This document shows, in pieces, positions 1 to 64,000 of a stretch of DNA of 64,000 bases. The position numbers and the translations under genes were made by a program. The DNA lies in NCBI GenBank assembly GCA_017447165.1, contig JAFSOD010000001.1:124001-188000 (forward strand). The letters run 5' to 3'. Origin of the DNA: Bacilli bacterium (GTDB lineage Bacteria > Bacillota_I > Bacilli_A > RFN20 > CAG-826). Positions within the stretch are counted from its first letter, which is position 1. Each line of letters begins with the position of its first letter. The notes beneath the pieces were generated by a model. It saw only the letters and a program-made list of their open reading frames with translations. It was not told the origin of the DNA and searched no databases.

Positions 1-2347
1 TGATTACTTATATGGTTTACTAGAGAAAGATAGTTATAGTAGTTTAACTGAAGAAATAAAAAATACAGCGTTCCCTAAGAAACCACGCGGTGAAGAAGAA
101 AACGTTGAAGTAAGAAGTGGAATCGCTAAATTCTATAAAGATAATATCAACGCTGATTATCCAACTGAAGAAGAAATTAAGGCGGCAATAGCCGAGAACA
201 ACAAGCATATACCCGTGCTATTGCGTGTTATTCGTCAAATTAACACTCAAATTGATGAGTTTAAAAAACAGAAGAACGCTTATAGCTTTGCGGATATATC
301 TCGACTAGTTTTAAAACTTTTTAAAGATCCAAGTGTTGTAAACGAAATTAAAAATCAATTTGATTACATCATGGTGGATGAATATCAAGATACGAACGAC
401 ATACAAGAAAGTGTGTTAAATATTATCGCTAAAGATAACGTCTATATGGTGGGTGATATCAAGCAATCTATCTATAGATTTAGAAACGCTGATTGTGAGA
501 TTTTTAACCGTAAATTTAATGACTATAAAAAGCATTTAGGCGGAGAAGAAATTGACTTAAATAAATCCTTCAGAAGCCGTATTGAAGTTGTTGATTATAT
601 TAACGACTTATTTTCTAATATTATGGTTCCAGAGATTAATCCAATCGATTACTCTAACGGACATCATTTTGGGTTTGGAAGAACCGAATATGGTGCTAAT
701 AACTCAATCTATGATACTGAAGAATATCACTACGAGTATGAACATAGTTCTGAAGCTTTAGAAAAAGAAACATCCATGGTGGTTAATGACATCATCGACA
801 AATATAACAATAAGTACCCTGTCTACGATTTAGATAGTCACGAAATTAGAGACATTGATTTTAAGGACTTTGCAATTATTGTTGACCGAGAAAGTGAATT
901 TGATGATTTTACTAGAGCCCTTGCTAGTGCAGGAATCCCAGTTAAGTCATGCGGCAAAGAAAAACTCATGACTAGTGACATCATTGTTACTATTAAGAAC
1001 TTAGTTAAGCTCTTATATTTAGCACTTAACAATCAGCAAGATAGTAATGACTATAAACATGCCTATTTATCAGTCGCGAGAAGCTTCTTAATTGAAGAGA
1101 GTGACCAAGGCTTATATGAGACTTTTAAAAATGAAGATTACTCTAAAGTTTTAGTAACTCCACTTGGTCAAAAGATTGAGCTAATTAAAGAAAAACTCCG
1201 CTTTGCTTCTTTAGAAGAAGTGATGAATGTTTTATATAAAGAATTCAAACTTTATGACAAAGTCATAAAGATTGGAAATTACTACGCAAATGTCCATAAA
1301 GCAGAGTCGCTTTTAAAGTATGCCTCTCAAATGGATTCATTAGGAATGAGTTTAACTGATTTAGTGGACTATTTTGATAACTTATCTAACTATGAACTTG
1401 ATATTGAATATCGTGACTCCGATTCTCAAGAAAACTCGGTGACATTAATCAATATCCATCAATCTAAAGGATTAGAGTATAACGTTATCTATTATCCTAG
1501 ATTAAATAGGCAATTCAACTTATCTTCTTATCAAGAGAAGTTCGCCGTTTCTAAAAAGTATGGTTTATTATTTCCAGTTGATCACCTAATTACTAGTGAA
1601 CTAAATAACTATTTAGGAAGAAGTGCAGACTTAGAAGAAAAGATTAGACTTCTATATGTTGCCTTAACTAGAGCAAAACAGAAGATTATTCTTCTATTTG
1701 GCCATAAGATTACTAACTCGATTACCTATAACATGCCTTATAAAGCAGACTCCTTCTTAAAGATTTATGATTTAGCGGGTTTAGGTAACAAATTTGTAAA
1801 AAAATATGAGTTAGGTGACACTACTTTAACTTTAAAGTTAAAAGAAGAAAAGAAGTGTGAACCACTTACAATTAATATTAAAAAGATAAATGCTTTAAGC
1901 GAAGTTAAAGAAAAGAAGAAGGCTTCTAAAGAAGTGGTTAAAGTTGATGAATCACTCCTTAGATTTGGTAGCGAAGTTCACGCTTTACTTGAAGGATTAG
2001 ATTTATCTAAAAAAGAAACAAGTTATATTAAAGATAGTCGATTTAGAAAAATCGCTAATAACGTTATTAATAGCGACTTGTTTAAGGGTGTCACTAATGA
2101 ACAAGTTAGACACGAATTCTCATTTTATGACAAAGAGAATAATGTTAACGGTGTCATTGACTGTCTAATTATTAAAGATAAAGAAATTGATATTGTTGAT
2201 TTTAAACTTAAAAATATTGCTGAAGAGGATTATGATAAGCAACTTAGAACATATAAAGCTTATATTAGTTCTATCAATGACAAACCAATAAAAATGTATC
2301 TTCTTGCTGCGTTAACAGGAGAAGTGAGGGAGGTTAAAGATGAATAA
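1..2347 (+). CDS. addA: AddA helicase-nuclease subunit (5' end outside window)
   Basis: ATP-dependent helicase/nuclease subunit A of the AddAB double-strand-break repair complex. The reading frame is open from base 2, so this is the C-terminal 781 residues or so; the GTG at 215 is internal. UvrD-type helicase motifs appear in order: DEYQDT (Walker B, 377-394), VGDIKQSIYRFR, FRSR, INIHQSKGLEY and LLYVALTRAK. The C-terminus has the RecB-type nuclease: GSEVHALLEG near 1970, then VIDCLI and VDFKLKN near 2150-2215, giving the H, D and D-x-K metal residues. The partner addB normally lies upstream and is not visible. The end overlaps the next gene by 8 bases. Confidence 0.95.
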   Translation, partial: DYLYGLLEKDSYSSLTEEIKNTAFPKKPRGEEENVEVRSGIAKFYKDNINADYPTEEEIKAAIAENNKHIPVLLRVIRQINTQIDEFKKQKNAYSFADISRLVLKLFKDPSVVNEIKNQFDYIMVDEYQDTNDIQESVLNIIAKDNVYMVGDIKQSIYRFRNADCEIFNRKFNDYKKHLGGEEIDLNKSFRSRIEVVDYINDLFSNIMVPEINPIDYSNGHHFGFGRTEYGANNSIYDTEEYHYEYEHSSEALEKETSMVVNDIIDKYNNKYPVYDLDSHEIRDIDFKDFAIIVDRESEFDDFTRALASAGIPVKSCGKEKLMTSDIIVTIKNLVKLLYLALNNQQDSNDYKHAYLSVARSFLIEESDQGLYETFKNEDYSKVLVTPLGQKIELIKEKLRFASLEEVMNVLYKEFKLYDKVIKIGNYYANVHKAESLLKYASQMDSLGMSLTDLVDYFDNLSNYELDIEYRDSDSQENSVTLINIHQSKGLEYNVIYYPRLNRQFNLSSYQEKFAVSKKYGLLFPVDHLITSELNNYLGRSADLEEKIRLLYVALTRAKQKIILLFGHKITNSITYNMPYKADSFLKIYDLAGLGNKFVKKYELGDTTLTLKLKEEKKCEPLTINIKKINALSEVKEKKKASKEVVKVDESLLRFGSEVHALLEGLDLSKKETSYIKDSRFRKIANNVINSDLFKGVTNEQVRHEFSFYDKENNVNGVIDCLIIKDKEIDIVDFKLKNIAEEDYDKQLRTYKAYISSINDKPIKMYLLAALTGEVREVKDE

Positions 2348-3452
2348 GAAATTTACCAAGGAAGAATTCACATCAAGAATCAAAGTTTTGAATACCGATT
2401 CAAATGTAGATATTGATTATTTATACGAAATTTATTCTGATATTTATGACGGATTAGTGGAAATTTCTAAGAACAAAGAAACTGGACAAAGTTTCAATAT
2501 TAACAATATGGAACTCGTCTTTTATGTTTTGGGTGAGTTCTTATATTCCACTCGAGGATTATCAGATGAACAAATTAATAAATTTGTCACTAGCGAAAGC
2601 ATCAAAGAATCAATCTGCAATGTCATCGCAGATAAATACATCTCCTTATCTATTTATAACCACGAACAATCTAAACTCACTAATAAATATTTTCCTCCAA
2701 TCTCTTCTTTGGAACTCTATGTTAATTTAATGCTTAACATTGTTAATAAAGGACAGATCAAAGATAAGAATAATGCTTTACTAATCGACTTCTTGAATAA
2801 GACTCTTTCAATTGCCAGATGTATTCTAAATCAGTTATGTGATGGTTATGAAACTGAAGCTTTTGCGTTATGGAGAACTTTACATGAATGTGAGTGTGTA
2901 TTAATCCTTCTAGACAAATATAAAAAATCCCTTTTACCAACATATGTGAAACACATGCAATACGGCATGGTCTTTAGACAAGGCGAAAGTGATAACGAGC
3001 TAAACAACAAAATCTTTGCTCAACTTAAGGAAGATATGAAAAAACACGACCTTAAGAGCAAAGACATGAAGAAATTTATCGAATATGGATGGCTATTATC
3101 TATTCCGGATGTTGATAAGATTGAAAACTTCAAACTCAACTTTAGAGATGGAGTGGAGACTTTAGCGGGTTTACATGCTTACTCTGACATTTATATGACT
3201 AGTAGTGAGATTCTTCACGGTTCTCCTCTACTAATTTATAGCAACAAGACCTATTTTCACTTATTAACAATTCTTAATTTATACGAGTCGTTCTTTAGAA
3301 TTGAAAGAGTGTTTGAGTCTTTATTCTTCCCAAAGATTACTAAAGAGGCAAAAGAACAATACTTACAAATGAAGAAGTTATACTTCTCACAGTTATTATC
3401 AATTCACAAAAGAGAAGCTGACACCTTCAAAGCATACACAAGAAGAAAGTAA
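2340..3452 (+). CDS. Hypothetical helical protein, DUF5677-like
   Basis: A 370-residue soluble protein rich in predicted helix, with no signal peptide or membrane segment. Two segments look conserved: AFALWRTLHECECVLILL near residue 175 and SDIYMTSSEILHGSP near residue 285. Their spacing recalls DUF5677 proteins, but I cannot confirm this without a profile search, and no biochemical role is known. The start overlaps the end of addA by 8 bases, so it is probably co-translated, and a strong terminator follows directly. It may be an accessory gene carried behind addAB; a link to repair is only inferred from position. Confidence 0.6.
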   Translation: MNKKFTKEEFTSRIKVLNTDSNVDIDYLYEIYSDIYDGLVEISKNKETGQSFNINNMELVFYVLGEFLYSTRGLSDEQINKFVTSESIKESICNVIADKYISLSIYNHEQSKLTNKYFPPISSLELYVNLMLNIVNKGQIKDKNNALLIDFLNKTLSIARCILNQLCDGYETEAFALWRTLHECECVLILLDKYKKSLLPTYVKHMQYGMVFRQGESDNELNNKIFAQLKEDMKKHDLKSKDMKKFIEYGWLLSIPDVDKIENFKLNFRDGVETLAGLHAYSDIYMTSSEILHGSPLLIYSNKTYFHLLTILNLYESFFRIERVFESLFFPKITKEAKEQYLQMKKLYFSQLLSIHKREADTFKAYTRRK

Positions 3453-3455
3453 AAG

Positions 3456-3487
3456 AAAACGGTTACTAAGTAACCGTTATTTTTTTG
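3456..3487 (+). terminator. Rho-independent terminator after addA operon
   Basis: A perfect 9-bp inverted repeat (AACGGTTAC / GTAACCGTT, arms 3458-3466 and 3470-3478) with a TAA loop, followed by a run of T. It starts a few bases after the stop of the preceding gene. Confidence 0.9.
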
Positions 3488-3497
3488 TTTGTGCTTA

Positions 3498-5138
3498 TTA
3501 CACGTCTGCGTAACAAGAGCCACCAATGAATTCTCTTAAGATGGAATTACATGGGACCCATTCATCTGGCATATCGTCGAAGAATTTGAGCATTCTGATT
3601 AATCTTTCAGCGACAGGGAAGTATGGGTTTTCCACTTCAATGGCTTGGAGTAGTGGCATAGCGTATTTCTTCATGACAGATAATTCTTCTGGAAGGAAGC
3701 TGTTGAAGACATAATTAGCGCCTTCTTGAGTCTTATAAATCCATTTGAATTCACCCGCTCTAACACTAGCCCACATCGACATTGTTTCAATAGCGGAGCT
3801 ACCTCTAAATTGATAGTCTCTAACAATTCTTCTTAATAATCTTAAGTCAGTAAGACTTAATGGATTGTGATTATCGATATTAATTTGTCCTTGAGGAGCA
3901 ATGAAGATTTTGAATTTTTGGTGTTGTGGAATGGATTCGGTCATTCTGTCATTAAGAGCGTGAATACCTTCAATAATAATTGGTTGATTTTCAGGAACTT
4001 TTAATGTTCTTCCTTTGACACGATGTCCGAGTTTAAAATCGAATTTTGGAAGTTCGACTTCTTCTCCAGAAATAAGCGCTGCCATATTTTCATTAAATAA
4101 AGCAACATCAAGTGCGTCAACTGCTTCTAAGTCTGGTTCTCCGTTTTCATCTTTTGGAGCTTGGCTTCTTGGTAAATAATAATCATCCATAGAAATACGG
4201 ATTGGATCAATACCACGAGATAATAATTCAATTCTTAATCTATTAGCGAATGTGGTCTTTCCAGAGCTAGATGGTCCAGCGATACAAATAAGTCTAATTT
4301 CTTCTTTGTTATCTTCGACTAATTGACCTAATTCACATAATTGACGGTTATGTCTTTGTTCACCAAGAGTGATGACATCGATATCTCCGTCTTTTTCAAT
4401 ACGGTGATTGATATTGACGATGCTATCAAATCTAGTGGCAACCGCCCATTCATGGGCCCTTTTAAGGGTGCGACCAAATGTTGGCGCTTCTTCAAATGGT
4501 GGGATTTCTCCGCCAACCTCAGGACGTGGATATTGAATAACGATACCTGGGTGATAATATTTGAGCTTCCATTTGGTGACATAACCAGTAGATGGGACCA
4601 TACGATTGTACATATAGTTCTTATAACCATCACAATCATATAAGTGACATGTTTTTTCTGGTCTATATTGGATAATTTCGACCTTATCTTTATATCCTTC
4701 TTTGGATAAGATTTTTTTGGCTTCTTCTTTTGAGACAATAGATCTCACAAGTGGATAGTCTGCTTTGATGATTCTATCCATCTCTTTTTCAAGCTGAACA
4801 ACCATTTGTGGATTAACCACAATACCTGGAGTTAAAACTTGTAAGAAGATACTTCTAGAAACGTTATAAGAAAAACGAATTTCCGCTTTTGGTAAGATAT
4901 TTCTCATAGCCATAGCGACGACAAATCTTAAACTTGCTTCATATGTTGGTTTAGCGTCTCTATCTTTAACAGTTAACGCTACAACGGTGGAGTCACTTTC
5001 CATGACATAAGTTAATTCTCTAACACGATTGTTAACATATGCACAGACGATGTCTCTACTTTTGCCAACAACATCTAACACAGAAACAGGCTTATCATAA
5101 GTTTTGACCGCGCCATTAAAAGTTATGTTAAACGACAT
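3498..5138 (-). CDS. Nucleoside (uridine) kinase with ThrRS-like TGS N-terminus
   Basis: A 546-residue two-part protein. Residues 1-60 resemble a TGS domain and about 60-220 resemble the second N-terminal domain of threonyl-tRNA synthetase. The C-terminal half is a uridine kinase/phosphoribulokinase-type P-loop enzyme with GPSSSGKT at 288-295 and ISMDDYYLPR and IIEGIHALND downstream. The family is annotated as nucleoside kinase, probably phosphorylating uridine/cytidine with a nucleoside triphosphate; substrate is not proven. The start at 5138 was chosen over an upstream frame extension because AAGGAGGAG lies 7 bases before it. It is transcribed alone, divergently from the phosphofructokinase operon. 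Confidence 0.8.
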   Translation of the reverse strand: MSFNITFNGAVKTYDKPVSVLDVVGKSRDIVCAYVNNRVRELTYVMESDSTVVALTVKDRDAKPTYEASLRFVVAMAMRNILPKAEIRFSYNVSRSIFLQVLTPGIVVNPQMVVQLEKEMDRIIKADYPLVRSIVSKEEAKKILSKEGYKDKVEIIQYRPEKTCHLYDCDGYKNYMYNRMVPSTGYVTKWKLKYYHPGIVIQYPRPEVGGEIPPFEEAPTFGRTLKRAHEWAVATRFDSIVNINHRIEKDGDIDVITLGEQRHNRQLCELGQLVEDNKEEIRLICIAGPSSSGKTTFANRLRIELLSRGIDPIRISMDDYYLPRSQAPKDENGEPDLEAVDALDVALFNENMAALISGEEVELPKFDFKLGHRVKGRTLKVPENQPIIIEGIHALNDRMTESIPQHQKFKIFIAPQGQINIDNHNPLSLTDLRLLRRIVRDYQFRGSSAIETMSMWASVRAGEFKWIYKTQEGANYVFNSFLPEELSVMKKYAMPLLQAIEVENPYFPVAERLIRMLKFFDDMPDEWVPCNSILREFIGGSCYADV

Positions 5139-5172
5139 AGTTCTCCTCCTTAAATAAACTAAGTGCACAAAT

Positions 5173-5201
5173 ATTGTAGTAAATAATTAAGTTATATTCA
5201 A
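5173..5201 (-). promoter_or_regulatory. Promoter for the nucleoside kinase gene
   Basis: On the minus strand, -35 TTGAAT (5196-5201), a 17-base spacer and -10 TACAAT (5173-5178). The predicted transcript starts near 5166, leaving a short leader that contains the strong ribosome binding site. Confidence 0.7.
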
Positions 5202-5250
5202 ATAAATACTATTGTTTGGTTGATTTCCCTATGAAGTAGACCGATTTTTA

Positions 5251-5279
5251 TTGAATATTATTTTATTTAATAAGATAAT
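5251..5279 (+). promoter_or_regulatory. Promoter for pfp-atp operon
   Basis: -35 TTGAAT (5251-5256), exactly 17 bases, then -10 GATAAT (5274-5279). The predicted start of transcription near 5286 rules out translation starts upstream of 5286 and supports the start at 5317. Confidence 0.7.
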
Positions 5280-5316
5280 ATTGCTGTTGAAAATTATTAA
5301 AAGAGGTATACGTCAA

Positions 5317-6519
5317 ATGAAAAATATGGTTTACATTCAATCCGGAGGACCAACTTCCGTTATTAACACTTCCCTTTATGGAGCGATTAAAGAAGCGAAG
5401 AAACATGGTGGTGAAATTGATCACATCTATGGTTCTTTAAACGGTATTGAAGGAATGATCGATGATAAGTTAATTGATATCGGTCAAGAAGATGATGAAC
5501 AAATCGAATTATTATTACAAACTCCAGGTAGTATCTTAGGTACAACTAGAAGAAAATTGCCTAAAGATGTTCATGACCAAATCTATTTAAAGATTGTGGA
5601 AACAATGAAGAAACATGAAATCAAATACGTCTTCGTTAATGGCGGTAATGATTCCATGGATACTTGCTACAAATTATCTTTATTAACAAGAGAATTAAAT
5701 CTTGATGTCAGAGTCATTGGTGTTCCTAAGACTATTGATAATGACTTAGCTTGTACCGACCACTCCTTAGGTTTCCCAAGCGCTGCCAAGTTTGTTGTAA
5801 ATACAATTAATGCTTTAAGCATGGATGCCTGCTGCTTCAAGATTGGTAAAGTCCATGTTGTGGAAATTATGGGAAGAAATGCTGGTTGGTTAACCGCTGC
5901 TAGTGATTTACTCCCAGAACAAACTAGACCACACCTTATCTATATTCCAGAGAATAAGTTTGACTTAGAAAAATTCTTAGTGGATGTGAAGAAAATCTAT
6001 GAAGAAAAAGGTTATGCGATGGTCGCAATTTCCGAAGGAATTGAATTCCCTAGAAGTAATAAAAACGCCAGAGTCGATGGCTTTGGCCATGCTCAATTAG
6101 GTGGCGCTGCTGCTGGATTATGTGAAATCATTGAAGAAAGATTAGATTTACCTACTAGAGCAGTGGAATTCTCCTTAACTCAAAGAGCGTGTCCACTTTG
6201 CATTTCTAAAGTTGATAGAGAAGAAGCTATTAAGACTGGTGAAACCACAGTTAAAGCTGCTTTAAGTGGTGTCACTGGTAAAATGGTGATCTTTAAAAGA
6301 GTGAGCCAAAAGCCATACAAGATTGAATACGAATTAGCGGATTTATCTTTAGTCGCTAATGCGGAAAGTGTGATTAAGCCATCTATGATGATGGATGATA
6401 CTAGAATGAGTGACGAATTACGTGATTACATCGCTCCACTTATTGAAGGTGAAGTAGAACTTAAAACCAAAAACGGTATCGTCACCATGGCAAGTTGGAA
6501 GAAAGTTTTAGTTAAATAA
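5317..6519 (+). CDS. pfp: PPi-type 6-phosphofructokinase
   Basis: Converts fructose 6-phosphate to fructose 1,6-bisphosphate, probably with pyrophosphate as phosphoryl donor. The family is shown by SGGPTSVINTSLYG near the N-terminus, GSILGTTRR and MGRNAGWLTA. Two donor-site positions mark the PPi class: GGNDSMDT (Asp where ATP enzymes have Gly in GGDGT) and PKTIDND (Lys where ATP enzymes have Gly in GTIDND). Length is 400 residues. The start at 5317 has AGAGG ten bases upstream and lies after the predicted transcription start. It heads the ATP synthase operon, and its stop overlaps the atpI start. An ATP-type pfkA lies at 50131-51093. Confidence 0.9.
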   Translation: MKNMVYIQSGGPTSVINTSLYGAIKEAKKHGGEIDHIYGSLNGIEGMIDDKLIDIGQEDDEQIELLLQTPGSILGTTRRKLPKDVHDQIYLKIVETMKKHEIKYVFVNGGNDSMDTCYKLSLLTRELNLDVRVIGVPKTIDNDLACTDHSLGFPSAAKFVVNTINALSMDACCFKIGKVHVVEIMGRNAGWLTAASDLLPEQTRPHLIYIPENKFDLEKFLVDVKKIYEEKGYAMVAISEGIEFPRSNKNARVDGFGHAQLGGAAAGLCEIIEERLDLPTRAVEFSLTQRACPLCISKVDREEAIKTGETTVKAALSGVTGKMVIFKRVSQKPYKIEYELADLSLVANAESVIKPSMMMDDTRMSDELRDYIAPLIEGEVELKTKNGIVTMASWKKVLVK

Positions 6520-6908
6520 TGAAATTTATCTTCCAAATTGAAAGAAATCTGCGTGTCGCTTTATTTGTTAGTTTGTTAACTCTAGTAGCGATAGTTTCTT
6601 CAATTTACTGTTTCTTTGTTAACTTCGTGGAGATCCCTCTAGGTTTCGCTCTTGGGGGAGTTATCGTTTCTTGTTTATATCTACTTGGACATTTTATGTA
6701 CAAACTAGATGTGAAAAATGGCGCTGTCAAATATTCAATTATGATGGTGGGTATTAGAAACGTAATTTTAATTACTTCAATCATACTTCTAGCACTTATG
6801 TATTATCGCTGGGGTATTAAGTTATTTAATGTATTTGCTTTTATAGGTATTTATACAGGAGGGGTCATTATTTACGTAGTTGACCATCTCGTCGTGAAAA
6901 ATAAATAG
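6519..6908 (+). CDS. atpI: Small membrane protein in AtpI position
   Basis: A 129-residue integral membrane protein with four predicted helices, read from alternating hydrophobic stretches at about residues 12-35, 39-60, 75-95 and 100-122. It lies directly before atpB, where the poorly conserved atpI normally sits; AtpI proteins assist c-ring assembly or ion (Mg2+) handling. Sequence similarity to AtpI is weak, so the name rests mainly on position and topology. Its ATG overlaps the pfp stop by one base (TAATG). Confidence 0.7.
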   Translation: MKFIFQIERNLRVALFVSLLTLVAIVSSIYCFFVNFVEIPLGFALGGVIVSCLYLLGHFMYKLDVKNGAVKYSIMMVGIRNVILITSIILLALMYYRWGIKLFNVFAFIGIYTGGVIIYVVDHLVVKNK

Positions 6909-6922
6909 AAAGGAGAACGATA

Positions 6923-7705
6923 GTGGGAGTTGTCTTAAGCGGCACTGATGATATAGTAAAAAGATTTTTAGATACATCAGCTGGCCTATCAGGAGAAACA
7001 ATTTCCTCCCTAATTTTAATAGGGATTATTTCTCTATTAGCAATTTATATTTGCATTCGTTCTCGCTTTGCTGATCCACTTAAAAAACCAAAAGGAATTT
7101 TATTCCTTGCAGAGGTTGGTGTTACATTTTTTGATAACTTAGTGGAAAACCTTATGGGTAAAAGATATAGGGGCTTTGGTGGCTTTATTATGGCTATCGC
7201 TACTTATTTATTCTTAGCCTTTATTTGGGGCTTAACTGGTTTACCTGCTCCGGTTACATATTTAGCCACTCCGTTATCTTTGGGTTTAATTACGTTTGTT
7301 TTAATTCACTTAAACTCTATAAGATTTACAAGATTCCGTTATTTCAAACGTTATATTGAACCAATCCCATTATTCTTACCAATTAACTTAATTTCGATGT
7401 GGGCACCTTTACTTAGCTTAACAATGCGTTTATTTGGTAATGCTTTAGCGGGTTGGACTTTAATGACTTTACTCTACGCTGCTCTGAACGGCTTAGGTGG
7501 TACCGTTATTGAAGCGGCAGGTCAAGCGATGGGAGCGGGTAGCTTTGCCGCTCCAATTATCACCCCAATTTTACATGCCTATTTTGATTTATTCTCAGGC
7601 TTAATTCAGACAGTTGTCTTCCTCTTCTTATCGATGATTTTCATCGCCAATGAAGGACCGGAAGATGATGATATACAAGAACTTTCAGTGAAAGGAGGAG
7701 ATTAA
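6923..7705 (+). CDS. atpB: ATP synthase F0 subunit a
   Basis: Membrane stator subunit forming the ion half-channels against the c ring. The essential arginine is seen in SLTMRLFGNALAG, the family signature in the penultimate helix. Five or six hydrophobic segments are visible over 260 residues, which is a normal length. Translation starts at a GTG (6923) preceded by AAAGGAGAA; the C-terminus is short and acidic (EGPEDDDIQELS). Confidence 0.95.
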   Translation: MGVVLSGTDDIVKRFLDTSAGLSGETISSLILIGIISLLAIYICIRSRFADPLKKPKGILFLAEVGVTFFDNLVENLMGKRYRGFGGFIMAIATYLFLAFIWGLTGLPAPVTYLATPLSLGLITFVLIHLNSIRFTRFRYFKRYIEPIPLFLPINLISMWAPLLSLTMRLFGNALAGWTLMTLLYAALNGLGGTVIEAAGQAMGAGSFAAPIITPILHAYFDLFSGLIQTVVFLFLSMIFIANEGPEDDDIQELSVKGGD

Positions 7706-7708
7706 TAT

Positions 7709-7927
7709 ATGGGAAATGCATTAGCTGCAGCAATTGCTATTTTAGCCGTTATGCCATCAGCCTTAGGTGAAGCTTGGGTTTGTGCCAAGACCGTCGACGG
7801 CATGAGCCGCAATCCAGAAATGTATGGAAAATTAAGAACCAACATGATTCTTGCTTGTGCGCTTGTTGAAACAACCGCTATTTATGCATTATTAACTGCT
7901 ATTTTAATTATTTTCGTCGCCAAATAA
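7709..7927 (+). CDS. atpE: ATP synthase F0 subunit c, two-carboxylate type
   Basis: A 72-residue helical hairpin that forms the rotor ring. The loop signature SRNPE (33-37) is present. The ion-binding glutamate is E54 in ALVETTAIY; T55, T56 and Y59 follow it as in Na+-binding c subunits. A second glutamate, E21 in LGEAW, lies 33 residues earlier, the same spacing as Q32 to E65 in Ilyobacter and E32 to E65 in Fusobacterium. The glycine motif of helix 1 (GxGxGxG) is reduced to V-x-P-x-A-x-G (14-20). The protein is shorter than usual at both ends. AAGGAGG lies 10 bases before the start and there is no earlier in-frame start. Confidence 0.95.
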   Translation: MGNALAAAIAILAVMPSALGEAWVCAKTVDGMSRNPEMYGKLRTNMILACALVETTAIYALLTAILIIFVAK

Positions 7928-7937
7928 GGAGGGCAAC

Positions 7938-8519
7938 ATGAAGAGAAGAAAATTAATTTTCTTACTTCCAGCATTTTTACTTCTCACCAGTTGCGATGTT
8001 TCAGGAGAACTTAACTCTGAGACATTCTTAGGAAAACTTATTCCAAACTGGGTATCTTTTGTGGTGCAACTTGTTGCGTTACTCGTCCTTATTTTAGTGG
8101 TCATTATCTTTGCGTATAAACCAGTGAAGAAGATTATTAAAAAGAGACAGGATTACATCGAAAGTAACATCAGAGAAGCTGAAGAGAGTAAAGCTATCTG
8201 GAAAGAAAATGAATTGAAATCCAAAGAAACTGTCCTTGCTAGCGATAGGACGGCGGCTAATATCGTTGCCGAAGCCAAAGCGAACGCTACTATTGAACGA
8301 AATAAGATTCTTGAACAAACTCAAGAGGATGTTGCAAGAATGAAGCTTGAAGCAGAAAACGATATCGCTCGTATGGAACTTGAAGCCCAAGACAAAATTA
8401 GAAAAGAGATTGTCTCTGTCGCTTTAGATGCGTCCAAAGAGTTACTAGGAAGAGAAGTGTCTTCCGAAGATAATAACCGTTTACTTGAAGAATTTATTGA
8501 GGATGTGAAGAGAGACTGA
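7938..8519 (+). CDS. atpF: ATP synthase F0 subunit b, lipoprotein form
   Basis: Peripheral stalk subunit of 193 residues. It begins with a lipoprotein signal: basic MKRRK, a hydrophobic core and the lipobox LTSC with Cys19. A membrane helix follows at about residues 40-60, then a long charged coiled coil rich in Glu, Lys and Ala. Subunit b of Mycoplasma pneumoniae is a known lipoprotein, so acylation here is a reasonable inference. Strong ribosome binding site (AGGAGGGC). Ends in UGA, evidence that UGA is a stop codon in this genome. Confidence 0.92.
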   Translation: MKRRKLIFLLPAFLLLTSCDVSGELNSETFLGKLIPNWVSFVVQLVALLVLILVVIIFAYKPVKKIIKKRQDYIESNIREAEESKAIWKENELKSKETVLASDRTAANIVAEAKANATIERNKILEQTQEDVARMKLEAENDIARMELEAQDKIRKEIVSVALDASKELLGREVSSEDNNRLLEEFIEDVKRD

Positions 8520-8521
8520 TT

Positions 8522-9049
8522 ATGAAAGAGATTACTTCACGATACGCTGAGGCATTATATTCTTTAAAGAAAGACGAAGACTCTTTAGAGTCTAGTCAAA
8601 TAGAAGTTAAAGAATTAATCAAGGTTTTAAAAGAAAACCCTGATTTCCTCGTGGTTTTAAGTTCCTCATATAAAGAATTTGAAGAAAAAGAACAAATTAT
8701 TGATAAGGTCTTTGTGGGTATTGATAACGAGATTAAAACTCTAATAAAGATTGTGGTGAAAAATCACCGCGCTCAATATTTAACAGAAATCTTTGAAAAC
8801 TTTAATTCTCTAGTGAATGAATATCGTGGAGTGTATGAAGGTTTAGTGTATTCCACTGAGCCGTTAAGTGAAACTCAATTAGCAAAACTTAACTCCGCAA
8901 TCGGGGAGATGGAAACGCGACCTGTCGAACTGAAAAATATTATTGACCCAAGTTTAATCGGAGGGGTCAAAGTCGTGATTAATGACCATATTTATGATGG
9001 TTCTATTAAACGTCATATCGATGATATGAAAATAGCCTTACTTAAGTAA
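8522..9049 (+). CDS. atpH: ATP synthase F1 subunit delta
   Basis: A 175-residue peripheral stalk protein linking subunit b to the F1 head. It shows the usual N-terminal pattern (ITSRYAEALYSL) and the C-terminal signature DPSLIGGVKVVI. It begins 2 bases after atpF. Length and position are normal. Confidence 0.95.
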   Translation: MKEITSRYAEALYSLKKDEDSLESSQIEVKELIKVLKENPDFLVVLSSSYKEFEEKEQIIDKVFVGIDNEIKTLIKIVVKNHRAQYLTEIFENFNSLVNEYRGVYEGLVYSTEPLSETQLAKLNSAIGEMETRPVELKNIIDPSLIGGVKVVINDHIYDGSIKRHIDDMKIALLK

Positions 9050-9061
9050 GGAGGTATTAAA

Positions 9062-10579
9062 ATGAAAATTAACGCAAATGAAATTAGTGCTTTAATTAAA
9101 GAACAAATTAAGAACTATAAACATGATGTTGATTCTAGTGATGTCGGTACAGTAATTTCTGTCGGTGATGGAATTGCTTTGGTATACGGCTTAACTCAAG
9201 CAATGCTTGGTGAACTTTTAGTTTTCACCCATGGCATATATGGCTTAGTGATGAATCTAGAAGCAGATCACGTTGGTGCGGTCTTATTAGGTGATGATTC
9301 TTTAATTAAAGAAGGCGATGAAGTGAAACGCACTAAACGCGTTATGGAAGTCCCTGTTGGTGATGCAATGTTAGGTAGAGTAGTTAACGCTCTTGGTCAA
9401 CCAATCGATGGCTTAGGACTAATTGAAACTAAAGAAACTAGACCAATTGAAGTTATCGCTCCTGGCGTTATTACCCGTAAAAGCGTAGATACACCTTTAG
9501 AAACTGGTATTACCGCTATTGATGCCATTACCCCAATTGGAAGAGGTCAAAGAGAATTAATCATTGGTGACCGTCAAACTGGTAAAACCGCGATTGCCAT
9601 TGATACCATCATTAACCAAAAGGGTAAAGATGTCCTTTGTATTTATGTAGCGATTGGCCAAAAGAACTCAACTGTGGCCCAAATCGTTGATAAATTAAAG
9701 TCTTTTGGAGCGATGGAATATACACTTGTAGTGTCTGCCACCGCGAGTGAGCCTGCACCTATGTTATATGTTGCGCCTTATGCAGGTGTCGCCATGGGTG
9801 AATATTGGATGCACCAAGGAAAAGACGTCTTAATCGTCTACGACGATTTAAGTAAACACGCTGTTAGTTATCGTACTTTATCGTTACTACTTAAACGTTC
9901 CCCAGGAAGAGAAGCTTATCCTGGCGATGTCTTCTACTTACATTCACGTTTACTTGAACGTGCTTGTAAATTAGACGATAAATTTGGTGGTGGTTCCATT
10001 ACTGCTTTACCAATTGTGGAAACTCAAGCTGGAGATATCTCTGCTTACATTCCTACTAACGTTATTTCTATCACTGACGGACAAATCTTCTTAGTCACTG
10101 ATTTATTCAATGCTGGTCAAAGACCTGCGATTGACGCTGGTTTATCTGTCTCCCGTGTTGGTGGAGCGGCACAAACCAAAGCCATGAAGCAAGTTGCGAG
10201 AAGTTTAAAGATCGATTTAGCGAGCTTTGAAGAAATGAAATCATTCTCTCAGTTCGGTAGTGATTTAGATGCTTCTACTTTAGCAATCTTAAAACACGGA
10301 GAAGCTCTTCTTGAAGTTTTAAAACAAGGGCAATATAACCCTTATCCAATGGAGAAAGAAATTTTCTATCTCTTCGCTGCTAAAAATAAATATTTAGATG
10401 AGCTTAAGAAAAGTAAGATTAGTGCTTACTTAGCGAAAGCCTATGAATATTCTTTAAGTAATGACAGGTCTTTACTTAATAGCGTTAGAGAAAATAAAGA
10501 AATTCTTCCAGAAGTGGAGAAGAAGTTAATTGCTCAATTTGAGAAATTTAACGAATTATATTTAGAAGAATATAAATAA
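9062..10579 (+). CDS. atpA: ATP synthase F1 subunit alpha
   Basis: Non-catalytic nucleotide-binding subunit of the F1 head, 505 residues. Walker A is GDRQTGKT near residue 170, and the signature [14 protein letters not shown] lies near residue 360. The N-terminal barrel and C-terminal helical domain are complete. A good ribosome binding site (AAGGAGG) precedes the start. Confidence 0.98.
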
Positions 10580-10584
10580 AATTT

Positions 10585-12850
<2,266 letters not shown>

Positions 12851-12851
<1 letters not shown>

Positions 12852-13255
12852 TGAATAAAACTATTCATCTAGATATTTATACTCCAACTGGAAAGTACTT
12901 ATCTACTGAAGTTGACTTTATAAAAGTCACTAGTAGTGTAGCGGTTTTAGGTATTCTTCCAGGACACGCCCCACTTGTGACTACTTTAGAGATTTGTAAA
13001 CTTACTTTAAGAAGCAACTCTAAAGATAGTGTTTACGCTATCGGGGGTGGTGTTTTAAATATTAAAAAAGATCGTTCAGTAGTGATGTTACTTAATTCTA
13101 TTGAACGCTCTGATGAAATTGATTTTAAACGTGCAAGTGATGCTAAAGCACGTGCAGAAGAAAGATTAAATGCACGTCACGAAGAGTTAGATATCACTAG
13201 GGCTAAAGCGGCATTAAGCAGAGCCCTTAACAGATTATCACTCAAAGACGAATAA
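12851..13255 (+). CDS. atpC: ATP synthase F1 subunit epsilon
   Basis: A 134-residue subunit at the foot of the rotor, often an inhibitor of ATP hydrolysis. It has the N-terminal beta sandwich with GILPGHAPLVTTL and a C-terminal helical hairpin (RASDAKARAEERLNARHEEL). Last ATP synthase gene of the operon; overlaps atpD by one base. Confidence 0.95.
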
Positions 13256-13288
13256 AAGATATAATTATTATATAAAGGAGAAATTGAT

Positions 13289-13852
13289 ATGCATTCATGG
13301 CATGATGTCAAAGCGTGTAGAGTTACACCTGATAAGTTCTTAGCCCTTATTGAAATTTCTAAAGGCAGTAAGAACAAATATGAATTAGATAAAGAAACTG
13401 GTCACTTAATCTTAGATAGAGTCCTTTTTACTAGTACTCACTATCCACAAAATTATGGTTTTATTCCAAGAACCTACGCCAGAGACTATGACCCTCTTGA
13501 TGTTTTAGTTCTTTGTAGTGAGTCCATTATTCCTATGTCTTTTGTGGAATGTAAACCAATAGGTGTTCTTATCATGAAAGATAATGGCTTATTCGATGAA
13601 AAGATTATTGCCGTCCCTTTAAATGACCCTTTTTATTCTCCTTATGATTCTATTAAAGACATCCCTGCTCACATCATGGATGAAATTAAACACTTTTTTG
13701 CAGTTTATAAGACTTTAGAAAATAAAGCGACCGCAATTGACGAAGTCAAAGACGTTGATGTTGCCAAACAAATCATTAGAGATTGTATTAAAGCTTATAA
13801 GACGACAATTGAACCAAAACATTTAGCGGAAAAACACGCTAGAGGTATATGA
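13289..13852 (+). CDS. ppa: Inorganic pyrophosphatase, family I
   Basis: Hydrolyses pyrophosphate to phosphate in the cytoplasm. Family I residues are clear: EISKGSKNKYELDKETG, the YPQNYGFIPRT segment and the metal signature DYDPLDVLVL. Length (187 residues) is normal. AAAGGAGAA precedes the start, 33 bases after atpC, with no terminator between, so it is likely read with the ATP synthase. Its product removes the substrate used by the PPi-type phosphofructokinase that heads the same operon. Confidence 0.95.
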   Translation: MHSWHDVKACRVTPDKFLALIEISKGSKNKYELDKETGHLILDRVLFTSTHYPQNYGFIPRTYARDYDPLDVLVLCSESIIPMSFVECKPIGVLIMKDNGLFDEKIIAVPLNDPFYSPYDSIKDIPAHIMDEIKHFFAVYKTLENKATAIDEVKDVDVAKQIIRDCIKAYKTTIEPKHLAEKHARGI

Positions 13853-14367
13853 TCCATATCGTTTTATATCAACCAGAAAAGCCACAAAACACAGGGAACA
13901 TTATGAGAACTTGTGTAGCCATTAACGCTACACTGGACATCATCGGTCCTCTGTCTTTTTCTTTAGATGCTAAAGATCTTAAACGAGCGGGATTAGACTA
14001 TATTGATTCTTTAAAATATAACTATTTTTCTTCTTATGAAGAATATTTAAAAGAATATCCTCACGCTGATACATATTACATCACTAGATATAGCGATAAA
14101 GTCTATTCAGAGTTTGACTTTACAGGAATCACTCATGACATCTTTTTAATGTTTGGAAGAGAATCAACTGGGATTCCTCACGATATCTTAAGAAGTCATC
14201 CTGATAGATTACTTAGAATTCCAATGGTCCCTGAGGCTAGAAGTCTTAATTTATCTAACTCCGTAGCGATTGTGGTCTATGAAGTCTTAAGACAATTAAA
14301 ATACCCTAATCTAGCGACTCACGAAGCGATTAAGGGTGAAGGATTTTTATTTAACGAAAAAGATTAA
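13849..14367 (+). CDS. trmL: tRNA (cytidine/uridine-34 2'-O)-methyltransferase TrmL
   Basis: SPOUT-family methyltransferase for the wobble base of tRNA-Leu. Motifs: PEKPQNTGNIMRTC (N-terminal signature), MFGRESTGIP and LNLSNSVAIVVYE in the knotted SAM site. Length 172 residues is typical. The start overlaps the ppa stop as ATGA. Last gene of the long operon, converging on rqcH with a 4-base overlap. Confidence 0.92.
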   Translation: MIHIVLYQPEKPQNTGNIMRTCVAINATLDIIGPLSFSLDAKDLKRAGLDYIDSLKYNYFSSYEEYLKEYPHADTYYITRYSDKVYSEFDFTGITHDIFLMFGRESTGIPHDILRSHPDRLLRIPMVPEARSLNLSNSVAIVVYEVLRQLKYPNLATHEAIKGEGFLFNEKD

Positions 14368-14377
14368 AATCTTTTTT
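14357..14377. terminator. Weak bidirectional terminator-like hairpin at trmL/rqcH ends
   Basis: AAAAAGAT (14357-14364) pairs with ATCTTTTT (14369-14376) around a four-base loop. The stop codons of both convergent genes lie in it. Only one G:C pair supports the stem, so efficiency is doubtful. Confidence 0.4.
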
Positions 14378-15740
14378 GAGTAAGTAATAACTTCTTAGTG
14401 GAGTCTCTAACTTCTCTTAAGTTATAAGTCTCGTATTTATTAAGTAAAACTTGGCCAGTTGATTGGCCTTTTCTGATGTCTTTAATCTTAGAAACTTGCA
14501 GCTCTGCGTCTACTTTGCCAGATAATAGGAGTGCAATCTCTAGGCCCACTAGTAATGTGTCTTTATTCACATTATTAGAAAAGATAACAACATGAGAAGC
14601 GCTAAAATTAGCAACATGGATAAAAATGTCTTCTTTATTAGCTTTTTTAAAAGTTAATACATTATTCTGTTCTTTATTTTTACCAAAGCCAATTCTAATG
14701 TGGTTATATTCTACATAGTAAGGAGAATTGCTTGGTGGTAACTGTTTACTTTTTTTATTGGTTTGTTTTGGTAGATATTTTTGACTCAACTCTAAAATTT
14801 CTTCTTCGCTTAGATATTCAAAGATACTTAATAATCTTTCGTATTCTTCAATTTCTTTATTAGCGATATCGATTTCTCGATTGTCGTTTTCGATTGTACG
14901 TTTATATTTCTTATATTTATTAAATAAGGATGTTGCGTTTTCCTCTACTGATAAATCTTTATCATAAGGAGGGATAGTAGTGATCAACACTTCTAATTCT
15001 TCTTTATCATCTTTATAAGTTAATAAAGCCTCTCCATATTCCTTATAGACTAATTTCTTTTTGGCATCCTCTAGCTCATTTTCTAAAACTTTGATTTTTC
15101 TTTTTAAGGATTTGATTTTAGTTTTTAAATGGTTATATAAAGGTAGCGCTTTTTCTTTTTGCTTTAAGTTGATAGAATCTAAAACATATTTAGAGATGTC
15201 TTTATTATACTTAGTATAATTAAATGTTCCTCTTTCTAACTCTTTATTCTTAGTTAAAGGAACGTACTTCATCTTTTGGATAATTGGTCTAGAAGCAGTT
15301 AAGTCTGAGTAGTGTTTGGCGAAGATGATATTCTCTTTAGAATCTAAGAAAATGAGATTAGAAATAGTTGGAATCAACTCTAAAACTAAATAGTATGTTT
15401 CTTTCTCATAGAAATCATTTGATTTATGGAGAGTGAATTTAAGAACTCGATCGTTATTTAAAACGTCAATCGCGATAATATAAGAACCTTTTAAGTATTT
15501 TCTTAAATTATCATTTAATTGCCCTAACACTGTATGAGCGTTAAAGTCAGTAGGTACAAATCCTAAAAAAGGAGATGAGTGGTTTAAACTGATTAATAAT
15601 TTTTCTTTGTTATAAAACGAAAACGTTAACAAGATATCGTGAGAGTTCACTACCACAACGTTAGTGATAAAACTATTCAATATTTTCTTGTCTAGGTCTT
15701 CTTTTATTTGAAAAATACCATCTAAATTAAGTTTTTCCAT
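14364..15740 (-). CDS. rqcH: RqcH/NFACT ribosome quality control protein
   Basis: Binds stalled 50S subunits and recruits tRNA-Ala for C-terminal alanine tailing. NFACT-N lies at about 1-160 with the functional Asp-Arg pair in NNDRVLKF. A long coiled coil covers about 195-320. NFACT-R (DUF814) lies near 340-430 with DIFIHVANFSASHVVIF, where Phe replaces the usual Trp. At 458 residues it is about 110 shorter than the 570 of Bacillus subtilis RqcH; the missing part is the helix-hairpin-helix region between NFACT-N and the coiled coil. No clear ribosome binding site precedes the start. Gene order with gmk and priA matches Bacillus (yloA-gmk-priA). Confidence 0.88.
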   Translation of the reverse strand: MEKLNLDGIFQIKEDLDKKILNSFITNVVVVNSHDILLTFSFYNKEKLLISLNHSSPFLGFVPTDFNAHTVLGQLNDNLRKYLKGSYIIAIDVLNNDRVLKFTLHKSNDFYEKETYYLVLELIPTISNLIFLDSKENIIFAKHYSDLTASRPIIQKMKYVPLTKNKELERGTFNYTKYNKDISKYVLDSINLKQKEKALPLYNHLKTKIKSLKRKIKVLENELEDAKKKLVYKEYGEALLTYKDDKEELEVLITTIPPYDKDLSVEENATSLFNKYKKYKRTIENDNREIDIANKEIEEYERLLSIFEYLSEEEILELSQKYLPKQTNKKSKQLPPSNSPYYVEYNHIRIGFGKNKEQNNVLTFKKANKEDIFIHVANFSASHVVIFSNNVNKDTLLVGLEIALLLSGKVDAELQVSKIKDIRKGQSTGQVLLNKYETYNLREVRDSTKKLLLTQKRF

Positions 15741-15769
15741 TATAGTTCAATTATTTCATAATTTCCTAT

Positions 15770-15798
15770 TTGATAAAAGATAAATAGACTCTTATAAT
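15770..15798 (+). promoter_or_regulatory. gmk promoter, near-leaderless
   Basis: -35 TTGATA (15770-15775), 17 bases, -10 TATAAT (15793-15798). The predicted transcript begins near 15805, two bases before the gmk ATG, and no Shine-Dalgarno motif is present. Confidence 0.75.
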
Positions 15799-15806
15799 AT
15801 TAAAAA

Positions 15807-16379
15807 ATGAAAAAAGGATTACTCATTATTTTGTCAGGACCTTCCGGTGTAGGCAAAGGTACAATCAGAAGATATATCATGGATAACTTTGATATCCAAC
15901 TTTCTTATTCCATTTCCATGACCACTAGACCTCAAAGAGAAAAAGAAATCGAAGGTGTTGATTATTATTTCGTTTCTAATGAAGAATTCGATCGTAATAT
16001 TAAAGAGAATAACTTCTTAGAATGGGAAGAATTCGTGGGTAATCGATATGGCACTCCTAAAGACAAAGTTGAAGAGTTAAGAAAACAAGGCAAAAACGTT
16101 TTCTTAGAAATCGAAGTCAATGGAGCAGCAGAAGTGATGAGCAAGGTCAAAGATGACCGCGTCATCTCCTTCTTCTTAATGCCACCAAACATCCAAGCGT
16201 TAGAACAAAGAATTAGAAGAAGAAAAACTGAAAGCGAAGATGTCATTCAAGCTAGATTAAATAAAGGCAAATCTGAGATGACTAAAGCTGACCAATATGA
16301 CCACGTCATTCTTAATGACGATGTCGCGAGAGCCAGTAGAGAAATCGTTGATTGCATCAATAGAAAATTAAAAAGTTAA
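15807..16379 (+). CDS. gmk: Guanylate kinase
   Basis: Phosphorylates GMP to GDP with ATP. P-loop GPSGVGKGT lies near residue 11; SMTTRPQREKEIEGVDYYFV is the GMP-binding signature. Length 190 residues is normal. The start follows a consensus -10 box by 8 bases and lacks a ribosome binding site, so the mRNA is predicted to be leaderless. priA follows after 8 bases; the rpoZ and coaBC genes often found between gmk and priA are absent here. Confidence 0.96.
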   Translation: MKKGLLIILSGPSGVGKGTIRRYIMDNFDIQLSYSISMTTRPQREKEIEGVDYYFVSNEEFDRNIKENNFLEWEEFVGNRYGTPKDKVEELRKQGKNVFLEIEVNGAAEVMSKVKDDRVISFFLMPPNIQALEQRIRRRKTESEDVIQARLNKGKSEMTKADQYDHVILNDDVARASREIVDCINRKLKS

Positions 16380-16387
16380 GGACGAAC

Positions 16388-18583
16388 ATGAAAATAATTG
16401 AACTACTCATTGAGCATAATAATTATTCGTTAAATCGTCCTTTTTCTTATATCTATAATGGTGATAAAAAAGTTGATCGTGGTTATCGTGTACTGGTGAC
16501 ATTTAATCACCAAGAACTAGTGGGCTATGTCACTAGTGTTAGCGAGACTAATAAAACTAAAAAAGAATTAGAAGAAGAACTTGGTTTTAATATTGATGAA
16601 ATAGTGGATGTTATTGATTCTTCACCTTTATTAAACGAAGACTTAATGAAACTCGCCGATGAAGTTAGTGACTATTATTTAGCGAGTAAAATCTCAGTGT
16701 TGCAAACAATGCTCCCTCCTTCTTTAAGTCCTAGAAGAAGTTCTTTAAAGGCCCCAAAAATTGCTTATGACCAATATATAATTATTAAGGATTATGATGA
16801 AAGCGAATTAACCTCTAAACAAATTGAATTGCTTAGATTAATTCAAAAGAATCAACCAGTTCTTAAAAGAGAAATTAAACAAGTTAGTGTTTTAGAAAAA
16901 TTACTCGAATATGGTCGAGTTGTTATCGTTAAAAAAGAGAAAAGAAGATTACAGATCCCTAATTATGAAAAAGTGGAAATCCCTTCTTTAACTAACGACC
17001 AACAAAAGGTCGTGGACGAGTTTAATAATTCTAGTGACCAAGTCTATTTATTAGAAGGCGTTACTGGAAGTGGAAAAAGCGAGGTTTATCTACACTTATC
17101 TAAACAAATCTTAGAACAAGGTAAGTCTGTTTTAATGCTTGTTCCGGAAATATCTTTAACTCCGATGATGATGAGGAACTTTATCTCAAGATTTGGGGAA
17201 GATGTGGCGATTCTTCATAGCGAACTCACTCCAGCGGAGAAATATGATGAATATCGTAAGATTGCTTCTGAAAAATGCAAGATAGTGGTTGGCGCACGTA
17301 GTGCAATATTTGCCCCACTTAGTAATATTGGCTTAATCATATTAGACGAAGAACATGTTGAAAGTTATAAACAAGATGTTCCTCCTTTTTATCACGCTAG
17401 AGAAGTAGCCATTATTAGAAGTAAGATGCACAACTGCAAAGTGCTTTTAGGTAGTGCTACTCCTTCTTTAGAAAGTAGAGCCAGGGCAGGAAAAGGTGTT
17501 TATCATTTACTCACTTTAACTAAAAGAATTAACGAGAAAGAACTTCCGAAGACCACAATTGTGAATATGACCGACTATCATAATATTGATCGTGAAAGTT
17601 ATATCTTCTCTCTTAAACTTAAAGATGCAATTCAAAAGACTTTAGATAACTATAATCAGATTATCCTTCTTATTAATAAAAGAGGATTTTCATCAAGTGT
17701 ATATTGTCGAAGTTGTGGACATATTTTTAAGTGTCCAACTTGTAACATACCTTTAACCTATCATAAGAGTGATAGAATGCTTAAATGTCATCACTGCAAC
17801 TACTGTGAAGTTGATCATGAAACCTGTCCAGAATGTGGCTCTAAATATTTAATGAGAGTGGGATATGGCACTGAACGAATTGAAGAAGAAATTCATAAGT
17901 TATTCCCTGAAGCTAGAACACTAAGACTTGATAGCGATTCTGCAAAAATCAGAACTAAAATTCCTCAAATTATTGAGGCTTTTAGAAATAAAGAAGCCGA
18001 TATTTTAATTGGCACACAGATGATCGCTAAAGGGCACGACTTCCCTGATGTCACTTTAGTGGGTGTAGTAAATGCTGATATTGGTTTATCTTTACCAAGT
18101 TATCGAAGTAGTGAAAGAGTGTTCCAACTTATCACTCAAGCAGTAGGTAGAAGTGGTAGAAGTGATAAAAAAGGTGAAGCGATTATTCAAACCTACTCTC
18201 CTACTCACTATGCGATTACTATGGCCGCAAGACAAGACTATGAGCTTTTCTATAGAAAAGAAATGGAAATTAGAAAACTTCAATTCTATCCGCCTTATTC
18301 CTATATTGCTAGTATTACAGTCGCATCTAAAAATGAAGAACTCACCATTGATACAGTTTATAGAATTATTGATAAATTAGCAGATGAATTAAAACAAGAG
18401 GCAGTGATATTAGGTCCAACAACTCCATATGTCCCTTATGAAAATAACAAACATATCCGTTCAATAATGGTTAAATATCGTCATGGTGAAATCGTTAAAC
18501 CAGCCTTAGAAAAACTACTAAAAAGCAGTCTTAATAAGAGTGGAATCTCTTTAACAGTTAATATTGACCCTTACAATTTATAG
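16388..18583 (+). CDS. priA: Primosomal replication restart helicase PriA
   Basis: Rebuilds stalled replication forks. Helicase motifs: GVTGSGKSEVY (Walker A, near residue 226), LDEEH, GSATPSLES and the C-terminal AVGRSGR. Eight zinc-binding cysteines are clear: CRSC, CPTC, CHHC...C and CPEC between about residues 440 and 485. Length 731 residues is slightly below the family norm. Co-transcribed with gmk. Confidence 0.96.
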   Translation: MKIIELLIEHNNYSLNRPFSYIYNGDKKVDRGYRVLVTFNHQELVGYVTSVSETNKTKKELEEELGFNIDEIVDVIDSSPLLNEDLMKLADEVSDYYLASKISVLQTMLPPSLSPRRSSLKAPKIAYDQYIIIKDYDESELTSKQIELLRLIQKNQPVLKREIKQVSVLEKLLEYGRVVIVKKEKRRLQIPNYEKVEIPSLTNDQQKVVDEFNNSSDQVYLLEGVTGSGKSEVYLHLSKQILEQGKSVLMLVPEISLTPMMMRNFISRFGEDVAILHSELTPAEKYDEYRKIASEKCKIVVGARSAIFAPLSNIGLIILDEEHVESYKQDVPPFYHAREVAIIRSKMHNCKVLLGSATPSLESRARAGKGVYHLLTLTKRINEKELPKTTIVNMTDYHNIDRESYIFSLKLKDAIQKTLDNYNQIILLINKRGFSSSVYCRSCGHIFKCPTCNIPLTYHKSDRMLKCHHCNYCEVDHETCPECGSKYLMRVGYGTERIEEEIHKLFPEARTLRLDSDSAKIRTKIPQIIEAFRNKEADILIGTQMIAKGHDFPDVTLVGVVNADIGLSLPSYRSSERVFQLITQAVGRSGRSDKKGEAIIQTYSPTHYAITMAARQDYELFYRKEMEIRKLQFYPPYSYIASITVASKNEELTIDTVYRIIDKLADELKQEAVILGPTTPYVPYENNKHIRSIMVKYRHGEIVKPALEKLLKSSLNKSGISLTVNIDPYNL

Positions 18584-18618
18584 AGAAATTGTAGTATAGT
18601 ATTACACGAGGTGAATTT

Positions 18619-19065
18619 ATGATTAGTGTATTTGTTTATGGATTAGATCAATTCTTAGTTGGAGATTTAAGTGTCCAATTAGGTAAAGACTTAGCTAAAC
18701 TTTATGAAGTTGATGAAGATGATATCAACTTTGTTGCTCCTAACGCAATGGTGTTCCATCAAAGAGCGGAACAAACTTCTTGGAGAGTTATTGTTGAAGT
18801 AAACGTCCCTAAGAAATTAGAAGTCTTACAAGAACAAGCTACTCAAGTGATTGTCCATCACATTAAACAAATTGCTATTCACGTTGAAATCTTATTCAAA
18901 TACTACTTAAGCGATCACCATCACTTAGAAATTAATGAAGAATATCCACTTTATCTTGAAGAACAACCTGATGTGGAAATTGAGACAGAATATCCTGATG
19001 ACATCGAAGAAGGTGAAGGGGAAGACGAGATTTATACCGGAGATATATTTGAAGGTTTAAAATAA
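18619..19065 (+). CDS. DUF1904-like small protein with acidic tail
   Basis: A 148-residue cytoplasmic protein. The first 100 residues have the alternation of a tautomerase-like fold (MISVFVYGLDQF; VIVEVNVPKK; HVEILFKYY), which resembles DUF1904; this is a judgement by eye. The last 45 residues are very acidic (Glu/Asp-rich). No function is known. GAGGTG precedes the start, 35 bases after priA, and a terminator follows, so it is the last gene of the gmk-priA unit or has its own promoter (TATAGT at 18595). Confidence 0.65.
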   Translation: MISVFVYGLDQFLVGDLSVQLGKDLAKLYEVDEDDINFVAPNAMVFHQRAEQTSWRVIVEVNVPKKLEVLQEQATQVIVHHIKQIAIHVEILFKYYLSDHHHLEINEEYPLYLEEQPDVEIETEYPDDIEEGEGEDEIYTGDIFEGLK

Positions 19066-19087
19066 TCCGATTCAGTCGGATTTTTTA
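19064..19087 (+). terminator. Rho-independent terminator after the DUF1904-like gene
   Basis: AATCCGA (19064-19070) pairs with TCGGATT (19076-19082) around TTCAG, then TTTT. Confidence 0.88.
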
Positions 19088-19185
19088 TAATTACTCAATT
19101 TTAATTGAATATATGCTTTGAAAAACTATTTTTAGATATATTTCTATATGTTAAAATAAACATGCTATTTAGAGAGGATTTAACT

Positions 19186-21168
19186 ATGAAAAAATTCTTT
19201 TGTTTATCTTTAATTTCTTTATGCGGATTAGCATCTTTCTTTATTCCAAAGACTGTTCAACCAGTTAAGGCCGAAGAAACAAAACCAGAAGATTTGAGTG
19301 GTTATTATGAATTAATGGACGGCCCAGAGCAAAATTATGCAGATCGCTATAATTCAGAATATATTTTAGCTTATGATGATGGCACCTCAATGCGTGTCTT
19401 TCATCCTAATAGTTATACTAACGCATATGGCGAGAATAATTTTGTAACTCTTAATTATTCTTCTCGCTATATCAAAAAAGCTGATTTAACCGATGCAAAA
19501 TCTGCTTTTACGATTGAAAGATATAACGCAGTGGATATGTTTAGAGTTTTGTATCAAAACCAAAACACTAAGTGTTTAGCGATGTCTGATTCACCATATA
19601 ATAACGATGTATCAATTGCGAATGGCATTTACTTTATTTCAACATCTTCAACTTATGAAGTACTTAATAAAAGAGCCAAGATCACACTTGAAAAACCACA
19701 ATATTATCCACAGCGATTTGTGTTTGGAATTGGCACTCTTGACTCCTCATATTATGAATTCCGTTATAACAGCGACTTAAACATGATACGCCCTTATTCG
19801 TTATCGAGTAAAAACTTTGTAAATAATCCTGTTAGATTATACAAATTAGGCGGGTGTAATTTTGCTAAAACACCTTCCAAAATTGAAATTACTTCAGCTA
19901 AGACTAGTTTTGAAACTGGTGATAGTTTTGTGAAACCTACAGTAACAGCCTACTATACTGATAATAGTTCTGAAGATGTTTCTAGTCGCACAACATTCAC
20001 AGGGTTTGATAGTTCAGACCGCTCTAAAATGGGCACTCAAACTATTACTGCTTCATTTACTAGTAACAATGTTACTGTTACCACTACATACGAAATAGAA
20101 ATGAAGGGTTGTAAAGAAGTTAGCATTAATTTATATGACTATTATGCTGCTAATAAATATGTTTATTTTATTGGTGAGGAATTTCAAAGACCAACCATCG
20201 AAGTTATTTGTCGCATTCCTTCACAAAACTATTTAGTGCCTTATAATTCCGTTATTGAAGAACCTCGTTCCTTAAGATTCTCTGGCTTTGATAGTTCTAA
20301 AGCCGGTACCGTCACTGTTTATGTTGTCTATGACGGTTACAATAGTGATGGTTCTTTAACCACCTCATATACTGTAACCATCAAAGAGCCACAACCAACT
20401 TCTTTAGAAGTCACTAATCATAGAGACACTTACGCTCAATATGAACAATTCGTTCCAAATATTACCGCAATTTGCCATTATGAAGATAATAGTACACACG
20501 ACGTCACAAATTCAGTTACTGTGACCGCCCCTGGTCCATTCAATACACTTGGTGATTATGTTATTGATGTCAAATTTGGCGATTTAGTAGCTTCTTATAC
20601 GGTTCATGTTGTTCCTGCCGAATTAGTGTCAATTGAAGTTTCAAATAACGCCAAAACAAATTATTTTGTTGGTGATGAATTTGTCGCTCCAAAAGTTTTT
20701 GGTGCATATAATAATGGGCAAGTAGTTGAAGTAAACGCGACCTTCTCGGGGTTCTCTAGTGACGCTCCAGGAAAATATACAATCATTGTGACATATTGCG
20801 GTAAAGAAGCTTCATATGTTGTAACTGTAAAAAATCCAGAAGTTGTTAGCCTTACTATTGGAGAATATCAAAATGAATATTTTGTTGGTGATGAATTTGT
20901 TGCTCCAGTAGTCACCGGACATTTTGATAATGGTGAAGAAAAAGAAGTGGAAGCAACATTTACTGGCTTTGATAGCTCTAAAGCCGGTGAAATCACCGTT
21001 ACCGCTTCATATAATGGAGTGAGTGTTAGCTTTAAAGTTGAAGTAAAAGCTAGACCATCAGCAGGAGGATGTGGAGGCTCAATTAGTACTCCATCTATCA
21101 CGATTTTTGCCATCTCTTTAGTGAGTCTTGGCTTATTGGTTTTAATTAAAAAAAGACACGCCAAATAG
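19186..21168 (+). CDS. Secreted surface protein with five Ig-like repeats and GGCGGS/TM tail
   Basis: A 660-residue exported protein. The start at 19186 has AGAGAGGAT upstream and a signal peptide (MKKFFCLSLISLCGL, likely cleavage before AEETKPED). An N-terminal domain of about 210 residues of unknown type follows, then five Ig-like (Big_3-like) repeats marked by GDEFVAP, TFTGFDSSKAG and YTVTVK patterns. The C-terminus is tripartite: GGCGGS, a hydrophobic helix of about 20 residues, then KKRHAK. There is no LPXTG. The tail may be a sorting signal or a simple membrane anchor. Probably a cell-surface adhesin or carbohydrate-binding protein; ligand unknown. It sits alone between two terminators. 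Confidence 0.85.
   Translation: MKKFFCLSLISLCGLASFFIPKTVQPVKAEETKPEDLSGYYELMDGPEQNYADRYNSEYILAYDDGTSMRVFHPNSYTNAYGENNFVTLNYSSRYIKKADLTDAKSAFTIERYNAVDMFRVLYQNQNTKCLAMSDSPYNNDVSIANGIYFISTSSTYEVLNKRAKITLEKPQYYPQRFVFGIGTLDSSYYEFRYNSDLNMIRPYSLSSKNFVNNPVRLYKLGGCNFAKTPSKIEITSAKTSFETGDSFVKPTVTAYYTDNSSEDVSSRTTFTGFDSSDRSKMGTQTITASFTSNNVTVTTTYEIEMKGCKEVSINLYDYYAANKYVYFIGEEFQRPTIEVICRIPSQNYLVPYNSVIEEPRSLRFSGFDSSKAGTVTVYVVYDGYNSDGSLTTSYTVTIKEPQPTSLEVTNHRDTYAQYEQFVPNITAICHYEDNSTHDVTNSVTVTAPGPFNTLGDYVIDVKFGDLVASYTVHVVPAELVSIEVSNNAKTNYFVGDEFVAPKVFGAYNNGQVVEVNATFSGFSSDAPGKYTIIVTYCGKEASYVVTVKNPEVVSLTIGEYQNEYFVGDEFVAPVVTGHFDNGEEKEVEATFTGFDSSKAGEITVTASYNGVSVSFKVEVKARPSAGGCGGSISTPSITIFAISLVSLGLLVLIKKRHAK
20620..21051 (+). 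repeat. Tandem Ig-like domain repeat in the surface protein gene
   Basis: Two closely related units begin at 20620 and 20839, a period of 219 bases (73 codons). Both encode YFVGDEFVAP with nearly identical DNA near 20661 and 20878, a sign of recent duplication. Three more diverged copies precede them (from about 19870). Confidence 0.8.
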
Positions 21169-21187
21169 ATAGATAAAATTAAATTGA

Positions 21188-21210
21188 AGAAACGACTTGG
21201 TCGTTTTTTC
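21188..21210 (+). terminator. Rho-independent terminator after the surface protein gene
   Basis: AACGAC (21191-21196) pairs with GTCGTT (21200-21205) around TTG, extended by A:T, then a T run to 21209. Confidence 0.85.
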
Positions 21211-21232
21211 TTTATGCGTGCATAAAAATGAG

Positions 21233-21238
21233 TATAAT
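21233..21238 (+). promoter_or_regulatory. -10 box giving a leaderless rsmB-like mRNA
   Basis: TATAAT at 21233-21238 places the transcription start on the A of the ATG at 21245. No convincing -35 box and no Shine-Dalgarno motif are visible. Confidence 0.6.
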
Positions 21239-21244
21239 TATCTC

Positions 21245-22489
21245 ATGAACATTTTTGAAACATCGAAATCAGTATTATTAAAATTAGTGAACGAAGATGT
21301 CCCTTTTGCGGTTGTCCTTAAAAACACCTTCAAAAAGAATAACGTCGATCCTGCCATTAAAAATAATGTGGCTGCGTTAGTGGGGTGTGAACTTAGACAT
21401 CACTACATTTTTGATAATTTAATCAAAAGATTTTTTGAAGATGTGGAATTTGAAAAGACTGTTTATTTAAGATTTGCTTTAGCAAACGGATTATTCTTAA
21501 GAAGGTTTTCCGACGCTGAGCTTATCGCTTTAGCGGAAAAAGATTTAGATAGAGAAACTATCTATAAGTTATATAACTTCGTTAAATCCACTAATGAGAT
21601 TATTCCTAACGACTTAGATAAAGCCTCTCCAGAATATTTATCTTTGAGATATAACACTCCAGCTTGGGTCATTAGGATGTGGCAAAAACAATACGGTAAA
21701 GGCGTGGTTTTTAAAACATTAAAAGTTAATTATCGTCAAAGTGTACCATCTATTAGAGTAAATGAGAATAATATCGATATTGATGAATTCTTAGGAAAAC
21801 ATCCAGATTTTTCTAAGGCTCCAATTGACAATATGGTGATTTATCAAGGTCGAGGCACTCCTAAGAAACTTCCAGAATTTGAAAGCGGTGATCTCTTCTT
21901 TATGAAGATGGCCACTAAATATGTTTTAGATTCTTTAGATTTAGATGTCCTTAAAGGAATTGCAATCTATACCGAAGTTCCTAATAACATCTATCTAGAT
22001 TTATTAACTAGATTTAACGAAGACACTAAATTAGATTTAGTGATTAATAACACTAGTTGTTATTATGAGACTAAAAGAAGTTTAGAAAAGGTTGCTAAAC
22101 ACCATATCTTTATTTATGAAGCAGAGTATTCAAGTTTATTAACTTGTTTATCTAAAAAAGTGCATACCATGATTTGTATGCCAAAAAGCTCTACCTTTGA
22201 CTTACTTAGAAGCACACCAGATTACTTTTTAAGAATCAAGCAAGACAAATTAGATGAGATTATCGCTAATGAAAGCGCTTGTTTATTAGAATGTTCTAAA
22301 TATGTCGAAGAAGGTGGGGAATTAGTATATATGATTCCTACATTATCGAGAAAAGAAAGCAATAACGTCATCGCTAAATTCCTTGTTGAAAACAAGGACT
22401 TTGAGCTACTAGAAGAACGACAATTCTTCCCATTTGAAGTATATGACTCATGTTTATATTTTGCTCGATTAAAGAAAGTCGAGAAATAA
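21245..22489 (+). CDS. rsmB: RsmB-like protein lacking methyltransferase catalytic residues
   Basis: Homologue of the 16S rRNA m5C967 methyltransferase, 414 residues. The N-terminal NusB-like helical domain and LSLRYNTPAWVIRMWQKQYG align well with RsmB. In the methyltransferase half every key motif is changed: the SAM loop (normally DACAAPGGK) reads YTEVPNNIY near 242-250, motif IV (DAPCSG) reads CMPKSS near 311-316, and motif VI (YSTC) reads YMIPT near 362-366. Both catalytic cysteines are absent, yet the frame is intact and flanking residues (GGELVY, TPDY) remain. Likely catalytically dead but retained for RNA or ribosome binding. Located exactly where Bacillus has rsmB, before rlmN. Start chosen at 21245, after the -10 box. 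Confidence 0.82.
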   Translation: MNIFETSKSVLLKLVNEDVPFAVVLKNTFKKNNVDPAIKNNVAALVGCELRHHYIFDNLIKRFFEDVEFEKTVYLRFALANGLFLRRFSDAELIALAEKDLDRETIYKLYNFVKSTNEIIPNDLDKASPEYLSLRYNTPAWVIRMWQKQYGKGVVFKTLKVNYRQSVPSIRVNENNIDIDEFLGKHPDFSKAPIDNMVIYQGRGTPKKLPEFESGDLFFMKMATKYVLDSLDLDVLKGIAIYTEVPNNIYLDLLTRFNEDTKLDLVINNTSCYYETKRSLEKVAKHHIFIYEAEYSSLLTCLSKKVHTMICMPKSSTFDLLRSTPDYFLRIKQDKLDEIIANESACLLECSKYVEEGGELVYMIPTLSRKESNNVIAKFLVENKDFELLEERQFFPFEVYDSCLYFARLKKVEK

Positions 22490-22490
22490 A

Positions 22491-23528
22491 GTGATTAATC
22501 TATACGGTTTAGAATTAAAGAAATTACAAGATTTAATGGTGAAATATGACCAAAAGCCATATCGCGCCATCCAACTATATACTTGGATCTACGAAAAAAG
22601 AGCGACATCTTTTGATGAGATGAGCGATATCTCTATTAAGTTTAGAGATGTTTTGAAGTCTGACTTTTGTTTGTCTATTCCTAAGATCCACACGAAACAG
22701 ATTTCTAGTGATGGCACTATTAAACTCTTGTTAGAGTTAAGTGATGGCTACAAAGTAGAAACTGTTTTAATGCGATATAACTACGGCAACGCTGTCTGTG
22801 TCTCTAGCCAAGTTGGTTGCAACATGGCTTGTAGCTTCTGCTCAAGTGGAATCTTAGGCAAACAAAGAAATCTTGAACCACATGAAATGGTGGGACAGAT
22901 TCTAGTGATGAATAATCTTCTAAAAGAAGAAGGTAGAGGCGAAAGAGTGACCCATATCGTGGTGATGGGTACTGGAGAGCCTTTTGATAACTATGACAAT
23001 GTTATGGATTTTATTAGAATTGTGAACGCTCAAAAAGGTTTAGCAATTGGGGCTAGACATATTACTATCTCTACGTGCGGACTCCCAGATAGAATTAGAC
23101 AATATTCTAAAGAGGGACTTCAAACCAATTTAGCGATTTCTCTTCACGCTCCTAATAATGAACTGAGAAATAAATTAATGAAAATTAATAAAGCCTATCC
23201 TTTAGAAGTTTTAATGCCTGCGATTAAAGACTATGAAAAAGAAGCAGGTAGAAGAGTGACTTACGAATACCTTCTTTTAGAAGGTATCAATGACACCAAA
23301 GAGTGTGCTCAAGAGTTAATTGATTTAATTAAAGGGACGAATGGCTATGTCAATTTAATCCCATATAACGAAACAAATAAAAATGATTATAAACGTAGTA
23401 GCGGTAACCGCGTCCATACTTTCTTAGATATTCTTATGAAAGGTGGAGTAAAGGCTACCATTAGAAAAGAATTTGGTAGCGATATTGATGCAGCGTGCGG
23501 ACAATTAAAAGCCAAAGTTGGAGATTAA
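22491..23528 (+). CDS. rlmN: 23S rRNA/tRNA adenine-C2 methyltransferase RlmN
   Basis: Radical SAM enzyme that methylates A2503 of 23S rRNA and A37 of tRNAs. The cluster-binding motif is CNMACSFC; GTGEPFDNYDN and SLHAPNNELR follow, and the second catalytic cysteine is in DIDAACGQL near the C-terminus. Length 345 residues is normal. It begins with GTG directly after the rsmB-like stop, so it is probably coupled to it. Confidence 0.96.
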   Translation: MINLYGLELKKLQDLMVKYDQKPYRAIQLYTWIYEKRATSFDEMSDISIKFRDVLKSDFCLSIPKIHTKQISSDGTIKLLLELSDGYKVETVLMRYNYGNAVCVSSQVGCNMACSFCSSGILGKQRNLEPHEMVGQILVMNNLLKEEGRGERVTHIVVMGTGEPFDNYDNVMDFIRIVNAQKGLAIGARHITISTCGLPDRIRQYSKEGLQTNLAISLHAPNNELRNKLMKINKAYPLEVLMPAIKDYEKEAGRRVTYEYLLLEGINDTKECAQELIDLIKGTNGYVNLIPYNETNKNDYKRSSGNRVHTFLDILMKGGVKATIRKEFGSDIDAACGQLKAKVGD

Positions 23529-23529
23529 G

Positions 23530-24282
23530 ATGAGTCAATATTTATCTGGTAATTATTACTGTTTAACTGATAAAGGCAAGGTGAGAAAGATTAATGAAGA
23601 CTACGCAAGTGCTCTTATTAATCCTTTTGGCAATGTCTTAATGATGGTTGCCGACGGCATGGGTGGAGCCTCTAAAGGCGAAGTAGCTTCTTCTAACTTA
23701 GTTAATCACATCACTCATTCATTTATCTCTTTAGAGAAAGAATTTAAAAATGAAAAGGCGATGCATAAATGGGTTTATAAAGTGGTTAAAGAAGCGAATG
23801 CTAAAATCTATTTAAAAGCTAATAGTGATGAAAAGTTTAAAGGCATGGGCACAACCTTATCTTTAGTCTTACTTGTGAAAAATAAATTATTAACCGCTCA
23901 AGTCGGTGATAGTAGAGTTTATCTACTTATAGATAATAAACTCACTCAAATCACTGAAGATCAAACTTATGTGAACTTCCTAATTAAGTCTAAAGGGATG
24001 CCAAAAGAGATTGCTAATACCCACCCAAAAAGACACAAACTCACTAATGCTTTAGGAACTAAAAGAAGACTCAACGTTGATATTAATGTGAGAGATTATC
24101 ACGGAGAAAGAATCTTAATTTGTAGCGATGGGTTATATAATAACGTCCCTGAAAGCGATATGGCCTCAATTATTAGAGGTAATGATTCACTTGATAAAAA
24201 AGCCAACCAATTAATTGCCTTTGGCAACTTTAATGGTGGTAGTGATAACATGGCTCTTATTTTATGGGAGAGCGAGAATTAA
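23530..24282 (+). CDS. prpC: PP2C-type serine/threonine phosphatase PrpC
   Basis: Metal-dependent phosphatase that reverses the partner kinase encoded next. PP2C motifs: KINEDYA near the N-terminus, VADGMGGASKGEVAS, GMGTTLSLV, QVGDSRVYL and CSDGLYNN, with GGSDNMALI at the C-terminus. Length 250 residues is normal. The start at 23530 has GGAG six bases upstream. The stop overlaps the kinase start by one base. Confidence 0.95.
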   Translation: MSQYLSGNYYCLTDKGKVRKINEDYASALINPFGNVLMMVADGMGGASKGEVASSNLVNHITHSFISLEKEFKNEKAMHKWVYKVVKEANAKIYLKANSDEKFKGMGTTLSLVLLVKNKLLTAQVGDSRVYLLIDNKLTQITEDQTYVNFLIKSKGMPKEIANTHPKRHKLTNALGTKRRLNVDINVRDYHGERILICSDGLYNNVPESDMASIIRGNDSLDKKANQLIAFGNFNGGSDNMALILWESEN

Positions 24283-25145
24283 TGATTTTAGAACTTAATA
24301 AATTAATTGATTCTCGATATATCCTTTATCGTCATGTCGCTAGTGGCGGGATGGCGGATATCTATGAAGCTCAAGATGTGGTTTTAAATAAACCAGTAGC
24401 CTTAAAGTTTTTAAAAGAAAAATTTTTAGAAGATAAAGACTCTTTAGAGCAGTTTAAAAATGAATCTAGATTCATTTCTATCTTTAATCATCCAAATATC
24501 CTTCATATCTATAATGTTGGAGAATATGGTGATCGACCATATGTTTCTTACGAGCTATTAAAAGGAAAAACTCTTAAAGATAGTCTTGATAGTAGAGGCA
24601 AGTTATCTATCGATGAATCTTTAGATTATATGTCCCAAGTGCTTTTAGGAGTAAAAGAGATGCATGATTTAGGTGTCCTTCATAACGACTTAAAGCCAGA
24701 TAACTTATATTTACTATATGACGGCACGATTAGAATCGTGGACTTTGGTGCAGCATCTCATATCTCTGGTAAAGCAGAAAAGCATATTTTAGGTACAGTA
24801 AACTATTTAGCTCCTGAAGTGGTGAGTAGTAAAAAGTATTCTACTCAATCTGATATTTATTCTTTAGGAATAATTTTATATGAATTCTTAACTGGAGAAG
24901 TTCCTTTTACTGGTGAAGACTCTAAAGAAGTTTTAAAGGCTCACTCTAAAGGAGAAATAGTGAGAGTTAAAGAACAATTTATCAGTGTGAATGTTAATGA
25001 CATTAATTATATAATTAATAAAGCGATATATTTTAATCCATCTCATCGATATAAAACTATTAAAGAGTTTTTGGATGACATTAATAAAATTAAGGCTCGA
25101 ATTACACTAAAAAAAGATGGACCTTTAAAGAAGGTATTTAAATAA
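24282..25145 (+). CDS. prkC: PrkC-type Ser/Thr kinase, catalytic domain only
   Basis: Hanks-type kinase of 287 residues. Glycine loop SGGMADIYEA (21-30), Lys42, Glu61, HND (134-136), DFG (154-156) and GTVNYLAPE are present, so it should be active. The HRD motif reads HND, so the activation-loop arginine is missing. The chain ends at the kinase domain: the transmembrane helix and PASTA repeats that sense cell wall fragments in Bacillus PrkC (648 residues) are absent. Regulation must therefore be cytoplasmic. The alternative ATG at 24264 lacks a ribosome binding site. Confidence 0.92.
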   Translation: MILELNKLIDSRYILYRHVASGGMADIYEAQDVVLNKPVALKFLKEKFLEDKDSLEQFKNESRFISIFNHPNILHIYNVGEYGDRPYVSYELLKGKTLKDSLDSRGKLSIDESLDYMSQVLLGVKEMHDLGVLHNDLKPDNLYLLYDGTIRIVDFGAASHISGKAEKHILGTVNYLAPEVVSSKKYSTQSDIYSLGIILYEFLTGEVPFTGEDSKEVLKAHSKGEIVRVKEQFISVNVNDINYIINKAIYFNPSHRYKTIKEFLDDINKIKARITLKKDGPLKKVFK

Positions 25146-25984
25146 TGGTAGGGACAGTTATTTCAAAGAAATATTCTACTTACTCTGTTCTTAGTGATGG
25201 AGTGATTTATAATGCCTCAATTAGAGGAACATTAAAATTTAGAGGCCATGTTTATGTTGGTGATGAAGTATTCTTTACTGAGACAAATTACATTATTGAA
25301 GGAGTAACTCCTAGACACTCCTTATTAAAAAGACCAGAGATTAGTAATATTGATCAAATCGTTTTAGTGTTCTCTTTAGTAGAACCAGATTTCTCGTATT
25401 TTCTTGCTTTTAAATATTTAACTTATGCAAATTATAACGAAGTTCCTGCGGTTATTGTCTTATCTAAAAGCGATAAAGATGATAAACAAGTTAGTGAAAT
25501 CAAAGGTGTATTTAATAAATTAAATATCCCTGTTTACGTTACTAGTAGTAAAACTAAAGAAGGAATCGAAGAAGTTAAACAGTTATTTAAAGGTAAGAAA
25601 TCTGTTTTAGTGGGACAATCTGGAGTAGGGAAATCATCTTTACTTAATGCGATTAACTTTGATTATGATCGAGAAGTGGGTGAATATAGTGAGGCTCTTG
25701 GAAGAGGTAAGCATAAAACTAAAGAAGTGGTGTTATTGCCTTTTGAGGATGGCTTTATCGCTGACACTCCAGGATTTTCTTCATTAGATCTCAATTTAAC
25801 TAAATTAGAGATTGCGCACTATTTCCCTGGATTTGAAAAGAGATATTTAGAATGCTTCTATTCAAATTGTCTACATCAAAAAGAAAAAGATTGTAAAATA
25901 CTTTTAGCGGTGCAAGAAGGAAATATTCCTTCTATTGCCTATGAAAACTATTTAAAATTATTATTGGAAGGAGATAAATACTAA
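25145..25984 (+). CDS. rsgA: Ribosome small subunit-dependent GTPase RsgA
   Basis: Late 30S maturation GTPase. Circularly permuted order is visible: OB fold, NKxD-like SKSDKDD, then GQSGVGKSSLLNAI (P-loop) and ADTPGFSSL. The C-terminal zinc knuckle has CFYSNCLH and a later Cys. Length 279 residues. Overlaps prkC by one base. Confidence 0.96.
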   Translation: MVGTVISKKYSTYSVLSDGVIYNASIRGTLKFRGHVYVGDEVFFTETNYIIEGVTPRHSLLKRPEISNIDQIVLVFSLVEPDFSYFLAFKYLTYANYNEVPAVIVLSKSDKDDKQVSEIKGVFNKLNIPVYVTSSKTKEGIEEVKQLFKGKKSVLVGQSGVGKSSLLNAINFDYDREVGEYSEALGRGKHKTKEVVLLPFEDGFIADTPGFSSLDLNLTKLEIAHYFPGFEKRYLECFYSNCLHQKEKDCKILLAVQEGNIPSIAYENYLKLLLEGDKY

Positions 25985-25985
25985 T

Positions 25986-26648
25986 ATGGGAAAGATTATT
26001 GTTGCTCCTAGTATCTTAAGCGCTGATTTTAATCATCTTCTTGAAGACATTAAAAAGGTCGAAGAAGGTGGAGCGGAATGGCTACATTTCGACGTCATGG
26101 ATGGACATTTTGTTCCAAACATCTCTTTTGGTCAACCAGTTCTTAAGTCAATTAGTAAATCACATTCTCTAATAAATGATGTCCACATCATGATTTCTGA
26201 CCCATATAAGTACGCTCCAGAGTTCATTAAAGCCGGAGCAGATTATTTAACCTTCCATTATGAAGCATGTAAATCTGATTCAGAAGTCTTTCAAGTCATT
26301 GATTTGATCCATGAATATGGGGCAAAAGCAGGCTTATCGATTAAACCAAATACCCCAATTGAAAAGGTTTATCCATTCTTGTTCTCTGTTGATATGATTT
26401 TAATTATGTCCGTCGAACCTGGATTTGGAGGACAAAAGTTCATGCCTGATGCTGCTAGTAAAGTGGTGAGACTAAGAAACTATATGGAAGTTAATGACAT
26501 TAAAAAGGTCTTAATTGAGATTGATGGCGGAATTAACGAAGAGACCGCTAAAGTAGCGAAGATGGCAGGAGTGGATGTTCTTGTTGCGGGTAGCTATTTA
26601 TTTGGTCACGAAGATATCAAAGAAAGAATTGAAAAGTTAAAAGAATGA
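25986..26648 (+). CDS. rpe: Ribulose-phosphate 3-epimerase
   Basis: Interconverts ribulose 5-phosphate and xylulose 5-phosphate. TIM-barrel motifs: APSILSADF, HFDVMDGHFVPNISFG, VEPGFGGQKF and IDGGINEETA. Length 220 residues. Follows rsgA by one base, as in Bacillus; ends in UGA within the next start (ATGA). Confidence 0.97.
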   Translation: MGKIIVAPSILSADFNHLLEDIKKVEEGGAEWLHFDVMDGHFVPNISFGQPVLKSISKSHSLINDVHIMISDPYKYAPEFIKAGADYLTFHYEACKSDSEVFQVIDLIHEYGAKAGLSIKPNTPIEKVYPFLFSVDMILIMSVEPGFGGQKFMPDAASKVVRLRNYMEVNDIKKVLIEIDGGINEETAKVAKMAGVDVLVAGSYLFGHEDIKERIEKLKE

Positions 26649-27289
26649 TTAATAACTTAACATTAACTGCTTTAATCATCTGCTTTCTATTTGAAAGCAC
26701 TTTCTTTTTATCTTTAGGTCTTATTTACCAATCAATTGAAAAAAGAAGACTAAGAATCCTTAATACTTTTATATTTGAAACTGTACCAAGTTTTAAAGAG
26801 AAAAACGGAATCCTTAACTATTTCTTATTCTTTTCATTATTAGTTAATTTATTTCCATTTATTTTCTATGCAGCAAAAAACATAAACGTTTATTCTGTGG
26901 CGATTATGATATTAGCAATTTTGGTTTTCTTCTGTTTAGGAGCAATTCCATTTATTAGATTAAACAAGATTAGAGAGCATCTCTATTTGTTTTTAGGAGC
27001 CCTTGTGTGCCTTCTTGCTTTATTTGGTATTGAAGCGTTTTATTCTTTTTATATTTATAAGACATATATTGATAATTACGCTTTAGCAGCAATGATTATT
27101 TCTATAGTTTTAGCGGTAATCCTATTAGGAGCGATCTTTAATCCTAAACTCTTTGATTTATCAAATAAAAAGAATGAAGATGGGACCTATTCCCGTAAGA
27201 ACTTCATCCTATTAGCGTTCTCTGAGTGGCTACTATATCCAATTGCGATTCTTAGCTTGCTTCCAATATTCTTAATCACAATGGCATAA
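26645..27289 (+). CDS. Integral membrane protein of unknown function
   Basis: A 214-residue protein with about six predicted helices (roughly residues 5-28, 57-75, 82-104, 113-135, 143-163 and 190-212). No recognisable family motif. It occupies the place where thiN (thiamine pyrophosphokinase) follows rpe in Bacillus but is unrelated to it. ATGA overlap with rpe implies coupled translation. Confidence 0.7.
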   Translation: MINNLTLTALIICFLFESTFFLSLGLIYQSIEKRRLRILNTFIFETVPSFKEKNGILNYFLFFSLLVNLFPFIFYAAKNINVYSVAIMILAILVFFCLGAIPFIRLNKIREHLYLFLGALVCLLALFGIEAFYSFYIYKTYIDNYALAAMIISIVLAVILLGAIFNPKLFDLSNKKNEDGTYSRKNFILLAFSEWLLYPIAILSLLPIFLITMA

Positions 27290-27316
27290 AAAAATGACCG
27301 CGAGGTCAATTTTTTT
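27287..27316. terminator. Bidirectional terminator between the membrane gene and rpmB
   Basis: TGACC / GGTCA stem with GCGA loop (near 27295-27308), flanked by A7 and T7 runs so that it can end transcription from both sides. Confidence 0.8.
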
Positions 27317-27333
27317 AATATCAATAAATGATA

Positions 27334-27522
27334 TTATTTTTCGGCTTTATTGAGGGTTCTATAAGCACGAGTAGACATACGAACACGTACTTCTTTGCCA
27401 TCAACCATAACAGTACGAACTTGTAAATTAGTGTTCCATCTTCTACGAGTTGCTCTTAAAGAATGTGAACGACGGTTTCCACTGATTGGACCTTTACCTG
27501 TAACTGGACATACTCTTGACAT
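27334..27522 (-). CDS. rpmB: 50S ribosomal protein L28
   Basis: A 62-residue ribosomal protein with the family pattern CPVTGKGPISGNRRSHS and RTVMVDGKEVRVRMSTRA. The start at 27522 has AAGGAGGTG seven bases upstream, which decides against the longer frame. Convergent with the rpe operon, as in Bacillus. Confidence 0.96.
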   Translation of the reverse strand: MSRVCPVTGKGPISGNRRSHSLRATRRRWNTNLQVRTVMVDGKEVRVRMSTRAYRTLNKAEK

Positions 27523-27597
27523 ATCGACACCTCCTTTTAAGCGTCTTGTAAAGACTATCACAAATTAATTAGTTATTTCAACAACTAATTTATAAAA

Positions 27598-28071
27598 TTA
27601 ATATCTTTCTCTAGGGTAGGTTCTTCTAAACTCTTCCACAGTCATCGTGTTTGGACATTTTTTGATCACTGTTTCTAAGAGCTTTCCATCCTTATCTCCT
27701 AAGAGATATTTAGTGCCGCTTCTTTTGGTGAAGATGATAACCATTTTTTTCTTTTTACTTTGCTCCACATCTAAAAAGATGATGCTGGAATAATCGTATT
27801 GATATTCTTTTGCTAATCTTTTCACTATGAAATATTTATCTTCAATGATATAGCGTTGTCCAAATAAGGCCATTAAGTAAGTGACAAGAAATAGGACAAA
27901 AAACGCTGCAAAGAAGAGTCCTTGTGCTAGACCAAAAGGTCTGACAAGAATTCCTCCTTCTCCAGGAAGGAAGAAAAGATTGAAGCTAGCAGAGAATGTA
28001 ACAGCGAAAAGAATTGCAAAAACAATCAAGTATCGCCAAGTGATTCTCCAAGGATGAATTCTAACAACCAT
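27598..28071 (-). CDS. Membrane protein with PH-like cytoplasmic domain
   Basis: A 157-residue protein with two predicted helices (about 13-33 and 48-67), followed by a strand-rich segment (RYIIEDKYFIVKRLAKEYQYDY; FLDVEQSKKKKMVIIFTK, given here in parts) like bacterial PH-domain membrane proteins. Function unknown. No Shine-Dalgarno motif precedes the ATG, and a -10 box lies 7 bases upstream, so its mRNA is predicted to be leaderless. Confidence 0.65.
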   Translation of the reverse strand: MVVRIHPWRITWRYLIVFAILFAVTFSASFNLFFLPGEGGILVRPFGLAQGLFFAAFFVLFLVTYLMALFGQRYIIEDKYFIVKRLAKEYQYDYSSIIFLDVEQSKKKKMVIIFTKRSGTKYLLGDKDGKLLETVIKKCPNTMTVEEFRRTYPRERY

Positions 28072-28078
28072 GTTAGAT

Positions 28079-28107
28079 ATTGTATCTCAAAAGGATTTAG
28101 CAGTAAA
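28079..28107 (-). promoter_or_regulatory. Near-leaderless promoter of the PH-like membrane gene
   Basis: Minus strand: -35 TTTACT (28102-28107), 17 bases, -10 TACAAT (28079-28084). The predicted start lies one base before the ATG at 28071. Confidence 0.65.
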
Positions 28108-28182
28108 GCGATTATATACGATAATAACCTACAACAATTATTTTTTGCACTGAAAATTTATTGAGCATTTAAAATTTTAGAT

Positions 28183-28202
28183 AAATAAATATAAATTTAT
28201 TT
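28183..28202. promoter_or_regulatory. Palindrome before the glycogen operon promoter
   Basis: AAATAAAT (28183-28190) and ATTTATTT (28195-28202) form a perfect 8-bp inverted repeat around ATAA. It ends two bases before the -35 box, a typical place for a regulator. All A/T, so chance remains possible. Confidence 0.4.
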
Positions 28203-28204
28203 CT

Positions 28205-28233
28205 TTGAGTAAATAATTTTTAAAGAGTATGAT
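28205..28233 (+). promoter_or_regulatory. Promoter of glg operon
   Basis: -35 TTGAGT (28205-28210), 17 bases, -10 TATGAT (28228-28233). The leader is short and carries GGAGGG seven bases before glgC. Confidence 0.65.
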
Positions 28234-28253
28234 TGATAATGGAGGGTATGTAA

Positions 28254-29375
28254 ATGCTAAATAATAATAAAGTCGTAGCGATGATATTAGCCGGCGGAAA
28301 AGGTACTAGATTAGAAGCCTTAACCAAAAAGACTGCAAAACCTGCGGTGAGCTTTGCTGCTAAATATCGCATTATTGATTTTCCACTTAGTAACTGTGCT
28401 AATAGTGGAATCAACGTCGTAGGGGTTTTAACTCAATATGAGTCTACTGAATTAGATTCTTATATTGGTAACGGCGAAAAATGGGGACTTAATGGTGTGC
28501 ACTGTTTAATGAATACTTTAGCACCAAGACAAACAGAAGAAGGTGCTAACTGGTATAAAGGAACCGCAGATGCCATCACACAAAATATTGATTTCTTAGA
28601 TAATGCTAATCCTGAATTTGTTGTTATTCTTTCTGGAGATCATATTTACAAGACCAGCTATGCTGAAATGATTAAATTACATGAAACTAGTAAAGCTGAT
28701 GTGACTATCTCCGTTATTGAAGTTGATTCTAAAGAAGCTTCTCGATTTGGTATTATGGCGGTCGACAAAAACGACAATATTATTGAATTCCAAGAAAAAC
28801 CAAAAGTACCTAAAAGCAATCTTGCCTCTATGGGTGTCTATGTCTTTACTTGGAAAACATTACGCAAGTACTTAAAGCATGACGCCAAAGACGAAAAGAG
28901 CGAACATGACTTTGGTAAGAATATCATTCCAGCTATGCTTGAAGACAAATGTAAGCTCAAAGCTTATAGATTCAAAGGTTATTGGAGAGATGTTGGTACC
29001 CTCGCCTCTTTACATGAGGCTAACATGGATATTGCTTTAGATAAGATGGAACTAAATCTTTACGAGCAAGATCTTAGCAACAGAATTTATACCCAAGACA
29101 CTTATAGTGTCCCACAATATATCGGTAAGCAAGGTCATATCACCAGAAGTATCGCTAACCAAGGTGCGATTGTTTTAGGTGATGTTGATAGCTGCGTGAT
29201 TTCTACTGGAGTCACTATTGAATCAACAGCGAAGCTCACTAGATGTGTAGTTATGGAAAACGCCCACATTAAGAAGGGTGCGAGAATCCATAACGCCATT
29301 ATCGCTCCAGGAGTGGTTGTTGAAGGTGATGCGAAGATTAACGTCGGTAGCGACGACGTCGTATTAATTGCCTAA
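28254..29375 (+). CDS. glgC: Glucose-1-phosphate adenylyltransferase
   Basis: Makes ADP-glucose, the glycogen precursor. Nucleotidyltransferase motifs: LAGGKGTRLEALTKKTAKPA, IDFPLSNCANSG and VILSGDHIYK; EFQEKPK and YWRDVGT also fit. A left-handed beta helix ends the chain. Length 373 residues. First gene of glgC-glgD-glgA. Confidence 0.96.
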   Translation: MLNNNKVVAMILAGGKGTRLEALTKKTAKPAVSFAAKYRIIDFPLSNCANSGINVVGVLTQYESTELDSYIGNGEKWGLNGVHCLMNTLAPRQTEEGANWYKGTADAITQNIDFLDNANPEFVVILSGDHIYKTSYAEMIKLHETSKADVTISVIEVDSKEASRFGIMAVDKNDNIIEFQEKPKVPKSNLASMGVYVFTWKTLRKYLKHDAKDEKSEHDFGKNIIPAMLEDKCKLKAYRFKGYWRDVGTLASLHEANMDIALDKMELNLYEQDLSNRIYTQDTYSVPQYIGKQGHITRSIANQGAIVLGDVDSCVISTGVTIESTAKLTRCVVMENAHIKKGARIHNAIIAPGVVVEGDAKINVGSDDVVLIA

Positions 29376-29386
29376 GGAGAATGAGC

Positions 29387-30499
29387 ATGAGACGAGTTAT
29401 TGGAATTTGTGATTTACATAACGAACCATCTCTTAGTGGTTTAACTGATAAACGCCCATTAGGTGCGGTTACTTTCCTTGGTAGATATGGCTTAATTGAT
29501 TTTGCTTTATCTAATTTTTCTAATTCCCATATTGATCGAGTCTATGTCTTAGTGAAAAAGGGAATTGTGTCCTTAAGAAGACATATCGGTAGTGGTTCTA
29601 TTTGGACTAATAACACAAGACTTGGTTATGTGGAGTTAGTCTTAAACGAAAAAGGATTACGCCATCCAGCATTTAACACTGATATTAATAATATTAAATA
29701 TAATGTTCCTATCGATGAACTTGATTTTGAATATGCGGTTATCGCTCCTAGCTACTTTCTAAGTAGTATGGACTTTAAACCAATCGTTGATGAACACATC
29801 GCTAGTGGCGCTGATATCTCTAGTGTCTATATTCACGTTGATAACGCTGATAAAGACTATTTAAGAGCGGACAAATATAAGATTAGCGATGGTAAGATTA
29901 CCAAATCTTCACCAAACTTATTACGTTCTAAAGAAGCGGATATCTCTATTGATACCTATATTCTTTCAAAGAAAGCTCTTAAGAAAATAGTTTCTGACGG
30001 CACTAAAGTTAGTGAATTATTCTCTATCAAAGACATGATTAATTACTACATCGAAGAAGAAATTGTCGATGTCCACCCAATTGAATTTAAAGGATATGTT
30101 GTCCCAATTCTTAATTTAAAAAACTATGTCGAACATTCCTTTGATTTGCTTAACTATCACATTAGATGTCAACTCTTCTTAGATGACTGGCCAATTTATA
30201 CAACCACTCATAACACCCCACCAGCCTTATACGGCAAAGATGCGGATGTTCAAAATAGCTTCGTCGCTAACGGGGCAATCATCAAAGGAAAAGTGCATAA
30301 CTCCATTATTTCCCGTGATGTCGTAGTGGAAAAAGGTGCAGACCTTAAAAACTGTATTATCTTTACGCAAACTCAAATCGGTAAAGACACCAAACTTGAA
30401 TATGTTTTAGCGGATAAAAACGCTTCTATTAAAGAAGTGAAAAAGATTTCTGGAACCCCAGAAGATATCGTTTATATCAAAGTAGGAGTTAAAGTCTAA
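29387..30499 (+). CDS. glgD: GlgC-like regulatory subunit GlgD
   Basis: Non-catalytic partner of GlgC in Firmicutes; the heteromer is the more active enzyme. It has the fold (PLGAVTFLGRYGLIDFALSN) but lacks the GGxGTRL nucleotide loop. Two starts are possible, at 29381 and 29387; the second is preferred because AGGAG ends seven bases before it and only one base before the first. Overlaps glgA by one base. Confidence 0.92.
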   Translation: MRRVIGICDLHNEPSLSGLTDKRPLGAVTFLGRYGLIDFALSNFSNSHIDRVYVLVKKGIVSLRRHIGSGSIWTNNTRLGYVELVLNEKGLRHPAFNTDINNIKYNVPIDELDFEYAVIAPSYFLSSMDFKPIVDEHIASGADISSVYIHVDNADKDYLRADKYKISDGKITKSSPNLLRSKEADISIDTYILSKKALKKIVSDGTKVSELFSIKDMINYYIEEEIVDVHPIEFKGYVVPILNLKNYVEHSFDLLNYHIRCQLFLDDWPIYTTTHNTPPALYGKDADVQNSFVANGAIIKGKVHNSIISRDVVVEKGADLKNCIIFTQTQIGKDTKLEYVLADKNASIKEVKKISGTPEDIVYIKVGVKV

Positions 30500-31926
30500 T
30501 GAAAATCGCCATGGCTTGTAGTGAGGCTAATCCTTTTGTTAAAACTGGTGGCCTTGCTGATGTTACCTATGCTTTATCTAAAGAGTTAGTTAAACTCGGT
30601 GAAGAAGTAGTGATTGTCCTTCCTTTATATAACCAAGTTAAGGCAAAGTGCCTTCCTTTAGAATATGTTGGTTATATGTCTTGTCACTTAGCGTGGAGAG
30701 AAGAAGGAGCAAATGTCTACTGTTTAGAAAAAGACGGCATTAAATACTATTTTATTGAAAATAGACATTACTTTGAACGTGATGGAATTTATGGCTATGA
30801 CGATGATGGAGAACGCTTTGCGTTCTACTCAGTTGCCTTTCCTCAACTTTTAGAAATGGTGGGCTTTAAGCCAGATATTATTCACGCACATGACTGGCAA
30901 CCAGGAATGGTGTTTTGTTATATCAGAGAAAAGCAAATGTCCTTCTTTGATAAAACGAAATTTGTAATGTCCATTCATAACCCAGCTTTCCAAGGTATAT
31001 TAGATAAATTTGCCTTGGGCGATTTATTTGGGTTACCAGATTATCTGTATGATAATGGGACAGTTAGATTTGGCGATAAGGTGTCTTCTTTAAAAGCGGG
31101 TATTATGTACGCGAATAAAGTGACAACCGTTTCTCCAAATCATAGAAACGAACTATTAACCCCAGAAGGAAGTATGGGTTTAAATAACGTCCTTATTTAT
31201 AAGGAATATGATTTCTGCGGTATTCTTAACGGCATTGACTATAACGAGTTTAATCCTGAAAAAGATAGCCTAATAGCGAAAAACTATGGACCTACTAACT
31301 TTGTTACCGGTAAAAAAGCTAATAAGAAAGCATTATTAGAGAGATTTAATATTAAAGACGAATCTTTACCTTTATATTCTCTTGTTAGTAGAGTCACTTG
31401 GCAAAAAGGCATGTCTTTAGTGTTCGCTGCGGCAAGATCCTTATTAGATAGAGGCGCGAATATTATTCTTCTTGGTAGTGGTGAATATGACTATGAACAA
31501 GAGATGGAACGCTTAAGAAGAGATTATCCAGAACATGTAGGAATTTATGTTGGCTATAACAATGAGCTTGCTCATTTAATTTACGCGGGCAGTGATTTCT
31601 TCATGATGCCTAGCTTATTTGAACCATGTGGCTTAGGGCAAATGATCGCTCAAAGATATGGAACTCTTCCAATTGTTAGACGTACTGGAGGTTTAAAAGA
31701 CTCTGTCATTAATTACGATTCCTCTAATAAAGAGTGGTCTAACGGATACGGCTTTGACAATTTCTCCGAATTTGACATGATTCAAACTTGTCACTATGCC
31801 TACGATATATTCGTATGGGATAACGCGACTCATCGTCAGTTAGTAAAGAACGCTTTATTAACTGATAATAGTTGGGAGAAAAGTGGTAATTCTTACCACA
31901 TGTTATATAAAGAAATTGTTGGTTAA
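30499..31926 (+). CDS. glgA: Glycogen synthase
   Basis: GT5 glucosyltransferase that extends alpha-1,4-glucan from ADP-glucose. N-terminal KTGGLADV binds ADP-glucose; HDWQPGMV and PSLFEPCGLGQ follow. Length 475 residues. No branching enzyme or phosphorylase lies nearby. Confidence 0.97.
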   Translation: MKIAMACSEANPFVKTGGLADVTYALSKELVKLGEEVVIVLPLYNQVKAKCLPLEYVGYMSCHLAWREEGANVYCLEKDGIKYYFIENRHYFERDGIYGYDDDGERFAFYSVAFPQLLEMVGFKPDIIHAHDWQPGMVFCYIREKQMSFFDKTKFVMSIHNPAFQGILDKFALGDLFGLPDYLYDNGTVRFGDKVSSLKAGIMYANKVTTVSPNHRNELLTPEGSMGLNNVLIYKEYDFCGILNGIDYNEFNPEKDSLIAKNYGPTNFVTGKKANKKALLERFNIKDESLPLYSLVSRVTWQKGMSLVFAAARSLLDRGANIILLGSGEYDYEQEMERLRRDYPEHVGIYVGYNNELAHLIYAGSDFFMMPSLFEPCGLGQMIAQRYGTLPIVRRTGGLKDSVINYDSSNKEWSNGYGFDNFSEFDMIQTCHYAYDIFVWDNATHRQLVKNALLTDNSWEKSGNSYHMLYKEIVG

Positions 31927-31951
31927 TTTTTAATTAAAACGAGGTAGATAT

Positions 31952-34357
31952 ATGGGCTACGATTATCAAAATATTGAAAAGAAGTGGCAAGCAGTGTGGG
32001 AAGAGAATAAGACCTACACCTGCGATGTTTATGACTTTTCTAAACCAAAATATTACATTCTAGACATGTTCCCTTATCCTAGTGGACAAGGCTTACACGT
32101 TGGTCACCCTGAAGGTTATACCGCGAGTGACGTCTTAGCAAGAATGAAAAGAATGCAAGGCTTTAATGTCTTACATCCTATCGGCTGGGATTCTTTTGGT
32201 TTACCTGCCGAACAATACGCGATGAAAACCAATCAACACCCATCTATTATTACGGAAGTTAATATCAATAACTTTAGAAGACAAATTAAATCCTTAGGAT
32301 TTTCTTATGACTGGAGTAGAGAAATCGCTACAAGCGATCCTAGCTACTATAAATGGACCCAGTGGATCTTCTTACAACTCTTTGACTCTGATTTAGCCTA
32401 TGTCGATTATCGACCAGTGAATTTCTGTCCAACTTTAGGCACAGTTCTCGCTAACGAAGAAGTCATTGATGGCAAGAGTGAAGTGGGCGGATATCCTGTA
32501 ATTAGAAAACCAATGCGTCAGTGGTTACTTAAAATCACTAAATACGCGGATAGATTACTTGAAGACTTAAAAGATTTAGACTGGCCAGTTTCTACTTTAG
32601 AAATGCAAAAGAACTGGATTGGTAGAAGCGTTGGAGCGAAAGTTACCTTTAGGATTAAAGGTACTGATAAGTCCTTTGATATCTTTACTACACGTGTAGA
32701 TACATTATACGGGTGTAGCTATTGCGTGCTAGCTCCTGAGCACCCACTCGTAAAAGAGTTAGTCACTGAAGGACAAAAATCAGCAGTAGAAGCCTACTTA
32801 AAAGAAGTGGAATCTAAGTCTGATTTAGAAAGAACTGAACTTAATAAAGATAAGACTGGTGTCTTCCTCGGAGTATATGCAATTAATCCAGTTAATGGAG
32901 TAGAAGTACCAATTTATATTGGTGACTATGTTTTAGCAAGTTACGGTACTGGTGCGGTGATGGCGGTTCCTGCTCATGATCAAAGAGATTATGAATTTGC
33001 AAAAAAATATAACTTACCAATCAAACAAGTTTTAGAAGGTGATATTTCTGAAGCAGCCTATACTGAAGACGCACCTCATATTAATAGTGATATCGCTAAC
33101 GGTTTAAGCATCGAACAAGCTAAAGAAGTTATCTTAGATAAACTTATTAAAGAAGGTAGTGGAGAAAAACAGGTTAATTATAAATTAAGAGACTGGTTAT
33201 TCTCTAGACAACGCTATTGGGGTGAACCAATCCCAATCATCATCAAAGATGATGGTGACTTGGTCCCACTTAAAGATTATGACTTACCATTAGTTCTTCC
33301 AGAAATGAAAGAATATAAGCCAAGCGGTACTGGAGAATCTCCATTAGCAAACGCTACTGAATGGCTTAGTGTTACTTTATCAGACGGAGAGCACGGCTTA
33401 AGAGAAACTAACACTATGCCTCAATGGGCTGGAAGCTGTTGGTATTATATGAGATATATTGATCCACGTAATGATAAATGTATCGGAGATAAAAAGTTAT
33501 TAGATCACTGGTTACCGGTTGATTTATATATTGGTGGAGCAGAGCACGCCGTGCTTCACTTGCTCTATGCGAGATTCTGGCATAAGTTCCTTTACGATAA
33601 AGGAGTGGCGTCTTGTAAAGAACCATTTAAGAAATTATTTCATCAAGGAATGATCCTGGGCTCTAATGGAGAGAAGATGTCCAAATCTAGAGGCAACGTC
33701 GTTAATCCTGATGACGTGGTCGCTAATTATGGAGCAGACTCCCTTAGATTATATGAAATGTTTATGGGACCGTTAGAGGCTTCTTTACCTTGGAGTGATA
33801 CTGGTCTAGACGGAGCAAAACGATATTTAGATAGAGTTTATCGTCTATTTGCCGAAGAAGAAAACACCAAGAAATTCACTTTAGTGAATGATGGCAAGTT
33901 AGATTATATCTATAATTTCTCTATCAAAAAGATTACCGAAGACTTTGAAGCCTTAAGATTTAACACTGCAATATCTCAAATGATGGTGTTTACTAATGAG
34001 CTATATAAAGCCGAGAAAATCTATATTCCTTATTTAGAAGGCTTCTTAAAGACTTTAGCGTGTATTGCCCCTCACTTAGGTGAAGAGTTATGGCAATTAC
34101 TAGGTCACAAAGACTTAATTGATTTTGAACCTTGGCCAACATTTGATGAGAGTAAGATTGTTCTTTCTAATGTCCAAGTGGCAGTCTCCGTTAACGGTAA
34201 ACTTAGAGCCACGATGGAAATTGCTAAAGATATGGATGATGAAGAAGCAAAGAAACTCGCTTTTGAACTTGAAGCAGTGAAGCGTCATATCGAAGGCAAA
34301 GAAATTAAAAAAGTGATTGTTGTTAAAAACAAAATTATTAATATTGTTGCGATTTAA
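31952..34357 (+). CDS. leuS: Leucyl-tRNA synthetase
   Basis: Class I synthetase, 801 residues. HIGH-type motif is [10 protein letters not shown] near residue 45, the KMSKS loop is [10 protein letters not shown] near residue 570, and the editing domain has [14 protein letters not shown] precedes the start. The gap to glgA is only 25 bases, so no T-box is present and it is probably co-transcribed with the glycogen genes. Confidence 0.98.
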
Positions 34358-34358
34358 A

Positions 34359-35093
34359 ATGAAACTATTAATTGATATTGGAAATACCGCTACTAAGTTT
34401 GGCTATTTAGATGATGAATTTCATTATCTATCTAGATGCTTTAATAGTGAATTAAATAAAGATAAATTAGATGTTTTATTGCCTGAAGGCAATATTGAAG
34501 AAATTTATGCTAGTAGTGTTGCTCCTAAAATCACTGAATTATTAAGTGAGTATTTTGATTCAAAATATAACTTAGAGATTAAAGAATTTGGTGTTTCTGA
34601 TTTAGATAATTTAAAAATCAAAATCGATAACAAAGACGAATTAGGCCTAGACCTATATTGTGATTTAGTGGGAGCAGTTAATAAGTATCAAACCCCAATG
34701 CTAATTGTGGATATGGGGACCGCCACTAAAATCTTATTAGTAAACAAAGATAATGTCTTTAATAGTTGCGTGATTCTCCCAGGAATGGGAATTAGTAAAC
34801 GTATCTTAAATGAAGCGACCGAACTTCTTCCAAACACCGATTTAGATGAAGTGAAGAAATTATCAGAATCTAGAAACACGATTGATGTTATCAATAGTAG
34901 TGTTTATTATGGGCACGTTGAGATGATTAATGGTCTATTAGAAAGATACGAAAACGAAATTGGATATAAGTGCTTACATATCTTTACTGGTGGCAACGCC
35001 AACAAGATTTTAAAAGATATTAAAGCCCCATATATTTATGATGAGAATCTCTGTTTGGAAGGGATTTCAATCTACGTCAAAAAGAGGAAATAA
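34359..35093 (+). CDS. coaX: Type III pantothenate kinase
   Basis: First step of CoA synthesis, phosphorylating pantothenate. ASKHA-fold motifs: LLIDIGNTATKFG, IVDMGTATK and FTGGNA. The start at 34359, one base after the leuS stop, lacks a ribosome binding site and is probably reached by coupling; an upstream frame within leuS is unlikely because the conserved N-terminus begins here. Length 244 residues. Confidence 0.93.
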   Translation: MKLLIDIGNTATKFGYLDDEFHYLSRCFNSELNKDKLDVLLPEGNIEEIYASSVAPKITELLSEYFDSKYNLEIKEFGVSDLDNLKIKIDNKDELGLDLYCDLVGAVNKYQTPMLIVDMGTATKILLVNKDNVFNSCVILPGMGISKRILNEATELLPNTDLDEVKKLSESRNTIDVINSSVYYGHVEMINGLLERYENEIGYKCLHIFTGGNANKILKDIKAPYIYDENLCLEGISIYVKKRK

Positions 35094-35096
35094 ATT

Positions 35097-36476
35097 ATGA
35101 AGAAAACATCATTTGATAAGTTGACATCAAAGTACCAAAAACCATTATTAAAATCTTTAGAAGAATTTGTCTCTATCGATTCTAGTTATGATCCTATTAC
35201 CGTAAACGAGACAAACCCATTTGGAGCCGGTGTTTCTGATGCTTTAAATTACATCACTAACCTTGCTAGAAAAGATGGATTTGAAGTGACAAATTATGAT
35301 AATAAAGTCGTGGAAATTATCTATGGAAGAGGAAATAAAAATTTAACCATCATGGCTCACGCGGATGTTGTTCCTGCTGGTGATGGTTGGATTGATCCTC
35401 CATTTAAGATGGTTGAGAAAAAAGGAGTCCTCTATGGTAGAGGTGTATCCGACGATAAAGGACCATTATTAGCGACATATTACGCCCTTAAGGCACTTAG
35501 AGACGAAGGTATGTTAGGTGGATATGAGATTAGATTCTTAGTTGGTGGAAACGAAGAAAGTGGCTCTTTATGTATGCATCATTACTTCGACGTTCTTAAA
35601 AAGAAGCAACCTACTTTAGGGTTCTCTCCTGATAGTGATTTCCCACTAATTTATGCAGAAAAAGGAATTATTAATTTCTCTGTTAAAGCTAAAGTTGAGA
35701 TTCCTGGATTAATCTCTATTAAAGGCGGTACCGCAAGTAACGCTGTTATCGATCGATGCGAACTTAAACATGATATTGATTTAGGCTTCTTAAAATACAT
35801 CATGGAACATTATCATCGTACTGAAGCCGCTATTCTTACTAAAGAAGATGTGACTACTGTAACATTTATTGGTAAAGCTGCTCATGGAGCTCATCCAGAA
35901 AATGGTGTTAACGCTGGTATGATGGCGTTAAAATCAATCGCTGAATTTTCCAAGAATGAAACCTTGCTTAGATTAGTGAAAATGTATGAACCATTAGATG
36001 GTAAAGGATATGGTTGTTCCGCTTCTAATAAAGAGATGGGCACCAACTCTTCTAACGTTGGTCTAATTTCTTATAAAGATGGTATTTTAGAATTAACTGT
36101 GAACTTCCGCTACATCAATACTTGTGACTATAAAGAATTAGTAGCAGCAATTAAAGAAGCCAATAAAGGCTTTGAAGTGAAAAATGAAGGTACTAGTCCA
36201 TTATTATTCTTCCCACAAGATAGCGTCCTTATCCAAACCTTATTAAAGGCTTATCAAGATGAAACTGGTGATTTAGTAAGTAAACCACTCGCTATTGGTG
36301 GAGGAACCTACGCTAAATGTGCGGATAATGTGGTGGCCTTTGGTATGCAGTTCCCTGGATTTGATAGTCTAATGCATTCTCCAGGAGAAATGACTAAAAA
36401 AGACGATTTATTTAAAGCGATGAGCATTTATGCTCGAGCAATATATGATCTTGGAGAGGTTTTAAAGCAGAAATAA
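35097..36476 (+). CDS. pepV: Dipeptidase PepV
   Basis: M20-family dinuclear zinc dipeptidase. Metal and catalytic residues: MAHADVVPAGDGW, GRGVSDDKGP, GGNEESGS and SPDSDFP. The inserted lid domain contains KAAHGAHPENG. Length 459 residues. AGAGGAAA precedes the start. Confidence 0.94.
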   Translation: MKKTSFDKLTSKYQKPLLKSLEEFVSIDSSYDPITVNETNPFGAGVSDALNYITNLARKDGFEVTNYDNKVVEIIYGRGNKNLTIMAHADVVPAGDGWIDPPFKMVEKKGVLYGRGVSDDKGPLLATYYALKALRDEGMLGGYEIRFLVGGNEESGSLCMHHYFDVLKKKQPTLGFSPDSDFPLIYAEKGIINFSVKAKVEIPGLISIKGGTASNAVIDRCELKHDIDLGFLKYIMEHYHRTEAAILTKEDVTTVTFIGKAAHGAHPENGVNAGMMALKSIAEFSKNETLLRLVKMYEPLDGKGYGCSASNKEMGTNSSNVGLISYKDGILELTVNFRYINTCDYKELVAAIKEANKGFEVKNEGTSPLLFFPQDSVLIQTLLKAYQDETGDLVSKPLAIGGGTYAKCADNVVAFGMQFPGFDSLMHSPGEMTKKDDLFKAMSIYARAIYDLGEVLKQK

Positions 36477-36477
36477 A

Positions 36478-37083
36478 ATGCGTACAAAATTTAAAGCTTG
36501 GACTAAACCATATATCGACGAACATTCAGAATATTCATTAGCTGATGAAGAAATTTCTTCATTAGATGATTTCTATTTAGAAATCGGTAGTGGCAAGGGT
36601 GACTTTATTATTCAAATGTCAGAAAAATATCCTAATAGATTTTTCTTAGGCGTAGAAAAGAATGTGACCTGCGCTGGTATCACTTTAAAAAAGATTGTGG
36701 AGAAAGAACTTAAGAATGTGAAATTTCTCTTTAGAGATGGGGCGGAAGTAATTCGCTTATTAAAAAACCATTCAGTAAATAAGATTTATCTTAATTTCTC
36801 AGATCCATGGCCAAAGAAAAGACACTCTAAAAGAAGATTAACCAGCGTTTCTTTCTTAGAAGAATATAAACGTATCTTAAAAAGTGACGGAAAGTTAGTG
36901 TTTAAAACTGATGATTTAGATTTATTTAACTTCTCTTTAGAAATGTTTAATGAAACGGGCTTTAAAATTATTAGTTCCACTTATGATTATGACGGAAGCG
37001 ACCCTGATGACGCGGTTACTGAATATCAGACCAAGGCTATTGAAAAAGGAATGTCCATTAAGCGAGCGGTACTAGGATTATGA
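36478..37083 (+). CDS. trmB: tRNA (guanine-46-N7)-methyltransferase
   Basis: SAM-dependent methyltransferase for the tRNA variable loop. SAM site EIGSGKGDFI, substrate motif FSDPWPKKRHSKRRL and C-terminal TEYQTKAIEKG are characteristic. Length 201 residues. Starts one base after pepV without a clear ribosome binding site; overlaps the next gene as ATGA. Confidence 0.95.
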   Translation: MRTKFKAWTKPYIDEHSEYSLADEEISSLDDFYLEIGSGKGDFIIQMSEKYPNRFFLGVEKNVTCAGITLKKIVEKELKNVKFLFRDGAEVIRLLKNHSVNKIYLNFSDPWPKKRHSKRRLTSVSFLEEYKRILKSDGKLVFKTDDLDLFNFSLEMFNETGFKIISSTYDYDGSDPDDAVTEYQTKAIEKGMSIKRAVLGL

Positions 37084-37559
37084 TTACTAACTACGGCATT
37101 TATAACAATCACGAATTAGATAACACCCTTTTGGTGCTTTTTAGTGAATTAAAGCCTACTAGAAGCGTGGAATTAGGTGAAGTTGATATTCTATATCACG
37201 ACGATGAAAGAATTGGCTATAAGATTAAAAACTTCCTCAAGTACGCGAAGATTAAATATAGTGGGATTATTTATTTGCCCTCTAACCCATTAATTGATGT
37301 GATTAACACCGTTTTAGAACGTTTTGATTTAGAGAAGTTAGATTATAAACACGGATCAGGCTATATCACCAAAAGAAACGAAGACAAACTATTGGTGTTC
37401 TGCGAACCTGGAACATTTATGAGAGATTATCAAATCTCTAAAGGTGAGTATTGTTCCTATTATGATTTATATATTAAAGACGAAAACGATAAAAGATTAT
37501 TTGAAATAGATGAAAATATTAAAGAGAATGTTGATTTCTTTCTCTCGGAGGTCAAATAA
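37080..37559 (+). CDS. Hypothetical protein, possibly YtpR/DUF4479-like
   Basis: A 159-residue soluble protein not clearly assigned. The N-terminal part (LDNTLLVLFSEL, then DILYHDDERIGYKIKNF) has the pattern of the DUF4479 domain at the start of YtpR-type tRNA-binding proteins, and trmB and ytpR are neighbours in Bacillus. The second half lacks an obvious EMAP-type tRNA-binding domain, so it may be a shortened or diverged form. ATGA overlap with trmB. Confidence 0.6.
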   Translation: MITNYGIYNNHELDNTLLVLFSELKPTRSVELGEVDILYHDDERIGYKIKNFLKYAKIKYSGIIYLPSNPLIDVINTVLERFDLEKLDYKHGSGYITKRNEDKLLVFCEPGTFMRDYQISKGEYCSYYDLYIKDENDKRLFEIDENIKENVDFFLSEVK

Positions 37560-38657
37560 ATGTTAGAAGTTGAATTAAAAAAGCAAGGTAAAATCTCTAG
37601 GCTTACCAACAAAACTTTCTGTTTTGAAAAAGAATTAGGAGAAGGTTTCTACGCGGCTAATTACTTTTTGAAAAGTAATAAAATTGTGAAAGAACAAGCT
37701 CCTGGACACATTGTTACCATGCAGTGGTTTCAAAGAAGAGACGACTCTATGCTATGCGGCATTGATGAAGCAATCGCGATTTTACATACCTACGCTATTC
37801 ACCCAGAAGAGTTAGAAATTGAAGCCCTTAATGATGGCGATATAATCAATAACATGGAACCAGTTTTAAAAGTAACTGGTAAATATGAGAACTTTGGTTT
37901 TTTAGAAAGTGTCATCGACGGCATTTTAGCTAGAAGAAGTAGTGTCGCTACTAATGTAAGAGAAGTGCTTAGAGTGGCAGGAGATACCCCTGTATTTTCT
38001 ATGGCGGATCGACAAGATGATTATCATACTCAAATAGGAGACGGCTACGCTACTTATGTAGCAGGAATAACTAAAGTCTCCACTGACGCTCAAGGAGCGT
38101 GGTGGGGAGGAAAAGGTATGGGCACTATGCCTCATGCTTTAATCCAAGTTTGTGGTGGAGATGTCGTAAAAGCTGCTCAAATCTATCATAAAACCTTCCC
38201 AAATGAAAAAGTTACAGCCTTAATTGATTACAATAATAATGTAGTTAGAGATTCCTTAATTCTCGCACGCGCTTTAAAAGAAGATTTAAACGGAGTAAGA
38301 ATTGATACATCTAAATCTTTAATTGACCATTATTTTGATGATAAAGATACATCAGGATTTGACCCTCACGGAGTATGTAAAGAACTGGTGTTCGCTCTTA
38401 GAGAAGCGTTAGATAAAGAAGGATTTAACTATGTTAAAATCATCGTTTCTTCTTCTTTTGGACCAGAAAAAATTAAAGAGTGGAAAGCTCTTGGTGTACC
38501 CGTTGATTTATATGGAGTTGGTACCTACTTTGTAAACAATATGACATGTGGCTTTACCGGGGACTTAGTAATGTTAGACGGTAAGCCTCAAGCTAAAGAA
38601 GGTAGAGCTAATTATCCATCTAATAGATTACAAAAGGTTAAATATCCTATATATTAG
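37560..38657 (+). CDS. pncB: Nicotinate phosphoribosyltransferase
   Basis: Salvages nicotinate to nicotinate mononucleotide for NAD synthesis. The family is shown by RRSSVATNVREVLRVAG, GTMPHALIQ and VRIDTSK, plus YGVGTYFVNN near the C-terminus (phosphoribosyl site). Length 365 residues is of the short subfamily. CGGAGGTC precedes the start. Last gene of the long glgC to pncB run. Confidence 0.93.
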   Translation: MLEVELKKQGKISRLTNKTFCFEKELGEGFYAANYFLKSNKIVKEQAPGHIVTMQWFQRRDDSMLCGIDEAIAILHTYAIHPEELEIEALNDGDIINNMEPVLKVTGKYENFGFLESVIDGILARRSSVATNVREVLRVAGDTPVFSMADRQDDYHTQIGDGYATYVAGITKVSTDAQGAWWGGKGMGTMPHALIQVCGGDVVKAAQIYHKTFPNEKVTALIDYNNNVVRDSLILARALKEDLNGVRIDTSKSLIDHYFDDKDTSGFDPHGVCKELVFALREALDKEGFNYVKIIVSSSFGPEKIKEWKALGVPVDLYGVGTYFVNNMTCGFTGDLVMLDGKPQAKEGRANYPSNRLQKVKYPIY

Positions 38658-38686
38658 AAATTTGCTTTATTTATTCTATAAATAAT

Positions 38687-38735
38687 TTAGCACTTTAAAA
38701 CTTATGTGATAGCAGTCAAAGAGATTAAGTGCTTG
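38687..38735. repeat. Inverted repeat in the 38658-38785 intergenic gap
   Basis: AGCACTT near 38688 and AAGTGCT near 38726 are perfect 7-base complements about 32 bases apart, followed by a short CTT run. Meaning unclear; possibly a leader hairpin for the next gene. Confidence 0.3.
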
Positions 38736-38785
38736 CTTCTTCTTCTTCTTCGTAAAATATATAAGAATTTCGAAAGGAGAAAAGG

Positions 38786-39079
38786 ATGAGCGAAGGTAAG
38801 ACTGTTCGTAATTGGGGCAAACCACTCGCAGTGGTTGGATTAGTGTTCGGCATCGTTGCTTTGGTGTTCGGATTATTATCTTTAATTCCACTTATGGGTT
38901 TGGCGTTTGCTGTTGTTACTTTAGTTGCTGGTTTCATTGCTTTAGCATTTGCTATTCCAGGAGTTATTGGCTCTGCCAGTAAAAACGTCGGTGTTGTCGC
39001 TATCGTATTTGGTAGTCTTATGGTAATCTGGGGATTTGCTAGATTATTCTGGGTTATATCTACAGTAGCAACTATCTAA
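38786..39079 (+). CDS. Small membrane protein, DUF4190-like
   Basis: A 97-residue protein with a short polar N-terminus (MSEGKTVRNWGK) and three predicted glycine- and valine-rich helices (about 14-36, 38-60 and 67-92). The pattern resembles DUF4190 proteins, whose role is unknown. AAAGGAGAAAAGG precedes the start. A terminator follows. Confidence 0.65.
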   Translation: MSEGKTVRNWGKPLAVVGLVFGIVALVFGLLSLIPLMGLAFAVVTLVAGFIALAFAIPGVIGSASKNVGVVAIVFGSLMVIWGFARLFWVISTVATI

Positions 39080-39097
39080 CGTAACAAAAATATAAAA

Positions 39098-39120
39098 AAA
39101 TAAGGGCCGACCCTTATTTT
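39098..39120. terminator. Bidirectional terminator between small membrane gene and tyrS
   Basis: AAATAAGGG (39098-39106) pairs with CCCTTATTT (39111-39119) around CCGA, with A and T runs on the two sides. The tyrS stop codon (39114-39116) lies in the stem. Confidence 0.88.
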
Positions 39121-40310
39121 TTAATGACTTTAAGGAAGATTTTCTTTCCCTTTTTAATCTTTATAGAATCACTAATCTTAATTAATTCATTAGGGTTAGT
39201 TTTCTTTTCTCCATCTATTGAGATGCCGCCTTGTTCGACAAGTCTTCTAGCTTCACTTTTGCTAGTTGCAAGTTCGGCTTTGACTAATAAGTCGAGTAAA
39301 TTAACTTCATTTTCAAGTTCTAATTCAACGCTTGGCATAGTAGAGTCATCTCCAACACCCGCAAATAAGTTTTTCGCGGCTTGTAAGGATTTATTAGCCT
39401 CTTCTTCCCCATGCACTAATTTAGTGAGTTCATAAGCAAGAATTTCTTTTTTCTCGTTTATACGAGAATCTTCCCAATGTTCCATTTCGTTAATCTTATC
39501 TAAAGACACAAATGTTAAGAGTTTAAAACACTTCATCACATCAGCGTCTTCAACATTTCTCCAGTATTGGAAGAATTCAAATGGAGTGGTTTTATTTGGA
39601 TCAAGCCAGACAGCACCTGATGCGGTCTTACCCATCTTCTTACCTTCACTGTTAAGAAGGAGAGTGATAGTCATCGCATAAGCATCTTTCCCGGTCTTCT
39701 TTCTAATTAATTCGGTACCCGCAAGCATATTAGACCATTGGTCATCGCCACCAAACTGCATATTGCAGCCATAACGTTCATGTAAATAGTAGAAGTCATA
39801 AGCTTGCATAATCATATAGTTGAATTCTAAGAAGGAGAGCCCTCTTTCCATTCTTTGCTTGTAGCATTCCGCTCTTAACATATTGTTAACAGAGAAGTGT
39901 GGACCAACATCTCTAAGGAGTTCAACATAGTTGAGTTTAAGTAACCAGTCAGCGTTGTTCACAACTAAAGCTTTATTGAAATCGATGAATCTAGACATTT
40001 GCTTTTTGAAGCATTCAACGTTATGGTCGATTGTTTCTTTACTCATCATTTGTCTTAGATCACTTCTACCAGAAGGATCGCCGACATGACCAGTGCCTCC
40101 ACCAATTAATACGATTGGGGTATTACCAGCTTCTTGGAGTCTTTTCATTAAGCATAAGGCCATGAAGTGTCCGACATGTAAAGAATCAGCGGTTGGGTCA
40201 AAGCCAATATAAAATTTTGCTGCTCCTTTATTAAGAAGTTCTCTAATTTCTTGTTCGTCAGTGACTTGCGCGATTAATCCACGCGCTTGTAACTCTTCAT
40301 ATATGCCCAT
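39114..40310 (-). CDS. tyrS: Tyrosyl-tRNA synthetase
   Basis: Class I synthetase, 398 residues. HIGH motif in DSLHVGHFMAL, KMSKS-type loop KMGKTASG, tyrosine pocket FGGDDQWSN. C-terminal S4 domain (LVEQGGISIDGEKK). A 20-base leader has GGAG; no T-box is present in the 100-base gap to rpsD. Confidence 0.97.
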   Translation of the reverse strand: MGIYEELQARGLIAQVTDEQEIRELLNKGAAKFYIGFDPTADSLHVGHFMALCLMKRLQEAGNTPIVLIGGGTGHVGDPSGRSDLRQMMSKETIDHNVECFKKQMSRFIDFNKALVVNNADWLLKLNYVELLRDVGPHFSVNNMLRAECYKQRMERGLSFLEFNYMIMQAYDFYYLHERYGCNMQFGGDDQWSNMLAGTELIRKKTGKDAYAMTITLLLNSEGKKMGKTASGAVWLDPNKTTPFEFFQYWRNVEDADVMKCFKLLTFVSLDKINEMEHWEDSRINEKKEILAYELTKLVHGEEEANKSLQAAKNLFAGVGDDSTMPSVELELENEVNLLDLLVKAELATSKSEARRLVEQGGISIDGEKKTNPNELIKISDSIKIKKGKKIFLKVIKK

Positions 40311-40336
40311 AATTATGCTCCAATCTACTTAGTAGA

Positions 40337-40366
40337 ATTATAACATAATATTTTTAGATATGTATA
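40337..40366 (-). promoter_or_regulatory. Possible tyrS promoter
   Basis: Minus strand -10 TATAAT (40337-40342) with a weak -35 TATACA (40361-40366) at 18 bases. Predicted start near 40330. Confidence 0.45.
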
Positions 40367-40395
40367 AAAAAAGACTCGCCATTTGACGAGTCTTT
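40366..40395 (-). terminator. rpsD terminator
   Basis: Minus strand AAAGACTCG and CGAGTCTTT form a 9-bp stem with loop TCAAATGG, followed by T7. Confidence 0.92.
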
Positions 40396-40412
40396 GTAAG
40401 CAAGTTTTTAGA

Positions 40413-41018
40413 TTAGAGCTTACGGTTGTAGTATTCAACGATTTGTGATTCAGTGATTTGTTGAGTTAATTCGTTTCTTTCTGGTTCACGAATGTATTTA
40501 CCAGAGAGCTTTTCTTCATCAACTTCCACCCAGCCGACTTTAGTAGCGATAGAAGCAAGCGATTCTTTAACTACTTTCATTTCTTTGGCGTTTTCTCTAA
40601 GAGCGATAACGTCATTTAAGGAACATAAATAGCTTGGGATATCAACTTTCTTGCCGTTGACTTCGATGTGGCCGTGATTCACTAATTGTCTGGCACCTCT
40701 TCTAGTACGGGCAAATCCCATACGATAGACGAGGTTGTCTAATCTAGATTCTAAGAGTTTCATGAAGGCAAAGCCGGTAACTTCTTTGCTCTTAAGTGCG
40801 AGCATGAATAATCTACGGAATTGTCTTTCATTAACACCATACATCTGTCTTAACTTTTGTTTTTCGACTAATTGTTTGCCGTATTCAGATGGTTTCTTTT
40901 TTCTTGAAGCACCGTGTTGTCCAGGACCATAAGGTCTTTTTTGGAGTTCTTTGCCGGTTTCAAGAGTGGAGAATCCTAATCTACGACTTTGTTTCCAGTC
41001 TGATCCAGTGTATCTCAT
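40413..41018 (-). CDS. rpsD: 30S ribosomal protein S4
   Basis: Primary assembly protein of the 30S subunit and, in Bacillus, autoregulator of its own mRNA. N-terminus MRYTGSDWKQSRRLGFS and the S4 domain (ESRLDNLVYRMGFARTRRGA; LVNHGHIEVNGKKVD) are clear. Length 201 residues. AAGGAAGG precedes the start. Monocistronic with a structured leader. Confidence 0.97.
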   Translation of the reverse strand: MRYTGSDWKQSRRLGFSTLETGKELQKRPYGPGQHGASRKKKPSEYGKQLVEKQKLRQMYGVNERQFRRLFMLALKSKEVTGFAFMKLLESRLDNLVYRMGFARTRRGARQLVNHGHIEVNGKKVDIPSYLCSLNDVIALRENAKEMKVVKESLASIATKVGWVEVDEEKLSGKYIREPERNELTQQITESQIVEYYNRKL

Positions 41019-41174
41019 GTGACTTCCTTCCTTTCTTTATTATTTTGCAAATAAATTGAGGCATTAATTCCTTGCTCCGGGTGTTTGAACTGGCATTTCA
41101 CCGCATAGCTTTGGTTACTTTGTTTGATTATCAAACATCAGACAAGCAGTATTAATGTGCTGCATTACATGCAG
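41019..41174 (-). ncRNA. rpsD 5' leader, probable S4 autoregulatory RNA
   Basis: A leader of about 155 bases between the predicted start (near 41174) and rpsD. It holds CTGCAT-GTA-ATGCAG (41160-41174) exactly at the 5' end, GTTTGA-TAA-TCAAAC (41122-41136) and a GGTG/CACC helix nearer the gene. S4 control of rpsD through its leader is established in Bacillus; here it is inferred from position and folding. Confidence 0.5.
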
Positions 41175-41179
41175 TGAAT

Positions 41180-41208
41180 AATATATAGGATTTGAACTAA
41201 CTTCGCAA
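41180..41208 (-). promoter_or_regulatory. rpsD promoter
   Basis: Minus strand -35 TTGCGA (41203-41208), 17 bases, -10 TATATT (41180-41185). Confidence 0.6.
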
Positions 41209-41434
41209 CATAAAAATTTGATTTTTAACAATTAGTAAAAATAGTCATTGATTTTAATAGAGAAATTACATGAATTTCAAATGATTGAATATAACCTACT
41301 AACCTGAAATTTTGTATTGATTTTTGAAACATCTAATTTCAAACAAAACAAAAAATATTTTAATTATTTTTTCCTTATCGGGACATTTTACTATAGAATA
41401 TATGTAATTAATCTCTGATTAAGGAGGTATATCT
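41209..41434. other. AT-rich gap between rpsD and ezrA promoters
   Basis: No reading frame, tRNA or clear stable RNA is visible. ATTGATTTT-like words recur near 41218, 41246 and 41317. Close to ezrA, TATAGA (41392-41397) may be the -10 box, with no convincing -35; AAGGAGGT follows. Together with the rpsD leader this is the longest gene-free stretch (416 bases). Confidence 0.5.
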
Positions 41435-43147
41435 ATGGTTGTTGGTATCGCTACTGGCGCTTTAGTCGCATTAATAGTTGCCATCGCAGTTGTTGTGATT
41501 GTTGGTGGAGTTTTATTTTATTTATTTGTCTATTCCAGATTTAACTATCGTAAGCAGGTTCGTAATCTTGAAAAACAATTTTCATATTATGATTCTTTAC
41601 TTATTGGACAAGACAGCCAATATATCCATAGACTAGAAATTATTTCTAGAACCAACCTCCTCTATATGGATAAATACGAATACTTCCAAAGAAGATTTAG
41701 AAATATCTATGATATTGAAGATAAATACGCTGATTCTATCCTTAAACAATTAGCGGCCTTAATTAAAGCTAAACAATACAAGAACATTAAATCCGTTATT
41801 AGCGAAGCTAAGAAAGCAATTGATACTTTAAGTGAAAGTGTTAAATCTTTAGATCACGATTTATATGAAGTGATTAAGCTTGAAGAAGATTGTAGACGTA
41901 ATATCGATCACTTAAAAGAAGTGTATCGTCACGTTAAACAAACATATTATTCTGAGTCCGATGATTTAGAATTAGTTGCTCCAACATTTAATAAAATGTT
42001 TGATAAAATTGACTCTAAATTCTCAAAGTTTGATGACATGCTTGAAGGTGCGGAATATGAAGAGATTCAAACTGAAATAGATTCTTTAGGTGAAGTCTTA
42101 ACTGCATTAGGACATGTCCTAATTGACTTATCTTCATTATGTAGAACAGTAAAAACTGTTATCCCTGAAAAGTTAGTGGAACTTCAAAACAAATATAAAG
42201 ATACAGAAAAAGAAGGTGTTCCTCTATATCACTTATCTTTTAAAGTCCACATCGATGAATGGAAAAAGAAGTTATCAGAATTAACTAAGAAAATTATTAA
42301 CCTTCAATGTGGTGGAATCAAAACTCAATGTGACATCATTTTAACGGAGATTGAAGAATATGGAAAATTATTAGAAGAAGAAATCTCCGCGAGAACATAT
42401 TTTAACGAAAACTATTCACGAATTTATAACCAAGTTAACGAAGTTGAAAAACTCTTCTTAAGAATCTGTGCGGTTCTTCCTGAAGTTAAAGAATTTTATA
42501 TGGTTTCTGAACTCGAAAATGTCCGTATTAACGAGTTATCTAAATCTGTTGATAGTCTTGGCAGTGCGAAACGATATTTAGACGGCTTTGTTCATAGTGG
42601 CACTCGTCAACCATTCTCGCTCCTTAAAACTAAGTTAGATGAGTTAGAAGAAAACTATAAAGTAGTGAATGAAGGTGTGATGAACTTTAAGAATTACGTA
42701 GATTCCTTAAAGAGCACCGCTGAAGAAGCTTATAACTTAATTTCTGTTTATTATCACCGCATCAAATTAACTGAAAGTTTATTAGATGAAATTGGTAATG
42801 ACTCGATTAAAGCGAATTACCAAGAAAAAATTGATGCAGTCTATGATGTTTTAAATGACATTTATGATCAAATTCAATCTAAGCCAATCAATGTTGATGA
42901 AGTCTCTCATAAGATTGAAAATCTTAAAAACCTCGCTAATGCGATGTTTGAAGAAGTGGAATCTATTGCCAGAAATCAAAAAGCCGCTGAAACATCTATC
43001 ATGCTTCTTAATCAAGAAAGAGATGAACAAGATGTCAATCAGACCGTTATGAGTTTAGAACTTGGCTTTGAAAAAGGTGAATTCTCTACTGTAAATTCTC
43101 AAGCAACTTCTATTTATAAAAATAGACATACAAATCCTAATGCCTAA
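41435..43147 (+). CDS. ezrA: Septation ring regulator EzrA
   Basis: Membrane-anchored division protein that binds FtsZ and limits ring formation. An N-terminal helix (about residues 5-32) is followed by spectrin-like coiled coils to the end. Typical pieces are FDDMLEGAEYEEIQTEIDSL and LEYNFKL-like repeats of heptads; length 570 residues matches the family (about 560). AAGGAGGT precedes the start. Followed by a cysteine desulfurase and thiI, as in Bacillus. Confidence 0.9.
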   Translation: MVVGIATGALVALIVAIAVVVIVGGVLFYLFVYSRFNYRKQVRNLEKQFSYYDSLLIGQDSQYIHRLEIISRTNLLYMDKYEYFQRRFRNIYDIEDKYADSILKQLAALIKAKQYKNIKSVISEAKKAIDTLSESVKSLDHDLYEVIKLEEDCRRNIDHLKEVYRHVKQTYYSESDDLELVAPTFNKMFDKIDSKFSKFDDMLEGAEYEEIQTEIDSLGEVLTALGHVLIDLSSLCRTVKTVIPEKLVELQNKYKDTEKEGVPLYHLSFKVHIDEWKKKLSELTKKIINLQCGGIKTQCDIILTEIEEYGKLLEEEISARTYFNENYSRIYNQVNEVEKLFLRICAVLPEVKEFYMVSELENVRINELSKSVDSLGSAKRYLDGFVHSGTRQPFSLLKTKLDELEENYKVVNEGVMNFKNYVDSLKSTAEEAYNLISVYYHRIKLTESLLDEIGNDSIKANYQEKIDAVYDVLNDIYDQIQSKPINVDEVSHKIENLKNLANAMFEEVESIARNQKAAETSIMLLNQERDEQDVNQTVMSLELGFEKGEFSTVNSQATSIYKNRHTNPNA

Positions 43148-44282
43148 TATTATTTATTTTGATAACGCTAGTACGACTAAACTTGACCAAAGAGTTAAGG
43201 AAGTTTTTTCTAGTGCTTTAGATAAATATTACGCTAATCCAAGTAGTATCCATAAGTTAGGCCAAGAGGCTAATTATGTATTAAATAAGACCAAAGATGA
43301 AATTTTAGCATTGCTAAAATGTAGTGACCACCAAGTCATCTTTACTAGTGGGTCTACTGAATCTAATAATTTAGCGATTAAAGGTGTTTGCCTTAGATAT
43401 AAATCTAGAGGCAATCACATTATTACTTCTATTTATGAACACCCTTCAGTACTTGAAGCTTTTAGACAGTTAGAAAAAGAATTTGGCTTTGAAGTAACTT
43501 ATTTATATCCAAATAGCGATGGTATTATCACTGTTGAAGATGTAAAGTCCACAATTAAAAAGGAGACAATCTTTGTTTCTATTATGGCGGTCAATAATGA
43601 GATTGGTAGTATCAATCCAATTGAAGAAATTGCTGATATGCTTAAAGCCTTTCCGAAAGTGATCTTCCATAGTGACGCTGCCCAATTAATTGGCAAAACT
43701 AATAGGACTATCAATTTTAATAAAATTGATTTACTTACAATTTCTGCCCATAAGATGCACGGCTTAGTTTCTAGTGGTGCGTTAATCAAAAGAAAGAAAA
43801 TAGAGCTACTTCCTTTGGCTAGTGGTGGCGGACAAGAATATAACTTTAGAAGTGGGACTAATGATTTAGCTAGCGCTTTAGCGTTTAAGAAAACTTTAGA
43901 ACTCGCTTTAGCTAATCAAAAAGAAAGATATGAGCATGTTTCAAAGCTTACGGATTGTTTAATTAGTTATCTAAAGGATAATCCTTCTTTATATGAATTA
44001 AATGTCTCAAACCCTATTAATCCATATATTATTAACTTCTCTTCTATTAAGAAAAAAGGTTCAGTAGTGGTAGAAGCACTTTCTAACGCAGGCATTATGG
44101 TATCTTCAATAAGTGCTTGTCACTCCTCTAAAGAAAAAGGAAGTTATGTAGTGGCATCACTTAAAAAGAGTGAAAATGTCTACAATAACACCGTCCGTGT
44201 TTCTTTAGATTATTTAAACACAATGGAAGAAATAGACACTTTAGTGTCTACACTTGATAAAATCATAAAGGATATTCGTTAA
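43140..44282 (+). CDS. nifZ: Cysteine desulfurase, partner of ThiI
   Basis: PLP enzyme that takes sulfur from cysteine. YFDNASTTKLD at the N-terminus, HSDAAQ, the PLP lysine in SAHKMHGL, and the active cysteine in SISACHS. Length 380 residues. Overlaps ezrA by 8 bases and lies one base before thiI. The ezrA-nifZ-thiI order suggests it supplies sulfur to ThiI for tRNA 4-thiouridine rather than Fe-S clusters. Confidence 0.93.
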   Translation: MPNIIYFDNASTTKLDQRVKEVFSSALDKYYANPSSIHKLGQEANYVLNKTKDEILALLKCSDHQVIFTSGSTESNNLAIKGVCLRYKSRGNHIITSIYEHPSVLEAFRQLEKEFGFEVTYLYPNSDGIITVEDVKSTIKKETIFVSIMAVNNEIGSINPIEEIADMLKAFPKVIFHSDAAQLIGKTNRTINFNKIDLLTISAHKMHGLVSSGALIKRKKIELLPLASGGGQEYNFRSGTNDLASALAFKKTLELALANQKERYEHVSKLTDCLISYLKDNPSLYELNVSNPINPYIINFSSIKKKGSVVVEALSNAGIMVSSISACHSSKEKGSYVVASLKKSENVYNNTVRVSLDYLNTMEEIDTLVSTLDKIIKDIR

Positions 44283-44283
44283 T

Positions 44284-45441
44284 ATGGTGAGTTATGATTA
44301 CATTATGGTGAGGTTTGGTGAATTGTCCACCAAAGGAAAGAATAAGAAAGATTTTATTCATACTTTATATTTAAATATTAAGCACTCCTTAAAAGATTTT
44401 GATGTGGAAGTGGAATCTCGATATGACCATATCTATGTCCATTTAAAAGGAAATGATTACGAACCAATTATTGAAAGATTACAAGATATATCTGGTATTC
44501 AAGGCTTATCCTTAGTGGCCAGAATTGAAAATGATATCGAAAAGATTAAAGAATCTTCTTTAGAATTAATCAAATTAGAAGAAGGGAAAACTTTTAAAGT
44601 TAAAGTTAAAAGAAGTAATAAAAAGTTCCCTCTTCATAGTGAAGAAATCACTAGAATTGTCGCTCCAGTAATCTTAAAAAACACCAACTTAAAGGTTGAT
44701 GTTCATAATCCCGATATTTCATTAAATATCGAAGTTAGGGATGAAGGTACATATATCTTTGTGAAAACCTATCCAGGAGCAGGAGGATATCCTTTAGGAG
44801 TCGCTGGCAAATCTATGCATATGCTTTCTGGAGGAATTGATTCTCCAGTTGCCGCCTATTTAATGATGAAGCGTGGTGTCACTATTGAATGTATTCATTT
44901 TGCCTCTCCTCCATATACTCAAGAAGCAGTAATCTATAAACTTATGGATTTATTAACAAAGTTAAATAGATATCAGCCTCGTATTAGACTTCACATCGTT
45001 CCATTTACGAAAATCCAAGAAGCAATCTATGATAACGCTCCTGAAAGCTATTGCATCACCTTAATGCGAAGAATGATGTATAGACTAGCCGCTAGACTTG
45101 CTAAAAGAAGAAACTGTCCAGTTATTTCTACTGGTGAATCTGTCGGTCAAGTAGCAAGTCAAACATTACAATCAATGGCCACAATTAACGAAGTGACATC
45201 GACTCCAGTAATTAGGCCTTGTGCAACTATGGATAAATTAGAAATCATTAAATTATCTAAAAAGATAGATACATATGATATATCAATAAGACCATATGAA
45301 GATTGCTGTACAATCTTTACTCCTAAAGCTCCTAAGACCGCTCCTAAATTAGAGGAAGCAAAAGAATATGAAGAGAAGTTTGACTACGAATCTTTAATTA
45401 ATGAAGCTTTAAATAATATTGAAGTAAAGATTATTGAATAA
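44284..45441 (+). CDS. thiI: tRNA 4-thiouridine synthase ThiI
   Basis: Adenylates U8 of tRNA and inserts sulfur. A THUMP domain (about 60-165) is followed by the PP-loop SGGIDSPVAAYLMMKRG near residue 183 and a cysteine-containing CCTIFTP near residue 343. At 385 residues it lacks the C-terminal rhodanese domain, as in other Gram-positive ThiI, consistent with direct sulfur transfer from the preceding desulfurase. Confidence 0.95.
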   Translation: MVSYDYIMVRFGELSTKGKNKKDFIHTLYLNIKHSLKDFDVEVESRYDHIYVHLKGNDYEPIIERLQDISGIQGLSLVARIENDIEKIKESSLELIKLEEGKTFKVKVKRSNKKFPLHSEEITRIVAPVILKNTNLKVDVHNPDISLNIEVRDEGTYIFVKTYPGAGGYPLGVAGKSMHMLSGGIDSPVAAYLMMKRGVTIECIHFASPPYTQEAVIYKLMDLLTKLNRYQPRIRLHIVPFTKIQEAIYDNAPESYCITLMRRMMYRLAARLAKRRNCPVISTGESVGQVASQTLQSMATINEVTSTPVIRPCATMDKLEIIKLSKKIDTYDISIRPYEDCCTIFTPKAPKTAPKLEEAKEYEEKFDYESLINEALNNIEVKIIE

Positions 45442-45444
45442 GAA

Positions 45445-45466
45445 AAAGCCTGGGAAGCCAGGCTTT
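45445..45466. terminator. Bidirectional terminator between thiI and rplT
   Basis: AAAGCCTGG (45445-45453) pairs with CCAGGCTTT (45458-45466) around GAAG. The T run is better on the minus strand (rplT side). Confidence 0.85.
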
Positions 45467-45483
45467 ATAAATAATTATAATAA

Positions 45484-45837
45484 TTATTTAACGTTTTTCT
45501 TAGCTGTCTTAACTAAATCGGCAAATGCTTGTGGATCGTTGATAGCTAATTCGGATAACATTTTTCTGTTAACTTGAACGTTAGCAACTTTTAATCCATA
45601 CATGAATTTGCTGTAAGAGATATCATTCATACGGCATGCAGCGTTGATACGTCTGATCCATAATTTTCTGTAATCTCTTTTGACAGTTCTACGAGAGATG
45701 TACGCATAGCGTAAGCTGTGCATGACTTGTTCTTTCGCAGTTTTGAAAAGTAAGTGTTTGCTACCGAAGTAACCTTTTGCTCTTTTGAGCATTCTCTTAC
45801 GACGTGCGTGTGTGACTGTTCCACCTTTAACTCTCAT
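45484..45837 (-). CDS. rplT: 50S ribosomal protein L20
   Basis: Early 50S assembly protein and repressor of the infC-rpmI-rplT operon. Signature [19 protein letters not shown] and [11 protein letters not shown]. Length 117 residues; AAGGAGGA precedes the start. Confidence 0.98.
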
Positions 45838-45850
45838 GGTTCAATCCTCC

Positions 45851-46045
45851 TTACTTCACAATGAGATACTTAACTCTCTTGTAGTCAGTCTTGTGTAAGG
45901 CTGCACCTTTCATTAAGTGTCTCTTTTGTTTTGTGGTTTTGTGTGGGGCTAAATGTGATGTGTAAGCGTGATGTCTTGTGACTTTTCCGCTGCCAGTGAC
46001 TTTAATTCTTTTCATTAAAGCACGTTTGCTTTTCATTTTTGGCAT
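45851..46045 (-). CDS. rpmI: 50S ribosomal protein L35
   Basis: A 64-residue ribosomal protein, MPKMKSKRALMKRIKVTGSG and HLAPHKTTKQKRHL. AGGAGGAAA precedes the start. Middle gene of infC-rpmI-rplT. Confidence 0.97.
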   Translation of the reverse strand: MPKMKSKRALMKRIKVTGSGKVTRHHAYTSHLAPHKTTKQKRHLMKGAALHKTDYKRVKYLIVK

Positions 46046-46057
46046 GTTAATTTCCTC

Positions 46058-46603
46058 CTACTTTCTTTTTGGCGCTAATACTGCGATTAACCAGCGACCT
46101 TCCATAGCAGCAGGTTTTTCAATTGCTGCTTGGTCGCCTAATAATTCGATGAACTTATTAAGAGCTTCTTCTCCAACTTCTAAGTGAGTCATTTGTCTTC
46201 CACGATATCTCACTCCAACTTTAATCTTATTGCCTGCAGCTAAGAATTTAGACGCAGCACGAGCCTTGGTTTCCATATCATGTAAACCAATTTGTGGTGT
46301 GAGTTGAATTTCTTTAACTTCAATACGAACTTGATTCTTGCGATTTTCTTTCGCTTTCTTTTGTTGCTCGTAACGGTATTTACCGTAGTTAAGAATTTTG
46401 CACACTGGTGGAGTGGCGTTTGGAGCAACACATAAGAGATCTAAATTTAACTTATTAGCCTCTAATTGTGCTTCTCTTGATGACATAACCCCTAATTGTT
46501 CTCCTTCAGGTCCGATTAATCTGACGCTTGGGAATCTAATTAGTTCGTTAACTAAATCTTTTGGTTGGTTGTTTGGCTTCTTGCCATAATCTTGCTCTTG
46601 GAT
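46058..46603 (-). CDS. infC: Translation initiation factor IF-3, AUC start predicted
   Basis: Prevents subunit joining and proofreads the start codon. Matches: VRLIGPEGEQLGVMS, LDLLCVAPNATPPVCKILNYGKYRYEQ, and the C-domain IEVKEIQLTPQIG. The start is set at an ATC (46601-46603): AAAGGAG ends nine bases before it, whereas the in-frame ATG at 46612 directly abuts that ribosome binding site. Rare AUU/AUC/AUA starts are normal for infC because IF-3 represses its own initiation at them. If the ATG is used instead, the protein is three residues longer. Confidence 0.9.
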   Translation of the reverse strand: MQEQDYGKKPNNQPKDLVNELIRFPSVRLIGPEGEQLGVMSSREAQLEANKLNLDLLCVAPNATPPVCKILNYGKYRYEQQKKAKENRKNQVRIEVKEIQLTPQIGLHDMETKARAASKFLAAGNKIKVGVRYRGRQMTHLEVGEEALNKFIELLGDQAAIEKPAAMEGRWLIAVLAPKRK

Positions 46604-46748
46604 AAGTATCATCTCCTTTTTCACAAAAAACGGATGCAAGCATGTTGCACCCGTAACAATCTTAACCCCAAGAATGTAGTTGTTAGCCAATCAATACTGA
46701 ATCGATCTGGCGAGAAGCGGGTGCCTCTGCTTTCTACCTTATTTTGCG
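46604..46748 (-). ncRNA. L20-type leader of infC operon
   Basis: On the minus strand ACGGGTGCAA (46645-46654) and TTGCATCCGT (46630-46639) form a terminator hairpin followed by T6. Upstream GCACCCG (46718-46724) can pair instead with CGGGTGC of the hairpin, giving an antiterminator. This two-state arrangement before infC-rpmI-rplT matches the L20 leader known in Bacillus, in which L20 favours termination. Confidence 0.75.
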
Positions 46749-46754
46749 TGGTTT

Positions 46755-46784
46755 ATTCTACTACTAGATATATCTAATAGTAAA
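46755..46784 (-). promoter_or_regulatory. infC operon promoter
   Basis: Minus strand -35 TTTACT (46779-46784), 18 bases, -10 TAGAAT (46755-46760). It lies just past the stop of the upstream gene, separating the ribosomal operon from thrS. Confidence 0.55.
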
Positions 46785-46787
46785 GTA

Positions 46788-47618
46788 TTATTTTTTCACA
46801 ATTTTAATTAACGGATTTTCAGTGGTGGATTTCAGTTCGACTGCCAAGCAATTTTCTGGATCTTTGCTTAAATTATATGCATCTCCATGGCAATGTACAA
46901 CTACCGCGTATTCATCCATATTTTTAGTGATTTTTCTCAATTTTTTATTATGTTCTGTGAAGAAAGTTGCTGCTCCAAGAACACCAATAGAACGGCATCC
47001 AATAAGAGCAATTATTCTTTTTTCTTTATTGAATGGGTTTTTAATGTTTAAAATCAATCCATAATCTTCAACGTAGCATTTTTCGTCCGCATCTTTTATT
47101 GGAATAAAAGTTTCAATCTTATCACCATCTTTGTAAAACAATGTGGCGGATTCATCTTTATATTCTCCAAAATAAAATGGAAGATTGGTTCTGTTTTCTC
47201 TTAAGCCAAATAAATATGATGTAATAGCGTTATGATTTGGACCACCAAATAAAAGGATATTATCCCTGTATTCTTTTTCAACTTCAGTTTTGTTGGTTGG
47301 TGAAGGCTTGCTTTGAACATCGGCTTTGTTATGACTCATGAGATTCAAATAAGTTGCAACAGATGCAGATGCCATATATTCAAATGGATATCCTAGTAAA
47401 ACGTGTTCTTCTTCATCAACACGATTAGAATTAGCATAAAAACATTCTACAAAGAGTTTATTGTCTTCCAATTTTAAATGAGTTGATTTTCTAAATCTAT
47501 GTCTCTCAATGGCCTTGACTGCTGGTCTATATGTTAAAATAGCAACAAGCCATGCGATAGCCGAAGCGATTAATTCATAGCTAATGTTTTTTAAAATTTC
47601 AACTGCATCTGCGTTCAT
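46788..47618 (-). CDS. Unknown membrane-anchored protein (GGPNHN motif), paired with SDR
   Basis: A 276-residue protein not assigned to a named family. One membrane helix lies at about 13-30, so the rest is probably cytoplasmic. Residues 50-230 look like a Rossmann-like ligand domain: LLGYPFEYMASASVATYL (74-91), ILLFGGPNHNAIT (121-133), DYGLILNIKNPF (185-196) and IALIGCRSIGVLGAA (203-217). The glycine-rich and NP motifs suggest nucleotide or sugar binding; this is inference. Its start overlaps the end of the SDR gene by 20 bases, so the two act together. The pair interrupts the usual thrS-infC order. Confidence 0.7.
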   Translation of the reverse strand: MNADAVEILKNISYELIASAIAWLVAILTYRPAVKAIERHRFRKSTHLKLEDNKLFVECFYANSNRVDEEEHVLLGYPFEYMASASVATYLNLMSHNKADVQSKPSPTNKTEVEKEYRDNILLFGGPNHNAITSYLFGLRENRTNLPFYFGEYKDESATLFYKDGDKIETFIPIKDADEKCYVEDYGLILNIKNPFNKEKRIIALIGCRSIGVLGAATFFTEHNKKLRKITKNMDEYAVVVHCHGDAYNLSKDPENCLAVELKSTTENPLIKIVKK

Positions 47619-48309
47619 GATTACGAGAATATTCTAATTGCCCTTCGTCAATTATTTTGATTTCGCCACTTTCTTTTGAATTCTCACATAACTCAAAGGC
47701 GAGGTCTGCAACTTCTTGCTTTGTGGCAAATCTACCATTTTTTGTACCTTTTAATAATTCAGAAAAATCTTTTGGCTCCTTTAAAGTAGCATCAGTAACG
47801 ATTGTACCTGGGCAAATAGTGTTAATTCTAATGCCGTCTTTTAAAAATTCTTTGTAAACAGTTCTTGTAAAGCTAATTAACCCTGCTTTACCGCTTGAAT
47901 AAACAGGTAAGCCAAAGCCTCCATAGGCGTTAATAGAACTAATAGTGATGATGGATTTTTGTATTTGTCCATAGAATATTCTGATTGTGTTTAAATGGCC
48001 AACAAGATTCAAATCAATAGATTCTTTTAAAGATTCTATTGGTTGTTCTTTAAATGGCTTCCATTCATCTTCAAGAGCGCGGCCTGCAAGAGTGATAAGG
48101 TGTTTGAATTCTATATTGTTATATTTTTCTTTAATTTTAAGTAAAGATTTGATGTCTGTAACATCTGCAATTTCGCTAATGAAGTTCTCACCAAAATCAG
48201 CACTTTCTAAATCAATAGAAACTACTTTAAATCCATTTTCGATGAACTTTTTAGCGATGGCGCTACCAATTCCCCCAGCGGCACCAGTGATTAAGACATA
48301 TTTACTCAT
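47599..48309 (-). CDS. Short-chain dehydrogenase/reductase
   Basis: NAD(P)-dependent oxidoreductase of the classical SDR type, 236 residues. Cofactor motif TGAAGGIG at the N-terminus, catalytic serine in TISSINAYGG and the YxxxK pair in YSSGKAG, with INTICPGTIVTD after it. Asp in VVSIDLES suggests NAD rather than NADP. Substrate unknown. It begins 2 bases after the thrS stop, so translation is coupled to thrS, and overlaps the next gene by 20 bases. Confidence 0.88.
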   Translation of the reverse strand: MSKYVLITGAAGGIGSAIAKKFIENGFKVVSIDLESADFGENFISEIADVTDIKSLLKIKEKYNNIEFKHLITLAGRALEDEWKPFKEQPIESLKESIDLNLVGHLNTIRIFYGQIQKSIITISSINAYGGFGLPVYSSGKAGLISFTRTVYKEFLKDGIRINTICPGTIVTDATLKEPKDFSELLKGTKNGRFATKQEVADLAFELCENSKESGEIKIIDEGQLEYSRNHERRCS

Positions 48310-48311
48310 AA

Positions 48312-50069
48312 TTATTTCTTTTCTTTAATTTCTTCGTGCAACATTTTTACGAATTCTTCTAATGAGACTGTGATTTGATCTTTTTGTCCGTATTTACGGT
48401 AAGTAACAGTGCCGTTATCTCTTTCATTATCTCCAATAACGATGGTGTATGGAATCTTTCTCACTTGGCTATTTCTTAATCTATAACCGAGTTTTTCGTT
48501 AGCGTCATCGAGCTCAACACGGAAACCTTCTTTTAACATACATTCCTTAACTTTTTGAGCGTAATCTAAATGGAACTCATTGTTAACAGGAAGAATGTTA
48601 ACTTGAATAGGAGCAAACCAACAAGGGAAAGCACCTGCGAAGTTTTCAATGATCATGCCGGTAAATCTTTCGATACTACCTAAACACGCTCTATGAATCA
48701 TGATTGGTCTTTCTTTTTCTCCATCTTTATTGATGTAGAATAATTCAAACCTTTCGGGTAGGTTCATATCAAGTTGAATAGTGCCACATTGCCAGACTCT
48801 ATTCATGCTGTCTTTAAGTTTGAAATCGAGTTTAGGCCCATAGAACGCTCCATCACCTGGATTGATCTTAAATTCTTTACCAGTTTTTAAACAAACTTCT
48901 TTTAAAATAGCTTCGGATTTATTCCAAATATTGATGTCTCCAATATAACCTTCTTCTGGTCTAGTGGATAACTCAATTTTGTAGTCTAAACCAAAGACAT
49001 TATAAATTTCATCGTAAAGCTTGATGATACTAGTGATTTCGTCTTCAATTTGATCTTCTCTAACGTAAGTGTGGGCATCATCTTGAGTGAAGCTTCTTAC
49101 ACGGAATAAGCCGTTAAGAGCGCCACTAGCTTCATGTCTATGAACTAAACCTAATTCTGCTAATCTAATTGGCAAATCTTTATAGGAATGTAAAGAATTC
49201 TTATAAACAAGAATACTACCTGGACAGTTCATTGGTTTAATCGCGAAATCTTTGTCATCTACCTTAGTAGTGTACATATTTTCTTGATAGTGATCCCAGT
49301 GTCCTGAGGTCTCCCATAATTCACGAGAAAGTATAATTGGAGTGTTAATGAATTGATAGCCATATCTGGTATGGATTTCTCTCCAATATTTCTTAATTTC
49401 TTCTAGCATTGTCATGCCGTTTGGGAGCCAGAATGGAAATCCTGGACCATATTCAGAAAGCATGAATAAACCTAATTGTCTTCCTAAGATACGATGGTCT
49501 CTCTTTTTACGTTCTTCTAAGACGTTAAGATGATTTTCTAAATCAGCAGCAGAGAACCAGGAAGTTCCATAGATTCTCACTAACATCTTATTTTTAGAAT
49601 CACCTCTCCAATAAGCACCTGCTAAATTTAATAATTTAAAGTATTTAATTTGCCCAGTACTTAAAATGTGAGGACCACGACATAAGTCAGTAAATTTTCC
49701 TTGAGTAAAAATAGTGATATCTTCATCGATATCTTTGATTAATTCCACTTTATATGGATTATCTTTAAATCTTTCTAAAGCTTGTTGCTTAGTTAAGACT
49801 TCTCTCACAATTCTTTCATCTTTAGATGAAAGTTCGTGCATTTTCTTTTCAATTTTTCTTAAATCTTCTTCTCCGATTTGTTCTTCGAAGTCGATGTCAT
49901 AGTAGAAGCCTTCTTCAATCGCTGGACCAAATCCAAACTTAGCGGTTGGATAGAGTTCGCTTATGGCTTCTGCCATCAAGTGACTGGTGGAATGGTTTAA
50001 AACCTCAAAGGCTTCTTTTGATGATTTTTCTATTTCGACGATACTACCGTCATGTTGTTGAATTTTCAT
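48312..50069 (-). CDS. thrS: Threonyl-tRNA synthetase without TGS domain
   Basis: Class II synthetase of 585 residues (about 640 is usual). The N-terminal TGS domain is missing: the chain goes from MKIQQHDGSIVEIEKSSKEA straight into the editing domain HSTSHLMAEAI. Catalytic motifs are complete: MNCPGSILVYK, RLAELGLVHRHEASGALNG and IHRACLGSIERF, followed by the anticodon domain. Mycoplasmas also lack this domain. The start at 50069 has GGAGG eight bases upstream, against an upstream TTG. Confidence 0.96.
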   Translation of the reverse strand: MKIQQHDGSIVEIEKSSKEAFEVLNHSTSHLMAEAISELYPTAKFGFGPAIEEGFYYDIDFEEQIGEEDLRKIEKKMHELSSKDERIVREVLTKQQALERFKDNPYKVELIKDIDEDITIFTQGKFTDLCRGPHILSTGQIKYFKLLNLAGAYWRGDSKNKMLVRIYGTSWFSAADLENHLNVLEERKKRDHRILGRQLGLFMLSEYGPGFPFWLPNGMTMLEEIKKYWREIHTRYGYQFINTPIILSRELWETSGHWDHYQENMYTTKVDDKDFAIKPMNCPGSILVYKNSLHSYKDLPIRLAELGLVHRHEASGALNGLFRVRSFTQDDAHTYVREDQIEDEITSIIKLYDEIYNVFGLDYKIELSTRPEEGYIGDINIWNKSEAILKEVCLKTGKEFKINPGDGAFYGPKLDFKLKDSMNRVWQCGTIQLDMNLPERFELFYINKDGEKERPIMIHRACLGSIERFTGMIIENFAGAFPCWFAPIQVNILPVNNEFHLDYAQKVKECMLKEGFRVELDDANEKLGYRLRNSQVRKIPYTIVIGDNERDNGTVTYRKYGQKDQITVSLEEFVKMLHEEIKEKK

Positions 50070-50130
50070 AATTAATTTCCTCCGCAATACAATAGCGGGC
50101 TACCTTTCAAAAAATATATTTTTAATATGA

Positions 50131-51093
50131 TTATTGCAATAAATCGATTAAGTCTCTTAATCCGTGGGTGTGTTCGTGTTTCATTTGTACAGCTTCAGCG
50201 ATTGGCAAGTCGATGATTTGTCCGCCTTTAACACCAATGACTTTACTAGTAGGATCTTCGCTTAAAACGATATCCACACTCTTAGCACCCATTCTAGCGG
50301 CTAAAACTCTATCTTCAGCAGATGGAGAGCCACCTCTTTGTAATCTACCAAGAACTTCAGTTCTTGTATCAAAGCCTGTTTCGTCTTCGATTTTCTTTGC
50401 TAATTCATTAATATCTAATAAGTTTTCAGAAACAATGATAATAGCGTGGTTCTTATTTTGAGCTTTCATTTTACGAAGCTTTCTAAATAAGACATCTTCT
50501 TTAAGTGGGTGTTCAACACAAATTACCCCTTCAGCGCCTTCAGCTAAAGCTGCATATAAGGCAAGGTCTCCACAGTGTCTTCCCATAACTTCGATTAAGG
50601 AACAACGTTGATGAGAGCCAGATGTATCTTTAAGTTTATCGACACATTCACAGATAGTGTTTAAAGCAGTGGAGAAACCAATTGTTTGCTCTGTACTTCC
50701 AACATCGTTATCAATAGTGCCTGGGATACCAACGACTTTAATGCCGTTTTTAGCTAAATCATTTAATCCTCTAAATGTCCCATCTCCGCCGATACCGACT
50801 AAAGCATCGATTTCAAAGTCTTGGAGAATGTTGGCGGCTCTTTTAGAGACTTTAGGATCTTTGAATTCTGGGAGTCTAGCACTTCTAATAATAGTGCCAC
50901 CTCTGTTGATGATGTCTTGGGTGAAGTCTTTGGTGACTTGCTGAATTCTACCTTCGACTAAACCTTTTAAGCCGTCATAAACAACGTACATATCAACACC
51001 ACGTGCTAATCCGGCTCTAATGACTGCTCTTACACAAGCATTCATTCCTGGAGCGTCACCTCCACTAGTTAAGACAGCGATTTTTTTAATCAT
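50131..51093 (-). CDS. pfkA: ATP-dependent 6-phosphofructokinase
   Basis: Glycolytic enzyme of 320 residues. GGDAPGMNA at the N-terminus, ATP-type GGDGTFRG and GTIDNDV, then MGRHCGDLA and GRLQRGG. The glycines in GGDGT and PGTIDND distinguish it from the PPi-type enzyme at 5317-6519. GAGG lies about eight bases before the start. Probably expressed with thrS, 61 bases downstream. Confidence 0.97.
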   Translation of the reverse strand: MIKKIAVLTSGGDAPGMNACVRAVIRAGLARGVDMYVVYDGLKGLVEGRIQQVTKDFTQDIINRGGTIIRSARLPEFKDPKVSKRAANILQDFEIDALVGIGGDGTFRGLNDLAKNGIKVVGIPGTIDNDVGSTEQTIGFSTALNTICECVDKLKDTSGSHQRCSLIEVMGRHCGDLALYAALAEGAEGVICVEHPLKEDVLFRKLRKMKAQNKNHAIIIVSENLLDINELAKKIEDETGFDTRTEVLGRLQRGGSPSAEDRVLAARMGAKSVDIVLSEDPTSKVIGVKGGQIIDLPIAEAVQMKHEHTHGLRDLIDLLQ

Positions 51094-51109
51094 ATTTTTT
51101 TCCTCGACT

Positions 51110-51143
51110 TGCTATTTCGATAAAATAGCACGCGTTTATTATA
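51110..51143 (-). promoter_or_regulatory. pfkA promoter -10 box and 5'-terminal hairpin
   Basis: Minus strand TATAAT (51138-51143; weak -35) puts the start near 51131. The transcript would begin with the perfect hairpin TGCTATTT/AAATAGCA (51110-51117 and 51123-51130), which could protect the 5' end. Confidence 0.5.
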
Positions 51144-51181
51144 AAACACTTTTAATATATTAAAAAATACTTTTGATTTCT

Positions 51182-51289
51182 TTTTCCACAAAATGCATTG
51201 TGGATAAGTGCTATTTATAGGTTAAAAATTGAACTGATTTATATGTAATATAAATCTTTTAGTAACCTATGTGGATAACTTTTTCCACA
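51182..51289. promoter_or_regulatory. DnaA-box cluster with nested palindromes before dnaB
   Basis: Two perfect DnaA boxes, TGTGGATAA, at 51199-51207 and 51270-51278, and two one-mismatch boxes, TTTTCCACA, at 51182-51190 and 51281-51289. Between them lie ATAGGTTA (51217-51224) with its complement TAACCTAT (51263-51270), and the perfect palindrome GATTTATAT-GTA-ATATAAATC (51236-51256). The stretch is very AT-rich. Either DnaA control of dnaB-dnaI or a DnaA-titration/replication site. Confidence 0.75.
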
Positions 51290-51311
51290 TAAAAATTATA
51301 AATTTTTTATA

Positions 51312-51341
51312 TTTACAAGGTCTTATTCGGCTTGGCATAAT
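51312..51341 (+). promoter_or_regulatory. dnaB promoter with extended -10
   Basis: -35 TTTACA (51312-51317), 18 bases, -10 CATAAT (51336-51341) preceded by TGG, the extended -10 element. Predicted start near 51348; the DnaA boxes lie just upstream of the -35. Confidence 0.6.
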
Positions 51342-51367
51342 CATTGTCAAATAGGGGAGGAATAGAG

Positions 51368-52630
51368 ATGGTTGTTTTATCTGAACAAGACATGTTTGAA
51401 GTCAGAGTTAGTACACTATTAGCGGACTATGACCGTGAAACAATCACTAATCTCTATCAACCAATTATCGGTTATGGTGCTCTAGCGATATATTTCTCAT
51501 TTTGGAGTGAATCGAAAAACCAAAAGGTCCTTTCTTATTCTTCTCATGAACAGTTTCTAGCAAGGATGAAGATGACTCCTGGAACTTTCTTAGAAGGAAG
51601 GAAATTATTAGAGGCAGTTGGACTAGTCAAAACTAGACTTGAGAGAATTAAAGATGTCAAAATCTATCACTATGAGCTCTTAGCACCGAGAACCCCACAA
51701 GGCTTCTTTGGTGATACCTTGTTATTTGGCTTACTTATACAAGCAATTGGAGAGAGTGACGCTCAAAAGATGAAGCGAGTTTATGAAGTTCATCATCTTG
51801 AAACCGTTGGCGATGATATTTCTACATCATTCAATGATGTATTCCATCCAGATTTCGAAGATGCGGCCTTTATGCAAGCTAGCAAATCTAAGAGCACCGT
51901 CGCTGGAAGAAATAGGAGTAAAATCGCTACGGAATTCAGCTACGATGACTTCTTCAATTCATTAAAGAGTGAAAGCCAAATATCTGAGACTGCCCTCACC
52001 AAGAAAGAGATGAAAGAAATCGAAAGATTATCTACTCTTTACGGTGTTAGTGAAGAAGTGGCCGCTCATGTGGTAGCAAACTGCTATTCCCCAGAAAAGG
52101 AAAAGGGAAAAAGAGTTGACTTACACCAAGTGAATGAAGATCTGAAAAATGAAGTTAGTTATTCTACCGCAAGTAGGAAATCTAGCAAAAGAAGTAAGAA
52201 TAAAGTCATTGGTGATGACGGTTTAGCTGCGAAGATCCGCTGGTTTGAAGTCACCAGTCCAAAAGAGGTGTTATCCGTTTTGCAAAATGGAACCAAACCA
52301 GCTAGAGCGGATCTTAACATCATTGATAGTCTTAGCAAAGATTATAATCTTGCTAACCCAGTGATTAATGTCGTTATTGATTTCGTCTTAACAATGAACA
52401 ATAACGTCTTCTCTAAATATAGCGCTGAGAAAATTGCTGCCAGTTTATCTAGAGAGAATATCGAAACCGCAGTGGATGCGATGGAATATTTGAGAACTAA
52501 CTATACGAAAGACAAAAAGAAAGGAGTTAAGAAATCAGAACCAAAAGTGGAAGCTGCCCCTACAACTGAACAAGTAGAAGAGTCTACGATTGATGACGAT
52601 GAATTAATGAATTTCTTCGAGGACCGTTAA
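51368..52630 (+). CDS. dnaB: Replication initiation/helicase loading protein DnaB
   Basis: Firmicute-type DnaB, which acts with DnaD and DnaI to load the replicative helicase (not the helicase itself). About 420 residues: N-terminal winged-helix region (DRETITNLYQPIIGYGALAI) and a C-terminal DnaB/DnaD-type helical domain (NPVINVVIDFVLTMNNNVFS). The start at 51368 has AGGGGAGG upstream. Directly followed by dnaI. Confidence 0.88.
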   Translation: MVVLSEQDMFEVRVSTLLADYDRETITNLYQPIIGYGALAIYFSFWSESKNQKVLSYSSHEQFLARMKMTPGTFLEGRKLLEAVGLVKTRLERIKDVKIYHYELLAPRTPQGFFGDTLLFGLLIQAIGESDAQKMKRVYEVHHLETVGDDISTSFNDVFHPDFEDAAFMQASKSKSTVAGRNRSKIATEFSYDDFFNSLKSESQISETALTKKEMKEIERLSTLYGVSEEVAAHVVANCYSPEKEKGKRVDLHQVNEDLKNEVSYSTASRKSSKRSKNKVIGDDGLAAKIRWFEVTSPKEVLSVLQNGTKPARADLNIIDSLSKDYNLANPVINVVIDFVLTMNNNVFSKYSAEKIAASLSRENIETAVDAMEYLRTNYTKDKKKGVKKSEPKVEAAPTTEQVEESTIDDDELMNFFEDR

Positions 52631-52631
52631 T

Positions 52632-53537
52632 ATGGAAAGATTAAAAGTTGAACAAAACATCACCATTTCTGAAAAGTTTTTAAGACAAATTGAAGAGTCT
52701 ATTTTTGAAAATGAAGTAGCGATGCGTTACTTAAGAAAACTTGGTTTGACTGATGAACAAATTAGAGAAAACGCACCAAAAATCTATGATTTTTCAGAAG
52801 ACGTTAAAAACTGTAAGAACTGCCAAGGATTAAAATACTGTAATAAGAATCCTAAATTTTTAGTTACTAATATCACTTATGAAGAAGGAGTGGTTGATAG
52901 AAACATCCTTCCTTGTAAAAAATATTTAGAACAAGTGAATTTTAAAAAAAGATTCTCTGTAATTGATTTTGGTGAAGAATTCTTTGATAACCATATTAAA
53001 ACCGATATTTCCAACTTATCCAGCAAATGCAAAAAAGAGATTCTTAAGAAATATAAAGAATCCGCTTTAGATAAGAAATCAAATGCCTGGATTTATATTA
53101 AAGGAGATATGTCTACTGGTAAGTCATATTTTGCAGCAACACTTTGTGTTGATGCAGCAAGAAATCAAGCCTACAACTCTATTTCCTTTATCGATGTTCC
53201 GGAAAGATTTAAAGAACTTACAGATTTAGCGTTCCAAAAAAGCCCTAGATTTAACGACTTGCTTGAAGCAATTAAGAATAGTGAAATGTTAGTTCTTGAT
53301 GACTTTGGAAACGAATTCAAAAGCGACTTTGTTAGAGAAAATGTTCTCTTCCCAATTCTTTCTTATAGAGCGAAGAACAAATTATTTACTATAATTACTA
53401 GTAATTATTCTATAGATGAAATCTGCACAATGTATCAATCAAATGCAGCCAGCAAACCAAAAATTGAACAAATTAAACAATTGCTTAAGATGCTTTGTAA
53501 GGAAGAAATTACTTTACCAAGCTTTCTAGCTCAGTAA
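52632..53537 (+). CDS. dnaI: Helicase loader DnaI
   Basis: AAA+ ATPase that loads the replicative helicase. The N-terminal zinc-binding region has CKNC, C near residue 72 and PCKKY; the ATPase has GDMSTGKSYFAA (Walker A) and MLVLDDFGNE (Walker B). Length 301 residues. It starts one base after dnaB and overlaps the converging mutM-coaE gene by 29 bases. Confidence 0.93.
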   Translation: MERLKVEQNITISEKFLRQIEESIFENEVAMRYLRKLGLTDEQIRENAPKIYDFSEDVKNCKNCQGLKYCNKNPKFLVTNITYEEGVVDRNILPCKKYLEQVNFKKRFSVIDFGEEFFDNHIKTDISNLSSKCKKEILKKYKESALDKKSNAWIYIKGDMSTGKSYFAATLCVDAARNQAYNSISFIDVPERFKELTDLAFQKSPRFNDLLEAIKNSEMLVLDDFGNEFKSDFVRENVLFPILSYRAKNKLFTIITSNYSIDEICTMYQSNAASKPKIEQIKQLLKMLCKEEITLPSFLAQ

Positions 53538-54921
53538 TTATCTTATTTATTTTATTTATAAAGGCGGCCTTCGTGCCGTCATTTTTTATGACGTAAGTAG
53601 CTTTTAAGATATTTTGATCAATCTTATTAGTCTTATTTATTTCTTTTAAATATAAGGCTTTAGCTTTATCTCTGCTAGAGATGAGCTCGTCTTGTTTATT
53701 TTTATCAATATCAATAACAATGATGTCATCAAAATATCGATCTAAATTAGATTCAAATAACAAAGGAACTTCAACCACTCTAATAGATGATTTTGATGTA
53801 GATAAGAAATTTATAATTTCTTTCTCCACAAGTGGATGAACTATTCTTTCTAGTTTTCTTTTATCTTTTGGATGAACTAAGAGATAATCTCTTAAGACAT
53901 CTTTATCGACTTGGTTATCTTTAAATTTAAGGCTAAAAGCTTTTTCGATTTTAATAGTTAATTCGCTGGTTTTATATAATTCTTCAACAACTTTATCGCA
54001 AGATAAAACTGGATAGCCTTGTTTTTTAAACACTTCTGAGGCAGTAGATTTACCTGAGGCAATTTTACCAGTAATAGCAACATTAAGCGGTTCGCCAACT
54101 TTTCTTTGGCAGCCCGGGCAGAAGGTAGTGCCTCTTCCTCCTACTTTTATAAAGCGGAATTCATGCTTTTTGCACTCTGGACAGAGCTCTCCAGCTTTGC
54201 CATAGACTTTAAGTCTAGTTTGGAAGTTGCCATCAATATCTTTTCCTGGGTGATAACTCTTAATAGTGGAGCCACCTGATTCAATAGCAAGAGATAAAAT
54301 CTCTTTAGCGTTTTCTACAATTTTCTTCCATTCAGTTTCTTTAATCTTATTAGCAGGAGTTAATGGATGAATTTTTGAGGCGAATAATGTCTCATCGACA
54401 TAGATGTTGCCTAAACCAGTCATTAATGTTTGATCAAGCAATGTGCTTTTGATTGGTTTTTTAATATTTTTGACTTTCTTCATTAAAGGTTTCACATCAT
54501 CAATATAAAAAGGTTCGGGACCGAGTTTTGCAATCATTTCGTCGCTTTTATACGTTGCTTCGTTTGATAATTTTAAAACGCCAAAACATCTTGAATCGTC
54601 ATAGCATAGTTTGTGTCCATTATCTAGATGAAATACCACTCTTGCATATTTAGAATCTTTATCAGTTTCTAATAACTCATAATACTTTCCTTCCATCCTT
54701 AAATGAGAGAGCATAACAAGCTCATTTGTGAGGTGGAAAATAAGGTATTTACCGATTCGAGAAACATCCAAAAATGATTGACTTTGAAGGTTAGAAACAA
54801 ATTCTTTAATATCACCTTCTATTTGGCCTGCTCTTAAAACATCAATCTTAAGAATTTTTCTATCCTTTACAATTGGGATTAAGACATTTTTAACTGTTTC
54901 AACTTCTGGTAATTCTGGCAT
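53509..54921 (-). CDS. mutM-coaE: MutM (Fpg) - CoaE fusion protein
   Basis: One uninterrupted 470-residue frame joins two enzymes. Residues 1-278 are formamidopyrimidine-DNA glycosylase: the catalytic N-terminus MPELPEVE, HLRMEGKYY, DQTLMTGLGNIYVDE and the zinc finger CPEC...CPGC. Residues 279-470 are dephospho-CoA kinase: P-loop GKIASGKST (285-293), VLSCDK, HPLV and VEVPLLFES. The junction (VGEPLNVAITGK) has no linker and no internal start codon. The genes are neighbours in many Bacilli, so the fusion probably arose by loss of the mutM stop. polA lies 3 bases upstream. Confidence 0.93.
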   Translation of the reverse strand: MPELPEVETVKNVLIPIVKDRKILKIDVLRAGQIEGDIKEFVSNLQSQSFLDVSRIGKYLIFHLTNELVMLSHLRMEGKYYELLETDKDSKYARVVFHLDNGHKLCYDDSRCFGVLKLSNEATYKSDEMIAKLGPEPFYIDDVKPLMKKVKNIKKPIKSTLLDQTLMTGLGNIYVDETLFASKIHPLTPANKIKETEWKKIVENAKEILSLAIESGGSTIKSYHPGKDIDGNFQTRLKVYGKAGELCPECKKHEFRFIKVGGRGTTFCPGCQRKVGEPLNVAITGKIASGKSTASEVFKKQGYPVLSCDKVVEELYKTSELTIKIEKAFSLKFKDNQVDKDVLRDYLLVHPKDKRKLERIVHPLVEKEIINFLSTSKSSIRVVEVPLLFESNLDRYFDDIIVIDIDKNKQDELISSRDKAKALYLKEINKTNKIDQNILKATYVIKNDGTKAAFINKINKIITELESLVK

Positions 54922-54924
54922 ATT

Positions 54925-57528
54925 TTATTTACAGTCGTACCAAGAATCTCCAAATCCTCCATCAACTTCTAGTGGAACTGATAAATCCATTGCTGAAGTC
55001 ATTATGGATTTGACAATTTGGTAGGCTTTCTCCTTTTCTTCTTTTGGAACTTTGAATATTAATTCGTCATGGATTTGTAAAACCATTTTTGTTTTTAATC
55101 CAGCATCTTTAAGTGCTTTTTCCGCACGAATCATCGCTATTTTTATTAAATCAGCAGCGCTTCCTTGAATAGGAGCGTTCATTGCTGCTCGTTTAGCAAA
55201 TTCTCTTACTTGATAGTTAGAATCGTGAAGTTCTCTTAAATATCTTCGTCTTCCTAACATAGTGGATACATAGCCATTTTCCATAGCTTTAGAGATCAAA
55301 TCTTTAAAGAAGTCATTCACTTCTGGGAAGGCAGCATAAAAGTTATTAATGATTGCTCTAGATTCTCCTAGAGGAATTTCAAGTTGTTCGCTTAAACCCC
55401 AATCAGAAATACCATAGATAATACCAAAATTCACAGCTTTTGCCTTTCTTCTTTGAAGAGGAGTTGGTTCTCCTTCTAGGTTAAATACTTTCTTTGCTGT
55501 AGCGCTATGAATGTCTTCATCGGACTCGAATACTTTTTTAAGCGCCTCACAGTTAGATAAGTGAGCCAAAATACGTAGCTCAATTTGTGAATAATCTAGG
55601 CTTAAAATCTCATATTCGTGGTTAGGATAATAAAAGGCTTTTCTAATCATTTTTCCTTCTTCATCACGAATAGAAATGTTTTGTAAATTTGGATTAGAAG
55701 AAGATAATCTTCCAGTTTGCGTTAAGGCTTGATTAAAACAAGCGTGGATTTTACCGTCTTTATAGACATGTGGTTTTAATCCTTCAATATATGTTGAGAT
55801 GAGTTTGGAATACTTACGGTACTCTAAAATTTTATTAACGATTGGGTGTTTATCTACTAACTCCTTGAGATTATCAAATGAGGTAGATCCTTTTTTGTTG
55901 GATGGTAAACCGAGTTTCTCATAGAGAATCACGGCGGTTTGTTTACTAGATGAAATATTAAATTTCTCACTCGCTAAATCGTAGATTTCTTGCTCAATTT
56001 CTTTTAGCTTTGTCTTATAGACATCACCAAATTCATCTAAGACTTTTGTGTCTAATGGGAACCCTTCGATTTCTATATTGGCTAATGTGTCAATTAAAGG
56101 AAGTTCAACAGTTTCATATAATTCATATGTTGCAATCTTTACTAGTTCGGCTTTAACTCTATTAGCTAAGGCTAAAGAATGATAAGCAATTCTAATCGTG
56201 TAATCTGGGTTTTCACTAGTGAATAAAGATAAGTCTTCATCCTTCTTTTCGCTAGATATATCCACTCCATATAGATTAAAGACAGTTTGCGGACTATTTT
56301 TGATAGAAGTGTCTAATAAATATGAGGCAATTAAAATATCAAATTCTAATCCAGCAATGGCGATGCCATCATTTGATAAAGATACTTTGATAGCTTTATA
56401 GTCAAAACAGTATTTCTTATATTCTACTGACTCTAAGATTTCTAATAGCCTCTTATCAGCTTTTGCCTCATCAATAGAAATATAGTAGTGGTGTTTTTTA
56501 TCGCTAATTGCGATGCCAAAGATTTCACTACGATAATAATCATCATAGTCTTCATAGTCTAAGGCAATGCCAATTTCTTTATCTAATTCCACACCTTCAA
56601 AAGAGGTGATTTTTTCTACTTCAATAGCAACTCCTTCTTCGCTTTTTTTCCATTTAGGGGACACTTTAGCCAAGAATTGTTTTAAGCCGTATTTCTGACA
56701 AAAATCGTTGATAGCCTTAAAAGAGTATCCTTCATAGATTGTATCTTCGACGGTAAATGGCAATTCGATATCGGTTTTGATGATGGCTAAATCTCTAGAG
56801 ATACGTCCGATCTCACTATTTTCTTTGATAGCTTCTCCAACCTTGCCTTTGATTTCATCTACGTGAGCGATGATATTATCAAATGAGCCATATTCTTCAA
56901 TTAATTTAACTGCAGTTTTTTCTCCAATTCCTGGTATCCCAGGAAGATTATCGGAACTATCCCCTCTTAAACCTTTATAATCAATGATTTGAAGTGGTTC
57001 AAAACCATATGTTTCTTTGACTAATTCAGGAGTCATAGGGACAACATCAGATAGACCTTTTCTAATGATATTAACAGTAATTTTATCGTCCACTAATTGG
57101 AGGAAATCTCTATCAGAAGTATAAACAGTAACTTCGTATCCCGCTTCTTCGGCTTTTCTTGCGATAGTACCAGCGATATCATCGCCTTCAAAACCTTCTT
57201 CTTCAAATTGGAAGATACCAAAGTTTCTTAAGAAGTCTCTAGCGATAGGGAACTGTTCTACTAATTCTTTTGGAGCAGGTTTTCTGTTGGCCTTATACGT
57301 TTCTAAAGCGTCATGACGGAAGTTATGTTTAGCGGCATCAAAAGCAACAATGATTCCTTCTCCTTCTTTTAAAGAAGAAACAATCTTATTAATCATATTG
57401 CTAAAAGCAAAAATCGCATTAGTAGGAATGCCTTCTTGGTTACGCATAATTTCCATTCCTGGATATGCGGTAGCAAAGTAGGCTCTAAATAATAGTGAGT
57501 TACCATCAATGATTGTTAATTTCGCCAT
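54925..57528 (-). CDS. polA: DNA polymerase I
   Basis: Repair and Okazaki-fragment polymerase, 867 residues. An active-looking 5'-3' exonuclease domain (TIDGNSLLFRAYFA; YTSDRDFLQLV; GDSSDNLPGIPGIGEKTA) is followed by a proofreading domain that keeps LDYED but lacks the motif III aspartate (IAYHSLALANRVKAEL), so it is probably inactive. Polymerase motifs are intact: LDYSQIELRILAH, RRKAKAVNFGIIYGIS and QIHDELIF. AGAGGAA precedes the start. Confidence 0.97.
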   Translation of the reverse strand: MAKLTIIDGNSLLFRAYFATAYPGMEIMRNQEGIPTNAIFAFSNMINKIVSSLKEGEGIIVAFDAAKHNFRHDALETYKANRKPAPKELVEQFPIARDFLRNFGIFQFEEEGFEGDDIAGTIARKAEEAGYEVTVYTSDRDFLQLVDDKITVNIIRKGLSDVVPMTPELVKETYGFEPLQIIDYKGLRGDSSDNLPGIPGIGEKTAVKLIEEYGSFDNIIAHVDEIKGKVGEAIKENSEIGRISRDLAIIKTDIELPFTVEDTIYEGYSFKAINDFCQKYGLKQFLAKVSPKWKKSEEGVAIEVEKITSFEGVELDKEIGIALDYEDYDDYYRSEIFGIAISDKKHHYYISIDEAKADKRLLEILESVEYKKYCFDYKAIKVSLSNDGIAIAGLEFDILIASYLLDTSIKNSPQTVFNLYGVDISSEKKDEDLSLFTSENPDYTIRIAYHSLALANRVKAELVKIATYELYETVELPLIDTLANIEIEGFPLDTKVLDEFGDVYKTKLKEIEQEIYDLASEKFNISSSKQTAVILYEKLGLPSNKKGSTSFDNLKELVDKHPIVNKILEYRKYSKLISTYIEGLKPHVYKDGKIHACFNQALTQTGRLSSSNPNLQNISIRDEEGKMIRKAFYYPNHEYEILSLDYSQIELRILAHLSNCEALKKVFESDEDIHSATAKKVFNLEGEPTPLQRRKAKAVNFGIIYGISDWGLSEQLEIPLGESRAIINNFYAAFPEVNDFFKDLISKAMENGYVSTMLGRRRYLRELHDSNYQVREFAKRAAMNAPIQGSAADLIKIAMIRAEKALKDAGLKTKMVLQIHDELIFKVPKEEKEKAYQIVKSIMTSAMDLSVPLEVDGGFGDSWYDCK

Positions 57529-57531
57529 ATC

Positions 57532-60500
57532 TTATTCCTCTAATAGTTTGATTTCGTTTGCGATAAAGCTGTCTTTATCTTCTTTTTGGTCGTAGCGGCC
57601 ATTTATTAATAAGATGTTATTTTTCTCTAAAAGAGAAAATACTTTCTCATAAGTTTTTGCAAAGACAATTACTTCAATTTCTCCATCTTCATCAAAAATC
57701 TTCATAAAGGCCATAGAAGTATTATTCTTCTTGGACTTAATGACTTTGATAGTGGAGACAATACCAGCAATATTGATAAAGCCGTTAGTGGCTGCTACAT
57801 CATCAATACTGACCACATGATATCTATCAAGTAAGTCTTTCTTGTATCGAAGTGGATTATCACTTAACATGATCCCTAACTCTTCGTATTCGAGATTTAA
57901 ATTAGTTAATGGATCATCTTTCGCTTCAAAATATTGTTTTTGGTGATCTAAAGTATCATCTAAGATTAATTGACCTTCATTATCTAAAGATAATTCTGCA
58001 AGTTGATAAGCGTAGTGAAGAGTCGCCCTTAGAGTTCCTCTATTTTTATTAAAGATATCTAACGCTCCAGAATTAATTATCTTTAAGATAACGATTTCAG
58101 AGACATTATTAGAGAACATTCTACTAACAAAGTTAAAGAAGTCAGTGAATTCTCCGTTTAGGTGTCTTTCGTCTAATATTTTATTAGTGACGTCAATATT
58201 CACTCCTCTAATCATGTTGATAGGGAATAATAGACCGTCTTTGTCTACGACAAAGTGTTTCTCGCTCTTGTTGATATTTGGGAGTAGCACTTTTAATTTT
58301 CTTTTTTTAAGTTCAGAGACATAATCTCCAAATTTGGCATCAGTTCCACCTGAAGAGATTGTTAATATTGCAGCGTAGAATTCTAGTGGGTAGTGGTATT
58401 TTAGATATGCCATTCTACAAGCAATAATTGCATAAACCACCGCGTGAGATTTATTAAAGCCATAGTCAGCGAACTTTAAGATGTTATTAAACATCGCCAC
58501 CGCATCTTTTTCTAAATAGCCGTTTTTAATACAGCCGGAAACAAATTGTTTCTTACTACTTTCTAAGACCGATTTCTCCTTATGAGAAACCGCTCTTCTA
58601 AATAAGTCCGCGTCTTCTGGAGAATAACCCGCCATTTTTATAGCTAAAGAGGAGATTTGTTCTTGATAGATTAAAACCCCATAAGTGGAAGATAAGATTT
58701 CTTCGACATCCTTTGATAAGTATTTCGGTTTAATCTTTCCAACTTTTCTATCCGCATAGTCTTTAATATTGTCCATTGGCCCTGGTCTAAATAAGGCAAT
58801 TAAAGCAACAATGTCGTTAAAGCATTCTGGCTTTAAGATTTTCATCGCATTTTTCATGCCTGAACTTTCAAGTTGGAAGATGCCAATGGTTTGTAAATTT
58901 TTAAATAATTCAAAGCATTCCTTATTAAGATAAGGAAGATGATAGAAATCTAAGTTTGTATTGTGATTTTGATTAACGAGTTCAATGCAGTATTTGATGA
59001 TCGATAAAGTTCTAATCGCCAAGAAGTCCATCTTAAGAATACCTTGAGGTTCAAGATAGTCTTTTTCGTATTGCACAGTGTAATGGTCTTCATAGTCGAT
59101 TGTGACTGGTATAACACTGGTGAGTTCGTCTTGATTTAGTACGATACCTGCCGCATGAGTGCCAGCTTGACGAGGAAGTCCTTCAATTTTAGAAGCCAAA
59201 GACACTATTTCTAAGAAATACTTATCGCTATCCACTAAAGATTTAAATTGAGGAACAGTTTTATAAGCTTCTCTTAAATTAACTTTATCTGGGATAGATT
59301 TTGATAATAAATCGATGTGTCTTGTAGGGATATCGTAGATTCTTCCGATATCTCTAAGAGCTTGCTTAGCTTGAATTGTTTGAATGGCGACAATACTCGC
59401 AACTTTCTTATTGCCATATGTTTGTCTCATATATTCGACCATATCTTCTCTTTTAGTGTCCATAAAGTCGACATCAATATCAGGCATGGTTTTTCTTGCT
59501 TTATTTAAGAATCTTTCAAATTGTAAATCATAGTCGAGAGGATCAACTTCAGTGATGTTTAAGCAGTAAGACACTAAAGATCCTGCTGCACTTCCTCTAC
59601 CAGGACCCACTAAAATATCATGAGTTTTAGCATAGCTAACATAATCAGAAACGATTAAGAAATAGTCTTGAAAACCCATTTCAATAATAACATCTAATTC
59701 TTTTTTACATCTTTCAATGTGCTTTTGATCTAAGATGCCTTTTTCTTTTAAACCTTGATGGACTTTTCTTTTAAGAGCGTTAACTGAATCCGCGACGGGG
59801 AAGTGATATAACTGGCCACGTTTTTTGTTAAATTCAAAAGAAGTGGAATTTAAGATTTTCTCAGTTAATTCGATTTCTTCTTTATTATATAAAGAATTAT
59901 ATGCTTCTACTGGTTTGAAATAATTCTCCCCAGATTTAGTTTTATTATCGATTTTCTCACCTTTATCAATAGCTTCTAAGATGTCTAAAGTAATAGCCTC
60001 GTTTTTCTTTTGATATTCAATGCGAGGGAAGGCGACAGTTTGATAAGTATGATTCTCCGCGAACTTTCTAACTCTATTAGCGTATGCAAAATCTTCTTTG
60101 TCGTTGACTTCGATTCCGATATAGAATGAGTCCGCTAAGTTGGATAATTTAGCAACTTTTTTCGCAAAGTCAGGTTGTTCAAATTCCTCTGGGAAGGCGT
60201 TATAGAAAGATTCTAAAACTCCCAATAAACCTTTATTATTATCTCTGAGATAATCTTCTACAGGTTCGCCTTTAGAAACAAGCGCGGAGACTTTGATTAA
60301 GTTTTTATATCCATCTTCGTTTAAGGCATATAGAACTAGTGAATAATTATTGATAAGAACAGAGATACCAATAATCGCTTTCTTTTTAATTTTGTTCATC
60401 TCTTCAATGAAGTGAGGAACACCGTAAAGATAATTAAAATCCGCTAATCCTGCCCCAGAGTAGCCACTGAAAAGAACACTATGGGAGATTTTATCCATAG

Positions 60501-60555
60501 TTAATCCGCTTTTAAGGAATGAATATCCGGATATAACTCTTAGTGGCACAAACAT
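57532..60555 (-). CDS. dnaE: DNA polymerase III alpha subunit DnaE
   Basis: C-family polymerase of 1007 residues. Catalytic aspartates lie in MPDIDVDF, and GPGRGSAAGSLVSYCLNI is the family signature; helix-hairpin-helix and OB-fold domains follow (NIAGIVSTIKVIK). The PHP domain is degraded: FVPLRVISGYSFL stands where active enzymes have HxH (as in HLHVHSEYS). Probably the lagging-strand DnaE3-like enzyme working beside PolC, which is not in this window. Start follows a -10 box by six bases without a ribosome binding site. Confidence 0.96.
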   Translation of the reverse strand: MFVPLRVISGYSFLKSGLTMDKISHSVLFSGYSGAGLADFNYLYGVPHFIEEMNKIKKKAIIGISVLINNYSLVLYALNEDGYKNLIKVSALVSKGEPVEDYLRDNNKGLLGVLESFYNAFPEEFEQPDFAKKVAKLSNLADSFYIGIEVNDKEDFAYANRVRKFAENHTYQTVAFPRIEYQKKNEAITLDILEAIDKGEKIDNKTKSGENYFKPVEAYNSLYNKEEIELTEKILNSTSFEFNKKRGQLYHFPVADSVNALKRKVHQGLKEKGILDQKHIERCKKELDVIIEMGFQDYFLIVSDYVSYAKTHDILVGPGRGSAAGSLVSYCLNITEVDPLDYDLQFERFLNKARKTMPDIDVDFMDTKREDMVEYMRQTYGNKKVASIVAIQTIQAKQALRDIGRIYDIPTRHIDLLSKSIPDKVNLREAYKTVPQFKSLVDSDKYFLEIVSLASKIEGLPRQAGTHAAGIVLNQDELTSVIPVTIDYEDHYTVQYEKDYLEPQGILKMDFLAIRTLSIIKYCIELVNQNHNTNLDFYHLPYLNKECFELFKNLQTIGIFQLESSGMKNAMKILKPECFNDIVALIALFRPGPMDNIKDYADRKVGKIKPKYLSKDVEEILSSTYGVLIYQEQISSLAIKMAGYSPEDADLFRRAVSHKEKSVLESSKKQFVSGCIKNGYLEKDAVAMFNNILKFADYGFNKSHAVVYAIIACRMAYLKYHYPLEFYAAILTISSGGTDAKFGDYVSELKKRKLKVLLPNINKSEKHFVVDKDGLLFPINMIRGVNIDVTNKILDERHLNGEFTDFFNFVSRMFSNNVSEIVILKIINSGALDIFNKNRGTLRATLHYAYQLAELSLDNEGQLILDDTLDHQKQYFEAKDDPLTNLNLEYEELGIMLSDNPLRYKKDLLDRYHVVSIDDVAATNGFINIAGIVSTIKVIKSKKNNTSMAFMKIFDEDGEIEVIVFAKTYEKVFSLLEKNNILLINGRYDQKEDKDSFIANEIKLLEE

Positions 60556-60561
60556 ACAAAT

Positions 60562-60590
60562 ATATTACTAAAAAATATATTATTTATCAC
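60562..60590 (-). promoter_or_regulatory. Leaderless dnaE promoter
   Basis: Minus strand -35 GTGATA (60585-60590), 17 bases, -10 TAATAT (60562-60567). Predicted start is the A of the dnaE ATG (60555). Confidence 0.55.
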
Positions 60591-60600
60591 GAAAATTTAT

Positions 60601-60628
60601 AAAATAAAAGCCCCGGATAATGAGGCTT
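60601..60628 (-). terminator. Terminator of ackA-nrnA operon
   Basis: Minus strand AAGCCTC (60622-60628) pairs with GGGGCTT (60608-60614), one G:U, loop of seven bases, then TTATTTT. Confidence 0.8.
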
Positions 60629-60647
60629 GATATTTGTGTAGTTTTAA

Positions 60648-61646
60648 TTACTTCACTAAAGCGTCTAACGCCGCGATGAATTTTGGAAGCTCATCAATAG
60701 TGGTGATTTTTGCGCCACTAGCTTGAGCGTGTCCGCCTCCACCAAATTCAGTAGCGACACCGTTAATGACATAATCTCTACTTCTGATGGAGATTCTCCA
60801 ACATGGTTCTTTTGGATCATCATCTTGAGTGATGGAACACCAAATATTGATGCCGACGATGTTAGAAAATAGGTTAACGTTTTCTTTTCCTCTTTCGGTG
60901 GTGATTTTAAGGTCTTTTTGAATTTTAGAATCTAAAACATAATAGGCCACACCTTTTGGAGAAATCTTGTAGTTGTTAAGAATATAAGCGGTAACCGCTA
61001 AATCATCGATTTGTTTGACGTACATTTTGGCGTAGATCTCATTAAGAGAAATTTTTCTTTGGATGAGTTCGCTAGCAATCGCAAATGTGTGGGCGCTAGT
61101 AGAAGAATATTGGAAACGTCCGCTATCTCCAGCAATGCCAACATAAAAGTTGGTAGCGCTATCTTTACCTAGCACATATTTGTGCTTGAAGTTCAATAAA
61201 ATTGAAACGAGTAATTCACTGGCCGCTGCCATACTTGTATCCACGATATTGTAGTTTGCAAAGTCTTCCACATTTGGATGGTGGTCAATCTTCACAATAC
61301 ATTCCGCTTTTTCAAATCTTGGATCAGCGATTCTGCTCTTATTAGAGACATCAACGATAATTGCTAAAAATGGTTCGTTGAACCAGGAATCACTAACCTT
61401 ATCCATTTCTGGGAAAAGTCGTGGAGTGAAAGTGACATGGTTGTCACCGATAACTTTAATATCTTTTTCTGGGAAATTTTCCTTCAGAAAATAATATAAA
61501 CCCATTTGGGTTCCAAGAGCGTCAAAATCAGGCATGATGTGTCTGAAGATAGCGATCTTGTTATACTTTCTAATAGAAGCTTCAATGCCGTTAATTTGAG
61601 GTCTAAACTTTTTACCTAACGCTTTAATTTCTGGGGCTAATTTCAT
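60648..61646 (-). CDS. nrnA: DHH-family oligoribonuclease/pAp phosphatase NrnA
   Basis: Degrades short RNA oligomers and adenosine 3',5'-bisphosphate. DHH motifs in order: FRHIMPDFDALG, IIVDVSN, KIDHHPN and GDSGRFQYSST, with the DHHA1 nucleotide-binding motif GGGGHAQASGA near the C-terminus. 332 residues from the start at 61646, which has AGGAGG five bases upstream. Eight bases after ackA. Confidence 0.92.
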   Translation of the reverse strand: MKLAPEIKALGKKFRPQINGIEASIRKYNKIAIFRHIMPDFDALGTQMGLYYFLKENFPEKDIKVIGDNHVTFTPRLFPEMDKVSDSWFNEPFLAIIVDVSNKSRIADPRFEKAECIVKIDHHPNVEDFANYNIVDTSMAAASELLVSILLNFKHKYVLGKDSATNFYVGIAGDSGRFQYSSTSAHTFAIASELIQRKISLNEIYAKMYVKQIDDLAVTAYILNNYKISPKGVAYYVLDSKIQKDLKITTERGKENVNLFSNIVGINIWCSITQDDDPKEPCWRISIRSRDYVINGVATEFGGGGHAQASGAKITTIDELPKFIAALDALVK

Positions 61647-61654
61647 ATATCCTC

Positions 61655-62845
61655 CTAGCAGCACATCTTATAAGCATCGCGAGCAATCATCACTTCTTCA
61701 TTAGTTGGGATAACTGCGACTTTGATCTTACTATTTGGGGTAGAGATTAAGCATTCTTTACCGTGGATAGTGCTATTGAGTTCTTCATCGATTTCCACAC
61801 CTAAAGCGTCTTTGATTAATTTACAAACATCTCTTCTAGTTCTTGGTTCATTTTCTCCAATACCAGCAGAGAAGATAATTAAATCTGCTCCACCTAATCT
61901 CACATAGTATTGACCGATGAAATCAGCAATTCTTCTATTGAAGACTTTGTTGGCTAAGATAGCGTGTTCGTTACCTTCTTCAACCGCTTTTAAGACATCT
62001 CTACTATCTGGTCCGACAGAGGACATACCGGCAAAGCCACTCTTCTTATTGAACATTTGATAAACTTCTTCAGCGGATTTTCCTGTAACTTTACAAACAT
62101 AGTTGAAGACACTTGGATCCATATCACCTGTACGTGTACCCATCATGATGCCTCCAAGAGGAGTTAAGCCCATTGAAGTAGCCACACATTTACCATCTTT
62201 AATCGCAGTAATAGAAGCACCTGATCCGATGTGACAGGAGATTATTCTCTTACCTTTGGTATCTTTTAAATATTTCTCACCTTCAATGGCGAGATAGTTA
62301 TGGCTTGTACCATGAGCGCCATATCTTCTAATATCATATTTTTCAGTTAACTCATATGGAATAGGGAAGACATAGTCTTGTGGTTCCATAGATTGATGGA
62401 AAGCAGTATCAAAGACTGCAATCATTGGACAATTTGGTAAGACTTCTTTAAACGCTCTAAAGCAAGTTAAGTGAGCAGCGTTATGAAGTGGGGCAAGAGG
62501 AATAAGAGATTCAATTTTTTCTTCTGTGTCCTTATCAAACATTGCGGATTTAGAGAAATATTTACCGCCTTGAACGATTCTATGTCCTGCGGCCGCAATT
62601 TCATCATAAGAAGAAATAATCTTCTTTTCTAAGAGAGCATCCACAACCATCTTTGCGGCTGCAGAATGGTTAGGAAAGACTGGATAGGATTCATCTTTCT
62701 TTCCGTTATATTTAATTCTAAAAATACCTTCGCTCAAACCGATTTTTTCACAGTTTCCAGAGCAAAGCTCTATTTCTTCTGGCATTTCATAAAGTTTGAA
62801 TTTCAAACTTGAGCTTCCAGAATTAATTGTTAATACTTTTGCCAT
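61655..62845 (-). CDS. ackA: Acetate kinase
   Basis: Makes ATP and acetate from acetyl phosphate, the energy-yielding end of fermentation. LTINSGSSSLKFKLY at the N-terminus, FDTAFHQSM, YGAHGTSHNYLA, HIGSGASI and GENEPRTRR are family signatures. Length 396 residues. AAAGGAG precedes the start. pta is not in this window. Confidence 0.98.
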   Translation of the reverse strand: MAKVLTINSGSSSLKFKLYEMPEEIELCSGNCEKIGLSEGIFRIKYNGKKDESYPVFPNHSAAAKMVVDALLEKKIISSYDEIAAAGHRIVQGGKYFSKSAMFDKDTEEKIESLIPLAPLHNAAHLTCFRAFKEVLPNCPMIAVFDTAFHQSMEPQDYVFPIPYELTEKYDIRRYGAHGTSHNYLAIEGEKYLKDTKGKRIISCHIGSGASITAIKDGKCVATSMGLTPLGGIMMGTRTGDMDPSVFNYVCKVTGKSAEEVYQMFNKKSGFAGMSSVGPDSRDVLKAVEEGNEHAILANKVFNRRIADFIGQYYVRLGGADLIIFSAGIGENEPRTRRDVCKLIKDALGVEIDEELNSTIHGKECLISTPNSKIKVAVIPTNEEVMIARDAYKMCC

Positions 62846-62872
62846 ATTATGACTCCTTTAAAATTCTTAATT

Positions 62873-62900
62873 ATTATCTCACAAGTTCAATATAATTGAA
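62873..62900 (-). promoter_or_regulatory. ackA promoter
   Basis: Minus strand -35 TTCAAT (62895-62900), 16 bases, -10 GATAAT (62873-62878), start near 62866, leaving a leader with the ribosome binding site. Confidence 0.45.
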
Positions 62901-62930
62901 AAGAATTATATAAAAAGACAAAGTAAAAAC

Positions 62931-62939
62931 TGATATTAT
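62931..62939 (+). promoter_or_regulatory. Extended -10, near-leaderless start of phosphatase gene
   Basis: TGA-TATTAT (62931-62939) is an extended -10 box. The predicted start is one base before the ATG at 62947; no ribosome binding site is present and the -35 is poor. Confidence 0.45.
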
Positions 62940-62946
62940 TATTGTT

Positions 62947-63720
62947 ATGAGAAAGATTGACTTGTCATATCAAAAAAATGTTAGAGATCTCGGTGGACTG
63001 GTCGGATTTAACGGAAAGAAGGTTAAAGAAGGACGCATCTATCGAGGCGGTTTTTTAGGTCGAGTTAGTGAGAAGGATATTGAAATAATTAATTCACTTC
63101 ATCTTACCGATATCGTTGATTTTCGCGGTTCGACTGAGTTTGAACGTCGCCCAGATTATCAATTTGAGGGAGTAACTTTTCATAACTATCCATCCATGAA
63201 AGAAGATGTAAAAGCGGAGAAGAGCAAAACTGAAGATAGTAATCTCCTTTGGTTTTTAGGTGATAATACTGATGGGTTTGCTCATATGTATAATCTTTAT
63301 CCAGAAATTTTATTAGACGATGCTGGATTAAAAGCATATACAAAGTTCTTTGAACTTTTAGTATCTAAAGATGATGGAGTTTTCTATTTTCACTGTTCGC
63401 AAGGAAAAGATCGAGCAGGATTAGCTGCATACTTATTAGAAATCGCTTTAGGAGTATCTGAAAAGGACGCAAGAAGTGATTATTTACTATCTAATGAAGC
63501 AATGGAGAGTAAAATCAAAAGCTTAAAAGCAATGTTAAGAAACGAACCTTTCTATAACAAGACTTATGAAAAAGCTTTAGAGGAAGTATTCAGCGCGAAA
63601 GAAGAATATCTTGATCATGCTTTAGAAGAAGTAAATAAGAAATATGGTTCTATTGAAAACTACATAAAGGAAGCTTTAAAGGTTGATATCAAGAGACTTC
63701 GCGCGCTATATTTAGAATAA
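62947..63720 (+). CDS. Tyrosine/dual-specificity phosphatase (Y_phosphatase3 family)
   Basis: A 257-residue cytoplasmic phosphatase. NVRDLGGL near the N-terminus, YRGGFLG, DIVDFRGSTEFERRPD, and the catalytic P-loop HCSQGKDRAG near residue 150 with the nucleophilic cysteine and arginine. The family acts on phosphotyrosine or phosphoinositides; the substrate here is unknown. Its mRNA is predicted to be leaderless. dUTPase follows. Confidence 0.88.
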   Translation: MRKIDLSYQKNVRDLGGLVGFNGKKVKEGRIYRGGFLGRVSEKDIEIINSLHLTDIVDFRGSTEFERRPDYQFEGVTFHNYPSMKEDVKAEKSKTEDSNLLWFLGDNTDGFAHMYNLYPEILLDDAGLKAYTKFFELLVSKDDGVFYFHCSQGKDRAGLAAYLLEIALGVSEKDARSDYLLSNEAMESKIKSLKAMLRNEPFYNKTYEKALEEVFSAKEEYLDHALEEVNKKYGSIENYIKEALKVDIKRLRALYLE

Positions 63721-63735
63721 TGTTGGGGTAACAAT

Positions 63736-64000
63736 ATGATTTGTGTACTTAAAGAAATGTATCAAAAGCAGTTAGAATTAGATACCGAAATTGCTAAAAA
63801 CCATAATATATCTTATGAAGAAACTAAAGATAAAAGGCTTTTAGCCTTGCTCGTGGAACTAGGTGAATTTGCTAACGCCACTAGAACATTTAAATTTTGG
63901 TCATTTAAACCAAGTGAATCTAAAGAAAGAGTGCTTGATGAATTCGCGGATGGACTTCATTTCTTATTGTCTTTAGGTTTAGCTTACCATTTTGAAGTTG
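63736..64000 (+). CDS. dUTP diphosphatase, all-alpha type (3' end outside window)
   Basis: The first 88 residues of a dimeric all-alpha NTP pyrophosphohydrolase (dUTPase_2, MazG-related). ALLVELGEFANATRTFKFWS and EFADGLHFLLSLGL contain the metal-binding Glu and Asp residues. Removes dUTP to keep uracil out of DNA. The ATG at 63736 has GGGG eight bases upstream, and the frame is open to the window end. Confidence 0.88.
   Translation, partial: MICVLKEMYQKQLELDTEIAKNHNISYEETKDKRLLALLVELGEFANATRTFKFWSFKPSESKERVLDEFADGLHFLLSLGLAYHFEV

Follow-up and report, generated by a model that had tools for sequence, protein, structure and literature searches.

The gene designated here rsmB* (positions 21245..22489 on the + strand of the window, the 64,000-nucleotide stretch of a Bacilli genome that was analyzed) encodes a pseudoenzyme of the RsmB family: its fold is kept and selection on it is maintained, but the catalytic residues are lost. 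By tree, fold and gene neighborhood it is an intact orthologue of RsmB (also Fmu or Sun; PDB 1SQF/1SQG), the methyltransferase that forms m5C967 in 16S rRNA, from which it differs in being without the SAM loop, the acidic cofactor residues and both catalytic cysteines, and in that C967 itself is replaced in some of the carriers. Throughout its clade the gene encodes an RsmB pseudoenzyme, which is not to be counted within RsmB as a family of enzymes. It is a long-standing question whether rRNA methyltransferases persist for the sake of their methyl mark or for rRNA binding and folding, and evolution appears here to have tested it, with the machinery for making the mark lost and the protein under strong selection. 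That combination suggests a protein that probably continues to take part in building the small subunit without adding the chemical mark. The more specific proposal, that the pseudoenzyme keeps the SAM-independent role of RsmB at helix 31 in 30S assembly, has in our judgment about an even chance of being right.

A preliminary description made from the DNA letters had reported an intact reading frame with likeness to RsmB along its length, and both hold. The frame is open for 414 residues, and the AlphaFold2 model of the product (40 relatives in the alignment; mean pLDDT 93.5) has E. coli RsmB/Fmu with SAM (1sqf) as its top PDB match, from end to end of the chain, at a TM score of 0.84 and 17% identity. 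Next in rank are PH0851, Nop2 and NSUN4, several of these structures being from ribosome assembly intermediates. The product has the full-length architecture of RsmB, with an all-helical NusB-like N-terminal domain (residues 1-125; 21245..21619), a ferredoxin/RRM-like middle domain (residues 126-225; 21620..21919) that PF22458 matches weakly, and a former methyltransferase core (residues 226-414; 21920..22486) whose Rossmann-like fold is kept in the model and in the structure match, all on the + strand. The NusB-like domain, also claimed earlier to be preserved, keeps its helical fold in the model though its sequence is so far diverged that the Pfam NusB model misses it here, as it does in nearly all the dead proteins, while finding it in active relatives. 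Profile scores are low for the enzyme: Pfam Methyltr_RsmB-F gives 28.5 bits, barely above its cut-off of 27, and the NCBIfam RsmB equivalog models give 82.6 bits, far short of a cut-off of 319.

Alignment and structure prediction against RsmB, which had been proposed as a check, agree that the fold is retained and the motifs are lost. The former SAM loop, motif I, reads AIYTEVPNNIY (residues 240-250; 21962..21994, +), the former motif IV, DAPCSG in the enzyme, falls at CMPKSST (residues 311-317; 22175..22195, +) and the former motif VI, YSTCT, at YMIPT (residues 362-366; 22328..22342, +). The earlier readings of motif I as YTEVPNNIY and motif VI as YMIPT were exact. For motif IV the absence of the cysteine was correctly seen, and the register was misplaced: the alignment sets DAPCSG against MPKSST, so that the CMPKSS first given lies one residue too far left. 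Depending on that register the catalytic cysteine has become Ser or Lys; neither register supplies it, so that both cysteines needed for m5C formation are absent as described. In a residue comparison of the dead sequences of two families of the order (f1 and f3) with 30 active RsmB of the class, 65 positions conserved to at least 80% in the active proteins are unconserved in the dead set, among them all the cofactor and catalytic residues. Replaced in rsmB*, by its own residue numbering, are D241, C243, G247 and K249 of the SAM loop, D267 of motif II, D294 of motif III, D312, C315 and G317 of motif IV, and S363, T364 and C365 of motif VI, all invariant or nearly invariant in the 30 active proteins. 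Thirteen positions are conserved in both sets and are mostly structural, such as G358, Y362, T366 and E371; rsmB* keeps these four and also F379, P139, W141 and N173, and so in motif VI the nucleophilic cysteine is gone and the flanking Y and T are retained. On these replacements the product would be expected to bind no SAM.

It is very improbable that the protein is still an enzyme, whether by migrated catalytic residues or by some other chemistry. A conserved PxSS-FD-L-R pattern near motif IV and a Y-T-KE pattern near motif VI might be taken to favor this, but they fall mostly on positions that active RsmB conserves too, and the former SAM pocket is variable, with a motif I entropy of 2.6 bits in the dead clade against 0.76 in active RsmB. 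A migrated catalytic cysteine is ruled out, as no column of the former catalytic domain holds a conserved Cys in the dead clade (the best reaches 23%). Codon reassignment hiding the cysteines was also considered, since reassignments reported for the order RFN20 involve AGG and CGG (PMC8629427), and was rejected: rsmB* has two AGG and no CGG codons, and the Cys codons TGT and TGC are in normal use. As an observation apart, CGG is wholly unused in the approximately 19,000 codons of the long ORFs of the window, which may be compared with those same RFN20 reassignments.

Nor does the genome, which is 96% complete, hold a second, intact RsmB, for which a search had been suggested; the only other match is RsmF/YebU (L001). 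The latter belongs to the same m5C methyltransferase superfamily, but unlike rsmB* it has its motifs intact (DMCAAPGGK, DAPCSG, YSTC), has no NusB-like domain and is at a separate locus. RsmB/F-type methyltransferases of approximately 310 residues, with intact motifs and again without a NusB-like domain, occur in genera of families f1 and f3 (L141, L142, L146, L147 and L148).

The inactive state is old and widely shared. Full-length orthologues of rsmB* are present in 17 of the 19 genomes of the genus and a match is found in 132 of the 146 genomes of the family, and in every family orthologue read (more than 110 loci) the motif residues are absent, a uniformity that excludes chance and decay as its source. 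Families f3 and f5 of the order share the motif-less state, RsmB is canonical in families f2, f6, f7 and f8, and the search yielded no match in four f4 genomes or in genera g6 and g9 of f1, so that the gene is dispensable in places. In a careful tree the dead sequences form a single clade (support 100/100) nested within the canonical RsmB of the order (99/99), which places the inactivation there once and long ago. Among named records, the nearest are genomes from rumen and gut metagenomes that carry the labels Erysipelotrichaceae, Bacillales or Bacilli. Two genomes apart, canonical motifs are also seen in the other families read from the class, with small variations at single residues. In family f23 the RsmB of L315 (genome G312) and L316 (G355) has lost its cysteines and retains traces of the SAM loop (LDLWATKESS and LDLFASSSS); the two group together at 100/99, and their loss looks independent of that in the main dead clade. 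A first quick tree had joined the dead clade to f23, a grouping attributable to long branches, as placement with the active RsmB of the order is 83 log units better and the careful tree likewise sets the dead clade there, apart from f23. In genus g30 some species (L083, L089 and L093) have, away from the priA-rlmN cluster, a second RsmB copy that is full-length and lacks the motifs. Among open-licence papers, no account of an inactive RsmB was found.

Selection rather than decay had been proposed for the gene, and pairwise comparison of genus members (Nei-Gojobori) bears this out. The dN/dS of rsmB* is 0.064-0.136, nowhere near 1, alongside 0.012-0.060 for rlmN, 0.05-0.19 for prpC and 0.02-0.18 for rsgA, and a value so similar to those of the neighboring enzyme genes shows that rsmB* is not decaying. 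In nearly every pair the former catalytic core has a dN no higher than that of the NusB-like domain, which in most pairs evolves faster than either of the other two parts; the middle domain ranks lowest or close to lowest in dN. Across families the rate relative to RlmN is approximately 4.0 for rsmB* and 1.6-1.9 for active RsmB, so the constraint is looser than in the active enzyme, yet strong. That faster rate, together with the absences from g6 and g9, is what could be urged for a slow decay with residual constraint, but such decay is hardly credible and is largely refuted by a loss that happened once, long ago, and has persisted through three families, by the strong purifying selection now acting and by the lack of any stop among the family matches listed.

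The locus has been kept along with the gene. The order priA, (DUF1904), rsmB*, rlmN, prpC, prkC, rsgA, rpe is found in nearly all dead-clade loci; in the window priA is at 16388..18583 and an intact rlmN at 22491..23528, both on the + strand, and rlmN, starting 2 nucleotides after the rsmB* stop, has the conserved following position that the preliminary description had assigned to it. Such tight packing and conserved order would also be expected if rsmB* were a translational spacer coupling the upstream genes to rlmN, its protein being without function. This is the least credible of the explanations weighed here: the dN/dS of 0.06-0.14 extends across the chain, which largely refutes it, core residues are conserved, the model is folded over its full length, and the extra copies in g30 are outside the cluster.

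Between priA and rsmB* the window has a gene for a DUF1904/tautomerase-fold protein with an acidic tail (18619..19065, +), for which the Pfam score is 22.4 bits, slightly below cut-off, and the fold matches 4m1a. Most dead-clade loci have such a gene next to priA; none of the active-RsmB loci read has one there, and in most of these priA abuts rsmB. Between the DUF1904 gene and rsmB* the window also holds (19105-21168) a surface-protein-like gene with repeated Ig-like segments, a placement shared with L119 and not with most relatives. The DUF1904 protein is possibly a partner of the rsmB* product, or possibly only a marker of the clade. Its distribution enters into a further explanation, which we consider unlikely though with an appreciable minority share of the probability, namely that the RsmB fold has been repurposed and now binds another RNA or a protein partner (the DUF1904 protein, RlmN or RsmF, for example) in place of helix 31. 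The second copies outside the cluster in g30 would suit a new function, as would a shift in surface charge: from active to dead proteins the median net charge per 100 residues goes from +3.8 to -1.6 in the N-terminal domain and from -2.0 to +5.1 in the middle domain, so that the RNA interface may have moved. Weighing against repurposing, where priA and rsmB* have parted (L325 and L326) the DUF1904 gene follows priA and not rsmB*, which is why it may be a clade marker and nothing else, some f5 genomes have none near rsmB*, and its absence from active-RsmB genomes is known at the loci read only. Two other ideas were set aside. All 40 genomes tested encode a dedicated, standalone NusB, and rsmB* is accordingly no substitute for NusB; loss of formylation as the underlying cause, considered because C967 and G966 act in initiation, is rejected as 63 of 64 genomes, active and dead kinds alike, have fmt.

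The survival of fold, locus and selection with the chemistry lost makes an assembly role surviving alone the simplest explanation, and for the helix 31 form of that role there is a precedent in E. coli. There purified RsmB and RsmD, without SAM, lower the number of misfolded nascent 3′-domain RNAs around helices 30 and 31, apparently by covering the helix 31 loop (PMC13004024); RsmB acts early, before S19 joins, and its deletion leads to accumulation of the 17S precursor (PMC7056703). The non-enzymatic 30S role put forward in the preliminary description would fit these published data. The SAM-binding residues and both catalytic cysteines were lost once, in the ancestor of three families of one Bacilli order, probably RFN20, and on the proposed scheme purifying selection would since have kept rsmB* for RNA- or ribosome-binding work. 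Early in 30S assembly, ahead of S19 docking, its product would bind the nascent 16S rRNA in the region of helix 31, keep the loop out of misfolded pairings while bound, and depart without methylating C967. Binding to helix 31 or to the pre-30S particle is thus suggested by analogy with E. coli RsmB, as is the proposition that chaperoning would be what selection maintains. Counted against the helix 31 role are the charge shift, the approximately twofold rate relative to RlmN, the absences and the A968U change in helix 31 described below.

A separation of catalysis from assembly has parallels elsewhere. The mitochondrial 12S rRNA m4C methyltransferase METTL15 is needed for mitochondrial small-subunit assembly while its catalysis is dispensable (PMC11197891); it belongs to another methyltransferase family, and in its case the functions were split by mutation and not by evolution. 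Closer in fold are NSUN4-MTERF4 and Nop2/NSUN1, of the same superfamily, whose matched structures are bound in ribosome assembly intermediates and for which non-catalytic roles are reported (PMC3916286, PMC9561284); these keep an active enzyme, unlike rsmB*, whose activity was lost by descent clade-wide. The similarity to Nop2 and NSUN4, with their non-catalytic assembly roles, could be read as favoring a general 30S-assembly pseudoenzyme acting at a site other than helix 31, for instance by recruiting a protein through the NusB-like domain, and the separate presence of NusB is in keeping with this in that no substitution for NusB would be involved. We regard this as rather improbable, since the NusB-like domain is the part that evolves fastest in most pairs and there is no sign of a different binding site.

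The 16S rRNA of 51 genomes from the order (loci L191-L250) was read at helix 31, in E. coli numbering; the 16S gene of the window's own genome was not found in its assembly. C967 is kept in most of the 51 and is A in G044, G073 and G208. Both G044 and G073 still carry rsmB*, which in these two genomes therefore cannot make m5C967. Quite possibly, with the balance tipping slightly the other way, this is a natural separation of function on the scale of an order, in which RsmB was turned into a dedicated non-catalytic factor for rRNA folding in the ancestor of the three families, and a second time in another family, while helix 31 would have evolved with no need of methylation. For a whole lineage of gut Bacilli, annotation by homology as RsmB-F, 16S rRNA methyltransferase, is wrong on function, an error with consequences for the prediction of rRNA modification sets from genomic data. 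At the adjacent position most dead-clade genomes have U in place of A968; A is found in the genus of the window, in a number of further dead-clade genera and in both of the active-RsmB genomes, the only two in the sample. Positions 967-968 of helix 31 are thereby altered in many dead-clade genomes although the region is usually very conserved.
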